44,568 nucleotides of DNA from a candidate division WS1 bacterium (GTDB lineage: Bacteria > Armatimonadota > Zipacnadia > Zipacnadales > UBA5352). A program made the position numbers and the translations under genes. Shown here one piece after another: positions 1-44,568 of this stretch. Under the pieces are notes generated by a model. It was given only the letters and a program-made list of their open reading frames with translations, was not told the DNA's origin and made no database searches. The DNA lies in assembly GCA_012522765.1 (NCBI GenBank), contig JAAYJW010000276.1:1-44568 (forward strand), written 5' to 3'. Within the stretch, counting starts at the first letter, position 1. Each line of letters opens with the position of its first letter.

Positions 1-190
1 GCGCGATCGATGCCACTTTTTGCGTGATGTTGAGCCATCCGGAACCACTCCCATGTGACTTCGTACCATTTTACAATATCCATGCTGAAAGCGAAAGACC
101 CTCATGTCGCTGTTGCGTATGCTACAGGCGATGGAGGGGGCGAAGACGGCCCAATTGTGCCCGCAAAGCCTGACCGGGAGAGCGATCATA

Positions 191-1570
191 TTGGGGAAAA
201 GCGGCAAGGACATCCTTCTGAGCGCGCTGCGCAATGAACCGACAGAGCGACCGGGCTGGGTTCCCTTTGTCGGCTGTCATGGCGGCGCGCTCATCGGCGC
301 CGCGGCCGATGACTACCTCAGGTCCCCGGACCTGATCGTTCAGGGCCTGCTGAAGGCGAACGAACTTTACCAGCCCGACGGCCTGCCGATCACCTTCGAC
401 CTGCAGGCGGAGGCGGAGATCCTCGGCTGCGAACTGCGCTGGGCCTCAGACGGTCCGCCCAGCGTGGCGTCGCACCCGCTGGCGAACGGCATGGCGATAG
501 ACGATCTGCCCGCATTCAGCGCCGATGCGGGACGCTTTCCGGTCACGCTGGAGGCGCTGCGGCAGGTGAAGGCGCAGATCGGCGACACGGTGGCGCTCTT
601 CGGCCTCATCTGCGGGCCATTCACCCTCGCGCTGCACCTGCTCGGGAACAACATCTTCCTCGACATGTTCGACGATGAGGAGGGAGTGCGCGGGCTGGTG
701 GAGTACTGCGCACGGGTCGGCATGCAGGCGGCGGATGCCTACATAGACAACGGCGCCGACGTGGTGGCGGTCGTGGATCCGATGGTGAGCCAGATCTCGC
801 CGGGGCACTTCACGCAGTTCGTCTCAGGTCCCGCGAGCAGCCTCTTCGATCATATCCGCGGGCGCGACACTGTCGCGACACTCTTCTGCTGCGGGGATGC
901 GACGCGCAACCTCGAGGTCATGGCCGACACTACCTGTGACGGCGTCTTCGTGGACGAGAATGTTGACCTGAGCCTGCTGCGCGAGATCGCTCAGGCTCGC
1001 GGCAAGTCCTACGGTGGCAATCTGCAACTGACCGTCGTGCTGCTGCTGGGGAGCGAGGCGGACGCCCGCCGCGCTGCCGCCAACTGCATAGACATCGGCG
1101 ACTCGCGGGGCTACATCCTCGCGCCGGGCTGCGATCTGCCCTACGACACGCCGCCTGAGAACGTGGCCGCCGCGGGCCGGATGGCGCTGGATGAGTATGC
1201 GCGGCAGGTCGCGCGGGAGACGCTGGTGGAGGCCGATGCCGAGTCCTTCGACGACATCGCGCTTCCCGACTACGAATCCGGCGACACGGTGATCGTGGAC
1301 GTCATCACCCTCGATTCGTCCACTTGCGCCCCATGCCAGTACATGATGGACGCCGCGCGCAGAGCAGCTAAGGAGATCGGCTCGGGCGTCGTGGTCAATG
1401 AGCACAAGATTACGCGGCGCGAAGGCCTCGGGGTGTTCTGCCGCCTCAATGCCGGGCACGTGCCGACCATCTGCATCGACGGGAAGCCGACCTTCATCTC
1501 GATCATCCCGGACGGGCCGCAGCTTGTGAACGCGATTCGGGAGCGGCTGGAGGAGAAGCGCACAGGATGA
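191..1570 (+). CDS. URO-D/MtaA-like methyltransferase fused to a C-terminal thioredoxin-like domain
   Basis: The first ~350 residues have the uroporphyrinogen-decarboxylase fold as used by corrinoid methyltransferases (MtaA/MtbA type): an LFCCGD strand near nt 880-900 and an APGCDLPYDTPPEN segment near nt 1120-1150. MtaA-type enzymes bind zinc through H-x-C and a later Cys. Here both Cys are kept, but the His position reads Phe (FCC). The last ~90 residues look like a thioredoxin fold, with CAPC near nt 1327 and a cis-Pro-like HVPT segment near nt 1460. I chose TTG at 191 because GGGAG lies 10 nt upstream; an ATG at 104 is in frame but adds a non-conserved leader. The stop overlaps the next start (ATGA), so it is probably co-translated with the CobW-type GTPase. 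Substrate unknown; a role in methyl transfer is inference. A true heme URO-D is less likely because of the extra domain and the context. Confidence 0.72.
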   Translation: MGKSGKDILLSALRNEPTERPGWVPFVGCHGGALIGAAADDYLRSPDLIVQGLLKANELYQPDGLPITFDLQAEAEILGCELRWASDGPPSVASHPLANGMAIDDLPAFSADAGRFPVTLEALRQVKAQIGDTVALFGLICGPFTLALHLLGNNIFLDMFDDEEGVRGLVEYCARVGMQAADAYIDNGADVVAVVDPMVSQISPGHFTQFVSGPASSLFDHIRGRDTVATLFCCGDATRNLEVMADTTCDGVFVDENVDLSLLREIAQARGKSYGGNLQLTVVLLLGSEADARRAAANCIDIGDSRGYILAPGCDLPYDTPPENVAAAGRMALDEYARQVARETLVEADAESFDDIALPDYESGDTVIVDVITLDSSTCAPCQYMMDAARRAAKEIGSGVVVNEHKITRREGLGVFCRLNAGHVPTICIDGKPTFISIIPDGPQLVNAIRERLEEKRTG

Positions 1571-2481
1571 TCCCTCTTTGTCTCGTAACCGGCTTTCTCG
1601 GTAGCGGCAAAACCACGTTCCTGCGGCATGTCGCGCAACTGCACCACGATCGGAAAATCGTCTATCTCGTCAACGACTTCGCGCCGCAGGACATTGACGG
1701 CGCGCTGCTGAGCGAGGTGGAGGATGACGTGGTGGCAATACCCGGCGGCAGCATCTTCTGCCGCTGCCTGGCGACGCAGTTCGCCGCCAACCTCAAGCAG
1801 ATCCCGGAGCGCTTCGGCACTCCCGACTGCCCGGTGGAGGGCGTTGTCATCGAAGCCAGCGGCATCGCCGACCCCCGCGTCATGGAGCAGATGCTTCATG
1901 AGGCGCGCCTCGACGAGGTGTACGAACTCGCTTCGGTCATCAGCATCGTGGACCCGGGGAGCCTGCCGAAGCTGATCCACACGCTGCCCAACATCCGCGC
2001 GCAGATCGAGGCCGCCGACGTGGTGCTGCTGAACAAGGTGGACCTCTTCAGCGAAGCCGAAGTTGAGGCCGCCGAGAAGATCGTGGCGGAGGTGCGTCCC
2101 GATGCGCGGATCGTCCGGACCATGGAGTGCAGGGTTGATCTCAGCCTGTTCGACGCTACACGGGCACGGGCGCTGGCCGGCGAATATGCGCCCTGTGCCG
2201 ATCCTCATTACGTGTCAGTCTTCTTTCCGGCACACTCTCCTCTGAATGTTCAGCGTGTGCGGGAGGTTGTCGGCGAGATGAGCGAGAAGTTGTATCGTGT
2301 GAAGGGAACGGTGCCACTTGAGGAGGGTGCCTGTCGCATTAGTTTTTCGCGGGGCAGCTTCATCGCCGAGGTTATCCCAACGGCGGGAGACTCGCCGGGC
2401 CTGGCCGTTATATCGCGTGGAGACGCAGGCGAGGAGGTAGCGGCCGGCTTCGCTCGCCTTACGCGAGTGGTGGCTCAGTAG
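1567..2481 (+). CDS. CobW/COG0523-family GTPase (metal or cofactor chaperone-like)
   Basis: G3E-family P-loop GTPase of 304 residues. Visible motifs are the Walker A GFLGSGKTTF at residues 9-18, a NDFAPQDIDGALL switch-like segment, an EASGIADP segment and the specificity motif NKVD near residue 156. A CobW C-terminal-like domain follows (YRVKGTVPLEE). The family's metal-binding CxCC after the GG turn is altered: the protein reads GGSIFCRC, so a CxC remains but the first Cys is Ser. The start ATG overlaps the stop of the upstream URO-D/thioredoxin gene by 4 nt. COG0523 proteins insert or supply metals or help corrinoid enzymes. By context this one probably serves the neighbouring methyltransferase-like protein, which is inference. 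Confidence 0.85.
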   Translation: MIPLCLVTGFLGSGKTTFLRHVAQLHHDRKIVYLVNDFAPQDIDGALLSEVEDDVVAIPGGSIFCRCLATQFAANLKQIPERFGTPDCPVEGVVIEASGIADPRVMEQMLHEARLDEVYELASVISIVDPGSLPKLIHTLPNIRAQIEAADVVLLNKVDLFSEAEVEAAEKIVAEVRPDARIVRTMECRVDLSLFDATRARALAGEYAPCADPHYVSVFFPAHSPLNVQRVREVVGEMSEKLYRVKGTVPLEEGACRISFSRGSFIAEVIPTAGDSPGLAVISRGDAGEEVAAGFARLTRVVAQ

Positions 2482-2534
2482 TGGCGCCCATATGTAAATA
2501 GCGACCGGGACACGGCGGGTTTCTTCTGAAACGC

Positions 2535-2562
2535 TTGACTCATTTGTCTGTTCAGGTAGGAT
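2535..2562 (+). promoter_or_regulatory. Putative sigma70-type promoter for the PEP-CTERM gene
   Basis: TTGACT (2535-2540), a 16-nt spacer and TAGGAT (2557-2562) lie ~40 nt before the start at 2604, in a short AT-richer gap after the CobW-type gene. Position and matches are reasonable; there is no experimental support. Confidence 0.4.
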
Positions 2563-2603
2563 GATGCTTGACTCGCAGGAAGTGACGAGAGGTGGTAGGG
2601 ATC

Positions 2604-3338
2604 ATGCGTTGGGTTCTGCCCGCAACGCTCATCGCGCTATTAAGCTGCGGCATCACTTGGGCTGACACGGCCACCGCCGGCAGTCTTTCACATGTATGGG
2701 GGTCGGTGACTATCAGCGACCCGCTTGATGACGATGTGGATGGTTCCCCGCCGGGAACGCCACAGGACGGTCGTGACATCTACACCGGCATCTGGTGGGA
2801 ACGGCCGGCAGGCAGCACATGGGACTACTTCCGGATGGACCTTGCGGGAGCCCCCTACGAGGTCGCCTATGACTGGGCAATCGTCTACGGCTTCTACATT
2901 GACGGAGCGGCCGGCGGCGCGCCCGGGAGCGACACATACGTGCCCGGTGAGCTATCGGATATCAACTGGGTCGTGGACTGGCATCCGGATCCAGCCGGGA
3001 ACGTAGATGGTACGCTGCTCGATCCCACAACGGGCGGCAACCTGTTCCACTTCCATGAGTATCTGCCGGGCGGAACATGGAACACCGCGAATCTCGCACC
3101 CACCGAGTATTTCGTCTATCTCAGTGACGATGGGCCGAATACGATCCAGTGGCGCATTCCGCGCACGTGGCTCGCATACGACTACACATTCACCGGCGCC
3201 ACCCATGACCTCGGCTCCAGCGGCGGCGTCACCTTCGACCTGACGGGCACGGCGTACACGCCTGAACCAGGCACGATGGCGCTGCTCGGCCTCGGTCTCG
3301 CAGGTCTCGTAGCCGCGCGCCGGCGCAAGCAGGCGTGA
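2604..3338 (+). CDS. PEP-CTERM sorting-domain exported protein
   Basis: 244-residue exported protein. It starts with a signal peptide (MRWVLPATLIALLSCGITWA) and ends with a textbook PEP-CTERM tail: PEPGT, then the hydrophobic stretch MALLGLGLAGLVAA and RRRK. Such tails are processed by exosortase and route proteins to the envelope or exopolysaccharide; no exosortase gene is in this window. The ~200-residue middle is rich in Gly, Asp, Trp and Tyr and looks like a beta-rich secreted domain that I do not recognise. I chose ATG 2604 because GAGGTGG lies about 9 nt upstream; a GTG at 2592 would put four extra residues before the signal peptide. A strong hairpin terminator follows 28 nt after the stop, so it is probably monocistronic. 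Confidence 0.85.
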   Translation: MRWVLPATLIALLSCGITWADTATAGSLSHVWGSVTISDPLDDDVDGSPPGTPQDGRDIYTGIWWERPAGSTWDYFRMDLAGAPYEVAYDWAIVYGFYIDGAAGGAPGSDTYVPGELSDINWVVDWHPDPAGNVDGTLLDPTTGGNLFHFHEYLPGGTWNTANLAPTEYFVYLSDDGPNTIQWRIPRTWLAYDYTFTGATHDLGSSGGVTFDLTGTAYTPEPGTMALLGLGLAGLVAARRRKQA

Positions 3339-3366
3339 GGATCTGACACCCAACGTGAACCACCAC

Positions 3367-3392
3367 GGGGCCGCCAGCAATGGCGGCCCCGT
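3367..3392 (+). terminator. Rho-independent terminator after the PEP-CTERM gene
   Basis: Perfect 10-bp stem CGGGGCCGCC / GGCGGCCCCG with a 6-nt loop (AGCAAT), followed by TTTCT. The arms are almost identical to those of the terminator after the next gene. Confidence 0.85.
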
Positions 3393-3505
3393 TTCTGTAC
3401 CGGGACTTGCGACCGGTGCGCTTAAGGAAAAAAAGGAGGAGTCAACGTGTTTTGACGGGAATAAATGAATTGCTGATCAACATGAGAAAGAGGAGATGCT
3501 TTAAG

Positions 3506-4108
3506 ATGAGGCGCGGATTCACGCTCATTGAATTGCTCGTGGTGATAGCCATCATTGCCATTCTCGCAGCCATCCTGTTCCCGGTATTCGCGCGGGCACG
3601 TGAGAAGGCGCGGCAGTCAAGCTGCTTGAGCAATGTGAAGCAGTTGACACTCGGCATCTTGATGTATGCCGACGACTATGACGAGAAGTTCCCGGTGCAG
3701 GACTACACGGTCGCGGCGGTGACGTATCCCGGCGGCGGGACGGGGACCCACGTGCGATGGTTCCACGCGATCTACCCCTACGTGAAGAACGTCCAGATCT
3801 TCAGTTGCCCGTCGGCGCCGGATCGCTGGAACGGGAACGATACCGATGAACTCCGCTACGGTATCAACACATTCCTGCCGTACTACCAGATCCCTCTGGC
3901 CGAGATCGAGGAGCCGGCAAGCACACTGATGCTGGCCGACAGCATTGGCGGCTCCTCCTACCGAATCCATGCCGTCTGGAGCTCATCCTACCATATTGAC
4001 CCGCGGCACAATGGTGGCGCGAACGTCGGGCTGTGCGACGGTCACGCCAAGTGGTATCAGTGCTCGGAGACCAGGCACGACATCGACGTCATCTGGGACC
4101 CGCGCTGA
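3506..4108 (+). CDS. Type IV prepilin-like protein with H-X9-DG motif (DUF1559-like)
   Basis: The N-terminus [20 protein letters not shown] is a class III (type IV pilin) signal: PilD-type peptidase would cut after Gly4 and methylate Phe5, with a conserved Glu at mature position 5. The long hydrophobic helix is followed by the family hallmarks [11 protein letters not shown] and, near the C-terminus, [14 protein letters not shown]. In the latter the His is nine residues before Asp-Gly, the H-X9-DG motif of pseudopilin-like proteins abundant in planctomycetes, Lentisphaerae and Armatimonadota. I chose ATG 3506 for AGGAG 10 nt upstream and because it gives the shortest proper leader; ATG 3482 would add eight residues. 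It probably sits in the inner membrane or on the surface as a pseudopilin; no secretion or assembly genes are adjacent. Confidence 0.9.
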
Positions 4109-4130
4109 CGCCCGTCCACGGCGATCTTTA

Positions 4131-4157
4131 CGGGGCCGCCCAGTACGGGCGGCCCCG
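4131..4157 (+). terminator. Rho-independent terminator after the prepilin gene
   Basis: 11-bp stem CGGGGCCGCCC / GGGCGGCCCCG with loop AGTAC, followed by TTTC. It ends plus-strand transcription before the convergent minus-strand gene ending at 4188. Confidence 0.85.
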
Positions 4158-4187
4158 TTTCATTGCCGATGGAGATGGCGCTCAACC

Positions 4188-7100
4188 TCAGTCGATCTTC
4201 GGGTTCTCCGGCACCGGTACCCGATCGCCGAAGATGATCACCCGGTAGCGCTGTGGCTCGATCTCCAGCGTGATGGTGTCGCCATCAGCAGGGATCGGCT
4301 CGTCGAACATCGCATCCACCGGCTGCGCATCGGCCGCGATCCCCAACGCCTCGCGGTCGAAGGTCACCGTGCCGCTCCACGGCTCATTCGGCAGGTTGGC
4401 GATCGCCACAAGCGCCCTACCCCGCTCGCGGTCCACCCACGCGCTTGCCAGCAGCCCCTCCGGCGCCTCCGCGATCAGGTCCTTCTCCCAGTACGGCACG
4501 AACTGCGCACCCTCGAAAGCGGTTCGCAGCTTGTGCAGATGCGCCCACGGCCGCGTCTTCTCTCCGTAGCCGATCTGCCGCCCGTAGTAGCGGACGATGC
4601 CGCCGCCGACCACCATCGGCACGTCATGGATGATGAACATCGAGCGCATCTGATTGCGGCTCACCGGCAGGTTCTGCCAGTTCCACCACAGGCCGACGGT
4701 CGAGACGCCGTTGAGGTGCGTCATGAAGTTCGCCCGGAATTCGCCGGCGCTGTTGACGCCCAGCACCGTGTCGCCCGCGTGATACTGCCCCTCGCCCGTC
4801 ACCCGCACATCGCTGAAGGCGCCGATGCACCACGTCTCGAGGTTGTAGTGGTTGCGCACGATGCACGGCTTGGGCGCTTCGACATGGGTGTAGATGTAGA
4901 GCCGCTCGATGAAGTCGCGGATCGCCCAGATGCTATAGCTGCCGCGCTGGCGGCCCTCGCGGTCGGTCCAGGCATACCCGTCAAGCTCGTTCATCATCAG
5001 CCGCGGCATCGCCATTCCGTCCATGTACATGCCGTCGAGGCCGGTCTCCTCGATGAGGATCCGCGCATCCCACAGCCACCAGTCGGGGAATGTGCTCGCG
5101 TGGTTGTGCAGGAAGCACCCCCAGCCGATGTTCTTGACCGGCTCGGCGAGCATCTCCTGACCGAAGGTGTCGAACTGCGGGATGTTCGCGTTCACGCCCC
5201 AACCTGTGTAGGGCATGTACTTCAAGCCCAGACCGTGCAGAAGCTCTGCGTACTCCCGCGCAGCCTGCTCGTAGCGTGGGTTGTAGATCCGCGGGCAGCC
5301 GAAGTGCTCCTCATCCTGGATGTAGCTGCTGACGGTATTGCCGTCCGCGTCAATGATCGCTTGAAGGCTGCGCATGAAGTCCTCCATGTCGAGGTCTTCC
5401 CGCAGGGCAGGAGGCTCTCCGCCGGCGATCTGCACGACTTGCCGGCCCGGGGTCGAGTCCTTGACCGGCGTGACGGTCAGGCCGAAAGTCACGCGCCACG
5501 GTTCGCTGATGGTCAGCGGCGTGTCCACCATCGCCACCCGCAGCACCAGCGCCCCATCCTCGCGCCTGAGGCCGACCACTGCATCCTCATTGGTATTCGA
5601 CCAGCCACGATCAGCCTCGCAGAACCACTGCAGGCCGCGATCCTCCGCACCGAGGTAGCACGCCCAGGTGAACGGGATCATCCCCTCCGGGTACTGCTCG
5701 AACCACTCATCAACCGTGCCCGCGAAGGTCCCCGTGGAGGCAATCTGCGGGTCGGTCCGCGTTCCCTGATGGTAGGCGAGGCGCGCGAACTCCTCCGTCA
5801 CCGGAATCTCCAGCACCAGCCGCTCCAACGACCCCGGCTGCGCGCCCGGATCGATCGTCAGGTCTATCCGCCCGGTGCCGTCGTAATGCCACGCGCTGCG
5901 CATCCGCAGAGCGAAATCACCTGCCGCACCGGCTGCCTCGAAGATCGCATCACGGTCATCCAGCGAGGTGCGGCTACAGCTCCAGGAGGGTTGCGCCTCC
6001 CCCATCTCCAGCGTCACCGGCCGCGCCAGTAGCTCACTTCCGCGCGCGATGATCGAGGCGGGCAGGCCATTGTCGCCGATCTCCACGCGTCGCTGCCAGA
6101 GCGTGAAGGCGCCGTCGCCATCAGCCTGCACCGGCTCAAACGGCGGCGGGACTACCTGCGACCGCCCGATGTCGTTCGGCCACCACTCGGGGGCTGCCGG
6201 GCGCTCGATCGTGGCGGTGTTGGCGATGACCTCAGTGCCATCAGCGCGCAGCAGCCGCGCCGTCACGCTCGCCTCCGTCTCGGGGGCGACCTCGGCTGAA
6301 TCGAGGAAGGCGTGAACGCTGTCGGCAAGCGGGTTCACCGCTGCGGTGGCGCTCGCAAGCTCTCTGCCATCGCTGCTGAGGGTGAACTCGATACTGTCAT
6401 CCTCGCGCAGCTCAAGGTTCGCCAGTGAGGCCTCGGCGCGTATCTTCTCATACTTGAGGAAAAACGGGCGCAGCGTCACGTTCAGACCCGGAAGGACCGC
6501 GTAGGGCACCACCTGCGCGGAAACCACCTCGCCCGTCTCCGGGTCGCTGAATTCCCATGCCACGATGTACTCGCCATTCTCCAGCGGCTGCTCCAGACTG
6601 AGAAAGGCGTTGCCCGCCTCACCCTCGCCGGGGCTGGCGCCCACGCTTATCTGCGCCTCGCGCTCCTCGACGAACTCAAAACGCCCATTCAGCTCGCGCA
6701 GGATGTCCGCCTCGCTGCGGAAGGCCTGTATCTCCTGCGTTGGGTCAATGTCCCGCTCGCCCTCGCGGATGCGCCGGATGCGGTCCCAGGCGTCATGGAA
6801 CTGCAGAGCGCCCTCGGGCCGCTCGGCAGAGGCTCTGAAGAGCTGCACGCGACCCTGCAGCGGGATCGCCTCGTCGCTGAGGTTGTAGTAGACCATGCGC
6901 ATGCCGGAGGTCTGCGGCCTGTCGGGGTTGGACAGCCGCCCCACGCCATGCGGGCGCTGAATCGGCCCGTCCTCGCCCACGAAGACGAACTTCGGCGTGA
7001 TCGGCGAGCGGTAGCCGTGCCCGGCGCTCCAGACCAGGCCGAGGTCAATCATCCGCTTGCGCGGCGACACCTGCTGCGCCATCAGGTCCATCAGCCAGAC

Positions 7101-7730
7101 CGATCCGGGCCGCGGTGGCTCGTGGGTGCCGATCTGGTCGAGCGGGATCGCAAGCTCCGCCGACCAGCCGGTGCGCCCGGCAACGCCGGCGGCATACTTC
7201 CAGTCGGCGGGGATGCTCGTGTCGCCACCCGAGCCCGCCAGGTCACCCCGCATCAGGCTCCATGCGCCAACGGCATTGCCGGCGAAGGCGTAGAAGTAGT
7301 CCACGCCATTCTCTTCGCGGCCGGGGCGGATGACAAGCTCGAAGGCGTCATCCTTCCACCAGATGTGCTCGTGGCGGCCCGCCTCGAAGGTGGATCGCGG
7401 CGTCGGGTGCATCGGCGGCCGCTCGATGCGCACCGCAACGTAGAGGTTGCTCTCATCGTAACAGACGTACATGCCCACGGGTAGATCCGCGAGGTTGCCG
7501 GTGTCCACGTCGATGAAGCCGTCCACGCGGGAGGCGAAGTACCACTCGCGGTAGCCAACGTTCCCGTCAATAGTGGGGGCTTCGGGACGAGCGGGCGGGA
7601 TCGGGACGACGGTCTGCCGTGCCCACCAGTCGGGTATGAGCGTAGGGGTCTCCGCGACCGGTTCGGCGTCCTGAGCGAATCCGGCGCAGGCGGTGATAAG
7701 AACAAGCGCGACGAGGGCGAGGGGGCGCAT
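4188..7730 (-). CDS. Large secreted CBM9-like plus TIM-barrel glycosidase-like protein (DUF6067/GH123-related?)
   Basis: 1180 residues. The signal peptide MRPLALVALVLITACAGFAQ is followed at ~45-260 by a CBM9-like carbohydrate-binding domain (PTIDGNVGYREW, YDESNLYVAVRIE, WKDDAFELVI). Beta-rich domains occupy ~270-770. A TIM-barrel catalytic-looking domain lies at ~780-1080, with SYIQDEEHFGCPRIYNPRYE, the strand DGMYMDGMAMPR (~900) carrying candidate acidic residues, and a C-terminal beta domain. The order resembles large secreted proteins with DUF6067/GH123-like barrels; the family assignment is tentative. ATG 7730 is supported by GGGAG upstream and by the signal peptide; a 56-codon in-frame extension has no such support. 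It lies 238 nt downstream of the discoidin-like gene. Likely role: external polysaccharide or glycan binding and hydrolysis. Confidence 0.75.
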   Translation of the reverse strand: MRPLALVALVLITACAGFAQDAEPVAETPTLIPDWWARQTVVPIPPARPEAPTIDGNVGYREWYFASRVDGFIDVDTGNLADLPVGMYVCYDESNLYVAVRIERPPMHPTPRSTFEAGRHEHIWWKDDAFELVIRPGREENGVDYFYAFAGNAVGAWSLMRGDLAGSGGDTSIPADWKYAAGVAGRTGWSAELAIPLDQIGTHEPPRPGSVWLMDLMAQQVSPRKRMIDLGLVWSAGHGYRSPITPKFVFVGEDGPIQRPHGVGRLSNPDRPQTSGMRMVYYNLSDEAIPLQGRVQLFRASAERPEGALQFHDAWDRIRRIREGERDIDPTQEIQAFRSEADILRELNGRFEFVEEREAQISVGASPGEGEAGNAFLSLEQPLENGEYIVAWEFSDPETGEVVSAQVVPYAVLPGLNVTLRPFFLKYEKIRAEASLANLELREDDSIEFTLSSDGRELASATAAVNPLADSVHAFLDSAEVAPETEASVTARLLRADGTEVIANTATIERPAAPEWWPNDIGRSQVVPPPFEPVQADGDGAFTLWQRRVEIGDNGLPASIIARGSELLARPVTLEMGEAQPSWSCSRTSLDDRDAIFEAAGAAGDFALRMRSAWHYDGTGRIDLTIDPGAQPGSLERLVLEIPVTEEFARLAYHQGTRTDPQIASTGTFAGTVDEWFEQYPEGMIPFTWACYLGAEDRGLQWFCEADRGWSNTNEDAVVGLRREDGALVLRVAMVDTPLTISEPWRVTFGLTVTPVKDSTPGRQVVQIAGGEPPALREDLDMEDFMRSLQAIIDADGNTVSSYIQDEEHFGCPRIYNPRYEQAAREYAELLHGLGLKYMPYTGWGVNANIPQFDTFGQEMLAEPVKNIGWGCFLHNHASTFPDWWLWDARILIEETGLDGMYMDGMAMPRLMMNELDGYAWTDREGRQRGSYSIWAIRDFIERLYIYTHVEAPKPCIVRNHYNLETWCIGAFSDVRVTGEGQYHAGDTVLGVNSAGEFRANFMTHLNGVSTVGLWWNWQNLPVSRNQMRSMFIIHDVPMVVGGGIVRYYGRQIGYGEKTRPWAHLHKLRTAFEGAQFVPYWEKDLIAEAPEGLLASAWVDRERGRALVAIANLPNEPWSGTVTFDREALGIAADAQPVDAMFDEPIPADGDTITLEIEPQRYRVIIFGDRVPVPENPKID

Positions 7731-7842
7731 GGCGATTCTCCCGTTGCTGAGGCTGGGTGATGCGGTGCATTTCCCCGCGGGCGATGCAATGTCCTTGCGG
7801 TTGCACCACGACAGCGTCGTTGCCGCAGGAGCGCCTCCACTC

Positions 7843-7862
7843 CACGCACAGGAGTGTGCGTG
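7843..7862 (-). other. Small hairpin in the leader of the large glycosidase-like gene
   Basis: The 238-nt gap between the two secreted-protein genes holds a 7-bp stem (CACGCAC / GTGCGTG) with a 6-nt loop about 110 nt before the start at 7730. I see no riboswitch consensus or clear promoter here. It could be an mRNA leader hairpin or chance. Confidence 0.25.
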
Positions 7863-7911
7863 CCACTGGAACGACCACGACAGCGACGCGCTCCGCACTC
7901 ACCATTGACGA

Positions 7912-7940
7912 CAGGGGCGCCTCATGTTGAGGCGCCCCTG
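7912..7940 (-). terminator. Hairpin terminator after the discoidin-like gene
   Basis: Perfect 13-bp stem CAGGGGCGCCTCA / TGAGGCGCCCCTG with a 3-nt loop, beginning about 28 nt past the stop of the minus-strand gene at 7969. It has no clear U-tract on the minus strand, so termination may be partial or factor-assisted. Confidence 0.5.
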
Positions 7941-7968
7941 ATGGATGGTCCTGTATCGTCGCTCGGAG

Positions 7969-8712
7969 CTACTGCGGCGCATCGCCTGCCGGCGCGGCGG
8001 GCGGTGCGATGACCGCGTCCAGGTTCTCCTGCGCCTGCTGGAAACGCTGGCTGTCACGGTAGCGCTTCAGCTCATCGAGCAGCGTGCTCAGCCGGGTGAT
8101 AAGCTGATCCAGCGCATCATCGCCCACGATCGCCTCGTAGACCTCGAACTCGCCCATGCCGACGGAGAAGTCCGAACCCCAGTTGCTGGTGATCTCGAGC
8201 TTGACCCACTCCGCCTCCACCGGCACGAAGTCGAAGCTCTGCTTGAGCGCCTGGCGGACCACAACGTAGGTCCCGATGGCCTTGTACGGCCCATCAGGGC
8301 CCTCCGTGGAGGCGGAGACGCGGATGTTCTTCACCCAGCGTCCGAGCCACTCGGGATCGTCGGTGACCGGGTCCACCACCACTCGGGTGATCAGCCGGCG
8401 CTGCGGCAGCTTGAAGATGATCCACTCGGGATTCTCAGGCGATGGCACGCTCTGGCTCGCCCAGCCATACGAGTCGGCGGGGGTATGCGACCCGACGACG
8501 TGCTTGCCATCGATGAGGTTCTGCGCCGACCATGCCGGGACCGGCTGGCCATTGGCATCAAGCGCCTGACTCGAGACGGCTACGATGGAGCCACCGTTCT
8601 CAGCGGCCACAAGGTTGGTTGTTCCGGCAATTGTCGGCTCCGCCCATGCCTGAGCGGCAAGGAGAATGCTCACCACACCGACTGCTGCAATCATCCGCAA
8701 ACTGCGCATCAT
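7969..8712 (-). CDS. Secreted F5/8 type C (discoidin/CBM32-like) domain protein
   Basis: 247 residues. A signal peptide (about residues 1-24, ending AAQAWA) is followed by one discoidin-like domain. Its marks are WSAQNLIDGKHVVG near residue 60, a solvent-exposed Trp loop (GWASQSVPSPENPEWIIFKL), the strand LITRVVVDP, and the closing WVKLEITSNWG...GEFEVYE. A short helical, Gln/Ala/Pro-rich tail follows. Such domains bind glycans or surfaces. The start ATG ATG (8712/8709) has AGGAG 6-9 nt upstream. The gene begins only 30 nt after the stop of the PASTA kinase gene, so it may be the last gene of the cell-wall operon; that link is inference. A hairpin follows the stop. Confidence 0.8.
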   Translation of the reverse strand: MMRSLRMIAAVGVVSILLAAQAWAEPTIAGTTNLVAAENGGSIVAVSSQALDANGQPVPAWSAQNLIDGKHVVGSHTPADSYGWASQSVPSPENPEWIIFKLPQRRLITRVVVDPVTDDPEWLGRWVKNIRVSASTEGPDGPYKAIGTYVVVRQALKQSFDFVPVEAEWVKLEITSNWGSDFSVGMGEFEVYEAIVGDDALDQLITRLSTLLDELKRYRDSQRFQQAQENLDAVIAPPAAPAGDAPQ

Positions 8713-8742
8713 TGATCACTCCTGCTTCCGTCGCTGGCCCCG

Positions 8743-10656
8743 CTACCCTGGCGTCTCCGGGTTCTGAGGCACCGGGATAGTCTCCTGGAATACCATCTGT
8801 CCCCCGTGGTGTACTTCAATCGTGACGGTGCCCTGCGCTATCACCCGCAGGACCTTGCGCTCCCCCGGCTGCATCGGCCCTACCTCCTCGCGGAGCGTAG
8901 CGCCACTCTCGTCTCGCCACTGTACGCGGACCTGCTGATCGTCGGCCTCGCCCTGCGCCATCACGGCAACCTCGAAGCGCCGCACATTGGGCTGCTCAGG
9001 CCGATAGCCCGCGTCGAGATCCACCTCAACGCGTGGCGCCACCACTGCCGGCCCACCATTTGCCCCATCATCTTCGACAGTCCCACCGGGTTCGGGTTGC
9101 GCGGAATCATCGGGCTCCTCCTCCGGCTCCTCCTCAGGCGCCTCCTCCTCCGGCCCCTTCGACACAGATACGTCGATCGGTGTGCCCTTCTCCACTACCG
9201 AACCGGGGCGCGGCTCCTGCTCAAAGACGATGCCGGCAGGCTCGGTCGCGTGGAAGAACTCCTTGACTTCGCCCAGGGTCAGCCCCGCGGCCTCGAGCAG
9301 AGATGTGGCGCGATCGAGACGAGTGCCTGTGACCGCGACAACCGACACCGTCTGCCTCCCGAGGTTCATGACGAGGTCGATCTTCGAGCCGGCCTGCACC
9401 ATCTGCCCCGGCACCGGCCGTTGTTCGATCACACGCCCCTCTGGCTGCGTGTCATCGTACTCGTTGGTGATATCTCCCACCACGAGGCCGCGCTCCTCGA
9501 TGTCGCGCCGGGCCTCGATCTGCGTGAGGCCGCGGACATTGGGGACTTCCGCCATGGTCGGAGCCGCGTGCGGGTAGAATGCCGCCCTCGCCAGCCAGAC
9601 CACGCCGACGATCACCAGCAGCGCCAGCAGCCCGACGCCGATCCCCGCGAGGGCCGCCGCGGCCGGACTCTGCTCAGGCTCCTCGCGACGCTGCACGGGT
9701 CGCGACGGCGCCTGCGGAGGCTCCTGGTACTGCGGCTGAGATACAGGCGGCGGGGTAGCCGCATAGGGCTGGCTGCTCCGTGGCAGTGCCATGGTGGCGT
9801 CCGGTGTCGGCTGCATGACGCCGGTCTGATCGAGGTCCATGCCGCGCTCAAGCTTACGTATGTCGGCGAGCATCTCATCGGCTGAGCGGTAGCGCCGCTG
9901 CGGGTCGCGCGACATGGCCTTCATGATGACATACTCAGCAGCCGGAGGGACCTCCGGGTTGACCGACCGCGGTGAAGGCGGCGTCTCGCGCAGGTGCTGC
10001 GCGGCGATGTCGGCAGCGCTTTCCCCATCGAAGGGCAGCCTGCCTGTGATGGCCTCATAGAGTGTGACACCGAGCGAGTAGATGTCCGACAGGGGCCCTG
10101 CTGGAGCCCCCTGCGCCTGCTCGGGCGAGATGTAGTGTGCCGACCCGAGGACCTTGCCATCTTCGGTCAGCCCCGCCTCACCGGCGGCGGCGGCGATGCC
10201 GAAGTCCGAGACCTTCGCGCGGCCATCATCGCTGAAGAGCACGTTCGCGGGCTTGACGTCCCGGTGGACGATCCCCTGCCGGTGGGCGTGCGCGAGGCCC
10301 TCACAGCACGCGATCCCGACCTCCGTGACCTTGTCGAGCGGCAACGGCGCGTAACGCTTGATGATCTCCTTGAGGTTGAGTTCAGGCAGGTACTCCATGA
10401 CGATGTAGTACCGACCCTGATCCACACCGGTGTCGTAGATCTGAACGATGTTGGGGTGGTTGAGCTTGGCGGCGGCGTGTGCCTCACGGCGGAAGCGTGC
10501 GACCACGTCCTCCTGCCCGCTGAGGGCCGGCCGGAGGATCTTGATCGCTACCCGCCGATCCAGCGTGGTATCGGTGCCACGATAGACGAGCGCCATGCCA
10601 CCCTCGCCTATCAGGTGGTCAACACGATATCTTCCGGCGACCAGGATACCCTCCAC
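8743..10656 (-). CDS. pknB: PASTA-domain Ser/Thr protein kinase (PknB/PrkC type)
   Basis: 637 residues. Eukaryotic-like kinase domain at ~9-270: Gly-rich loop GEGGMALVYRG, the ATP-binding Lys in VAIKIL, catalytic HRDVKPANVLF, DFG in KVSDFGIA and the P+1 region GSAHYISPEQAQG. A Pro/Gln-rich linker leads to one membrane helix (~343-362). Two extracellular PASTA repeats follow (VPNVRGLTQIEARRDIEERG and the next ~65 residues), then an acidic Glu/Pro hinge and a C-terminal beta domain unlike the usual PASTA-only tail. GTG start at 10656 with GAGGTG 9 nt upstream. It is the last core gene of an operon with pbpA, rodA, fhaB and fhaA. By family it senses peptidoglycan or lipid II and phosphorylates FHA proteins and cell-wall enzymes. 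No partner PP2C phosphatase is in the operon. Confidence 0.95.
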   Translation of the reverse strand: MEGILVAGRYRVDHLIGEGGMALVYRGTDTTLDRRVAIKILRPALSGQEDVVARFRREAHAAAKLNHPNIVQIYDTGVDQGRYYIVMEYLPELNLKEIIKRYAPLPLDKVTEVGIACCEGLAHAHRQGIVHRDVKPANVLFSDDGRAKVSDFGIAAAAGEAGLTEDGKVLGSAHYISPEQAQGAPAGPLSDIYSLGVTLYEAITGRLPFDGESAADIAAQHLRETPPSPRSVNPEVPPAAEYVIMKAMSRDPQRRYRSADEMLADIRKLERGMDLDQTGVMQPTPDATMALPRSSQPYAATPPPVSQPQYQEPPQAPSRPVQRREEPEQSPAAAALAGIGVGLLALLVIVGVVWLARAAFYPHAAPTMAEVPNVRGLTQIEARRDIEERGLVVGDITNEYDDTQPEGRVIEQRPVPGQMVQAGSKIDLVMNLGRQTVSVVAVTGTRLDRATSLLEAAGLTLGEVKEFFHATEPAGIVFEQEPRPGSVVEKGTPIDVSVSKGPEEEAPEEEPEEEPDDSAQPEPGGTVEDDGANGGPAVVAPRVEVDLDAGYRPEQPNVRRFEVAVMAQGEADDQQVRVQWRDESGATLREEVGPMQPGERKVLRVIAQGTVTIEVHHGGQMVFQETIPVPQNPETPG

Positions 10657-10676
10657 TGCTCTTTCACCTCGAGTTC

Positions 10677-12077
10677 TTAGCCGGCGCCCGAACGACTGAG
10701 CAGCAGCGCCATGACTTCTCTGACTATCGGCCCCGCGGTCTCTGCTCCCGCGCCGGCGTTCTCAACCACCGCGGTCACGACCACCTGCGGGTTGTCCGCA
10801 GGGGCGAAGGCAGTGAACCATGAGTGCGCCTGCCCGTGCGGGTTCTCCGCCGAACCGGTCTTGCCGGCGACCTTCAGCCGCCGGATCGAGGCCACCCCAC
10901 CTGTGCCCTCTTCCACGACATTGACCATCATCCCTGCCACGATCCGCGCAGTCTCCTCGCTCACCGCACGCCCCACTTCGTTCCTGCGCCCGGCGGCTAT
11001 GACCCGCCCCGAGGGCGACGCGATGCTCTTGACGAGGAACGGCTCGAGCGCCATGCCGCTGTTGGCGATGGCAAGCGTGGCGCGAGCAATCGCCAGCGGA
11101 GTGACAAGCGTCCTGCCCTGACCGAAGGCCGTCTCGGCGAGCAGAACCTGGCGGTTGGCGTCGGTGAACTCACCGATGGTCCCGGTTGACGATGGCATCG
11201 GGACTGCGGCCCGCTCCAGCAGGCGAAAGCGCTGAAGGTAGTCTGCCAGCTCATCCGCCGTGAAGTAGCGCCCCAATCTCGCGAAGGTCGTGTTGCAGGA
11301 CACCTGCAGCGCCTCATCCAGCGTTACCTCGCCATGAGCGCGCGGGCATGTGACCTTCGCGCCATCTATCTCGTAGGAGCCTGTGCAGTCGAAAGTCGTT
11401 TCGCGCTCGACGCGCTGAAGGTCGAGCGTCATGGCGGCCGTGAATATCTTCATCACTGACCCGGGCGGGTAGAGGCCCTGCAGCGCCCGGTTGTACTCCG
11501 GCTTGCCGGGGTCCTCCTGGAACATCTGGAAGTCCCACTCCGATTGCAGCACCAGAGCCGGGTCGTAGGTGGGAGCGCTTACCATCGCCAGTATCGCGCC
11601 GGTCCGGGCATCGAGCGCGACAACGGCGCCCGCTTCGCGGCGCATCAGCCGTGTGGCAAGCCGCTGCGCCTCAGCATCCACGGTGAGATGAATATCATTG
11701 CCCTGCAGCGGGCCCTCAATGAACTCCGCCCACGGGCTTTCGTGCTTGCCGATGCCAAGCCTGGCGCTGCGCAGGCCCCACTGCAGGCCGCTGCGGTTGT
11801 TGTAGCCGGTGAGATGGCTGGTCGCCTCTCCCGCCGGGTATGTCGCCTGCCATCCGTCCGGGCCCTCCTCGACCTCGAGGATCGCCTCGCCCTCGCTGTC
11901 GAAGATCGCCCCCGGCTGGATATTGTTGAGACGCTCCTGCGCCCTGCTGTTGTTCGGATGTGCACGCAGCTCGGGCCCCCGGATCACCTGCCACCATCCC
12001 AGCAGCAGGCACATCGCCGCAAAACCGACGGCGGGGATCATCGCTACGCGCTTGATGTTGCGCCCGAGTTCGTTCAA
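10677..12077 (-). CDS. pbpA: Class B penicillin-binding protein (PbpA/FtsI-like transpeptidase)
   Basis: 466 residues: one N-terminal membrane helix (~10-28), a short dimerisation region and a transpeptidase domain with all three active-site motifs. These are SVMK (SxxK nucleophile, in PPGSVMKIFTAAMTL), SCN (SxN) and KTGSAE (KTG box). The length matches the compact PbpA proteins encoded beside RodA in actinobacteria. The TTG start overlaps the rodA stop as TTGA, giving tight translational coupling, and pknB follows 20 nt downstream. It cross-links peptidoglycan strands in the periplasm made by its SEDS partner RodA. It could also be called PBP2 or FtsI; the operon favours PbpA. Confidence 0.93.
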   Translation of the reverse strand: MNELGRNIKRVAMIPAVGFAAMCLLLGWWQVIRGPELRAHPNNSRAQERLNNIQPGAIFDSEGEAILEVEEGPDGWQATYPAGEATSHLTGYNNRSGLQWGLRSARLGIGKHESPWAEFIEGPLQGNDIHLTVDAEAQRLATRLMRREAGAVVALDARTGAILAMVSAPTYDPALVLQSEWDFQMFQEDPGKPEYNRALQGLYPPGSVMKIFTAAMTLDLQRVERETTFDCTGSYEIDGAKVTCPRAHGEVTLDEALQVSCNTTFARLGRYFTADELADYLQRFRLLERAAVPMPSSTGTIGEFTDANRQVLLAETAFGQGRTLVTPLAIARATLAIANSGMALEPFLVKSIASPSGRVIAAGRRNEVGRAVSEETARIVAGMMVNVVEEGTGGVASIRRLKVAGKTGSAENPHGQAHSWFTAFAPADNPQVVVTAVVENAGAGAETAGPIVREVMALLLSRSGAG

Positions 12078-13363
12078 CTGAGCTCACCGCCGCGCAGATG
12101 CGGCGTGCAATCGCGCGCCACTGCCATCAGCAGCGCAAGGGCGATGAAGTTCACGATCACGGAGGTGCCTCCGTAGCTGACGAAGGGGAGGGTTATCCCC
12201 GTCAGCGGGATCAGCTTGATCACGCCACCGACGATGACAAGCGCCTGCAGGGAGAACACGATCGCGAGAGCCGACGCGAGCAGGGCGCCGAAGCGGTCGG
12301 TCGCTCGCCAGGCGATGGAGAAGGAGCGATGCGCGGCGAGTGCGAAGAGCAGCAGGATCGCCGTCGCTCCGAAGAGCCCCATCTGCTGAGCGGCAACCGC
12401 GAAGATCAGGTCGGTGCTGGCGGCCGGGATAGTCGCGCCGCCCGCGGTCGCGAAGCCGGTGCCCATCAGCCCGCCCTCCGCCAGCGCGAAGAGCCCCTGC
12501 AGTATCTGATAGCCGCGGCCGAGCGGCTCGCCCCACGGGTTCAGCCACATGTCAATGCGTGTCGCCACATGGGGGAAGAACGAGTATGCCGCGAATGCGC
12601 CGCCCGCGAAGAGGACGAATGCGATAAGAGCGTATGCCTTCCGGCCCGTGGCGAGATATGTCATCGCCACGAAGAGGCCGAAGAAAAGCACGGCGGCGCC
12701 GAGATCACGCTGGCCGACGAAGATCGCGAGAGAGAAGATGACCATCAGCAGCAGCGGCGCGATGTGCCGCAGTTTGGGCATCTGAAAGCCCGCCACGCGC
12801 CGCGTGTCCTCGCGCAGAAGGTCCCACCGCTCGGCGACGTAGCCCGCCAGGAATATGCACATGAGCACCTTTACAAGCTCCGACGGCTGAAATGAGAGCA
12901 GCCCGCCTACATCCAGCCACAGGCGCGCGCCACCATGCTCCACGCCGAAGACCAGCGTCAGCCCGACGAGGATCAGTGCGGCCAGCCCGCTGGTGTACTT
13001 CAGCCGCGCCAGATCACGGACATCCTCGATGAGGTAGTAGGCGGCCACCATCAGCCCCGAGCCGGTGAGCATCCAGATCAGTTGGCGCGAGGCCAGGCGC
13101 GGATCAAGCTGCCACAGCAGCAGAAAGCCGATACCAGACAGCAGTGCGAAGATCGGTAGCAGCCAGCGATCGCGGCGGGGGTCGGCGAGGTCGAGCATCA
13201 TTGCCGCCGCGATGAATGCCCCCACCACCGCCAGCGGACGCGCCGCCTGCAGCACCGAGATGCCCATCCCGAGGCACACGAGCACCCCGCCCGCGCCGAT
13301 GATCAGCGCGACGAAGAGCAGCAGCACAAGCTCGGTGCGGCGACGGTCGGGTATTGCGGTCAC
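12074..13363 (-). CDS. rodA: SEDS peptidoglycan glycosyltransferase (RodA/FtsW family)
   Basis: 429 residues with about ten membrane helices. The SEDS signature LPFVSYGGTSVIVNFIALAL lies near the C-terminus, and NPWGEPLGRGYQILQGLFAL in the large extracytoplasmic loop matches the family. It polymerises lipid II into glycan strands in partnership with a class B PBP, here the overlapping pbpA. GTG start at 13363; the ribosome-binding site is weak and the start follows fhaB by 47 nt. FtsW and RodA cannot be separated firmly by eye. The fhaA-fhaB-rodA-pbpA-pknB order argues for RodA. Confidence 0.93.
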   Translation of the reverse strand: MTAIPDRRRTELVLLLFVALIIGAGGVLVCLGMGISVLQAARPLAVVGAFIAAAMMLDLADPRRDRWLLPIFALLSGIGFLLLWQLDPRLASRQLIWMLTGSGLMVAAYYLIEDVRDLARLKYTSGLAALILVGLTLVFGVEHGGARLWLDVGGLLSFQPSELVKVLMCIFLAGYVAERWDLLREDTRRVAGFQMPKLRHIAPLLLMVIFSLAIFVGQRDLGAAVLFFGLFVAMTYLATGRKAYALIAFVLFAGGAFAAYSFFPHVATRIDMWLNPWGEPLGRGYQILQGLFALAEGGLMGTGFATAGGATIPAASTDLIFAVAAQQMGLFGATAILLLFALAAHRSFSIAWRATDRFGALLASALAIVFSLQALVIVGGVIKLIPLTGITLPFVSYGGTSVIVNFIALALLMAVARDCTPHLRGGELS

Positions 13364-13410
13364 CTCATGAAGATTGAGCGGTCATGCGGCGGCGGCGGGC
13401 GACGGCGGCT

Positions 13411-14175
13411 TCAGCCGGCCCGGTACTCAAACACTGTGTTGCCCAACGCGATCCTATCGCCGCTCTTCAGTTCGACCTCGGCCTCCACGCGCTCGCCGTT
13501 GACGAACGTGCCGTTGGTGCTGCCGCGGTCCATCAACATCCGCCGGCCATCGCGCAGGCAGATGAGCGCGTGGCGGCTGGAGACGAAGCGATCGGCCAGT
13601 GGCAGGGAATTCTCATCGCTGCGGCCCAGTGTCACGGCAGCGCTGAGCGGCAACTCCTGCCCGGGCTGCCGAGAGGCGTCCTCACTCTCCAGCACGCGCA
13701 GGTGTGGCGCTGCAGGCTGCACAGCTTCAGCCGCCGGCCGCGGCTCGGGTTCAGGCTCCGGCAGCGGCTCGGGCTCGGCTGCTGGCTGCGGTTCCGGCGC
13801 CGCCGCAGGTTGCTTCTCACGCAGCAGATCAACCACCGGCTGATGGAGCGGCGCTGGTGGTGCTGCCGGTTCGGGCTCAGGCTCAGGGACCGTCTCCACG
13901 AGAGGTGCCTGTACGGGTGGGACGACAGGCGGCTGCTCCTGCCGCACCGGCGCGGAAGCAGGTGGCTGCGGTCGCGGTCGAACAGGCGGCCGCGCCGAAG
14001 CAGCGGCGAGCCGGCCGTTCGCACGCCCGCGCCCTGCAATCACTTCATCTACACCGGTGCGAGCAGAATCCGCCGCGAGTTGCTTGATGATGCCCCTGAA
14101 GACCATCAGCACAAAGACGTAGAGCGCGGCGAGCATCAAATACTTGCCGATGGTCAGGACTATGCTCAGATCCAA
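13411..14175 (-). CDS. fhaB: Membrane-anchored FHA-domain protein (FhaB-like)
   Basis: 254 residues. One N-terminal membrane helix (~6-29) is followed by a long Pro/Glu/Ala-rich linker (~55-150). A C-terminal FHA phosphothreonine-binding domain (~160-254) carries the canonical GRSDENSLPLADRFVSSRHA and RGSTNGTFVNGERV motifs. TTG start at 14175 with GGAGGTG 5 nt upstream. In mycobacteria FhaB (FipA) is a PknA/B substrate that links kinase signalling to growth and division; this gene holds the same place. The linker is much longer and more Pro-rich than in short actinobacterial FhaB. Confidence 0.88.
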   Translation of the reverse strand: MDLSIVLTIGKYLMLAALYVFVLMVFRGIIKQLAADSARTGVDEVIAGRGRANGRLAAASARPPVRPRPQPPASAPVRQEQPPVVPPVQAPLVETVPEPEPEPAAPPAPLHQPVVDLLREKQPAAAPEPQPAAEPEPLPEPEPEPRPAAEAVQPAAPHLRVLESEDASRQPGQELPLSAAVTLGRSDENSLPLADRFVSSRHALICLRDGRRMLMDRGSTNGTFVNGERVEAEVELKSGDRIALGNTVFEYRAG

Positions 14176-14247
14176 CAGAACACCTCCAGCGCTCCGGTAC
14201 CCGAAGCCTGTGCAACGACCCTATGCGCACCCGACGCGCCATTCATC

Positions 14248-14910
14248 CTAATCCGGCCTCCGGAAGCGCATCTGCACCAGGCCGACCTCGATGAGGTCGC
14301 CGTCGAGGAGAAAGGCCTCCTCGACCTCAGTGGTGTTGAGGAAAGTCCCGTTACTGCTGCCGAGATCGCGCAGCAGGTAGCCGCGGTAGCTCCACTGTAT
14401 CTCGGCATGCCGCCGCGATACCGCCGGTTCAGCCAGCACGATCTCACAGTCCGGGTCGCGACCGATGACCGCATGGGCGTATACGACGAAGCTCTCATGC
14501 CCCGCCTGCCCCGCGACCACCTGCAGTTGCGCACCCGGAGCCTGTTCGTCCAGCGTGTGCTCGATTGCCAGGCGGCCGTCGCGGCCACCGCCTTCGATCT
14601 GCACCGTCACTCCGCCGCCGTAGGCCCAGCCTTCCTCGTCGGCGTATAGCTCCAGGTGGCGAGCGATCTGTCTGGCCACCTCGTCCACCACATCGCCCAT
14701 GTGCGAGAGGTCCCGATCTCCGAGCCTCACGATGAACCGGTTCGGCACGTAGGGGACGTCCATCCCCAGCAGGCGCCCCTCTGTCATTTCGTTCTGCAGG
14801 CGGCGCGCGATCTCCATCGGGTGGATAGCGCCGCCGTCGACGCGTGCAAGCCCCCCGTCAATCGCGGATGACAGTGCATTCTCCAGACGACTGAGGAAAG
14901 ACAGCTTCAT
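14248..14910 (-). CDS. fhaA: DUF3662 plus FHA-domain protein (FhaA-like)
   Basis: 220 residues. The N-terminal DUF3662 domain (~1-125) begins MKLSFLSRLENALSSAIDGG and contains IHPMEIARRLQNEM. The C-terminal FHA domain (~130-220) has IGRDPDCEIVLAEPAVSRRH and LRDLGSSNGTFLNTTEVE. The long linker of mycobacterial FhaA is absent, so it is a compact version. It is the first gene of the minus-strand cell-wall operon. GGAGG lies about 5 nt before the ATG, and a perfect TATAAT sits only 14 nt upstream of it. FhaA binds phosphorylated partners such as MviN/MurJ in mycobacteria; the same role here is inference. Confidence 0.9.
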   Translation of the reverse strand: MKLSFLSRLENALSSAIDGGLARVDGGAIHPMEIARRLQNEMTEGRLLGMDVPYVPNRFIVRLGDRDLSHMGDVVDEVARQIARHLELYADEEGWAYGGGVTVQIEGGGRDGRLAIEHTLDEQAPGAQLQVVAGQAGHESFVVYAHAVIGRDPDCEIVLAEPAVSRRHAEIQWSYRGYLLRDLGSSNGTFLNTTEVEEAFLLDGDLIEVGLVQMRFRRPD

Positions 14911-14924
14911 CGCCTCCAGCGCCG

Positions 14925-14954
14925 ATTATAACACGCATATCACCGCAGCGCCAA
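14925..14954 (-). promoter_or_regulatory. Promoter of the fhaA-pknB operon
   Basis: On the minus strand: TTGGCG (14954-14949), an 18-nt spacer and a perfect TATAAT (14930-14925). Transcription would start near 14918, leaving a leader of roughly 8 nt that still contains the GGAGG ribosome-binding site before ATG 14910. Confidence 0.55.
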
Positions 14955-14972
14955 TGCCACGGAGCAGCGACA

Positions 14973-14992
14973 GAGGCCGCCGTGGCGGCCTC
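14973..14992 (-). terminator. Hairpin just after the aspartate decarboxylase-like gene
   Basis: Palindrome GAGGCCGC / GCGGCCTC with a 4-nt loop, starting one base past the stop at 14994. There is no U-tract on the minus strand, so it may be a weak terminator that insulates the fhaA promoter downstream. Confidence 0.4.
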
Positions 14993-14993
14993 C

Positions 14994-16589
14994 TCAGTTG
15001 CCGCGCGCGACGGTCACAACCGCCTCGACCACACGCCGCCCCAGTTCGCGGGCGCCTGTGGCGTCGATCGAGGGGAAGCAGGCGCGGGCGGACCACTCTC
15101 CGGCGCCGAAGGCCTCGCCGGGCGTGAGAATGACTTTCCAGCGTTCTGCCAGAGCAGCCAGCAGATCCCACAGCTCATGACGCCGCAGCGCCACCTCAAG
15201 TTCCGGCCCGCCATGCGCCCGCGCGACCTCGCGCAGGTCTATGACGGTGCTGTAACGGCTACTCGGCCCACTGACCCAGCCCGGTTCGGGCAGCCCCAGC
15301 CCCTCGTACAGCGCCGCAACACGCTCCCGAAGCTCTCCGCGCACCCAGCCGAAGTAGCGCGCGCTCTGCGGATCGATGACGTCATACGCCGCGCAGAGGC
15401 ATGCCAGCACCTGCAGCGGCGTAGAGAGCCCGCTCATGTGCGTGAAGCTCACGCCGCGGCTGTCGGCGATGACGCGCTCGGCCAGCGGCATCTCCGCGGG
15501 CTCCATCGCGCGGCGGCAGTAGCGGTCGTCGGCGTTCTCGCGATCCTCAGCGGCAAGACCGGCCAGCGCCTGCTGCGCGGCGCCCTCGGGGTGGATGAGG
15601 ACGGTGCCGATGCGCATCCCCGCGAGGCCAAAATCTTTCGATACGCTGTAGATGCCGATGGTATTGTGCGGCAGGCGCCCGATCTCGGTCTCCCCCGGCT
15701 CGTCAAGGAACTGCGCGTAGACATAGTCGGAGACAATCGGCAGTCGCGGATTTGCCGCCACCGCGCGCTCGAGGGCATCGAGGCTGCCGGCGTCCGTCGG
15801 CACCGGCACGGGATTGCCCGGCGAGACTGTGATCGCGAGAGTGATGGCCGGGTCATCAAGCTTGCGCAGTTCCTCCGGTGACGCCGCCCAGCCGGTCGCG
15901 GGATCGCGGTAGATCGGCACCACCTCACAGCCAAGCTGGCACTCGACGAGGTCGCGCAGCGGCTCGTAGGTGGGCCACCACATCGCCACTCGATCCCCGG
16001 GCTTGACGAGACCATTTCGGCCGAGCGTGGAGGCGACCATGGCGATGCCGGTCGTGGCGCCCTCGCAGCCGATGACCTGGAATTGCGCCGCCAGATCCGC
16101 ATCACCCATAAAGAGCAGCGGGGCGAGGTAGCGCGTAACGATCGGCTGAACGAAGTCGAGAGTCGGCGGTGTCGCGTATGCGCGGCCCGCGACTGCCTCG
16201 GTGAATTGATACACGATTCGGTCGCGGGAGCGCTCCGGAAATACCTCATCGGCCAGCCAGTTCCAGACCTCGGCGAGCAACTCGCAGCCATCGCGAAGAC
16301 CAGGATCTGCTGCGGCGATGCGCTCGGCAAACTGCGCGAACTGCTCGGCGTGAGGCGCGGCGGGGTCGAGCGTTAGCGCCACCTCGCCATCATCGGGCGG
16401 AGCGGCGGGCGCCGCGGCAGCGTAGAGCCCCAGAACATGCCACGCGTTCAGGACGCGCCGAAGCTGCCAGTTCGCCGCACCGCGCGATGCATCAAGCAGT
16501 TGGAGATCATCACGCTGCGACCGTGCGGCGTGCTCGAGCAGCACGTCCCGCAGAAGGAACGGGCTCTTGGTGGAAACCTGCGACTGCAC
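14994..16589 (-). CDS. Aspartate 4-decarboxylase-like PLP enzyme (AsdA family, aminotransferase fold I)
   Basis: 531 residues, the usual length of bifunctional aspartate 4-decarboxylase/aspartate aminotransferase and longer than ordinary ~400-residue aminotransferases. Matching features are an N-terminal FLLRDVLLEHAARS and ASRGAANW segment (AsdA: GRGNPNW), FVQPIVTRYL, a cofactor-phosphate region GCEGATTGIAMVASTL, and the PLP-Lys motif YSVSKDFGLAGMRIG. The NPSNPP-type segment is changed to SPGNPVPVP, so substrate or activity may differ. GTG 16589 has GGAGGAG 6 nt upstream; an in-frame ATG at 16646 lacks a site. By family the reaction is L-aspartate to L-alanine plus CO2. It stands alone, between a tmRNA gene and the cell-wall operon. 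A plain class I/II aminotransferase is the alternative. Confidence 0.7.
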   Translation of the reverse strand: MQSQVSTKSPFLLRDVLLEHAARSQRDDLQLLDASRGAANWQLRRVLNAWHVLGLYAAAAPAAPPDDGEVALTLDPAAPHAEQFAQFAERIAAADPGLRDGCELLAEVWNWLADEVFPERSRDRIVYQFTEAVAGRAYATPPTLDFVQPIVTRYLAPLLFMGDADLAAQFQVIGCEGATTGIAMVASTLGRNGLVKPGDRVAMWWPTYEPLRDLVECQLGCEVVPIYRDPATGWAASPEELRKLDDPAITLAITVSPGNPVPVPTDAGSLDALERAVAANPRLPIVSDYVYAQFLDEPGETEIGRLPHNTIGIYSVSKDFGLAGMRIGTVLIHPEGAAQQALAGLAAEDRENADDRYCRRAMEPAEMPLAERVIADSRGVSFTHMSGLSTPLQVLACLCAAYDVIDPQSARYFGWVRGELRERVAALYEGLGLPEPGWVSGPSSRYSTVIDLREVARAHGGPELEVALRRHELWDLLAALAERWKVILTPGEAFGAGEWSARACFPSIDATGARELGRRVVEAVVTVARGN

Positions 16590-16759
16590 GTGGCACTCCT
16601 CCGATGCGCGCAGTGGTGCGCGCCAGCATGCGGGTGGTAAAAACATAGTGTAACGCCCGCCATGCAGCGGGTCAACAGGGGCGGGAGTAGATGCGAACTT
16701 TAGACGGCATTCGCGCGTCTATTTCATTGAACAACGACGTCTGGCGGTCATGAGACAGG

Positions 16760-16788
16760 TTTACAGCGCCCTCCGGGCGTGATATACT
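16760..16788 (+). promoter_or_regulatory. ssrA promoter
   Basis: TTTACA (16760-16765), 17-nt spacer, TATACT (16783-16788). The predicted transcription start is near 16795, a few bases before the stem that encloses the tmRNA. Spacing and both boxes are close to the sigma70 consensus. Confidence 0.7.
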
Positions 16789-16799
16789 TCAAATGCGCA

Positions 16800-16813
16800 C
16801 ATTGACAAGTGGT
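16800..16813 (+). other. 5' arm of the tmRNA precursor flanking stem
   Basis: CATTGACAAGTGGT is the perfect reverse complement of 17158-17171. It adds 14 bp below the 7-bp acceptor stem in the primary transcript and would be removed by 5' processing. Confidence 0.8.
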
Positions 16814-17161
16814 GGGGGCGATCGGCATCGACGGATAGGCTGTGAGTCGGGGCTGCGAGCCGAGATCTCCGGTATCTCGTTAATCCCGGAACCCTAATAA
16901 CTGCCAACAACGAACTGGCACTCGCGGCTTAATTGCCGTGACGTCCGCCTGACTTCCCGCCGATCGGGTCAGGGCCGGGCGTAATTGGATCGGCCGAAGC
17001 GTGCGCCTTTGCTCGATTAGCGCACGGGGGTAGCAGAATCGAGCTCTCCGTAGTGGACCCCGCGCCCGGGGGCCGCCTCGGATAAGAAAGCGGGCGCTAC
17101 GCTCGTAGATGCTTCGGACACCCCTGTTCGGACGCGGGTTCAATTCCCGCCGCCTCCACCA
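16814..17161 (+). ncRNA. ssrA: Transfer-messenger RNA (tmRNA)
   Basis: One-piece tmRNA of 348 nt with encoded CCA. The 5' GGGGGCG pairs with CGCCTCC (17151-17157) as the acceptor stem. The T arm is GCGGG-TTCAATT-CCCGC (17134-17150), followed by ACCA. The tag reading frame is at 16903-16932: GCC AAC AAC GAA CTG GCA CTC GCG GCT TAA, giving ANNELALAA, with LAA as the usual protease-recognition end. GC-rich paired blocks after the tag fit the pseudoknots. It rescues stalled ribosomes with SmpB, which is not in this window. A good promoter lies just upstream. Oddly, the whole molecule is bracketed by a 14-bp perfect inverted repeat that would base-pair even the CCA end in the precursor. Confidence 0.96.
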
Positions 17162-17171
17162 CTTGTCAATG
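17158..17171 (+). other. 3' arm of the tmRNA precursor flanking stem (includes the CCA end)
   Basis: ACCACTTGTCAATG pairs perfectly with 16800-16813. The last four bases of the mature tmRNA are inside this helix, so the CCA end is sequestered until processing. Confidence 0.8.
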
Positions 17172-17193
17172 GCAAACAGGCACTATCCGCGAT

Positions 17194-17223
17194 GCGGCCC
17201 GCCATCTGTAGATGGCGGGCCGC
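17194..17223. terminator. Hairpin terminator between ssrA and the Rrf2 gene (possibly bidirectional)
   Basis: Stem GCGGCCCGCCATC / GATGGCGGGCCGC (13 bp) with a TGTA loop, then CCGTCATTTCC on the plus strand. It lies 22 nt beyond the tmRNA flanking stem and 20 nt past the stop of the minus-strand Rrf2 gene at 17243, so it can serve both. Confidence 0.65.
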
Positions 17224-17242
17224 CCGTCATTTCCGTTGCCGG

Positions 17243-17659
17243 TCAGGCGGACTCTGAGGATGCTATCAGATCGCGGACGGTGGTCTGGTCGTACACCTCC
17301 AGCACCGCGTCCCGCGCCCGCTCCCACATGTGATGGAAGGGGCAGTTCCCCTGCAGTTCACAATGAGCGGTGTCCATCATGCAGTGCACGGGCACGAGAG
17401 GTCCCTGGATGTAGCGGATGATCTCGCCCACCGTGATCTGCCGCTCGGCATTGGCAAGCATGTAGCCGCCCTCTTTGCCGCGCTTCGAGTCGATGAAGCC
17501 ACCCGCCTTGAGTTGCGCCAGAATATTCTCCAGAAAGCGTGGCGGGATGGCCTGTGCCTCGGCAATGTCGCCGCTCTTGATCGGCCAGTCGCTCTCCCTG
17601 AGTGTGATCTCGTAGATCGCCCGCAACGCGTACTGGCACTTCTGTGAGAGTATCACCAC
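17243..17659 (-). CDS. Rrf2-family transcriptional regulator with three cysteines
   Basis: 138 residues. The winged-helix N-terminus is typical of Rrf2 (LSQKCQYALRAIYEITLRE, IPPRFLENILAQLKAGGFI, SKRGKEGGYMLA). The C-terminal half carries C-x6-C-x5-C (CMMDTAHCELQGNC), close to the Fe-S-ligating pattern of IscR and NsrR, so it probably holds an Fe-S cluster and senses redox, NO or cluster status. Two adjacent GTG codons (17659, 17656) follow AAGGAG; the second has the better spacing. It is divergent from the DUF1638-ASKHA operon across a 205-nt gap, so it may regulate that operon or itself. No isc/suf genes are nearby. Confidence 0.88.
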   Translation of the reverse strand: MVILSQKCQYALRAIYEITLRESDWPIKSGDIAEAQAIPPRFLENILAQLKAGGFIDSKRGKEGGYMLANAERQITVGEIIRYIQGPLVPVHCMMDTAHCELQGNCPFHHMWERARDAVLEVYDQTTVRDLIASSESA

Positions 17660-17789
17660 AGTGCTCCTTCCAGATCATTACGTCTGCCTCGATAGCTCGC
17701 GATGCCAGGCAAGCGCGCCATCATAAACACTGTAAACCCATGTAACGTTCCCGCGCTGGGCGCGGTTGATGTAGATCCCACCCGACGCC

Positions 17790-17819
17790 TTGCGCATTTG
17801 TGCATCAATCCGCTAAACT
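17790..17819 (+). promoter_or_regulatory. Possible promoter of the DUF1638-ASKHA operon
   Basis: TTGCGC (17790-17795), 18-nt spacer, TAAACT (17814-17819), 45 nt before ATG 17865 and inside the divergent gap with the Rrf2 gene. The match is moderate. I see no convincing palindrome for an operator. Confidence 0.3.
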
Positions 17820-17864
17820 CCTCCAAGTACCCAGGGATAGTCATAAGGTGGGAAGACACCCGAA

Positions 17865-20663
17865 ATGAGAATCAAGCTGCTCGGCTGCGGTGTATTTGAG
17901 CCGGAGCTTTACGCGCTTGTCCCACATTCACCCCACGAAGTTGACTTCGAGCCGCTCGAGGCCGGACTGCACGAGTACCCGAACAAGCTCCGGGAGTGTG
18001 TGCAGGAGGCCATCGATCGTGCCGCGGCAGAGGGCTACGATGCGGTCGCGCTCGCGTACGGCCTCTGTGGTCGCGGCACGTCGAATGTCGCTGCCCGCGG
18101 CATCACCGTCGTCATACCTCGGGTCCACGACTGCCTCACGCTCTTCCTCGGCTCACGCGAGGAGTATCGCCGGCAGTTTCGCGAGCACCCCGGCACCTAC
18201 TACATCACCCCCGGATGGTACTCGCGCAAGATGGGGATGGACCAGACGGGGCGGCCGCGAGCGTGGAGCCTTGACCCGCGCGACCATCCGCGCTGGGATG
18301 AGCTTGCCGAGCGCCATGGGGAAGAGGCCGCCGAGGAGATCATCACTTTCCTGGGAAGCTGGAAGCGCAACTATACGCGGGTGGCGGTGATTGACACCGG
18401 CTGCGAGGGCGTGGAGGAGTGCATGGGGCTGGCGGAACGTATGGCCGACAGCCTCGACTGGTGCTGCGAGCAGCTTCGCGGCGACACCTCCATGCTGCGC
18501 GACCTGGTGATGGGCGAGTGGGACGCTGAGCGCTTCCTCGTGCTGCGGCCGGGGCAGCGCTCGGAGGCGAGCGGCGACGACCAGGTGCTGATCGCGGTCT
18601 CCCCGGGCGCGCCTGGCGCTGAGGGGCCGATCCTCGATGCGCTGGTGGGCGGCGTAACGGGGGCGCTGGGCGAGCGCTCCGGCCTGGGGCTGGGCATTGA
18701 CGCGGGCGGCACCTACACAGATGCGGTCATCTACGACTTTGCCGCCGGCGAGGTGCTCACTAAGGCCAAAGCGCTCACCACGCACTACGACCCCCTGATC
18801 GGCATCAGCAATGCCATTGACGCCCTCGAGCAGCAGTTCATCCCCCTCATTGGGATGGTCGCGCTCTCCACGACCCATGCGACGAATGCGATCGTGGAGG
18901 ATCGCGGCGGGCAGCCCGGATGCATCATCCTGCCGCACGATGGCTTCGATGAGACGCGTGTGCTGTGGCCGCACAGGGCGATCGTTGGCGGCCGGATGAG
19001 CATCGGCGGCGACGAGCTTGTCGCGCTGGATGAGGATGAATGCCGCAAGGCGGTGCGGCGGCTGCTCGCAGAGGGCGTGGACGCCTTCGCGGTCTCTGGC
19101 TACGGCAGCACCCGCAACCCCGCGCACGAGCTACGGCTGCGCGAGATCATCGGCGAGCAGTGCGATCTGCCGGTCGTCTGCGGGCATGAACTCTCGGGGC
19201 GGCTGAACTTCCTCAGCCGCGCGAACACCGCCGCGCTGAACGCCCGACTGCTGCCGATCATTGACCGGCTGCTGGTGGCCACGCGCCGGGCGCTGGAAAA
19301 GCGCGGCATCGGCGCGCCCCTGATGATCGTCAAGGGCGATGGCTCGCTGATCAACAATGAGACGGCCCGGCAGCGCCCGGTGGAGACGGTTCTATCGGGG
19401 CCGGCGGCGAGTGTGCTGGGCGCAAGGCATCTTGCCGATCGCGATGACGCCATGATCATAGACGTCGGCGGCACCACCACGGATGCCGCGATCATCTGCG
19501 ACGGGCGAGCACGGCTCTCGCCTGAGGGGGCGCGGGTGGGCGGCTGGCAGACCTCGGTGGAGGCGGTGCGCATTCGGACGACGGGCCTCGGCGGCGATAG
19601 CGCACTCGACTTCGATGCTGACCGTCGACTGCTGGTCGGCCCGCGCAGGGCGATCCCGCTCTGCTACGTCTCGGCATCCGGGCTGGCGGACGTGACGGCC
19701 GTGCTCGAGCGCGTAACGCGCTGCGACGATCTCGTCTTCACCTGCGCGATGTCGCTGGACTTCCTCCTGCCCGGGCCGATGATCGAGCACCGGAACCTCA
19801 CGGACGCTGAGGAGCGACTGCTGGAGGCGCTTGAGGGCGGTGCGATCAATCGCGGCGATCTCGCGGTGCGGCTGGGGCTCGCCTCGCCGAGGCTGCTCAA
19901 CATCCGCGCGATGGAGGACCGCGGTGTCATCGCGCGCAGCGCTCTCACGCCGACGGACCTGCTGCACTTCACCGGCGACTTCATGGCCTGGGATGCCGCC
20001 GCGGCGAAAGCCGGCGTGGAGGCATTCGCGCTTCTCTACGGCTGCGACAGCGCGGAGCTTGTGCGGAAGCTGTGGGCGCGCATCATCCGCCGGCTCGCGC
20101 TGATGGCGATCTCGGAGGAGCTTGGCGGCGACACCGACCTGGAGACTGAGGCAGAGAGCAGTGAAACGCTGGCGCTGCTGGTCGAGCGCCTGCTGGCAGC
20201 CGATGGCGCGGAGGCGCTGGGGCTGGTCGCGCAGTATAGGCGGCCGATCGTGGGCATCGGCGCGCCGGCGCATGCGTTCCTTCCGCCGCTGCAGGCGTCA
20301 CTGGGGGGCGAGGTGCTGGTCCCCGAGCACGCCGAGGTGGCTAACGCCGTCGGGGCGATAGTGAGCCACGTGGCCGCCTCCGAGGTGGTCGCGGTGCGGC
20401 CGAGCGAGTATGATGCGTTCACCGTGTACGCTCCGGGCGGCAGGCGGGAGTTTGAGAGCCTGACGGATGCGGCCGCGTACGCCGCCGAAGAGGCCTCACG
20501 GACGGCGCGACAGCGGGCACTGGCGGCAGGCGCTACTGAGCCGCGTGTTGAAGTGGAAGTGGATCGCCGCGTGGGTAGGATCTCCACCGGCGAGGAGCAG
20601 TTGATTGAGGTCAATGTTCGCGCCACGGCGGTGGGTTACCCTACGGTGGCCGCGGCAACCTGA
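17865..20663 (+). CDS. DUF1638 domain fused to a hydantoinase/oxoprolinase (ASKHA) ATPase domain
   Basis: 932 residues. Residues 1-225 form a DUF1638 domain (LLGCGVFEPEL, AYGLCGRGTSNV, IPRVHDCLTLFLGS, YYITPGWYSRKMG) with four well-spaced Cys at 8, 69, 90 and 180. From ~274 there is a hydantoinase/oxoprolinase ASKHA ATPase: phosphate-1 loop GLGIDAGGTYTDAVIYD, STTHATNAIVEDRGG, phosphate-2 loop IIDVGGTTTDAAII (~527-542) and a GIGAPAHAFLPPL loop (~797). Between ~650 and 705 lies a winged-helix-like segment ending ALTPTDLLHFTG. No HyuB partner is present, so simple hydantoin or oxoproline hydrolysis is doubtful. DUF1638 genes are often seen near corrinoid methyltransferases, and ATP-driven ASKHA proteins reactivate corrinoids; that role is inference. 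First gene of a four-gene operon. Confidence 0.8.
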   Translation: MRIKLLGCGVFEPELYALVPHSPHEVDFEPLEAGLHEYPNKLRECVQEAIDRAAAEGYDAVALAYGLCGRGTSNVAARGITVVIPRVHDCLTLFLGSREEYRRQFREHPGTYYITPGWYSRKMGMDQTGRPRAWSLDPRDHPRWDELAERHGEEAAEEIITFLGSWKRNYTRVAVIDTGCEGVEECMGLAERMADSLDWCCEQLRGDTSMLRDLVMGEWDAERFLVLRPGQRSEASGDDQVLIAVSPGAPGAEGPILDALVGGVTGALGERSGLGLGIDAGGTYTDAVIYDFAAGEVLTKAKALTTHYDPLIGISNAIDALEQQFIPLIGMVALSTTHATNAIVEDRGGQPGCIILPHDGFDETRVLWPHRAIVGGRMSIGGDELVALDEDECRKAVRRLLAEGVDAFAVSGYGSTRNPAHELRLREIIGEQCDLPVVCGHELSGRLNFLSRANTAALNARLLPIIDRLLVATRRALEKRGIGAPLMIVKGDGSLINNETARQRPVETVLSGPAASVLGARHLADRDDAMIIDVGGTTTDAAIICDGRARLSPEGARVGGWQTSVEAVRIRTTGLGGDSALDFDADRRLLVGPRRAIPLCYVSASGLADVTAVLERVTRCDDLVFTCAMSLDFLLPGPMIEHRNLTDAEERLLEALEGGAINRGDLAVRLGLASPRLLNIRAMEDRGVIARSALTPTDLLHFTGDFMAWDAAAAKAGVEAFALLYGCDSAELVRKLWARIIRRLALMAISEELGGDTDLETEAESSETLALLVERLLAADGAEALGLVAQYRRPIVGIGAPAHAFLPPLQASLGGEVLVPEHAEVANAVGAIVSHVAASEVVAVRPSEYDAFTVYAPGGRREFESLTDAAAYAAEEASRTARQRALAAGATEPRVEVEVDRRVGRISTGEEQLIEVNVRATAVGYPTVAAAT

Positions 20664-20688
20664 GCCGGACGCAGATGAGGTGCTGCAG

Positions 20689-21477
20689 ATGGATGCGTCA
20701 GTGTTTGCGAAATGGTCTTCTCAGATAGAGGAGTTGATGGCGGGCAACCTCGAGCGACTTGTGCGCGAGGCGCTGGGGGAGTTGATCGAGGCCGGGGAGT
20801 TCGAGCTGCTGTCCCACCTGATGCTGACGGGGCCGGAATTTACCGCGCGGCGGATGACCGATGCGCTCATCAAGGTCGGTCGCTTTGAGCCGCTGATTGC
20901 CGGCGCCTGCCTGCGCAGAGAAATCAGACGCGGCGGGCAGCACGCCGGCGGCGCACTGGGGAGCAAGGCGATCTTCCGGGATTTCGAGGCGCCTGAGGCG
21001 GGTGAGCCGGGGGTGCCTGAGCATATCATGGAGGAGGCGGAGGCGATCGCAAGCCACGCCAACCAGGCGCGACGAATCGCCGCCCAGCGCGAGGCGCAGC
21101 TTGATCGCGATCCCGTCCGCCAGCACATTGTGGACCGTCTCGGCGAGTTGCTGAACACCTCGGAGGATGCGATGGAGGCAGTGATCGCCATCGCTCGGAC
21201 GTCGGTCTTCGAAGAGACGGCGCGCTCCGCGGGCATGAAGCTCGGCAACAACAAGATCGTGATGGGCCGGATCAGCCGCGCCGGTCGCGTTGCGGACATG
21301 GTCGCGGTCGGTGACGCCTCAGGCTCTCAGGCGGTCAAGACGATCATTGCTCGTAGCCTCGCATCGGCGATGCCGGAAAGCTCGGACCCGTCGTACCGGG
21401 CGGCGCTGGAGTACGTCGCCGACCACCATCCGCAGGAGGCCGTGCAGCGCGCGGCACGGAAGGCTCTGGGGCGGTAG
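20689..21477 (+). CDS. Unrecognised alpha-helical protein (HEAT-like?)
   Basis: 262 residues, not recognised. The composition is almost all helical, with amphipathic repeats of about 35-40 residues (for example LERLVREALGELIEAGEFEL, VRQHIVDRLGELLNTSED, YRAALEYVADHHPQEAVQRA), suggesting a HEAT-like scaffold. There is no signal peptide, membrane helix or Cys cluster. A loop (REIRRGGQHAGGALGSK) is rich in Gly and Arg. ATG 20689 is chosen for TGAGGTG about 6 nt upstream; an in-frame ATG at 20605 would overlap the upstream gene by 59 nt. It lies 25 nt after the DUF1638-ASKHA gene and 48 nt before the propeller gene, so it is co-transcribed and may be a partner of that ATPase. Confidence 0.75.
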   Translation: MDASVFAKWSSQIEELMAGNLERLVREALGELIEAGEFELLSHLMLTGPEFTARRMTDALIKVGRFEPLIAGACLRREIRRGGQHAGGALGSKAIFRDFEAPEAGEPGVPEHIMEEAEAIASHANQARRIAAQREAQLDRDPVRQHIVDRLGELLNTSEDAMEAVIAIARTSVFEETARSAGMKLGNNKIVMGRISRAGRVADMVAVGDASGSQAVKTIIARSLASAMPESSDPSYRAALEYVADHHPQEAVQRAARKALGR

Positions 21478-21525
21478 CGTTCTTCATCGGTCGAATCGGT
21501 TCGACTCCCCGAAAGGATACCCGCA

Positions 21526-22608
21526 GTGGACTACCGCAGCAGATGGCAACAGAGGCGGCGCGAGCGTGCAGTTCGCCTGCGCCTGATCCTGATCGTGGCG
21601 GCGGTGATTGCGGCGGTGTTCGCGATCATCTCCACGCGCGGCGTGGCAAGGCCTGCGCCCGCGGGGTACCAGCTTCTGCGGCCGGATATCTGCTGGCTCG
21701 CCGCCATCGAGGACGGGATCCTCGTAACCACCCGCTCCGGCATGCTCATCAAGCTCACGCCGGATCTGGCGCCTGCCGAGAACGGCTGGAGCGAGCCCTA
21801 CACGAGTCCTGCCGGGTTGTGGGGCCGCGCTGCCGTGGCAGATGGCAACGCGCTGATCGGTGGCGCCGATGTGCGGCTTCGGGCGATCGATCTCACTACC
21901 GCACTTGCCACCTGGGAAGTTGAAGTCGGCGGCGCGGTGCCGGGAGTAACGGTGTCGGGCGGCGAAGTGTTCTTCGGTTCGGACCTTCCGGCCATCTTCT
22001 CTGTCACAACCGCCGGCGTCCGTCGGTGGAGCAGGCCGCTCGATGATCACTCGGCCTCGCCTCCGCTGGTGACCGACGATGCCATCATCACCGGGACTCT
22101 GGCCGGGCAGGTGTGCGCGCTGGACCGCCGTGACGGGTCACTGCTATGGTGCCTGGAGACAGGCGCACCGATCTTTGCCCCGCCGCGGATGGGCCCGAGC
22201 AGCATCCTGGTGGGCGACGACGCCGGGCTGCTCCACAGCGTCACGCCGGCTGGCGACCTGCTCTTCTCGCTGGAGATGAACGGTGTAATACGACACGCCG
22301 CGGGCATCAGCGGCGGCGTGCTGGTGGTGGGCGATAGTTCGGGCCTGCTCTTGCGCATCAACCCGGCGGATATGACCGAGATCTGGCGGCGGCGGCTTCC
22401 GGGGCCACTCGCGGCCGAGCCTGTGATCGTGGGCGATGTCGTCTGGGTGGGAGCGGGCGAGCACCTGCTCGCGCTGAGGGTGGAGAGCGGCGCCACTATC
22501 TGCGAACGAGTCGCCGAGGCGGAAACGAGTGATGTCATTGCCGCGCACGGACGCATCTACTGGGCGACCACAAACGGCCGGGTTCGCGCCGTCAACTGCG
22601 ATGATTGA
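21526..22608 (+). CDS. Membrane-anchored PQQ-like beta-propeller protein
   Basis: 360 residues. A basic cytoplasmic N-terminus leads to one membrane helix (~19-37, LILIVAAVIAAVFAIIS). An extracytoplasmic beta-propeller follows, built from PQQ/BamB-type repeats in which a Trp or similar residue closes each blade (LATWEVEVGGAVPG, GSLLWCLETGAPIFAPP, TEIWRRRLPGPLAAEP). No dehydrogenase active-site residues are evident, so it is probably a scaffold or binding protein rather than a quinoprotein enzyme. GTG start at 21526 with GAAAGGA upstream. Third gene of the operon. No beta-barrel assembly gene is nearby, so BamB is unlikely. Confidence 0.8.
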   Translation: MDYRSRWQQRRRERAVRLRLILIVAAVIAAVFAIISTRGVARPAPAGYQLLRPDICWLAAIEDGILVTTRSGMLIKLTPDLAPAENGWSEPYTSPAGLWGRAAVADGNALIGGADVRLRAIDLTTALATWEVEVGGAVPGVTVSGGEVFFGSDLPAIFSVTTAGVRRWSRPLDDHSASPPLVTDDAIITGTLAGQVCALDRRDGSLLWCLETGAPIFAPPRMGPSSILVGDDAGLLHSVTPAGDLLFSLEMNGVIRHAAGISGGVLVVGDSSGLLLRINPADMTEIWRRRLPGPLAAEPVIVGDVVWVGAGEHLLALRVESGATICERVAEAETSDVIAAHGRIYWATTNGRVRAVNCDD

Positions 22609-22633
22609 ACCGGCAGCGGATTGGCGGTAGCAG

Positions 22634-23974
22634 ATGTCCCAGCCGATGCCGCAGACGAGCACAACTCAGCTCAGCCGCCGCAACTTCAAGGTCGGCGTCA
22701 TCAACGGCGCGTTCTGGCTGCTGGCCCGAGCGCTGACCGATCCCGACACCGTGCTTCCAGCTTTCGCCGTCGCACTGATGGGCGACAACCCGATCTACGT
22801 CGGGCTGCTCGTATCGCTGGTGAGCGCCGGCTGGTTCTGGCCCCCGCTGCTGATGACCACCACGATGGCGACGCGGCGCGACCGCCACGTCTACTACAAA
22901 GTCTCCGCGATCATCCGCCTGCTCTCGGTAGTCGGGCTCTGGGCGGCCGCGCGCTATCTCGCCCCGGAACGTCCCGCGCTGGCCTTCGTGGCGGTGAGCG
23001 TAAGCTACCTGGCGTTCACCTCCGGCGGCGGCATCGGCCTGATACCTTTCATGTCGGTCGTCACCGACTCGATCACCGCCTCCCGCCGGGGGCGCTTCTT
23101 CGCCATGCGCTTCTTCTTCGGCGGGCTGATGGCGTTCGGCGCGGGATTCTGGATCAGGTGGCTGCTGAGCGAGGACAGCGGACTGGCCTTTCCCGCCAAC
23201 TACGCCTATCTGTTCCTCGTCGCGGCTATAGTGGCGGCAGTCTCGCTTGTGGCATGGTGGGTAGCGTGGGAGCCAGCACACAAGATCGAGACACGGGCGC
23301 TCCCACTGCGCATCCAACTGCTGAGGGGTCTGCGGAGGTTGCGGCGCCTGCCGGTCTTCCGGCGCCTCGTCGGCACGCGCCTGATGATGTCGGCATCGTA
23401 CGGGCTGGTTGTGCCCTTCCTCATTCCCTATGCCTATGAGAACCTGGGCATGGTGGAGGCGATGGTCGGCGTCGCTCTGGCATCGCGCGTGCTCTGCTAC
23501 TCCATGTTCAACATCCTCTGGAGCCGCGTCTCGAGCCGCTACGGCAACCGCATGCTGCTGATTACATCCGGGGTGCTGCATCTGCTGGCGATCCTGATGG
23601 CGCTGATGACGCCGCTGTTGCCACCGGTGCAGACCGGTCAGTTGCTGGGGCTGGAGTTCAGCCTGCCGCTGATCGTGCTGATGATCATCTTCGGCGCGCT
23701 GGGGGCGGCCGATTCGGGGCAGCAGACGGGGCAGAGCGCGTATCTGCTGGAGTACGCACCCGAGCGGACGCGTCCGGTCTATCTCGCCACTTACTATCTC
23801 CTCGCGCTGCCGGTATCGTTCATGCCGCTCGCCACGGCACTGCTGATAGGCCAGGCGGGGCGTTACAGTCTCGTCTTCGGATTGGGGCTGCTGGCGGCGG
23901 CGATCAACGTCGTGCTGTATACGCGGCTCGTTCGCCTCGATGGCGACGAAGCCACCGAGGCGCCATCGTCCTGA
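22634..23974 (+). CDS. MFS transporter
   Basis: 446 residues with about 12 membrane helices in two six-helix halves, joined by a basic cytoplasmic loop (LPLRIQLLRGLRRLRRLP). Typical MFS features are the Asp/Arg-bearing loop after TM2 (TTTMATRRDRHVYYK) and a similar loop in the second half (WSRVSSRYGNRMLL). The substrate cannot be read from sequence. Start ATG 22634, 25 nt after the propeller gene, so it is the last gene of the operon beginning with the DUF1638-ASKHA fusion. It probably imports the operon's substrate or exports its product, which is inference. Confidence 0.85.
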   Translation: MSQPMPQTSTTQLSRRNFKVGVINGAFWLLARALTDPDTVLPAFAVALMGDNPIYVGLLVSLVSAGWFWPPLLMTTTMATRRDRHVYYKVSAIIRLLSVVGLWAAARYLAPERPALAFVAVSVSYLAFTSGGGIGLIPFMSVVTDSITASRRGRFFAMRFFFGGLMAFGAGFWIRWLLSEDSGLAFPANYAYLFLVAAIVAAVSLVAWWVAWEPAHKIETRALPLRIQLLRGLRRLRRLPVFRRLVGTRLMMSASYGLVVPFLIPYAYENLGMVEAMVGVALASRVLCYSMFNILWSRVSSRYGNRMLLITSGVLHLLAILMALMTPLLPPVQTGQLLGLEFSLPLIVLMIIFGALGAADSGQQTGQSAYLLEYAPERTRPVYLATYYLLALPVSFMPLATALLIGQAGRYSLVFGLGLLAAAINVVLYTRLVRLDGDEATEAPSS

Positions 23975-24014
23975 CCGAGCAGCGACCCGTCCCCGTCGCC
24001 AGGATCAAAGAAAA

Positions 24015-24042
24015 GCCGCCCGACGATTGACGCCGGGCGGTT
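24015..24042 (-). terminator. Rho-independent terminator of the giant ATPase gene
   Basis: Read on the minus strand: stem AACCGCCCG / CGGGCGGCTT around an 11-nt loop, followed by TTTCTTT. It lies about 150 nt beyond the minus-strand stop at 24194. On the plus strand it could also slow transcription leaving the MFS gene. Confidence 0.6.
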
Positions 24043-24193
24043 GCTCGACCGCGGGGTGTGACCTGGTGAGACGAATGATTCGCTACGCCCACGGCGAGCA
24101 GTCACTCTGATTGAGCTGCTGTATGCGCATTAACGCTCGCCACTATGGATCGTTTCGGTCATTTTACGTTAAGTTTTCGTGAAGAAGCTGATG

Positions 24194-27100
24194 TCAGGGC
24201 TCGATGTGCAGGAGGTCCTCGTCGGTGCCCTCGCCGTCTGCAACCAGCCACTGCCGCACAATCTCAAGCGCTTCGTCTCGGCTTAGTGTTCGCCCGGAAA
24301 GCTGTCGGCGCAGTTCGGACAGGCTGCGCGACCGCACGTTCTGCCCGGCCAGCGAGCGCTGCAGGTGCGTGAGCACATCATCGCCCAGCAGCGGCATGAG
24401 CGCGCGCGCGCCCATGTCTTCGGGCATCCGCACAAGCTGCGCCAACTTGCGCACCGTCTCGCCCCGGTGGGGCAGCGAGCGCAGATAGTCGGCGAGAGCC
24501 CGCTGGTTGGCCGGTGAGCGCAGCGCACCGACATACTCCTGCACTCCCCGCGCCGCGAGATCACTGACTTCCTCCGGGGCCCGCAGATGGATCTCCTCCC
24601 CCAGCCGCAGACCGCAACTGGGGCATACCGGCCGCGTTTCAAGCTCCTGCGATAGAGACAACTCGCGGCAACGCTTGGCAAGTTCGCGCTCGATCTGATC
24701 GTTGACCGCGCTTAGATCGTGCTCGACCTCGATATCGAGCCGGTCCAGCGCCGAGAGCACTCGCATCTCGGGCGTCGCGCGCAGGGTGTTGTACGGCTCG
24801 AACTCCGATGCCCGGTAGACCGCGTTGTGCCACGCGCTGTAGCGGCGCTTGTAACGGGCGAAGAAGACCTGTGCGAGCCGGACGATTGTCTGCTCCTCCC
24901 CCACCGCCTCTTCGCCCGCGTCAATCGTCGCCAGCAGCCGATCGCGCAGTTCCGCGATGTCCGAGTCCTCGGGCAGCCAGAGGTCCTCGTCCTTGAGATA
25001 CTGCCGCAGCGCGACGATCTGCGGCGCAACATCCTCGGCGAAATGCTCCAGCAGTTCAACGACCCGCAGCAGGTCGCGGAGCTTGCTGACGCCGTTGGTG
25101 GTATCGAGGTACGGGTCGGCGCCCTCGATCAGATTCGCCAGGCCTTCGGCGGGGTATGCAGCCGGGTCTATCAGATTGAAGAAGCGTTCGACGTGCCCCA
25201 GTGCGCTGAAGGTCTCGCGCCAGACGGTCTGCGGCTGGTCGAGCTGGCCGCGCAGCTCATCTATCGCCGCGCGCAACTCCCCGATCCGCTCCAGCCACTC
25301 CTCCCGCGCCTCGATCAGCGCCTCCCAGATGATCGCCTGGGCGGCGTGGTCGGGGTTGGAGATGGCCTGGTCGAAGACGATGCGCGTGAGGCGCGAGAGC
25401 TTCTGCCAGTGCTCGTAGGAAAGCAGCGCCGGCCGCGCCACCATCTGCAGATGCCGGGCGATCGGCGTCGGGATGTCGGCAAGCTGCACCGGCGTCTCAT
25501 GCTCATCGAGGGCCATCAGGTGGCCACGGCGGATGAGCGAGGCGATGAGCAGCTCAAAGAGCTCCGGCGGCAGGCCAAGCTCTGACTTCAGGAGATGCTC
25601 CGCGAGATCGGCGCAGACGAGCGGTCGGCCCCGCTGCGTTTCAGGGGTCTGGTCGCGCGCGCGGATACGCTGCATGACCTCGTCGGCGGCTGCCGAGCGC
25701 GCGATGTCGAGCAGGTAGGTCGGCCCCTCGGGAGTGTCCTCCCGTCGCGCGACGCCCAGCGGAATCATGAAGGCCTCGATCAGCGTCCCGAGGCGCGAGT
25801 CGGGCTCAGGATCGGCGTAGCCGGGCCGGATGAAGCGGTCTATGAGCAGGTCTATCTGGCGGCGCGCTGAGAGGAACTGCCGCGGGGCGATCCGCGCGAA
25901 CTCCGGGAAGACGCGCTCGAGCGACCACGCGGCCATCGTGCTGATGGCGCTGCGCCAGTCTCCATCCATCGCGGAAAGCTCGGCGCTTGAGACCGCCTCG
26001 CCGAAGGCGCTCTCGACGGTCCCCTCGTAGTAGGCGGCTCTGACGACATCGGCAACCTGTGCGCCAAGCCGCGCCTCTTCCTCCTCAAGGCGCTGCAGGA
26101 GGCCACGCTCCTGTTCGAGGCCTTTGCGCTGGCTCAGAAGCAGCCTGCAGGCCGCGCAATCGCGCAGGGCATCAAGCTCCCGTTCGTGCAGTGAGCGCGG
26201 GATCCAGCACAGCACCGAGGCGGACCAACGCCCTGCCATCGCCCCGTCGGTTATCTCGCGCCAGCGAGAACGCTGCTGGTCGGCCGAGGTGAGCGTGGCG
26301 ATGTACAGGTGTACGTTCGCGAGGTTCGCCGGCTCCGAGAGCTCCTGCACGCGGCGGTCGATCTCAAGCTCATCGAGCTTATGCACAGGCGCCAGTGAGG
26401 CAGATGCCGCCCGCGCGGTGTTGCGCCAGTGTACCTCAAGCAGCGTCTCCTCCTTCAGTTCACCCAGTGGGATCGTGGGGCCGGCGTAGGCGATCGCCGT
26501 CTGCATCAGTCGCGGGTCATCACGCGAGATGCCCTCACGCGCGAGTGACAGGCGCTCGCGCAGGGTGTCGCCAATCGGCGTATGCACCTCAATGTAGTAG
26601 ACGTCCTCCGCCTCTTCGCGCCCGCGCCTCACCTCGACGAAGCGGCCGTGCAGACGTGCGGCCTCCAGCACTTCGCGCACCTGCGCTCTGTCCGCGACCG
26701 GCTTACCCTCGGCGTCCATGCCGAGCGCCTGCCACAGATCGTCCTCGCCCGGCCAGAGGTTGGCGAGGCGCAGGGCTGTGAGCGCGCGGATGACCCGGCG
26801 GAGCAGATCGGCCTGCGCCGGCGCCACCTCCGCGCCATGCGCTTCGTAGTACTCCAGCGCCTGACCGAGGTAAGGCGCCGCATCCGGGTTGGAGCGAAGC
26901 TGCGGCTGCAGCAGGTCGAAGACCTCAGGCAGCCCGAGCGGCTGCAGATGGGTGCGCTCCGCGAGAAGGCCCGACTCCTGTGCGGCGCGCAGCACCAGCA
27001 GCAGGCCGTCCGCGCGCCCCAGCACCCGTGCGGCAAGCTCTTCGGCAGCGTGTGCCGCCTGTGGGTGCAGAGGGAAATGCTCGATGAGCGCGTCGGCATC

Positions 27101-28192
27101 GGCGGCCTCGCCGAAGGCGCTCTCATGCGCCGCCACCATCTGCTCAAGCGCCTCATCGGACGCCTCGCCGGCGGCGGGACGCAGCGCGTGGGCGACCACC
27201 GAGCGCATGTGCGCCGCGGAGAGCGACAGGCCGCCACGGTAGAGATCAGAGATGCGGCGGGCGAGCGAGGCCTCCATCCCGGGGATCTCGCGCAGCGGCA
27301 TCTCCATCGTGGCTACCGTCCAGATCGGCGCGATCTTGCCGCGATGGGCGAGGAACTCGAGGAAGACGAGATCGCCCTGCATGGCTTTGTCGTCCACCGA
27401 GGAGAGGAAGTCGCCGAGGTCGTCTATGAGGTAGAGCACGCCCGAGAGGCGCTCACCATCAACGATCTCCAGCAGCCGCGCCATCCGCTCCACGCGCGAC
27501 TGCCGAAAGTCGAGGGGGTAGTTGATCGACTGCGCGAACTGGTGTCCGATGCGCACGGCGGCTTCCTCGTCGCGCTCGCGCAACTGCTCCCACGTCTCGC
27601 CGCGGGTGGAGCGGTCGGCGGTATACTCATCAAGGTCATCAGCGAAGCGCGGGACGACGTGGCGCTCGATCAGCTCGAGGGCGTACGAGTGCTGTGAGAG
27701 TGGCACCACGATCTCGTGGGGAGGCCGGCGCAGCTCCCACTCGGCCCGCTCAAAGATGATGTCCTCGAGCAGCTCCTCCCGCCCGGAGTGCTCCTCCAGC
27801 GGCAGCGGCACCACCAGCAGCGGGGCCATCTCGTGGATGGCTTTGAGATGATCGGCGAACTGCCGCTGCCTGCGGGCGAGACGTTTGCGGGCATCCGGCG
27901 CGCCGGCGAGCAGCAGCAGCGTGGCGAGCAGGTGCGACTTGCCGGCACCCGCAGGACCGGTGATGAGGAAGCCCTCGCCCTTGCCGTCGCCGGAGGAGAG
28001 GCGTTCGAGCATCGGGCCGACGGTGCCCAGCAGTTCGGGATCGTCATGGGTGTAGGCGGAGAGGATATCATCGAGCCGATCAACAGCCGCCTGATCGGGC
28101 TCACCGAGCAGGCGTCGCCGCATGGCCGCGGCATCATCAAGCTCGAAGCTGTCCTGCAGGCCCTCGATTGTGAGGAGATCGGAAAGTGTCAT
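24194..28192 (-). CDS. Giant P-loop ATPase resembling BrxC/PglY (DUF6079-like)
   Basis: 1332 residues, no membrane helix. Walker A is GPAGAGKSHLL (79-89) and Walker B is VLYLIDDLGDFL (252-263). A sensor-like strand WTVATMEMPLREI (~291-303) follows, with helical and winged-helix-like regions to the end. Near the C-terminus is a Cys pair, CPSCGLRLGEE, like a half zinc ribbon. Length, an N-terminal ATPase that sits early, GKSHL, and the late CPSCG element recall BREX BrxC/PglY and DUF6079 proteins. None of the other BREX genes (pglX methylase, pglZ, brxA/B/L) is present. It stands alone, with the divergent repeat block upstream and a terminator downstream. ATG start at 28192. A solitary phage-defence or DNA-handling ATPase is one inference; a general AAA/STAND-like ATPase is the alternative. 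Confidence 0.65.
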   Translation of the reverse strand: MTLSDLLTIEGLQDSFELDDAAAMRRRLLGEPDQAAVDRLDDILSAYTHDDPELLGTVGPMLERLSSGDGKGEGFLITGPAGAGKSHLLATLLLLAGAPDARKRLARRQRQFADHLKAIHEMAPLLVVPLPLEEHSGREELLEDIIFERAEWELRRPPHEIVVPLSQHSYALELIERHVVPRFADDLDEYTADRSTRGETWEQLRERDEEAAVRIGHQFAQSINYPLDFRQSRVERMARLLEIVDGERLSGVLYLIDDLGDFLSSVDDKAMQGDLVFLEFLAHRGKIAPIWTVATMEMPLREIPGMEASLARRISDLYRGGLSLSAAHMRSVVAHALRPAAGEASDEALEQMVAAHESAFGEAADADALIEHFPLHPQAAHAAEELAARVLGRADGLLLVLRAAQESGLLAERTHLQPLGLPEVFDLLQPQLRSNPDAAPYLGQALEYYEAHGAEVAPAQADLLRRVIRALTALRLANLWPGEDDLWQALGMDAEGKPVADRAQVREVLEAARLHGRFVEVRRGREEAEDVYYIEVHTPIGDTLRERLSLAREGISRDDPRLMQTAIAYAGPTIPLGELKEETLLEVHWRNTARAASASLAPVHKLDELEIDRRVQELSEPANLANVHLYIATLTSADQQRSRWREITDGAMAGRWSASVLCWIPRSLHERELDALRDCAACRLLLSQRKGLEQERGLLQRLEEEEARLGAQVADVVRAAYYEGTVESAFGEAVSSAELSAMDGDWRSAISTMAAWSLERVFPEFARIAPRQFLSARRQIDLLIDRFIRPGYADPEPDSRLGTLIEAFMIPLGVARREDTPEGPTYLLDIARSAAADEVMQRIRARDQTPETQRGRPLVCADLAEHLLKSELGLPPELFELLIASLIRRGHLMALDEHETPVQLADIPTPIARHLQMVARPALLSYEHWQKLSRLTRIVFDQAISNPDHAAQAIIWEALIEAREEWLERIGELRAAIDELRGQLDQPQTVWRETFSALGHVERFFNLIDPAAYPAEGLANLIEGADPYLDTTNGVSKLRDLLRVVELLEHFAEDVAPQIVALRQYLKDEDLWLPEDSDIAELRDRLLATIDAGEEAVGEEQTIVRLAQVFFARYKRRYSAWHNAVYRASEFEPYNTLRATPEMRVLSALDRLDIEVEHDLSAVNDQIERELAKRCRELSLSQELETRPVCPSCGLRLGEEIHLRAPEEVSDLAARGVQEYVGALRSPANQRALADYLRSLPHRGETVRKLAQLVRMPEDMGARALMPLLGDDVLTHLQRSLAGQNVRSRSLSELRRQLSGRTLSRDEALEIVRQWLVADGEGTDEDLLHIEP

Positions 28193-28465
28193 CTATTCCC
28201 GGCGGGTCTGACCCGCCCGAGGCTCGTCCGGAGCCGAGGGTGATTTCGCTTACTGCTTGCGGAGCCGGAACTGCTGACGTGCCTTACGGCGCCCGGGTTG
28301 CGTCTGAGGTGCGCTCATTCTGCTTCGGGAGGCGGACTCCTCCAAGGATGGCCACGGGCGCGTCGAAGACTGCGTCCCGCGGCCGACCGTCGTCGCCTTA
28401 TTCGCGCCGGTCGCACTCTTCTCCTCCGTCGCTCGACTCGCCTTTACCCCTCGCGACGGCGCAGG

Positions 28466-28895
28466 GGCCACAACGCCAACGACCGGGCGAGCAGGGAAGC
28501 TCGCCCCTCCTGACGACGGACGACAGACGGGTCCCGCCCGAAAACGGGATGCCACGCAAGCGAACTACGACCGCGGCGCTTCGCGCTGCCCCCTACGAGG
28601 GCGCGAGGGCCACAACGCCAACGACCGGGCGAGCAGGGAAGCTCGCCCCTCCTGACGACGGACGACGGACGGGTCCCGCCCGAAAGCGGGATGCCACGCA
28701 AGCGGACTACGACCGCGGCGCTTCGCGCCGCCCCCTGCGAGGGCGCAGGGGCCACAACGCCAACGACCGGGCGAGCAGGGAAGCTCGCCCCTCCTGACGA
28801 CGGACGACGGACGACGGACGACGGACGGGTCCCGCCCGAAAAAGGGATGCCACGCAAGCGAACTACGACCGCGGCGCTTCGCGCTGCCCCCTACG
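28466..28895 (+). repeat. Three tandem copies of a ~142-bp intergenic repeat
   Basis: Copies start at 28466, 28608 and 28750 (142-bp period); copy 3 ends near 28895. Each unit runs from GGCCACAACGCCAACGACCG through a hairpin (GGGCGAGC-AGGGAA-GCTCGCCC), a short GGACGAC run, a CCCGC/GCGGG hairpin and a GCGGCGC-TTC-GCGC hairpin. Copies differ by scattered substitutions, some keeping stem pairing. Copy 3 has two extra 7-nt GGACGAC units. The block lies in the 842-nt gap between the giant ATPase gene and the first oxidoreductase gene. The open frames across it look like artefacts of the repeat. The preceding part (28193-28465) shows nothing I recognise. Confidence 0.9.
28485..28506 (+). repeat. 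Hairpin core of the dispersed repeat, copy 1
   Basis: 8-bp stem GGGCGAGC / GCTCGCCC with 6-nt loop AGGGAA, followed by CCTCC. The same core recurs 142 and 284 bp further on, in inverted form at 44459-44480, and in a variant at 44543-44564. Confidence 0.85.
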
Positions 28896-29034
28896 GCAAT
28901 ACCGCGCACCACCCGCACGTGAAGGCAAGGTCCCTAAGGGGGAGGTGAAGCTTCACCAACCGCGAAAGAAGCGAAGTGACGTGAGGCGCAACAGGCGGTC
29001 GTTCGTCTGGAGGCTTTCAGGGAGGTACCGGAGC

Positions 29035-30018
29035 ATGCTCTCAGTGGCCATCTGCGGCGCGGGAGGGCTCGGCAGACGCCACGCCGAGAACTTTCGACTG
29101 ATCCCCGATACGCAAGTCACGCTGATCCACGACGCCGTGCCCGAGGCTGCAAGCGCACTGGCAGATCAACTCGGCGCCCGCGTCGCCGGTAGCGAGTCCG
29201 AAGTCTTCGGTGATGACATTGACATCGTCGTCATCGCCACGCCCACGCCGCTGCACGCGTACTACACAATCAAGGCCGCGGAGGCGGGCAAGCACGTCTT
29301 CTGCGAGAAGCCGATGTGCCGGACGCTCGCGCAGGGCGAGGAGATGCTTGCGGCAGTCGAAGAGGCCAGCGTCACCTTCATGGTCGGCCACGTGCTGCGG
29401 CTCTTCCCGCAGTATGCGCGCGCACATGACCTGATCGTGGCGGGCGAGATCGGTGAGGTCGGGGTGGCGCGCACCAGCCGCATCAACACCATGCCCTCAG
29501 GCCGCGGAAGCTGGTTCCAGGACTACGCCCTCTCCGGCGGAGTCACGCTTGACATGACCATCCACGACTTCGACTGGCTGCTGTGGACCTTCGGCCCCGC
29601 CGAGCGCGTCTACTCGGTGGGCGCCCATCAGCACATGCCGCTGCTGGATTACGCCCTCACCACCATCCGCTTCGAGAGCGGCGCGATCGCTCACGCGGAG
29701 GGGAGCTGGGCCGACACAGGCGCATTCCGCACCAGCTTCGACATCGCCGGCAGCAAGGGCCTCCTGCGCCACGACAGCACACAGATGGCGACGCTCACCG
29801 TCCAGCGGCGCGGGGTGCAGGAGGGCGTGGCCGGTGTCCAGGTGCCGGAGAGCCCTGCCGCCAGGTCGCCCTACATGATGGAGGACGAGCATTTCGTGGA
29901 GTGTGTGCTGAGCGGCGACGAGCCTTCTATCACCGGGCGGGAGGCGCTGGAGGCGGTTCGCCTCGCGCTGGCGGCGCTCGAGTCAAACGAGGCCGCGGGC
30001 AAGGTCGTTGAGCTGTAG
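29035..30018 (+). CDS. Gfo/Idh/MocA-family NAD(P)-dependent oxidoreductase (1)
   Basis: 327 residues. The Rossmann fold begins at once with VAICGAGGLGRRHAENF, a GxGxxG-type loop. The family's EKP motif (CEKPMCRTLAQGEEM, ~93-96) carries the conserved Lys. The C-terminal alpha/beta domain has SGGVTLDMTIHDFDWLLWTF, where the D-x-x-x-H-D residues are those used for catalysis. ATG 29035 is preceded by GGGAGG at 9 nt; an upstream in-frame GTG at 28945 is not supported. The substrate is probably a sugar, inositol or derivative; sequence alone cannot say. A second member of the family follows 68 nt downstream on the same strand, so the two may act on one pathway. Confidence 0.9.
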   Translation: MLSVAICGAGGLGRRHAENFRLIPDTQVTLIHDAVPEAASALADQLGARVAGSESEVFGDDIDIVVIATPTPLHAYYTIKAAEAGKHVFCEKPMCRTLAQGEEMLAAVEEASVTFMVGHVLRLFPQYARAHDLIVAGEIGEVGVARTSRINTMPSGRGSWFQDYALSGGVTLDMTIHDFDWLLWTFGPAERVYSVGAHQHMPLLDYALTTIRFESGAIAHAEGSWADTGAFRTSFDIAGSKGLLRHDSTQMATLTVQRRGVQEGVAGVQVPESPAARSPYMMEDEHFVECVLSGDEPSITGREALEAVRLALAALESNEAAGKVVEL

Positions 30019-30086
30019 CCGGCCACTGAGCGGGCATCCCACTGCACCGCTGCTGCCGCAGATTGATTGCATGGAGGTAGGCTGCC

Positions 30087-31085
30087 ATGTCGGTACGTCT
30101 CGGGATCATGAGCTTCGCGCACCTGCACGCGGACTTCTACGCGACAGCCATCAGCGGGCTGGACGATGTCGAACTCGTCGGCGTCTGGGATGACAACCCG
30201 AAGCGTGGCGAGGACGCGGCCGCGAGGTATGGGACGGAGTTCTTCGCCAAGCCCGAGGAATTGTTCGCGCCGGTCAACGAGCTTCAGGGCGTCATCGTGA
30301 CGAGTGAGAACGTGCATCACAAACGCGATGTGCTGGCGGCGTGTAAGGCCGGGGTGGACATTCTCTGCGAGAAGCCGATCTCGACGAATATCCGGGACGC
30401 GCGCGTGATGATTGACGAGTGCGAGCGAGCGGGCGTGCAGCTTATGATCGCCTTCCCATGCCGCTACTCCCCCGCATTCCTCCGGCTGCGCGATCTCGTC
30501 AGTGGCGGCGAGCTTGGCGAGATCGTCTGCATCAAGGGCACCAACCGCGGGCAGAATCCCGGTGGCTGGTTCACCGACCCGTCACTCTCGGGGGGCGGAT
30601 CTGCGATTGACCACACGGTGCATGTGGTTGATGTGATCCGCGCGCTGCTGGGCGAAGAGGTCACTAAGGTGTACGCGGAGATGGACACCGTTTTCGACCC
30701 CGATCTTCCCGCTGAGGATGCGGCCATCCTGACGATGAACTTCGACGGCGGTACGGTGGTCACTCTCGATGCGTCATGGTCACGCCCGGCGAACTACCCA
30801 ACGTGGGGCGACGTGACGATGACACTGATCGGGACAAAGGGCAACGCTTCGGCGGACCTGTTCGTCGAGCATGTGGACACATGGCGCGCGGGCGATGGGA
30901 CGTTCCTTTGGGAGCCCTACGGACACGACGCGAACGCCGACCTGATCGCGGACTTCGCGCGCTGCGTGGAGAGCGGTGCGCCGGTGCCGATCACCGGGTA
31001 TGACGGGTTGAAGGCGATGGAGGTCGCACTGGGCGCCTATCGCGCCGATCAGACCGGTGAGCCGGTCGGTCTGCCGCTGGTCTGA
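30087..31085 (+). CDS. Gfo/Idh/MocA-family oxidoreductase (2), altered nucleotide loop
   Basis: 332 residues. Family marks are the EKP motif (LCEKPISTNIRDARVMIDE), PCRYSPAFLRLRDLV and SGGGSAIDHTVHVVDVIRALL, with the D-H-x-x-H-x-x-D pattern. The N-terminal loop is unusual: instead of GxGxxG the first strand runs VRLGIMSFAHLHADFY. This MSFAHxH form is known in a subset of the family but may change cofactor handling. ATG 30087 has GGAGG about 9 nt upstream. It follows the first oxidoreductase closely and probably shares its transcript. Substrate unknown. Confidence 0.9.
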   Translation: MSVRLGIMSFAHLHADFYATAISGLDDVELVGVWDDNPKRGEDAAARYGTEFFAKPEELFAPVNELQGVIVTSENVHHKRDVLAACKAGVDILCEKPISTNIRDARVMIDECERAGVQLMIAFPCRYSPAFLRLRDLVSGGELGEIVCIKGTNRGQNPGGWFTDPSLSGGGSAIDHTVHVVDVIRALLGEEVTKVYAEMDTVFDPDLPAEDAAILTMNFDGGTVVTLDASWSRPANYPTWGDVTMTLIGTKGNASADLFVEHVDTWRAGDGTFLWEPYGHDANADLIADFARCVESGAPVPITGYDGLKAMEVALGAYRADQTGEPVGLPLV

Positions 31086-31143
31086 AGCGGGAGCAACATC
31101 AGAGCGTCGGGCGCAGATCTCACAATCGAATCGAGGGATGCTC

Positions 31144-31836
31144 ATGTTCTTTCTCACAAGATTCAGTGGTATCGTCTTCTTCCTGCTGGCCGCGATCACC
31201 ATCGTCTTCAGTGTGGTGGATACCGCTCCGGAGCTGGCGGCGGCGAACGCGGCGCTGGGCGATGAGCCGATCGGCAGCAGCGTGAAGTTCAGAATCGGCA
31301 GCGAGGTCGTCTTTGACGTCATTGCGCTGGCGGTCTTCGTGCTCATCGGATACTTCCTCTGGACGTCAGAGATCCAGCAGACGTGGGGGGTGGTGATCGC
31401 CTTCCTGCTTATCGCCGGGTCAGTGCTGATCCGGGTGCAGCCGTTGCTGCCGATGGACGTGGCGAGGCACTCGCCGGGGCTGGTGTTCTGGGGGGCCATG
31501 GTGGTGGATGACTTCTATCCGTCGCTGCCACCGACGGGTGTGCAGCGGCGCGTGACTACCTATCCGTCGAGCCAGTGGTACTACCTCGTCGTCAGTGAAA
31601 ACAACCTCTCGCGGTCAGAGCCGCAACCCGGTAAGAGTGTGGTGCTCAACTTCACGGACGCGCAGAGCGAGGCGGGGACGTTCTACTCACGCGGAGTGCA
31701 GGGGGCGCAGGTCACAGGGACCCTCGCGGGCACCCGCACTGTTCTTGACTACGATCACAAACGCGACGTGTACTCCGTCCCGCACATGATGGTGCAGAAG
31801 GTCGAGCCTGTCGGCGCACGTAGATCGCAGCAGTAG
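31144..31836 (+). CDS. Membrane protein of unknown function
   Basis: 230 residues, not recognised. Three hydrophobic helices lie in the N-terminal ~100 residues (FSGIVFFLLAAITIVFSVV, VFDVIALAVFVLIGYFLW, WGVVIAFLLIAGSVLI). A soluble domain of ~120 residues follows, with aromatic and beta-prone stretches (SSQWYYLVVSENN, KSVVLNFTDAQ) and a basic end. ATG 31144 has GAGGG 6 nt upstream; ATG 31138 is also in frame but too close to that site. The gene lies 58 nt after the second oxidoreductase and 17 nt before another small membrane protein. The two probably form a unit, perhaps a membrane complex; no function can be given. Confidence 0.75.
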   Translation: MFFLTRFSGIVFFLLAAITIVFSVVDTAPELAAANAALGDEPIGSSVKFRIGSEVVFDVIALAVFVLIGYFLWTSEIQQTWGVVIAFLLIAGSVLIRVQPLLPMDVARHSPGLVFWGAMVVDDFYPSLPPTGVQRRVTTYPSSQWYYLVVSENNLSRSEPQPGKSVVLNFTDAQSEAGTFYSRGVQGAQVTGTLAGTRTVLDYDHKRDVYSVPHMMVQKVEPVGARRSQQ

Positions 31837-31853
31837 GGGCGCAGCGGAGGAAG

Positions 31854-32258
31854 ATGGACGAGAGACTCGACGGACAGCTCGCGATCATTGCCACGATGCT
31901 CGTGGTGGTACTGCTGTTCGGGCAGATCGTGCTGATGGCGATGCACGTCTGGGCGCCGATCACTCACACCGCCGACCGGCTGATCGTGGATGAGGACGCG
32001 CCGATCGGCGATGAGCCGGTTGCTGAGGGGCCGGAGGGGACGTATGAGGCGCCCCGAGGGCCGTGGTACGGGGTGGGGATCGCGCTCAGCGTGACGGCGG
32101 GCATGCTCGGGCTCTTTGCCGCGTGGCGCATCCGCGACGGGAGCACCGAACGCAACCGCTGGATCTCGGTGCTGGTGCTGGCTGCGCTCGTTGTGGTGTG
32201 GGGCATCTTCACGTTGCGGTTGATAGCCCGCTCACCTCAGATGTTTGGCCGCCTCTGA
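31854..32258 (+). CDS. Small membrane protein of unknown function
   Basis: 134 residues with three hydrophobic helices (IIATMLVVVLLFGQIVLMAM, YGVGIALSVTAGMLGLFAAW, WISVLVLAALVVVWGIFTL). An acidic Pro/Glu-rich loop (DEDAPIGDEPVAEGPEG) separates helices 1 and 2. No motif is recognised. It starts 17 nt after the preceding membrane-protein gene, with GGAGGAAG before the ATG, which supports translation. It is probably a partner of that protein. Confidence 0.7.
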   Translation: MDERLDGQLAIIATMLVVVLLFGQIVLMAMHVWAPITHTADRLIVDEDAPIGDEPVAEGPEGTYEAPRGPWYGVGIALSVTAGMLGLFAAWRIRDGSTERNRWISVLVLAALVVVWGIFTLRLIARSPQMFGRL

Positions 32259-32276
32259 TATGCTACACTCACGGCA

Positions 32277-33116
32277 ATGAATGAGCACCTCCGGCCGATA
32301 GCGTCCCGCAAGCGCGCTGAGATCACCGCAGAGATGGAGGAGTTGCCCCAGCATGAACTGGTGCAGCGCTCCCTCAGCGGCGTAGAGCCCCGCCGCAACC
32401 TCATCGCCGCCCTGACCGGCCGCGAGTTGCGGCTGATCGCGGAGATCCGTCGCCCTGCGCGCGAGCACCCGGAGGCGGCACTGATGAGCGATCCGCGCTA
32501 CGTGGCGCAGGAGTTCGCGGGCGCCGGTGCGGCTGCCATCAGTGTGGTGACGGATGACCCACGTTGCGGCACAGAGCAGCACCTGCTACGCCGCGCGCGC
32601 CGCTACATGGCGCTGCCGGTGATGCAGTGGGACTGGTTCGTGGATGAGTATCAGGTCTACCGCGCGTGGGACGATGGCGCCGATGCGGTGGCGCTGGTGG
32701 TCGGCCTCGTTGACGACGACACGCTCCAGCGGATGATGCGGGCGGCATGGAAACTACGTGTCGCGGCGGTGCCGGTGGTGCGCGATGAGCTTGAGGTGGA
32801 CAGCGCGCTGGCGGCGGGGGCGGAGATTGTCTGCATACACAACAGCGACTTCGACGGTGGCGAAGCGGATATTGAGGTAACCGAGCGGCTGGCGCGGCTG
32901 ATCCCCGGCAACGTGCTGGTCATCGCCGCGCGGGGCATCGTGACGCGGGCGGATGCCGAGCGCGTGGCGGCCGCCGGTGCCGACGCGGCGCTCTTCGAGC
33001 CGCCGGCCGATTACGATCTGGCGAAGGACGCCATCCGCGATCTGCGGGGAGTGCCGGCCCCGGGGCGCCATGCAGACGGCGCCCCGCGTACGCCGGAGGA
33101 ACTGGAGGAAAAGTGA
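32277..33116 (+). CDS. TrpC-fold (indole-3-glycerol-phosphate synthase-like) protein lacking the catalytic residues
   Basis: 279 residues with clear IGPS-family spacing: LIAEIRRP, FAGAGAAAISVVTDDPRCGT, VYRAWDDGADAVALVVGLVD, CIHNSDFDGGEADIEVTERL, LVIAARGIVTRADAERVAAAGADAAL. Against the Sulfolobus enzyme, Glu51 is kept (E56), but Lys53 is Arg58, Ser56 is Ala61, Lys110 is Trp118, Glu159 is a non-acidic residue near 167, Asn180 is His188 and Glu210 is Ala218. So it keeps the barrel and phosphate-side frame but cannot run the known IGPS chemistry. No trp genes are near. It ends one base before deoC, another (beta/alpha)8 enzyme, with GGAGG in its last codons serving deoC. A different reaction or a regulatory role is possible; none is assigned. 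Confidence 0.75.
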   Translation: MNEHLRPIASRKRAEITAEMEELPQHELVQRSLSGVEPRRNLIAALTGRELRLIAEIRRPAREHPEAALMSDPRYVAQEFAGAGAAAISVVTDDPRCGTEQHLLRRARRYMALPVMQWDWFVDEYQVYRAWDDGADAVALVVGLVDDDTLQRMMRAAWKLRVAAVPVVRDELEVDSALAAGAEIVCIHNSDFDGGEADIEVTERLARLIPGNVLVIAARGIVTRADAERVAAAGADAALFEPPADYDLAKDAIRDLRGVPAPGRHADGAPRTPEELEEK

Positions 33117-33117
33117 C

Positions 33118-33813
33118 ATGGAGATCAGACCTGAAGAGATCATCGGCATGATTGATCACGCGGTGCTGGCGCCCGACGCCACGCGCGATGACGTGCTGGC
33201 GGCATGCGAACTCTGTGCCGAACTGCGCACCGCGAGCATCTGCATCCACCCGCGCTGGGTAGAGCTTGCGGTCGCGGCACTGGAGGGGACTGAGGTTAGC
33301 GTGGGGACGGTGGCGGGCTTTCCGCTCGGCGCCACGACCAGCGAGGTGAAGGCATTCGAGGCGCGGCAGGCGGTAGCGCGTGGCGCCGATGAGATAGACA
33401 TGGTCCTGGCGATCACGGCGCTCAAGTCTGGCGACCACTCAGCGGTGCGCGAGGATATCGCGGCGGTCGTGGGCGCAGCCTACGCGGCGAACCTCGAGGA
33501 GCCCGTGGTGAAGGTGATTCTGGAAACCTGCTATCTCACCGACGAGGAGAAACGCGTAGCGGTGCAGCTTGCGGTGGGTGCAGGCGCGGACTTCGTGAAG
33601 ACCTCGACCGGCCTTGGCCCTGAAGGTGCGACGGTGGAGAACGTGCGCCTTCTGCGGGAGGTAGCGCCGGAGAGCGTCGGGGTGAAGGCCGCGGGTGGCA
33701 TCCGGACGCTTGCGGGCTGCCGCGCGATGATCGAGGCGGGCGCGAACCGCATCGGCACAAGCTCCACGCGCAAGATCGCGGAGGAGTTGCACGCCGCAGG
33801 ATCGGCCGGCTGA
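33118..33813 (+). CDS. deoC: Deoxyribose-phosphate aldolase
   Basis: 231-residue class I aldolase: 2-deoxyribose 5-phosphate to glyceraldehyde 3-phosphate plus acetaldehyde. All active-site elements are seen: the Asp in ADEIDMVL, the Schiff-base Lys in VVKVILETCYL and the second Lys in GVKAAGGIRTLAGC. The phosphate loop GANRIGTSS is also present. ATG 33118 has GGAGG about 10 nt upstream and follows the TrpC-like gene's stop by one base. recO follows within about a dozen bases, so deoC, recO and polX form a tight cluster. Confidence 0.95.
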   Translation: MEIRPEEIIGMIDHAVLAPDATRDDVLAACELCAELRTASICIHPRWVELAVAALEGTEVSVGTVAGFPLGATTSEVKAFEARQAVARGADEIDMVLAITALKSGDHSAVREDIAAVVGAAYAANLEEPVVKVILETCYLTDEEKRVAVQLAVGAGADFVKTSTGLGPEGATVENVRLLREVAPESVGVKAAGGIRTLAGCRAMIEAGANRIGTSSTRKIAEELHAAGSAG

Positions 33814-33824
33814 GGAGGATCGCC

Positions 33825-34634
33825 ACGCCTACCTACAGCGACGAGGGTGTGACTCTTATCGCCCATGCGTTCCGGGGCACCGGGCGCATGGTGAGTTTCT
33901 GCACCCGCGAACATGGTCTTGTGCAGGCAGTCGCGCAGGGTATCGGCAAACCGGGTAGCTCCCTCGCGCCGGCGGTCGAGCTTTTCACCCTGTCGCACCT
34001 GTTCTTCGCCGAAGCGCGCGGCGCCGATCGCCTCAGCCAGGCGCGTGTCATTGAGCCCTTCTACCCCCTTCGCCGCGACATGACCCGCTACGGCCACGCC
34101 GCTGTCGCCTGCGAGCTGATCGTGCGCACCACCGAGGCGGGCCAGCGCGTTCCGGGCCTCTTCGACATGCTGGTGAGCTACCTGCGAGCGATGCAGAGCA
34201 CGGGCAATCCCCGCCTTCTGAGCTGGGCCTTTGAGCTGGCCTACCTGCAGATGAGCGGCATTGGCCCGGCGATCGATCGCTGCCCGGTCTGCGGCGAAGC
34301 CTGCACGGGCGGGGCGTACGTCGCCTCCCATGGCGGCGTGGTCTGCGGGCGCTGCATGCCCGAGGCCGGCCCCTCTCTCACCATCTCGCGCGGCACCGTG
34401 CGCACCCTGGGGGCGATGCAGCATTTCGACATCGACCGCCTCGACCGCCTGCACCTTGCCCCTGCGACTGCTGAGGAGCTTGGGCGGCTGGTCCGCGATC
34501 ACATCCGCTATCATCTCGACATCAGCCTCAAGAGCGAGAAGTTTGTGAATGGCCTGAGCCAGTGGCGGCCGCCGCCGAGGCGATCTGCACCGGACGTCGA
34601 AGATGGGGATGGAGGTGACGCGCGTGACGGATGA
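33825..34634 (+). CDS. recO: DNA repair protein RecO (probable non-standard start codon)
   Basis: OB-fold N-terminus and helical zinc-binding C-terminus of RecO: GVTLIAHAFRGTGRMVSFCTREHGLVQAVAQG, then a four-Cys zinc site CPVCGEACTGGAYVASHGGVVCGRC (split here for reading: CPVC ... CGRC). RecO helps RecR load RecA on SSB-coated DNA. The first ordinary start, GTG 33849, falls inside the conserved first strand and has no proper ribosome-binding site. The family N-terminus (PTYSDEGVTL) begins at ACG 33825, which has GAGGAGG about 6 nt upstream. CTG at 33810, overlapping the deoC stop, is another option. I list ACG 33825 as the likely start. It overlaps polX by 11 nt. Confidence 0.85.
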   Translation, partial: TPTYSDEGVTLIAHAFRGTGRMVSFCTREHGLVQAVAQGIGKPGSSLAPAVELFTLSHLFFAEARGADRLSQARVIEPFYPLRRDMTRYGHAAVACELIVRTTEAGQRVPGLFDMLVSYLRAMQSTGNPRLLSWAFELAYLQMSGIGPAIDRCPVCGEACTGGAYVASHGGVVCGRCMPEAGPSLTISRGTVRTLGAMQHFDIDRLDRLHLAPATAEELGRLVRDHIRYHLDISLKSEKFVNGLSQWRPPPRRSAPDVEDGDGGDARDG

Positions 34635-36378
34635 GCAGGTGGCCGAGAGCCTCGAGCAGATCGCGCAGATCCTACAGATCGAGGGCGCGGATGTCTTCCG
34701 CCGGCGCAGCTATGAGCGCGCCGCGGAGGCTGTGCGCGGTCTCGGGCGCAGCCTGGTGGAGATACGCGAGACGGAGCCGAAGGGCCTTCAGAGCATCCCC
34801 GGCATCGGCGAGGCGATCTCGAAGAAGATCGAGGAGATGCTCGACACCGGCGAGCTTGCCTACCTCAACGAGATGCTGGAGCACTACCCGCCGGGGTTCC
34901 TCGAACTGCTGCGCATCCCCGGCCTCGGGCCATCGCGCGCGGGCCTGCTCTACCACGAGCTTGGCATCGGCAGCGTGGATGAGCTTGAGGAGGCCTGCGT
35001 CCGGGGACAGGTGCGCGAACTCAAGGGGATGGGCGAGAAGACCGAGCAGAAGCTCCTGCAGTCGATCGAGCGCTACTGGCGCGGGATGGAGCGGGCGCTG
35101 CTCGGGGAGGTGCTACCGCGCGCGGAGGCGCTGGTGGAGATGGTGCGCGCGCTCCCGGCGGTTGAGCGGGCGGATTTTGCCGGTAGTGTGCGGCGCGCAA
35201 AGGAGACGGTGGGCGACCTCGACCTGCTCGCGACGGCGCGCGATCAGGCGGCAGTCTGCAGAGCTTTCGCCGAATCGGGGGCGCTGTCGGCGGTCGAACT
35301 GAGCGGCGATACGAAGGTGAGCGGGCGCCTGCATGGCGGGCGGCAGATGGACCTGCGGGTGGTTGAGCCGGAAAGCTACGGCGCGGCGCTCGTCTACTTC
35401 ACCGGCTCGCAGCAGCACAACATCCGCCTGCGCGAACGCGGCCAGTCGCTCAAGCTGAAGGTGAACGAGTACGGCGTCTTCCGCGGCGGGAAGGATGGGC
35501 CGGAGGGCGAGCGGGTTGCAGGCGAGACCGAGGAGAGCGTCTACGCGGCGCTGGGGCTGGCCTGGATCCCGCCGGAGCTTCGCGAGGACCGCGGGGAGAT
35601 ACAGGCCGCCGCGACTGGTGAACTGCCCGACCTGATCGACATCGGCGACATCCGCGCCGACCTGCACATGCACACGACCGCCAGCGACGGGCGCGCTTCG
35701 ATCGCCGAGTACGCTGAGGCAGCCATGAAGCGCGGCTTCACGCACATCGGCATCACCGACCACTCCCCGGCGCTGGTGATCGCCCGCGGCATCGGCGCAG
35801 ACAGCCTGCGCAGGCAGCGTGATGAGATAGACGCGCTCAACGCGCGCTATGAGGCGGAGGGCCGCGACTTCCGTGTGCTGCTGGGGAGCGAGGCCGACAT
35901 CCTGATGGATGGCGCGGTTGACGCCTCGGCGGAGGCGCTGGAGGTGGTGGACTACGTGATCGGCGCGATCCACCAGGGCTTCTCGCAGGATGGCGAGCGC
36001 ATCACCGGGCGGATCACACAGGCGCTGGAGAGTGGCGTGATAGACATCCTCGCGCACCCGACGGGGCGTCTGCTGCTGCGCCGCGACCCTTACGCGGTGG
36101 ACATCTCGGCAGTGATTGACGTCGCGGCGAAGCATGACGTGGCGCTGGAGATCAACGCCTCGTACGACCGCCTCGATCTGTCTGATGTGCATTCGCGGCT
36201 GGCGCGGGAGCGTGGGGCGCTGCTTGCCATCAACACCGACTCGCACTCACTCGGGGAGTTCGACCTGCTGCGCTACGGCGTGCTGACCGCGCGGCGTGGA
36301 TGGGTGGAGGCCGAGGGCGTCATCAATACCTGGCCGCTGCCGCGCCTGCAGGAGTGGCTTGCGAAGAGGCGCGGCTGA
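34624..36378 (+). CDS. polX: Family X DNA polymerase with PHP exonuclease domain (PolX)
   Basis: 584 residues in the usual bacterial PolX order. The N-terminal helix-hairpin-helix region (~1-150) has QSIPGIGEAISKKIEEML and LRIPGLGPSRAGLLYHEL. The nucleotidyltransferase domain (~150-320) has GSVRRAKETVGDLDLLAT, where GDLDLL holds two catalytic Asp. The C-terminal PHP domain (~335-584) has ADLHMHTTASDG, GITDHSP, LAHPTGR and NTDSHSLGE for metal binding. It fills gaps and trims 3' ends in base-excision repair. GTG 34624 is chosen because GGAGGTG lies 6 nt upstream; ATG 34603 and 34609 are further back. The start overlaps the recO stop, so the two repair genes are coupled. Confidence 0.94.
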   Translation: MTDEQVAESLEQIAQILQIEGADVFRRRSYERAAEAVRGLGRSLVEIRETEPKGLQSIPGIGEAISKKIEEMLDTGELAYLNEMLEHYPPGFLELLRIPGLGPSRAGLLYHELGIGSVDELEEACVRGQVRELKGMGEKTEQKLLQSIERYWRGMERALLGEVLPRAEALVEMVRALPAVERADFAGSVRRAKETVGDLDLLATARDQAAVCRAFAESGALSAVELSGDTKVSGRLHGGRQMDLRVVEPESYGAALVYFTGSQQHNIRLRERGQSLKLKVNEYGVFRGGKDGPEGERVAGETEESVYAALGLAWIPPELREDRGEIQAAATGELPDLIDIGDIRADLHMHTTASDGRASIAEYAEAAMKRGFTHIGITDHSPALVIARGIGADSLRRQRDEIDALNARYEAEGRDFRVLLGSEADILMDGAVDASAEALEVVDYVIGAIHQGFSQDGERITGRITQALESGVIDILAHPTGRLLLRRDPYAVDISAVIDVAAKHDVALEINASYDRLDLSDVHSRLARERGALLAINTDSHSLGEFDLLRYGVLTARRGWVEAEGVINTWPLPRLQEWLAKRRG

Positions 36379-36407
36379 GCACGGGGGCACCCGCAGCGGT
36401 CGCATGG

Positions 36408-36436
36408 TTGTCTTCGCTTCTCCCCTGTGCTAAGAT
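36408..36436 (+). promoter_or_regulatory. Putative promoter of the AEC-family transporter gene
   Basis: TTGTCT (36408-36413), exact 17-nt spacer, TAAGAT (36431-36436), about 70 nt before ATG 36507. The 128-nt gap also holds a long-loop inverted repeat (AGCACGGGGG with CCCCTGTGCT) that may end polX transcription weakly. Confidence 0.5.
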
Positions 36437-36506
36437 TCGCGCGTTGTCATGACGCCACGCGAGAGCGCGTGGCCTGCCTGGTCGCTGCCACGGAGTTGCC
36501 GCCCTG

Positions 36507-37466
36507 ATGGAGCTTCAGTCGCGCCTGATCCTCATGCTGTCGGTCATCCTCGGTTCGCTCGCGCTCGGTTACACCGCGCGCAAGCTCCGCCTGCTGCCGG
36601 AGGCGCTGTCGCCGCAGATCACGCGCACCGCGATGATCTGGCTGCAACCGCCGCTGCTGGCGCTGCTCATCTGGGGGCTGCAGGCGCCGGGGTGGCAGAC
36701 GGCGCTACTGCCGGTGATCCTCGCGGCGCTGATCCTCATCATGTGGCCGATCGGCGCCGGGTCGGCGCGGCTGATGGGACTGCAGCGGCGGCAGTCGGGG
36801 GCGTTCACGCTCTCGTTCATGTTCTCCAACATGGGCCTGACCTACGGCGCATTCGTCTGCTACATCCTTATTGGCGAACAGGGCGCGGCGCTGGGGATGA
36901 TCTGGTGCCTGTCATTCACGCCGATGCTCTACGGCCTCGGCTTCATCATCGCGCGGCGCTACGGCGGCGAAGAGCACCGGTCGGTGGTGCAGACGCTTGG
37001 AGATATGCTGCGCGGGCCGGAGAGCCGCAATCCGCTGCTGGGCTTCGCGGCAGGCGCTGTGCTCTACGTCCTGCTGCCGGAGCGCCCCGCGGTCGTGGGG
37101 CAGATCGTGGACGTGCTGGTGCCTTTATCCACCGCGATCTTCCTCTTCGCGATCGGCCTCTCACTGCGCCTGACGTCAGTGATCACGTACCGGCGCGAAG
37201 CAGTCGCGGTGGGAGCGGCGAAGTTCCTCATCATGCCCGCGCTGGCGCTGGCGCTGGCGTGGCTGGTCGGCTACTGGGCGATGGAGGACCACGCGCTGCT
37301 GCAGGTGGTCTTCGTGCAGAGCACCGCGCCCGCGTCGATCATGGGCCTCGTGGCCTCGCAGATCTTCGACCTCGACGAGCAACTCTCCAACGCGGCGTGG
37401 CTCACGACGAACCTCGCCGCGGTTGCGCTCGCGCCGGTGGTGCTGCGCATCGCCGCCGGGCTGTAG
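36507..37466 (+). CDS. AEC-family (auxin efflux carrier-like) permease
   Basis: 319 residues with about ten membrane helices. The layout is that of AEC/MleP carriers: two five-helix repeats, the first ending in SFMFSNMGLTYGAFVCYILIG, the second with ESRNPLLGFAAGAVLYV and VPLSTAIFLFAIGLSL. The late FVQSTAPASIMGLVASQIF motif is typical. AEC members move organic acids such as malate, or amino acids; the substrate is not evident. ATG 36507 has GGAG about 11 nt upstream, and a good promoter lies in the gap. It is convergent with the next gene, 3 nt apart, with no terminator between. Confidence 0.8.
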   Translation: MELQSRLILMLSVILGSLALGYTARKLRLLPEALSPQITRTAMIWLQPPLLALLIWGLQAPGWQTALLPVILAALILIMWPIGAGSARLMGLQRRQSGAFTLSFMFSNMGLTYGAFVCYILIGEQGAALGMIWCLSFTPMLYGLGFIIARRYGGEEHRSVVQTLGDMLRGPESRNPLLGFAAGAVLYVLLPERPAVVGQIVDVLVPLSTAIFLFAIGLSLRLTSVITYRREAVAVGAAKFLIMPALALALAWLVGYWAMEDHALLQVVFVQSTAPASIMGLVASQIFDLDEQLSNAAWLTTNLAAVALAPVVLRIAAGL

Positions 37467-37469
37467 GCG

Positions 37470-38342
37470 TTACTCCCCCGTCGTCACCACCAGGCTCTTC
37501 ATGTAGTCGAGCGCCTGCTGGTTGTCCGTCGCCGGGAACTCCCACAGCATCAGGTGCGCGGCATCTATGCCCGCCGGATAGTCGAGCGTGGCCTTCACGG
37601 AGTACTTGCCCACCTGCACGCACGCAGCAGCGACCTCGTCAGGGTTGTACAGCACTGCGTTGGTGCTCTGATGAGTGCGCTCGCCGGGGTTGTTCTTGCG
37701 GTCGTAGAAGAACACCCACGGCTCGGCGGAGGGGTCAAGCTCCACGGCCTCAGCGGTATCCGCGCCCACCGCGTCCCCCTGCATGACCTCGCGCTGCGCC
37801 GTTACCGCCCAGCGCTCGTTCTTGTCATACTCGCCCTTGTTAAACTCGCCGGGGTAGCCGGTCAGGCTGATGCGGGCGCCCTCCTGTGGCGCGGGCCAGT
37901 CCACCGTGGCGAAGAGTATCTCGCTCTGAGTCTCCGAGCCGAACTCAACGACCGTCGCCTCCGGTTCGGTGGCGAAGACAAAGCGCACCAACTCTGCTGT
38001 GATCTCAACGGTCGCCGGGGCGGCGAAGATATCCGCACCGTCCACCTCAATGCGCATGAAGCCGCCGCTGTACCACCCGCGCTTGGAAAAGTGCAGGCCG
38101 GGCCGTCGCGCCATGAGGCCGATCGCCTGCACCAAACTCTCCTGCGCGGGCGTCTGCAGCGTCTGTATCACCAGCCTGTAATCCACGTTGCCGGTGATCA
38201 GGTCAATTTCGCGCTGCCACGTTGTCCCCGCATCAGTCTGCCCGAGTTGCTGCGCCTGGTGGTCGTCTATCTCCAGCGCAAAGGCGCAGACAGCCGAAGT
38301 GACCGTCAGTGCCGCAATCAGCGTGAGCGTTCGCATCTTCAT
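37470..38342 (-). CDS. Secreted protein of unknown function
   Basis: 290 residues, not recognised. Signal peptide MKMRTLTLIAALTVTSAVCAFA; the mature part is beta-rich with several Trp/Tyr (RRPGLHFSKRGWYSGGFMRI, AELVRFVFATEP, RISLTGYPGEFNKGEYDKNE). It may be a carbohydrate-associated or structural domain. ATG 38342 has GAGGTG 7 nt upstream and starts 10 nt after the stop of the giant GH42-like gene, so the two are likely co-transcribed and exported together. Confidence 0.75.
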   Translation of the reverse strand: MKMRTLTLIAALTVTSAVCAFALEIDDHQAQQLGQTDAGTTWQREIDLITGNVDYRLVIQTLQTPAQESLVQAIGLMARRPGLHFSKRGWYSGGFMRIEVDGADIFAAPATVEITAELVRFVFATEPEATVVEFGSETQSEILFATVDWPAPQEGARISLTGYPGEFNKGEYDKNERWAVTAQREVMQGDAVGADTAEAVELDPSAEPWVFFYDRKNNPGERTHQSTNAVLYNPDEVAAACVQVGKYSVKATLDYPAGIDAAHLMLWEFPATDNQQALDYMKSLVVTTGE

Positions 38343-38352
38343 CGTCCGCACC

Positions 38353-41300
38353 TCACTGCACCTGCACATTGATGATGCTCTCTTCGCCGGTGATGACCTC
38401 AGTCAGCCGCACCGTCCACGCACCGGTCTCAGCGTTCAGCGCCAGCGGCAGGCGCACCTCGGTGCCTTCCGCGGCGGCAAAATGCACGCCATCATGCCAC
38501 TCGCGCGGCTGCCCATCAGGCCCGCACAGCTCAACGCGCACCGGATAGCCTCCGTCGAGGTTGCTCGACAGCCGCAGTTGCAGCGTCTCTCCCCGCATAA
38601 CGGACGCGGGAGCGTCCACCTCAAGCTCGGGCGACTCGGGCAGCACTGCGTAAAGCCGCGCAACGCCCGGCTCGATCGCGTCGGTGACCGAAGCGCCCTG
38701 CCCGAGGTAGCGCCCGCTGCGCACCTCCCAGACATGACCGGCGGTCGGAAGCGTCACCGTCACCTGCTCGGGCAGATCAAGCCTCGTGGCATGCCCGCGC
38801 AGCAGCAGCGTCCCCGCATACTGTGCCGCGCCTTCGCGGAAGTGGCCGACTTCGGCCGGGATCGGGGTGCCATCGGGAGCGGTGATTGAGGCCGCCGCGA
38901 CTACATCCAGCCGCTGCATGAGGTCGCGCAGGAAGCTGCCCCGGGGGAGGGAGAAGTCGAACTTCGCGGCGCCGAGGTAGATGCCGCGGCCCTGCCCCTG
39001 TCGGTGCTCGGCGACATTCGCCGCGCCGGATGAGCCGCCGAAGCGGACGGTCATGCCGCCGAACTCCACGCTGCGGCCCGCGCCCGTCGCCAGCGCCTCG
39101 CCGGAGGTCCGCACACCGGCCTCGGAGATGGCTGCGCGGAAGCTCTCGCCTCCGGGGGTGGTGATTGCGCGCCCTTGAGCGTGAGCGCCGAACCGCTGCG
39201 GGTCACGCCAAGGATCTCATCCAGCGCGCCCTGCGCTCGCGGCTGTCCGTGCTGATCGTAGATGCCCGTCTGGGCGTCGGCGATGACCGTGCCGCCCTGC
39301 TCGACGAAGCGCGCGATCTGCTCGGCCTCGGCATCGGTGACTACCAGCGACAGCGGCATCACCAGCACCCGGTAGCCGGCATCTATCAGCTCGCCCGCCT
39401 CGATCTGCCGGTCGGAGACGAAGCGCGGGATATGTCCCCAGCGCCGGAGTTCATCGTTCCACTCCATGATGTTGTCGGTCCACGCGCGGTAGGTGTCCAC
39501 CTCGGAGACGTGCTTGAGGAGGAAGCTCAGTTCGCACGAGAGCATCGAGTGATGAATTGCCACCGGCGACCAGACGTAGTCGGCATGGCCGAGCATATCC
39601 CCCGTGCCCGCCTGCAGTTCCTGCAGGTAGGGCTTCATGAACTCCCCGTAGGGGGTGAGGGTCAGGTCCGGCGAGACCATCAGCGGCACGTACCAGTAGG
39701 AGAGCATGTTCTGCCCGTGCAGGAGCGAGCGCCAGATGTCCTCGCGCTCGTCCTCCTCAACGCCGCAGTAGCCGATGGACCAGCTTCCGAGCATTGACGC
39801 CTCGCGGTCGCCGAAGGAGATCGGAATGTCGCCGGTGCCGTAGAAGGACAGCACGTTCTCATACTCCATCCGGCGCGACCAGTCGTAGCCGCCGTAGGCG
39901 GAGAACTTGGGTTGGATGCCGCTCTCCCCCACCAGCGCGTCGGGGTCAATCTCCCGGATGCGGTCGCGGCTGAAGCGGAACCACTCGGCGTAGACCTCGT
40001 TCATGTAGTCGCGATGCGCCAGCCATGACGACGGGTTGCCGGTCTCCACGGCCTGCTCCCACGTGAGCGGCACGAGCTCATCGAAGCTCGCCCAGTCGCT
40101 GTGCCAGGCGGCGTTGAGCGCCGCGACGGTGCCGAACTGCTCGCGCAATTTGTCGCGGAAGCCCGCGAGGCACCACTGCGAGTAGCAGACATCGAAGGGC
40201 GAACCGCCGCCCTCGGTCGTCAGCGACATCTCATCGCCAAGCTGGTAGGTGATCGGCCCGTAGTTACGCGCTGCCTCAGCGGCCATGTGCAGGCGGCCCT
40301 CGGTGGCGCTCTGGCGATACTCCGGGTCATTGAAGCACGGGTTGCGCTCGAGCAGCGACAGGTTGCGTGTCTCCTGCCACTGCGCGAGGAGCTTCGTGTC
40401 CGCGATGTGCACGCGGTTGATGTTGCAGACGTTCAGGCGCATGTTCGCTTCGGGGGCGAACTGCGTGTGGTCGTCGATGTACCAGTTTGTCCCGGAGTGC
40501 TCGATGTCGAAGCCTGCCCTGCGCGCCTGCCGCAGCATCTCCGGATAGGCGTGGAAGGCGGTGGAGTTGTGCCCGCCCCAGAGCAGCAGGTGGAAGGGCT
40601 CCTTCGGCCCCCATGCCTCGGGCACGAAGAGCGTTGCGCTCTCGGCGGCCATGCGCTCAGCGTCGGAGACGGTGGCAGTGACGTAGTGCTTGACCGCCAG
40701 CGGCTCACGCACCGCGAATCGCCACGGCACCTCGACCGTGCCGGCGGCATCTCCCGCGGCGGGCACAGTGGCCGTCTGCGTTGCGCGCTGCACCACGCGG
40801 CCCCAGTTGTCCCGAAGCTCGAAGAGCACCTCGCACTCCCGCTGCTCCGCGCCGTGGTTGGCCACCGTTGCGGCGGCAGTTATCTCTTCGCCCGGCGCGG
40901 CGGCGTTCGATGACAGCACGACCTCGGTGATGCTCAGCGGGCGCTCGATGAGGATCTGCTGCGAGCGCCAGTCCGCCACCGTGCCGTCCGCGTGGCGCAG
41001 ACGAGCGGTGGCGAAACAGTCCCCCGCCGGGATACCCTCCGGCAGCGGCAGGCTCACGCTCCGCATCCCTGCGGCAACGGGCGCCTGAAGCTCCCCGAGC
41101 ATCTCATGCTTGCCACGCCAGATCGTGACGTCGACGCTCAGCCCCTCCGGCGGCGCTCCGGCCATGTCAATCTGCAACTGATCATCTGCAGCCCGCATCT
41201 GGCCGAGACCCTGCGCCGGTTCGCGACCCGCCGCCCAGAGCATCGCCCGCGCGACGAGCGAGTAGTACATCTCCTCATGCGCGAAGTCCGTGCCGAAGTA

Positions 41301-43073
41301 GAACGTATCCGGGCAAAGGCCCCAGCACGGGCCGTTCATGACGACGATGCGACCCTCGCCGAGCTGCCCTACGCGGATGCCGTCGAGCCTGTAGCCCGGC
41401 AGCAGATCGAAGGCGTAGCCGGTGGTGATCCAGTGTGCCTCCACCACCGGTTGCGCGGCCTCGATGGCGGCGGCCAGTTCTCCGTCGGCCTCCTGTGGCG
41501 ACACGTAGACCAGCCCTGTGCCGCTCTTCACGCGCTCAACGATCGCCTCCCGCGCCTCCGCCGGCAGCGTCTGCCATGACAGGTCGTGGCGCTTGTACTT
41601 GCGCTGGTAGCTGTCGCCGATGACCAGCACGTCAAGGTCACCCGCGCCCGCAATGTCGCCCGCCAGCGCGTCGAGGCCCTTCTTGCGCGCCTCGCGCGGC
41701 TTGCCAAGCTGCGGGTCGATCCAGTGAGTGAAGCGATCCGCGCCCTCTCTCGCTATGATCGTGCCATACTTCGCCTCAAGGTCGATGCGCTGGTCGAGTT
41801 CCACGATGTCACGCAGCGTCTGCATGTCCAGCATGAAGAACGCGCTGAGCGGCCCGCCGGGAAGCTTCGGCGCCAGCGGCACGCTCGGCATCTGATAGTC
41901 GTAAGAAAGCTCATAGCGCCACGGCACCTCATCGGCGGCCATCCGGATGCGCGGTTCCAGCGGCTCCATGGCGTATCTTGCCTCGCCCGCGCGCATCCAC
42001 GCCCGTTCGAGATCGGTCAGCAGTGTGCCATCAGTGGAGAGCACGCGAGCGTTGATCGCGACATCCGTGCCACCGGCGGGAAGATCGATCGCGACGCTCG
42101 TGCTCTCGCCCGGCTGCAGGGAGATGTCCGTCGCGGCGAGTTCGACGGTCTCGCCGGTGGTGAGGGTGCGCAGCGAAGTGACCAGCCGCCCCTCCACCGG
42201 TGCGGCGGCGACAAGGTGCACCGTCGCCCGTGAGGCTGCTTCGTCAACGGTGATTCCTCCCGCCACGCCGCCGCCAGCGCCATGCAGAGCGGGCAGGCCG
42301 ACAAAGGGCATGATGTTGAACGAGGTGGTGAACTCGTCGCCGAAGTTCACCATCGTCGGCACGAAGCGCCACTCCATCGTCGCGCCGGTCTTGTGCCCGA
42401 AGAACGTGTAGAGCGACTCGAGGTGCGGATAGTCCATCGTGCAGACGTAGCCGACGCCGTTCTCACCGATGCCGCCGAGCCAACCACGCGAGGGCTCGCG
42501 GTAAAACTCCTGCGCGGTCTCCGCCTCGGGGTCGTAGATTCGCTCGATCACGCCGTCTGTGGTGGGTATGTAGCAGGTGTTGACGCCCGTGCTGTAGAGG
42601 AGATTGTGAAACCACGGGCTCACCTCCATCGCCAGCCGGGAGCGCGGGGCGTTGCGATAGGCGTAGTCAACCTGCACGTCCGCGCGGCCGTCGCGAACGA
42701 TGACGGTCTTGCAGATCTCGATGAACTTGAGGTCGCCGGTTTCGCCGGTGCGGGAAAGTTGCACCTCGACCCGGTCATCAAGTTGCTTTACCTCGGCGAT
42801 GTAGGGCTTCTGAAAGAAGTCGCCGCGGAAGGGCTCCTGCCCCCAGAGATGGTCCTCGAGGATGCCGATCTCCCCGGTCAATTCGGTGTCGTGATAGACC
42901 AGCGAGTTGATAATCCCGCCCATTGCCGGATCGATCACCAGCCGCACGATACCGTTGTCAACGCGTATCTCCTCATTCGCGTCGTCGTCGAAGTTGCCAC
43001 GCGTCACCGTCAGTTCGGCCATGGCTGATGTGGCGAGTAGGGCGGCAATGATGATCGCGATCGCGCGCTTCAT
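38353..43073 (-). pseudogene. Giant secreted GH42-like beta-galactosidase-family protein, frameshifted near 39170
   Basis: Signal peptide MKRAIAIIIAALLATSAMA, then N-terminal beta domains (~20-800) and a GH42-type barrel (~840-1290). The barrel is marked by TYQLGDEMSLT (acid/base Glu position, ~945), FRDKLREQFGTVAALNAAW and the glutamine-amidotransferase-like flavodoxin-fold segment before residue 1290 (LVMPLSLVVTDAEAEQIARF). The frame then breaks: after LTLKG the open frame turns into Pro/Arg-rich nonsense and stops at 39051. The adjacent frame continues AITTPGGESFRAAISEAG to a stop at 38353. One missing base in AAGGGCGCGC at about 39168-39177 restores a ~1573-residue protein. ATG 43073 is chosen for AGGAGG about 7 nt upstream and for the signal peptide. 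It may be a sequencing error or a real inactivating change. Confidence 0.75.
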
Positions 43074-43255
43074 TTCAGGCCTCCTGCACTGGTCTGGGGA
43101 TCGAGGCATCATTTCCAACTGATACGGCCGCAGACCTTCCGCTGTAACAGTCGCGAGATCGCGGCAAGGAATCACAGCGCCCGCGGCGAACTGCCCCGCA
43201 CAGCTTTGCGCCAACAGGCTCATAACGAGCGTGCAGCTTCATGAGGAGGAGACCC

Positions 43256-44425
43256 ATGATGGCCGAAAAGCCCACTATCCCCGATTCGGAGTTCCAGCAG
43301 CGCTGGCAGACGCTGCAACAGAAGATGGATGAGCAGAATCTCGATGTCGTGATCGCTCACGGACACGAAGCCGACCCGGCGAACGTGCGCTATCTCTCCG
43401 ATTACTGGCCGCTCTTTGAGACCGGCGGCGTGGCGGTGGGCCGCGAAGGCGACCCGGCACTGCTCATCGGCCCCGAATCACTCACCTTCGCACAGGGCCG
43501 CAGCCGCATCGCGCAGATCATGCAGATCCTGCAATATCGCGAGTCCGCAGAGCCTGACTACCCCGGCATGGAGCTTGACACCTTCGGCGACGTCTTCGAC
43601 GCCGTCGGCGGCGGCAACGTCAAGCGCATCGGTATAGCCGGCATGTCCATCCTCCCGATGACCATCTACGATGCCATCGTGGAGGCTGCGGGCGATGCGG
43701 AAGTCGTCAAGGCCGATGACCTGCTGACCGACATGCGCATGGTCAAGTCCGAGAACGAGCTTGCCTGCATGCGCGAGGCTTTCCGCATCAGCGAGATCGC
43801 GACGGAAAAGGTCCTCAACGAGATGAAAGCGGGCATGACCGAGCAGCAGGTAGTCGGCATCGCACAGGGCGCCATGTACGCCGAGGGCGCCGAGTACGAG
43901 GGCCATCCGACTTACGTCCTCTCCGGCGATGCCAGCACGCATGCCATCGGCCGCCCCAGCCCGAAGGTCCTCCGCGAGGGCGAGATGATCCAGCTTAACA
44001 TCGGCGCGCTGGTGAGCGGCTACTCGTCTTCGGTCGGCCGGCCGGTCTGCATCGGCTCCATGCCCGCGGACATGCGCGAACTGGTTGAGGTGGGCCTTGA
44101 GGCGCACTACAAGACCATGGAGTTCATGAAGGCGGGCGTCCCGGCCTCCGAGGTGGTCGTGAAGTTCGAGAAGTTCCTCGAGGAGAAGGGCTACGCGCAG
44201 TATCTCCTCTACGGTCCCTGCCACGCCATCGGCCTGATGGAGGTCGAGCGGCCGTGGATGGAGAGCAGTTCGACCTACGATCTCGCGGAGAACATGACCT
44301 ACCAGGTGGACACATTCCTCTACAAGGAGGGCCAGTTCGGCCTGCGCTGGGAGGATGGCGTGATCGTCACCGCCGACGGCGTGGAGACGCTGTCGGACAA
44401 GTTCCTCGAGGTCATTGAGTTGTAA
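43256..44425 (+). CDS. M24-family (creatinase/Xaa-Pro peptidase-fold) protein with altered metal site
   Basis: 389 residues. The N-terminal creatinase-like domain (~10-150) and C-terminal pita-bread domain are clear (MVKSENELACMREAFRISEIA, EGHPTYVLSGDASTHAIGRP). In M24 peptidases five residues bind two metals: Asp, Asp, His, Glu, Glu. Here the first Asp is Asn248 (QLNIGALVSG), the second is Ser259 (GYSSSVGRP), His323 is kept (CHAIG), the Glu of the EP motif is Asp352 (YQVDTF) and Glu366 is kept (RWED). So a two-metal peptidase is unlikely; creatinase, which has this fold without metals, is a better analogue. ATG 43256 (or 43259) follows GAGGAG by 6 nt. It is divergent from the giant GH42-like gene. 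Confidence 0.82.
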   Translation: MMAEKPTIPDSEFQQRWQTLQQKMDEQNLDVVIAHGHEADPANVRYLSDYWPLFETGGVAVGREGDPALLIGPESLTFAQGRSRIAQIMQILQYRESAEPDYPGMELDTFGDVFDAVGGGNVKRIGIAGMSILPMTIYDAIVEAAGDAEVVKADDLLTDMRMVKSENELACMREAFRISEIATEKVLNEMKAGMTEQQVVGIAQGAMYAEGAEYEGHPTYVLSGDASTHAIGRPSPKVLREGEMIQLNIGALVSGYSSSVGRPVCIGSMPADMRELVEVGLEAHYKTMEFMKAGVPASEVVVKFEKFLEEKGYAQYLLYGPCHAIGLMEVERPWMESSSTYDLAENMTYQVDTFLYKEGQFGLRWEDGVIVTADGVETLSDKFLEVIEL

Positions 44426-44458
44426 CGGCAACAGGCGGCAACGGCCGTCGTTGAGGAG

Positions 44459-44480
44459 GGGCGGGCTTCCCTGCCCGCCC
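44459..44480 (-). repeat. Dispersed hairpin repeat, inverted copy
   Basis: 8-bp stem GGGCGGGC / GCCCGCCC with loop TTCCCT, preceded by GAGGAG. It is the reverse complement of the core in the 28.5-kb tandem block, with A/G changes in the stem that keep pairing. Confidence 0.75.
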
Positions 44481-44542
44481 ACGCCGTTCCGGAAACCGGG
44501 CCTCCGTATCGGCCCGCGCAAGGAAGACGATGTGCAACAACA

Positions 44543-44564
44543 GGGCGGGCGAAGAAGCCCGCCC
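44543..44564 (+). repeat. Dispersed hairpin repeat, variant copy
   Basis: 8-bp stem GGGCGGGC / GCCCGCCC with loop GAAGAA, followed by CTCC as in the 28.5-kb copies. It runs to the window edge, so its full extent is unknown. Confidence 0.7.
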
Positions 44565-44568
44565 CTCC

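Follow-up and report, generated by a model that had tools for sequence, protein, structure and literature searches.

A single gene in the 44,568-nucleotide contig analysed here (the window) fuses a DUF1638 domain to an ASKHA ATPase of the Hydant_A type, and its product is in our view probably a factor that uses ATP to maintain (reactivate) corrinoid methyl-transfer proteins, acting beside the RACo activase. The specific chemistry that we propose for it is considerably more tentative. The case is built on the conservation of the fusion and of a set of invariant residues, on the phylogenetic placement of its ATPase half, and on the co-occurrence and gene neighborhoods of its relatives in other phyla.

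The fusion gene and its setting

The features of the window that bear on this proposal are as follows:

104..1570, plus strand: URO-D-type methyltransferase with a C-terminal thioredoxin-like CxxC (URO-D, E 7e-56)
1567..2481, plus strand: CobW-family GTPase (cobW, E 1e-34), in 4-nt overlap with the URO-D gene
17243-17659, minus strand: divergent Rrf2 regulator (Rrf2, E 9e-37) with a C-x6-C-x5-C spacing read from the sequence
17790..17819, plus strand: promoter-like block preceding the fusion (TTGCGC and TAAACT, 18 nt apart; upstream alignment)
17865-20663, plus strand: DUF1638-ASKHA fusion gene, one ORF of 932 aa with an ATG start
17865..18560, plus strand: N-terminal DUF1638 part of the fusion (residues 1-232; Pfam PF07796, residue invariance, model pLDDT 95)
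18690..20663, plus strand: ASKHA ATPase half of the fusion, of the Hydant_A type, from residue 276 to the C-terminus (Pfam, alignment, Foldseek)
20689-21477, plus strand: helical HEAT-like protein, 262 aa, ATG start, second gene of the putative operon (HEAT_2, sub-threshold)
21526-22608, plus strand: membrane-anchored PQQ/BamB-type beta-propeller, 360 aa, with an N-terminal anchor (PQQ_2, E 3e-19)
22634-23974, plus strand: MFS carrier, 446 aa (MFS_1, E 6e-14)

In Pfam scans, PF07796 (DUF1638) matched residues 31-214 of the fusion (E 2e-42; 145 bits, cut-off 27), followed by Hydant_A_N at residues 276-432 (E 2e-32) and Hydantoinase_A at residues 452-617 (E 5e-31), both over their cut-offs. The ASKHA half carries the motifs GIDAGGTYTD, DVGGTTTD, GLGGDS, and HAEVANA. 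An earlier note, made from the letters alone, had read these two domains in one polypeptide and had let its reading stand or fall with a DUF1638 match in the N-terminus; that match is present. Nineteen more copies, at 45-77% identity, align with the fusion over its full length, and a scan of GTDB genomes recovered the single-frame fusion in 45 of the 80 best loci, so it is neither an assembly artifact nor a chance joining. Intact fusions occur in the Armatimonadota (Zipacnadia) lineage of the window, Planctomycetota, Desulfobacterota, Spirochaetota, and others.

Within the DUF1638 domain, Cys8, His36, Cys68, Cys90, and Gly96 are invariant in all 56 aligned domains, fused and standalone alike, and the Cys and His residues likely constitute a metal or thiolate site, as judged from this conservation. 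The domain was modeled with a pLDDT of 95, and neither Foldseek nor a profile search of the PDB returned a convincing counterpart.

The gene order fusion, HEAT-like, propeller, MFS, with intergenic gaps of 25, 48, and 25 nt, agrees with the earlier note, as do the assignments of the neighboring products, the second gene's sole Pfam match being to HEAT_2, below threshold (E 0.015). The divergent Cys-type Rrf2 regulator described there was likewise recovered, and its cysteine spacing suggests that it is likely of the Fe-S type. The promoter-like block, a predicted promoter only, is conserved in most genomes of the same family when their upstream regions are aligned, and it was the only element seen there, with no clear conserved palindrome visible by eye as an Rrf2 operator. 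An Rfam search of the window and the loci searched gave only tmRNA, and thus no cobalamin or SAM riboswitch. In some relatives MutS and LytR genes lie downstream, reflecting different chromosomal settings from which we draw no functional meaning.

Relation of the ATPase half to hydantoinases and RACo

By sequence and fold, the ASKHA half lies closest to the ATPase subunits of HyuA, NMHase, caprolactamase, and acetone carboxylase; Foldseek matched it to the acetone carboxylase and NMHase subunits. It shares the Hydant_A_N plus Hydantoinase_A fold of HyuA, caprolactamase alpha, and acetone carboxylase beta. This affinity could be taken to mean that the fusion is a metabolic enzyme, an ATP-dependent amidohydrolase or carboxylase of the hydantoinase, oxoprolinase, or acetone carboxylase type, in which DUF1638 would provide a second half-site in place of HyuB. 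Unlike those enzymes, however, the fusion has DUF1638 in front, and no HyuB (PF02538) match exists anywhere in the genome of the window, which extends the earlier note's remark that the HyuB half is missing. Moreover, our tree places 12 HyuA paralogs on one side of a branch with 99* support and the ASKHA clade of the fusion on the other, and that clade has GLGGDS where the HyuA paralogs have GAGGGS or GLGGGS. Because of the missing HyuB, the separate clade, and the differing motif, we rejected a hydantoinase or oxoprolinase function as the most likely one, and we regard the metabolic-enzyme reading as a whole as improbable.

With RamA/RACo (RACE) the fusion has in common an ASKHA ATPase fold, 3zyy and 4c1n being among its Foldseek matches, a Cys-bearing domain ahead of the ATPase, and a tie to corrinoid proteins. 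Yet the fusion lacks the RACo_C_ter, linker, middle, and Fe-S ferredoxin domains, the Pfam scan finding in it neither the RACo C-terminal ASKHA domain (PF14574) nor a ferredoxin-type Fe-S domain. The RACo of this genome is encoded by a separate gene, and since it is complete, we rejected a role of the fusion as a replacement for RamA/RACo.

In other B12 systems, ASKHA ATPases without Fe-S serve as reactivases that swap the cofactor (DdrA), a precedent for a fusion that would load, store, or swap corrinoid, as a chaperone like the diol dehydratase reactivase, rather than aid its reduction, with DUF1638 holding the corrinoid or a metal. That reduction is already supplied by RACo fits such a role, as do the CobW genes near two fusion-related loci (L192 and L223) and the weak matches of the GlmL and MutL profiles at the first phosphate motif. 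These matches are short, however: the MutL profile fits best over 49 residues, the GlmL match spans only about 50, and the GlmL equivalogs score far below cut-off. Profile searches returned no DDR-family match in the fusion, and binding of corrinoid by it is a supposition. We therefore hold this alternative to be rather unlikely, and retain a maintenance factor that assists alongside RACo as the preferred reading.

Association with corrinoid systems

DUF1638 strictly co-occurs with RACo: 71 of 101 genomes encode both DUF1638 and RACo_C_ter (the RamA/RACo-type activase) and none encodes DUF1638 without it, a pattern that holds at the family level (27/0/2/5, p 8e-5), with the co-occurrence not completely corrected for shared descent. 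Standalone DUF1638 thus tracks RACo and not hydantoin metabolism, which argues further against a metabolic enzyme. The location of the sister ATPases points the same way. Unfused sisters lie within clusters of MttB, corrinoid-protein (B12), Pterin (MtgA), and RACo genes at 17 of 35 loci, the corrinoid genes being concentrated within 4 kb (p 1e-4). For the fusions themselves, corrinoid genes lie within 8 kb at only 10 of 45 loci (the 45 being the fusions among the 80 best loci), and the distribution of these distances does not reach significance (p 0.23). Single fusions are nevertheless clearly linked to corrinoid systems (L179, L192, and L166), as in Desulfobulbaceae (L179), where the gene sits inside a BCCT-fusion-MttB-corrinoid(B12)-MtgA(Pterin)-RACo cluster. 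The corrinoid link that the earlier note had surmised is thereby upheld by the neighborhood survey it called for. The survey also recovered ASKHA and DUF1638 as adjacent separate genes, beside RACo at L209 and L223; such adjacent pairs occur in Paradesulfitobacterium and Geobacter, and together with the fusion this arrangement suggests that the two act as one unit.

Both halves have described relatives. 'HydA' genes, to which the authors give no function, are drawn in glycine-betaine methyltransferase clusters of Sporomusa ovata and Formimonas DCMF (PMC9768040). Homologs that we recovered from these organisms (L208 and L203) belong to the ASKHA clade of the fusion and adjoin corrinoid-protein or MttB genes, and we infer that they are the 'HydA' genes drawn, their locus tags being unmatched; unlike the fusion, they carry no DUF1638. 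In Phaeobacter inhibens, genetics showed that methionine synthesis requires both a DUF1638 gene, PGA1_c13340, and a RamA-like gene, which tied DUF1638 genetically to B12-dependent methionine synthesis, with no function proposed (PMC5764234). PGA1_c13340 and the N-terminal half of the fusion share a Pfam family, but the former stands alone. The earlier description of a module "of a new kind" is accordingly too strong.

The genome of the window resembles that of P. inhibens, where a RamA-like activase accompanies a split methionine synthase and a MetH reactivation domain is, as far as tested, absent. The window's genome encodes one RACo (G000:C118), directly followed by one B12-binding corrinoid-protein gene, and a methionine synthase split into MetH parts; neither a MetH reactivation domain nor MetE was found in it, and the fusion is its only DUF1638. 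The Zipacnadia paper holds nothing on methyltransferases or cobalamin.

In this lineage the fusion stands apart from corrinoid genes and adjoins unrelated ones, with no RACo, corrinoid-protein, or MtgA-type gene next to it in the window. Homologs of the window's URO-D protein (42-64%) lie close to the fusion at L192 and in a second genome (G008, L039), and a CobW gene again adjoins URO-D at L039, L192, and L223. The URO-D methyltransferase and the CobW GTPase are thus possible partners, each weakly linked; as the genome has 36 URO-D matches, we give the nearness of URO-D in the window little weight.

Within the family of the window, the HEAT-like gene always accompanies the fusion and the propeller and MFS genes mostly do, and these partners occur with it in that family only. 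The substrate-uptake module proposed earlier is consequently unsupported, and no transported substrate was identified. The same partners, the non-adjacent corrinoid genes, and the divergent Cys-type Rrf2 gene might instead indicate recruitment to an envelope- or redox-related role, with loss of corrinoid service. The key residues of the fusion are unchanged, however, and because no other DUF1638 exists in a genome having RACo and a split MetH, the expected corrinoid role would then go unfilled. Such recruitment appears decidedly improbable.

Proposed function and significance

Given a complete RACo, what the fusion itself contributes is not obvious. Under our preferred reading as a maintenance factor, its target here would be the single corrinoid protein of the split cobalamin-dependent methionine synthase, served together with the RamA/RACo-type activase, and perhaps also URO-D-type methyltransferases sharing that corrinoid protein. 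In RACo, the presumed task of the ATPase part is to open the corrinoid protein with ATP, exposing the cobalt. By analogy, the ASKHA domain of the fusion would bind the corrinoid protein and hydrolyze ATP to open it, whereupon the tethered DUF1638, through the putative metal or thiolate chemistry of its invariant Cys3-His site, might act on the exposed cobalt or hand it electrons or a ligand.

More broadly, it is conceivable, though we advance it with reserve, that DUF1638 is a new metal- or thiolate-bearing, cobalt-handling domain without a solved fold relative, and that the fusion represents a second class of ATP-driven corrinoid reactivase, one that works in series with RACo, is widespread among bacteria, and is required for B12-dependent methionine synthesis and methylotrophy. 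Our results suggest that genes annotated as 'hydantoinase' carry a misleading label, both within methylotrophic clusters and among Armatimonadota, Planctomycetota, and Desulfobacterota. The natural fusion to an ATPase provides a handle on the long-unexplained DUF1638 family, and the four invariant residues, as mutation targets, make the upkeep of cobalamin enzymes directly testable.

Domain composition and setting of the fusion

An earlier note had described a DUF1638-ASKHA fusion followed at short gaps by three genes and preceded by a divergent, Cys-type Rrf2 regulator, and our open reading frame and Pfam analyses bore out each of these elements. The features considered here are:

104-2481, forward strand: URO-D-type methyltransferase and CobW GTPase pair, genes overlapping by 4 nt
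14994-16646, reverse strand: aminotransferase related to aspartate 4-decarboxylase, below NCBIfam cut-offs
16814-17161, forward strand: tmRNA gene, near the Rrf2 and fusion genes
17865-20663, forward strand: DUF1638-ASKHA fusion gene, 932 aa
24194-28192, reverse strand: BrxC/PglY-like large ATPase (DUF6079; PADLOC BrxC, E 2e-8)

Within the fusion, the Pfam matches are DUF1638 over residues 31-214 (E 2e-42) and, C-terminal to it, Hydant_A_N/Hydantoinase_A over residues 276-617 (E 2e-32 and 5e-31). The genes that follow, at gaps of 25, 48 and 25 nt, encode a 262-aa helical protein with a weak HEAT_2 match as its sole profile match, a PQQ/BamB-type propeller with a membrane anchor, and an MFS carrier; the Rrf2 protein encoded 5' of the fusion carries C-x6-C-x5-C. 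Our neighbor survey recovered the HEAT-like gene adjoining the fusion in 10/10 same-lineage loci and propeller and MFS-type genes in most of them, with none of these three clusters beyond the window's lineage; these genes are an addition specific to that lineage.

The BrxC/PglY-like ATPase gene lies 3' of the MFS gene and also stands beside the operon in several same-family genomes; no other defense genes were recognized among the few window proteins scanned. A tmRNA likewise occurs near the fusion in three same-family loci (L032, L036, L037), and aminotransferase homologs do so in genomes G007 and G008. In the window, the URO-D-type methyltransferase has a thioredoxin-like CxxC segment fused at its C-terminus. 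Suggestively, G008 (L039) and Spirochaetales L192 also have the URO-D/CobW pair in the vicinity of the fusion. The window's own genome holds 36 URO-D family matches in 4.9 Mb, with MttB absent, which is a large expansion of probable corrinoid methyltransferases or demethylases; nearness of URO-D genes to the fusion would therefore often be chance.

Spread and ancestry

The window is an entire contig from a genome of 97.7% completeness, and its close relatives belong to the Armatimonadota, class Candidatus Zipacnadia. We recovered 19 further copies of the fusion, aligning over the full length at 45-77% identity. When GTDB was scanned with each species represented by one genome, single-frame fusions made up 45 of the best 80 loci, extending to Planctomycetota, Spirochaetota, Omnitrophota, Latescibacterota, Lentisphaerota and the Desulfobacterota Desulforhopalus singaporensis, Desulfocicer vacuolatum and Desulfosarcina widdelii. 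The ATPase-domain tree united 50 fusions and 10 unfused rows on a single branch (support 93), nested in an ASKHA clade (support 99*) apart from the HyuA paralogs; the clade carries GLGGDS, versus GAGGGS or GLGGGS in HyuA paralogs with a readable motif. The fusion is thus real and old. Because this quick tree requires nine architecture changes, it is most simply, though not conclusively, read as a single origin after which the fusion was lost or its frame broken several times. We found no description of the fused form in the open-access papers searched.

Corrinoid genes as neighbors and genomic partners

The expectation that corrinoid genes would be neighbors elsewhere held for the unfused sisters and several individual fusion loci; for the fusions as a group the linkage was not significant. 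MttB, corrinoid-protein, MtgA-type or RACo (reductive activase of corrinoid proteins) genes adjoin unfused sisters in 17/35 loci (among them those of Sporomusa ovata, Desulfosporosinus and Formimonas) and cluster within 4 kb of them (42 vs 12, p 1e-4); in published maps of such clusters, a gene is labeled 'HydA, hydantoinase' but is assigned no function (PMC9768040). The two halves are separate, adjacent genes in Paradesulfitobacterium L209 (in part MttB-B12-Pterin-ASKHA-DUF1638-RACo) and in a Geobacter MAG, L223 (B12-UROD-CobW-UROD-RACo-ASKHA-DUF1638). The fusion itself occurs as BCCT-fusion-sigma54 activator-MttB-B12-Pterin-RACo in Desulfobulbaceae L179 (Pfam-confirmed), MttB-FAD oxidoreductase-fusion-MFS in Desulfotignum L178 and B12-UROD-CobW-fusion in Spirochaetales L192, and adjoins a pterin methyltransferase in WS1/G027 (L045/L166), with MetF and FolD in the same stretch. 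Overall, corrinoid-system genes lie within 8 kb in only 10/45 fusion loci, and the distribution of their distances does not reach significance (p 0.23); in the window's lineage, RACo and corrinoid-protein genes are located apart from the fusion. Near the unfused ASKHA genes of L062 (G045) and L064 (G043) are large proteins with similar starts (DLRSALKKLDGQGYPAYKAL / ALRTALMAISGRDYPAYRSL), which may be ABC-class ATPases.

Of 101 genomes from the phylum, 71 have both DUF1638 and RACo_C_ter, the C-terminal domain of RamA/RACo-type activases; 14 have RACo only, 16 have neither, and none has DUF1638 without RACo (Fisher 9e-11). Corrected for descent to family level only, the counts (both, DUF1638 only, RACo only, neither) are 27, 0, 2 and 5 (p 8e-5). 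The ASKHA clade is accompanied by RACo in 38/38 genomes; G006, where just the final 56 residues were recovered, is its only genome without DUF1638.

The window's genome has one DUF1638, the fusion, and one RACo gene (Fer2, linker, middle and C-terminal domains) with the single corrinoid protein (B12-binding and B12-binding_2) directly 3'. It also encodes a single 297-aa homocysteine methyltransferase (PF02574) and, leaving aside a likely dihydropteroate synthase, a single short pterin-binding methyltransferase of 296 aa. Genome searches found no MetH reactivation domain, MetE, MttB or HyuB. On this gene content, methionine synthesis most likely runs via a split, cobalamin-dependent synthase. 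Phaeobacter inhibens has the same arrangement, and genetics there shows RamA-like and DUF1638 proteins both to be required, the authors making no specific proposal for DUF1638 (PMC5764234); both are also more abundant in Ruegeria on N-osmolytes (PMC12478193). A small TPR protein is encoded immediately 5' of the RACo and corrinoid-protein genes (L141:8480-11472; C118 of the window's genome), with similar small proteins 5' of RACo in G009 and G019.

Conserved DUF1638 residues and predicted function

Across 56 fused and standalone DUF1638 domains, Cys8, His36, Cys68, Cys90 and Gly96 are invariant, and His88 and Asp89 nearly so. In the confident domain model (pLDDT 95), strands 1-4 finish at residues 8, 31, 64 and 85; one of the four invariant ligands would therefore sit at, or shortly past, the C-terminal end of each strand in turn, as would be expected of a metal or catalytic site. 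No solved structure matched DUF1638 convincingly (Foldseek best E 3e-3, TM about 0.2; nothing by profile search). Phosphate and adenosine motifs are retained in the ATPase half, which resembles the ATPase subunits of acetone carboxylase and NMHase, with the RACo structures 3zyy and 4c1n among its more distant matches.

That the fusion is a corrinoid-maintenance protein is a well-supported prediction. The ASKHA half would open a corrinoid protein using ATP, thereby presenting cobalt to DUF1638, which might pass electrons, remove a ligand, or hold a metal or corrinoid. The fusion is valuable because it links the unexplained DUF1638 family to an ATPase and names residues for testing.
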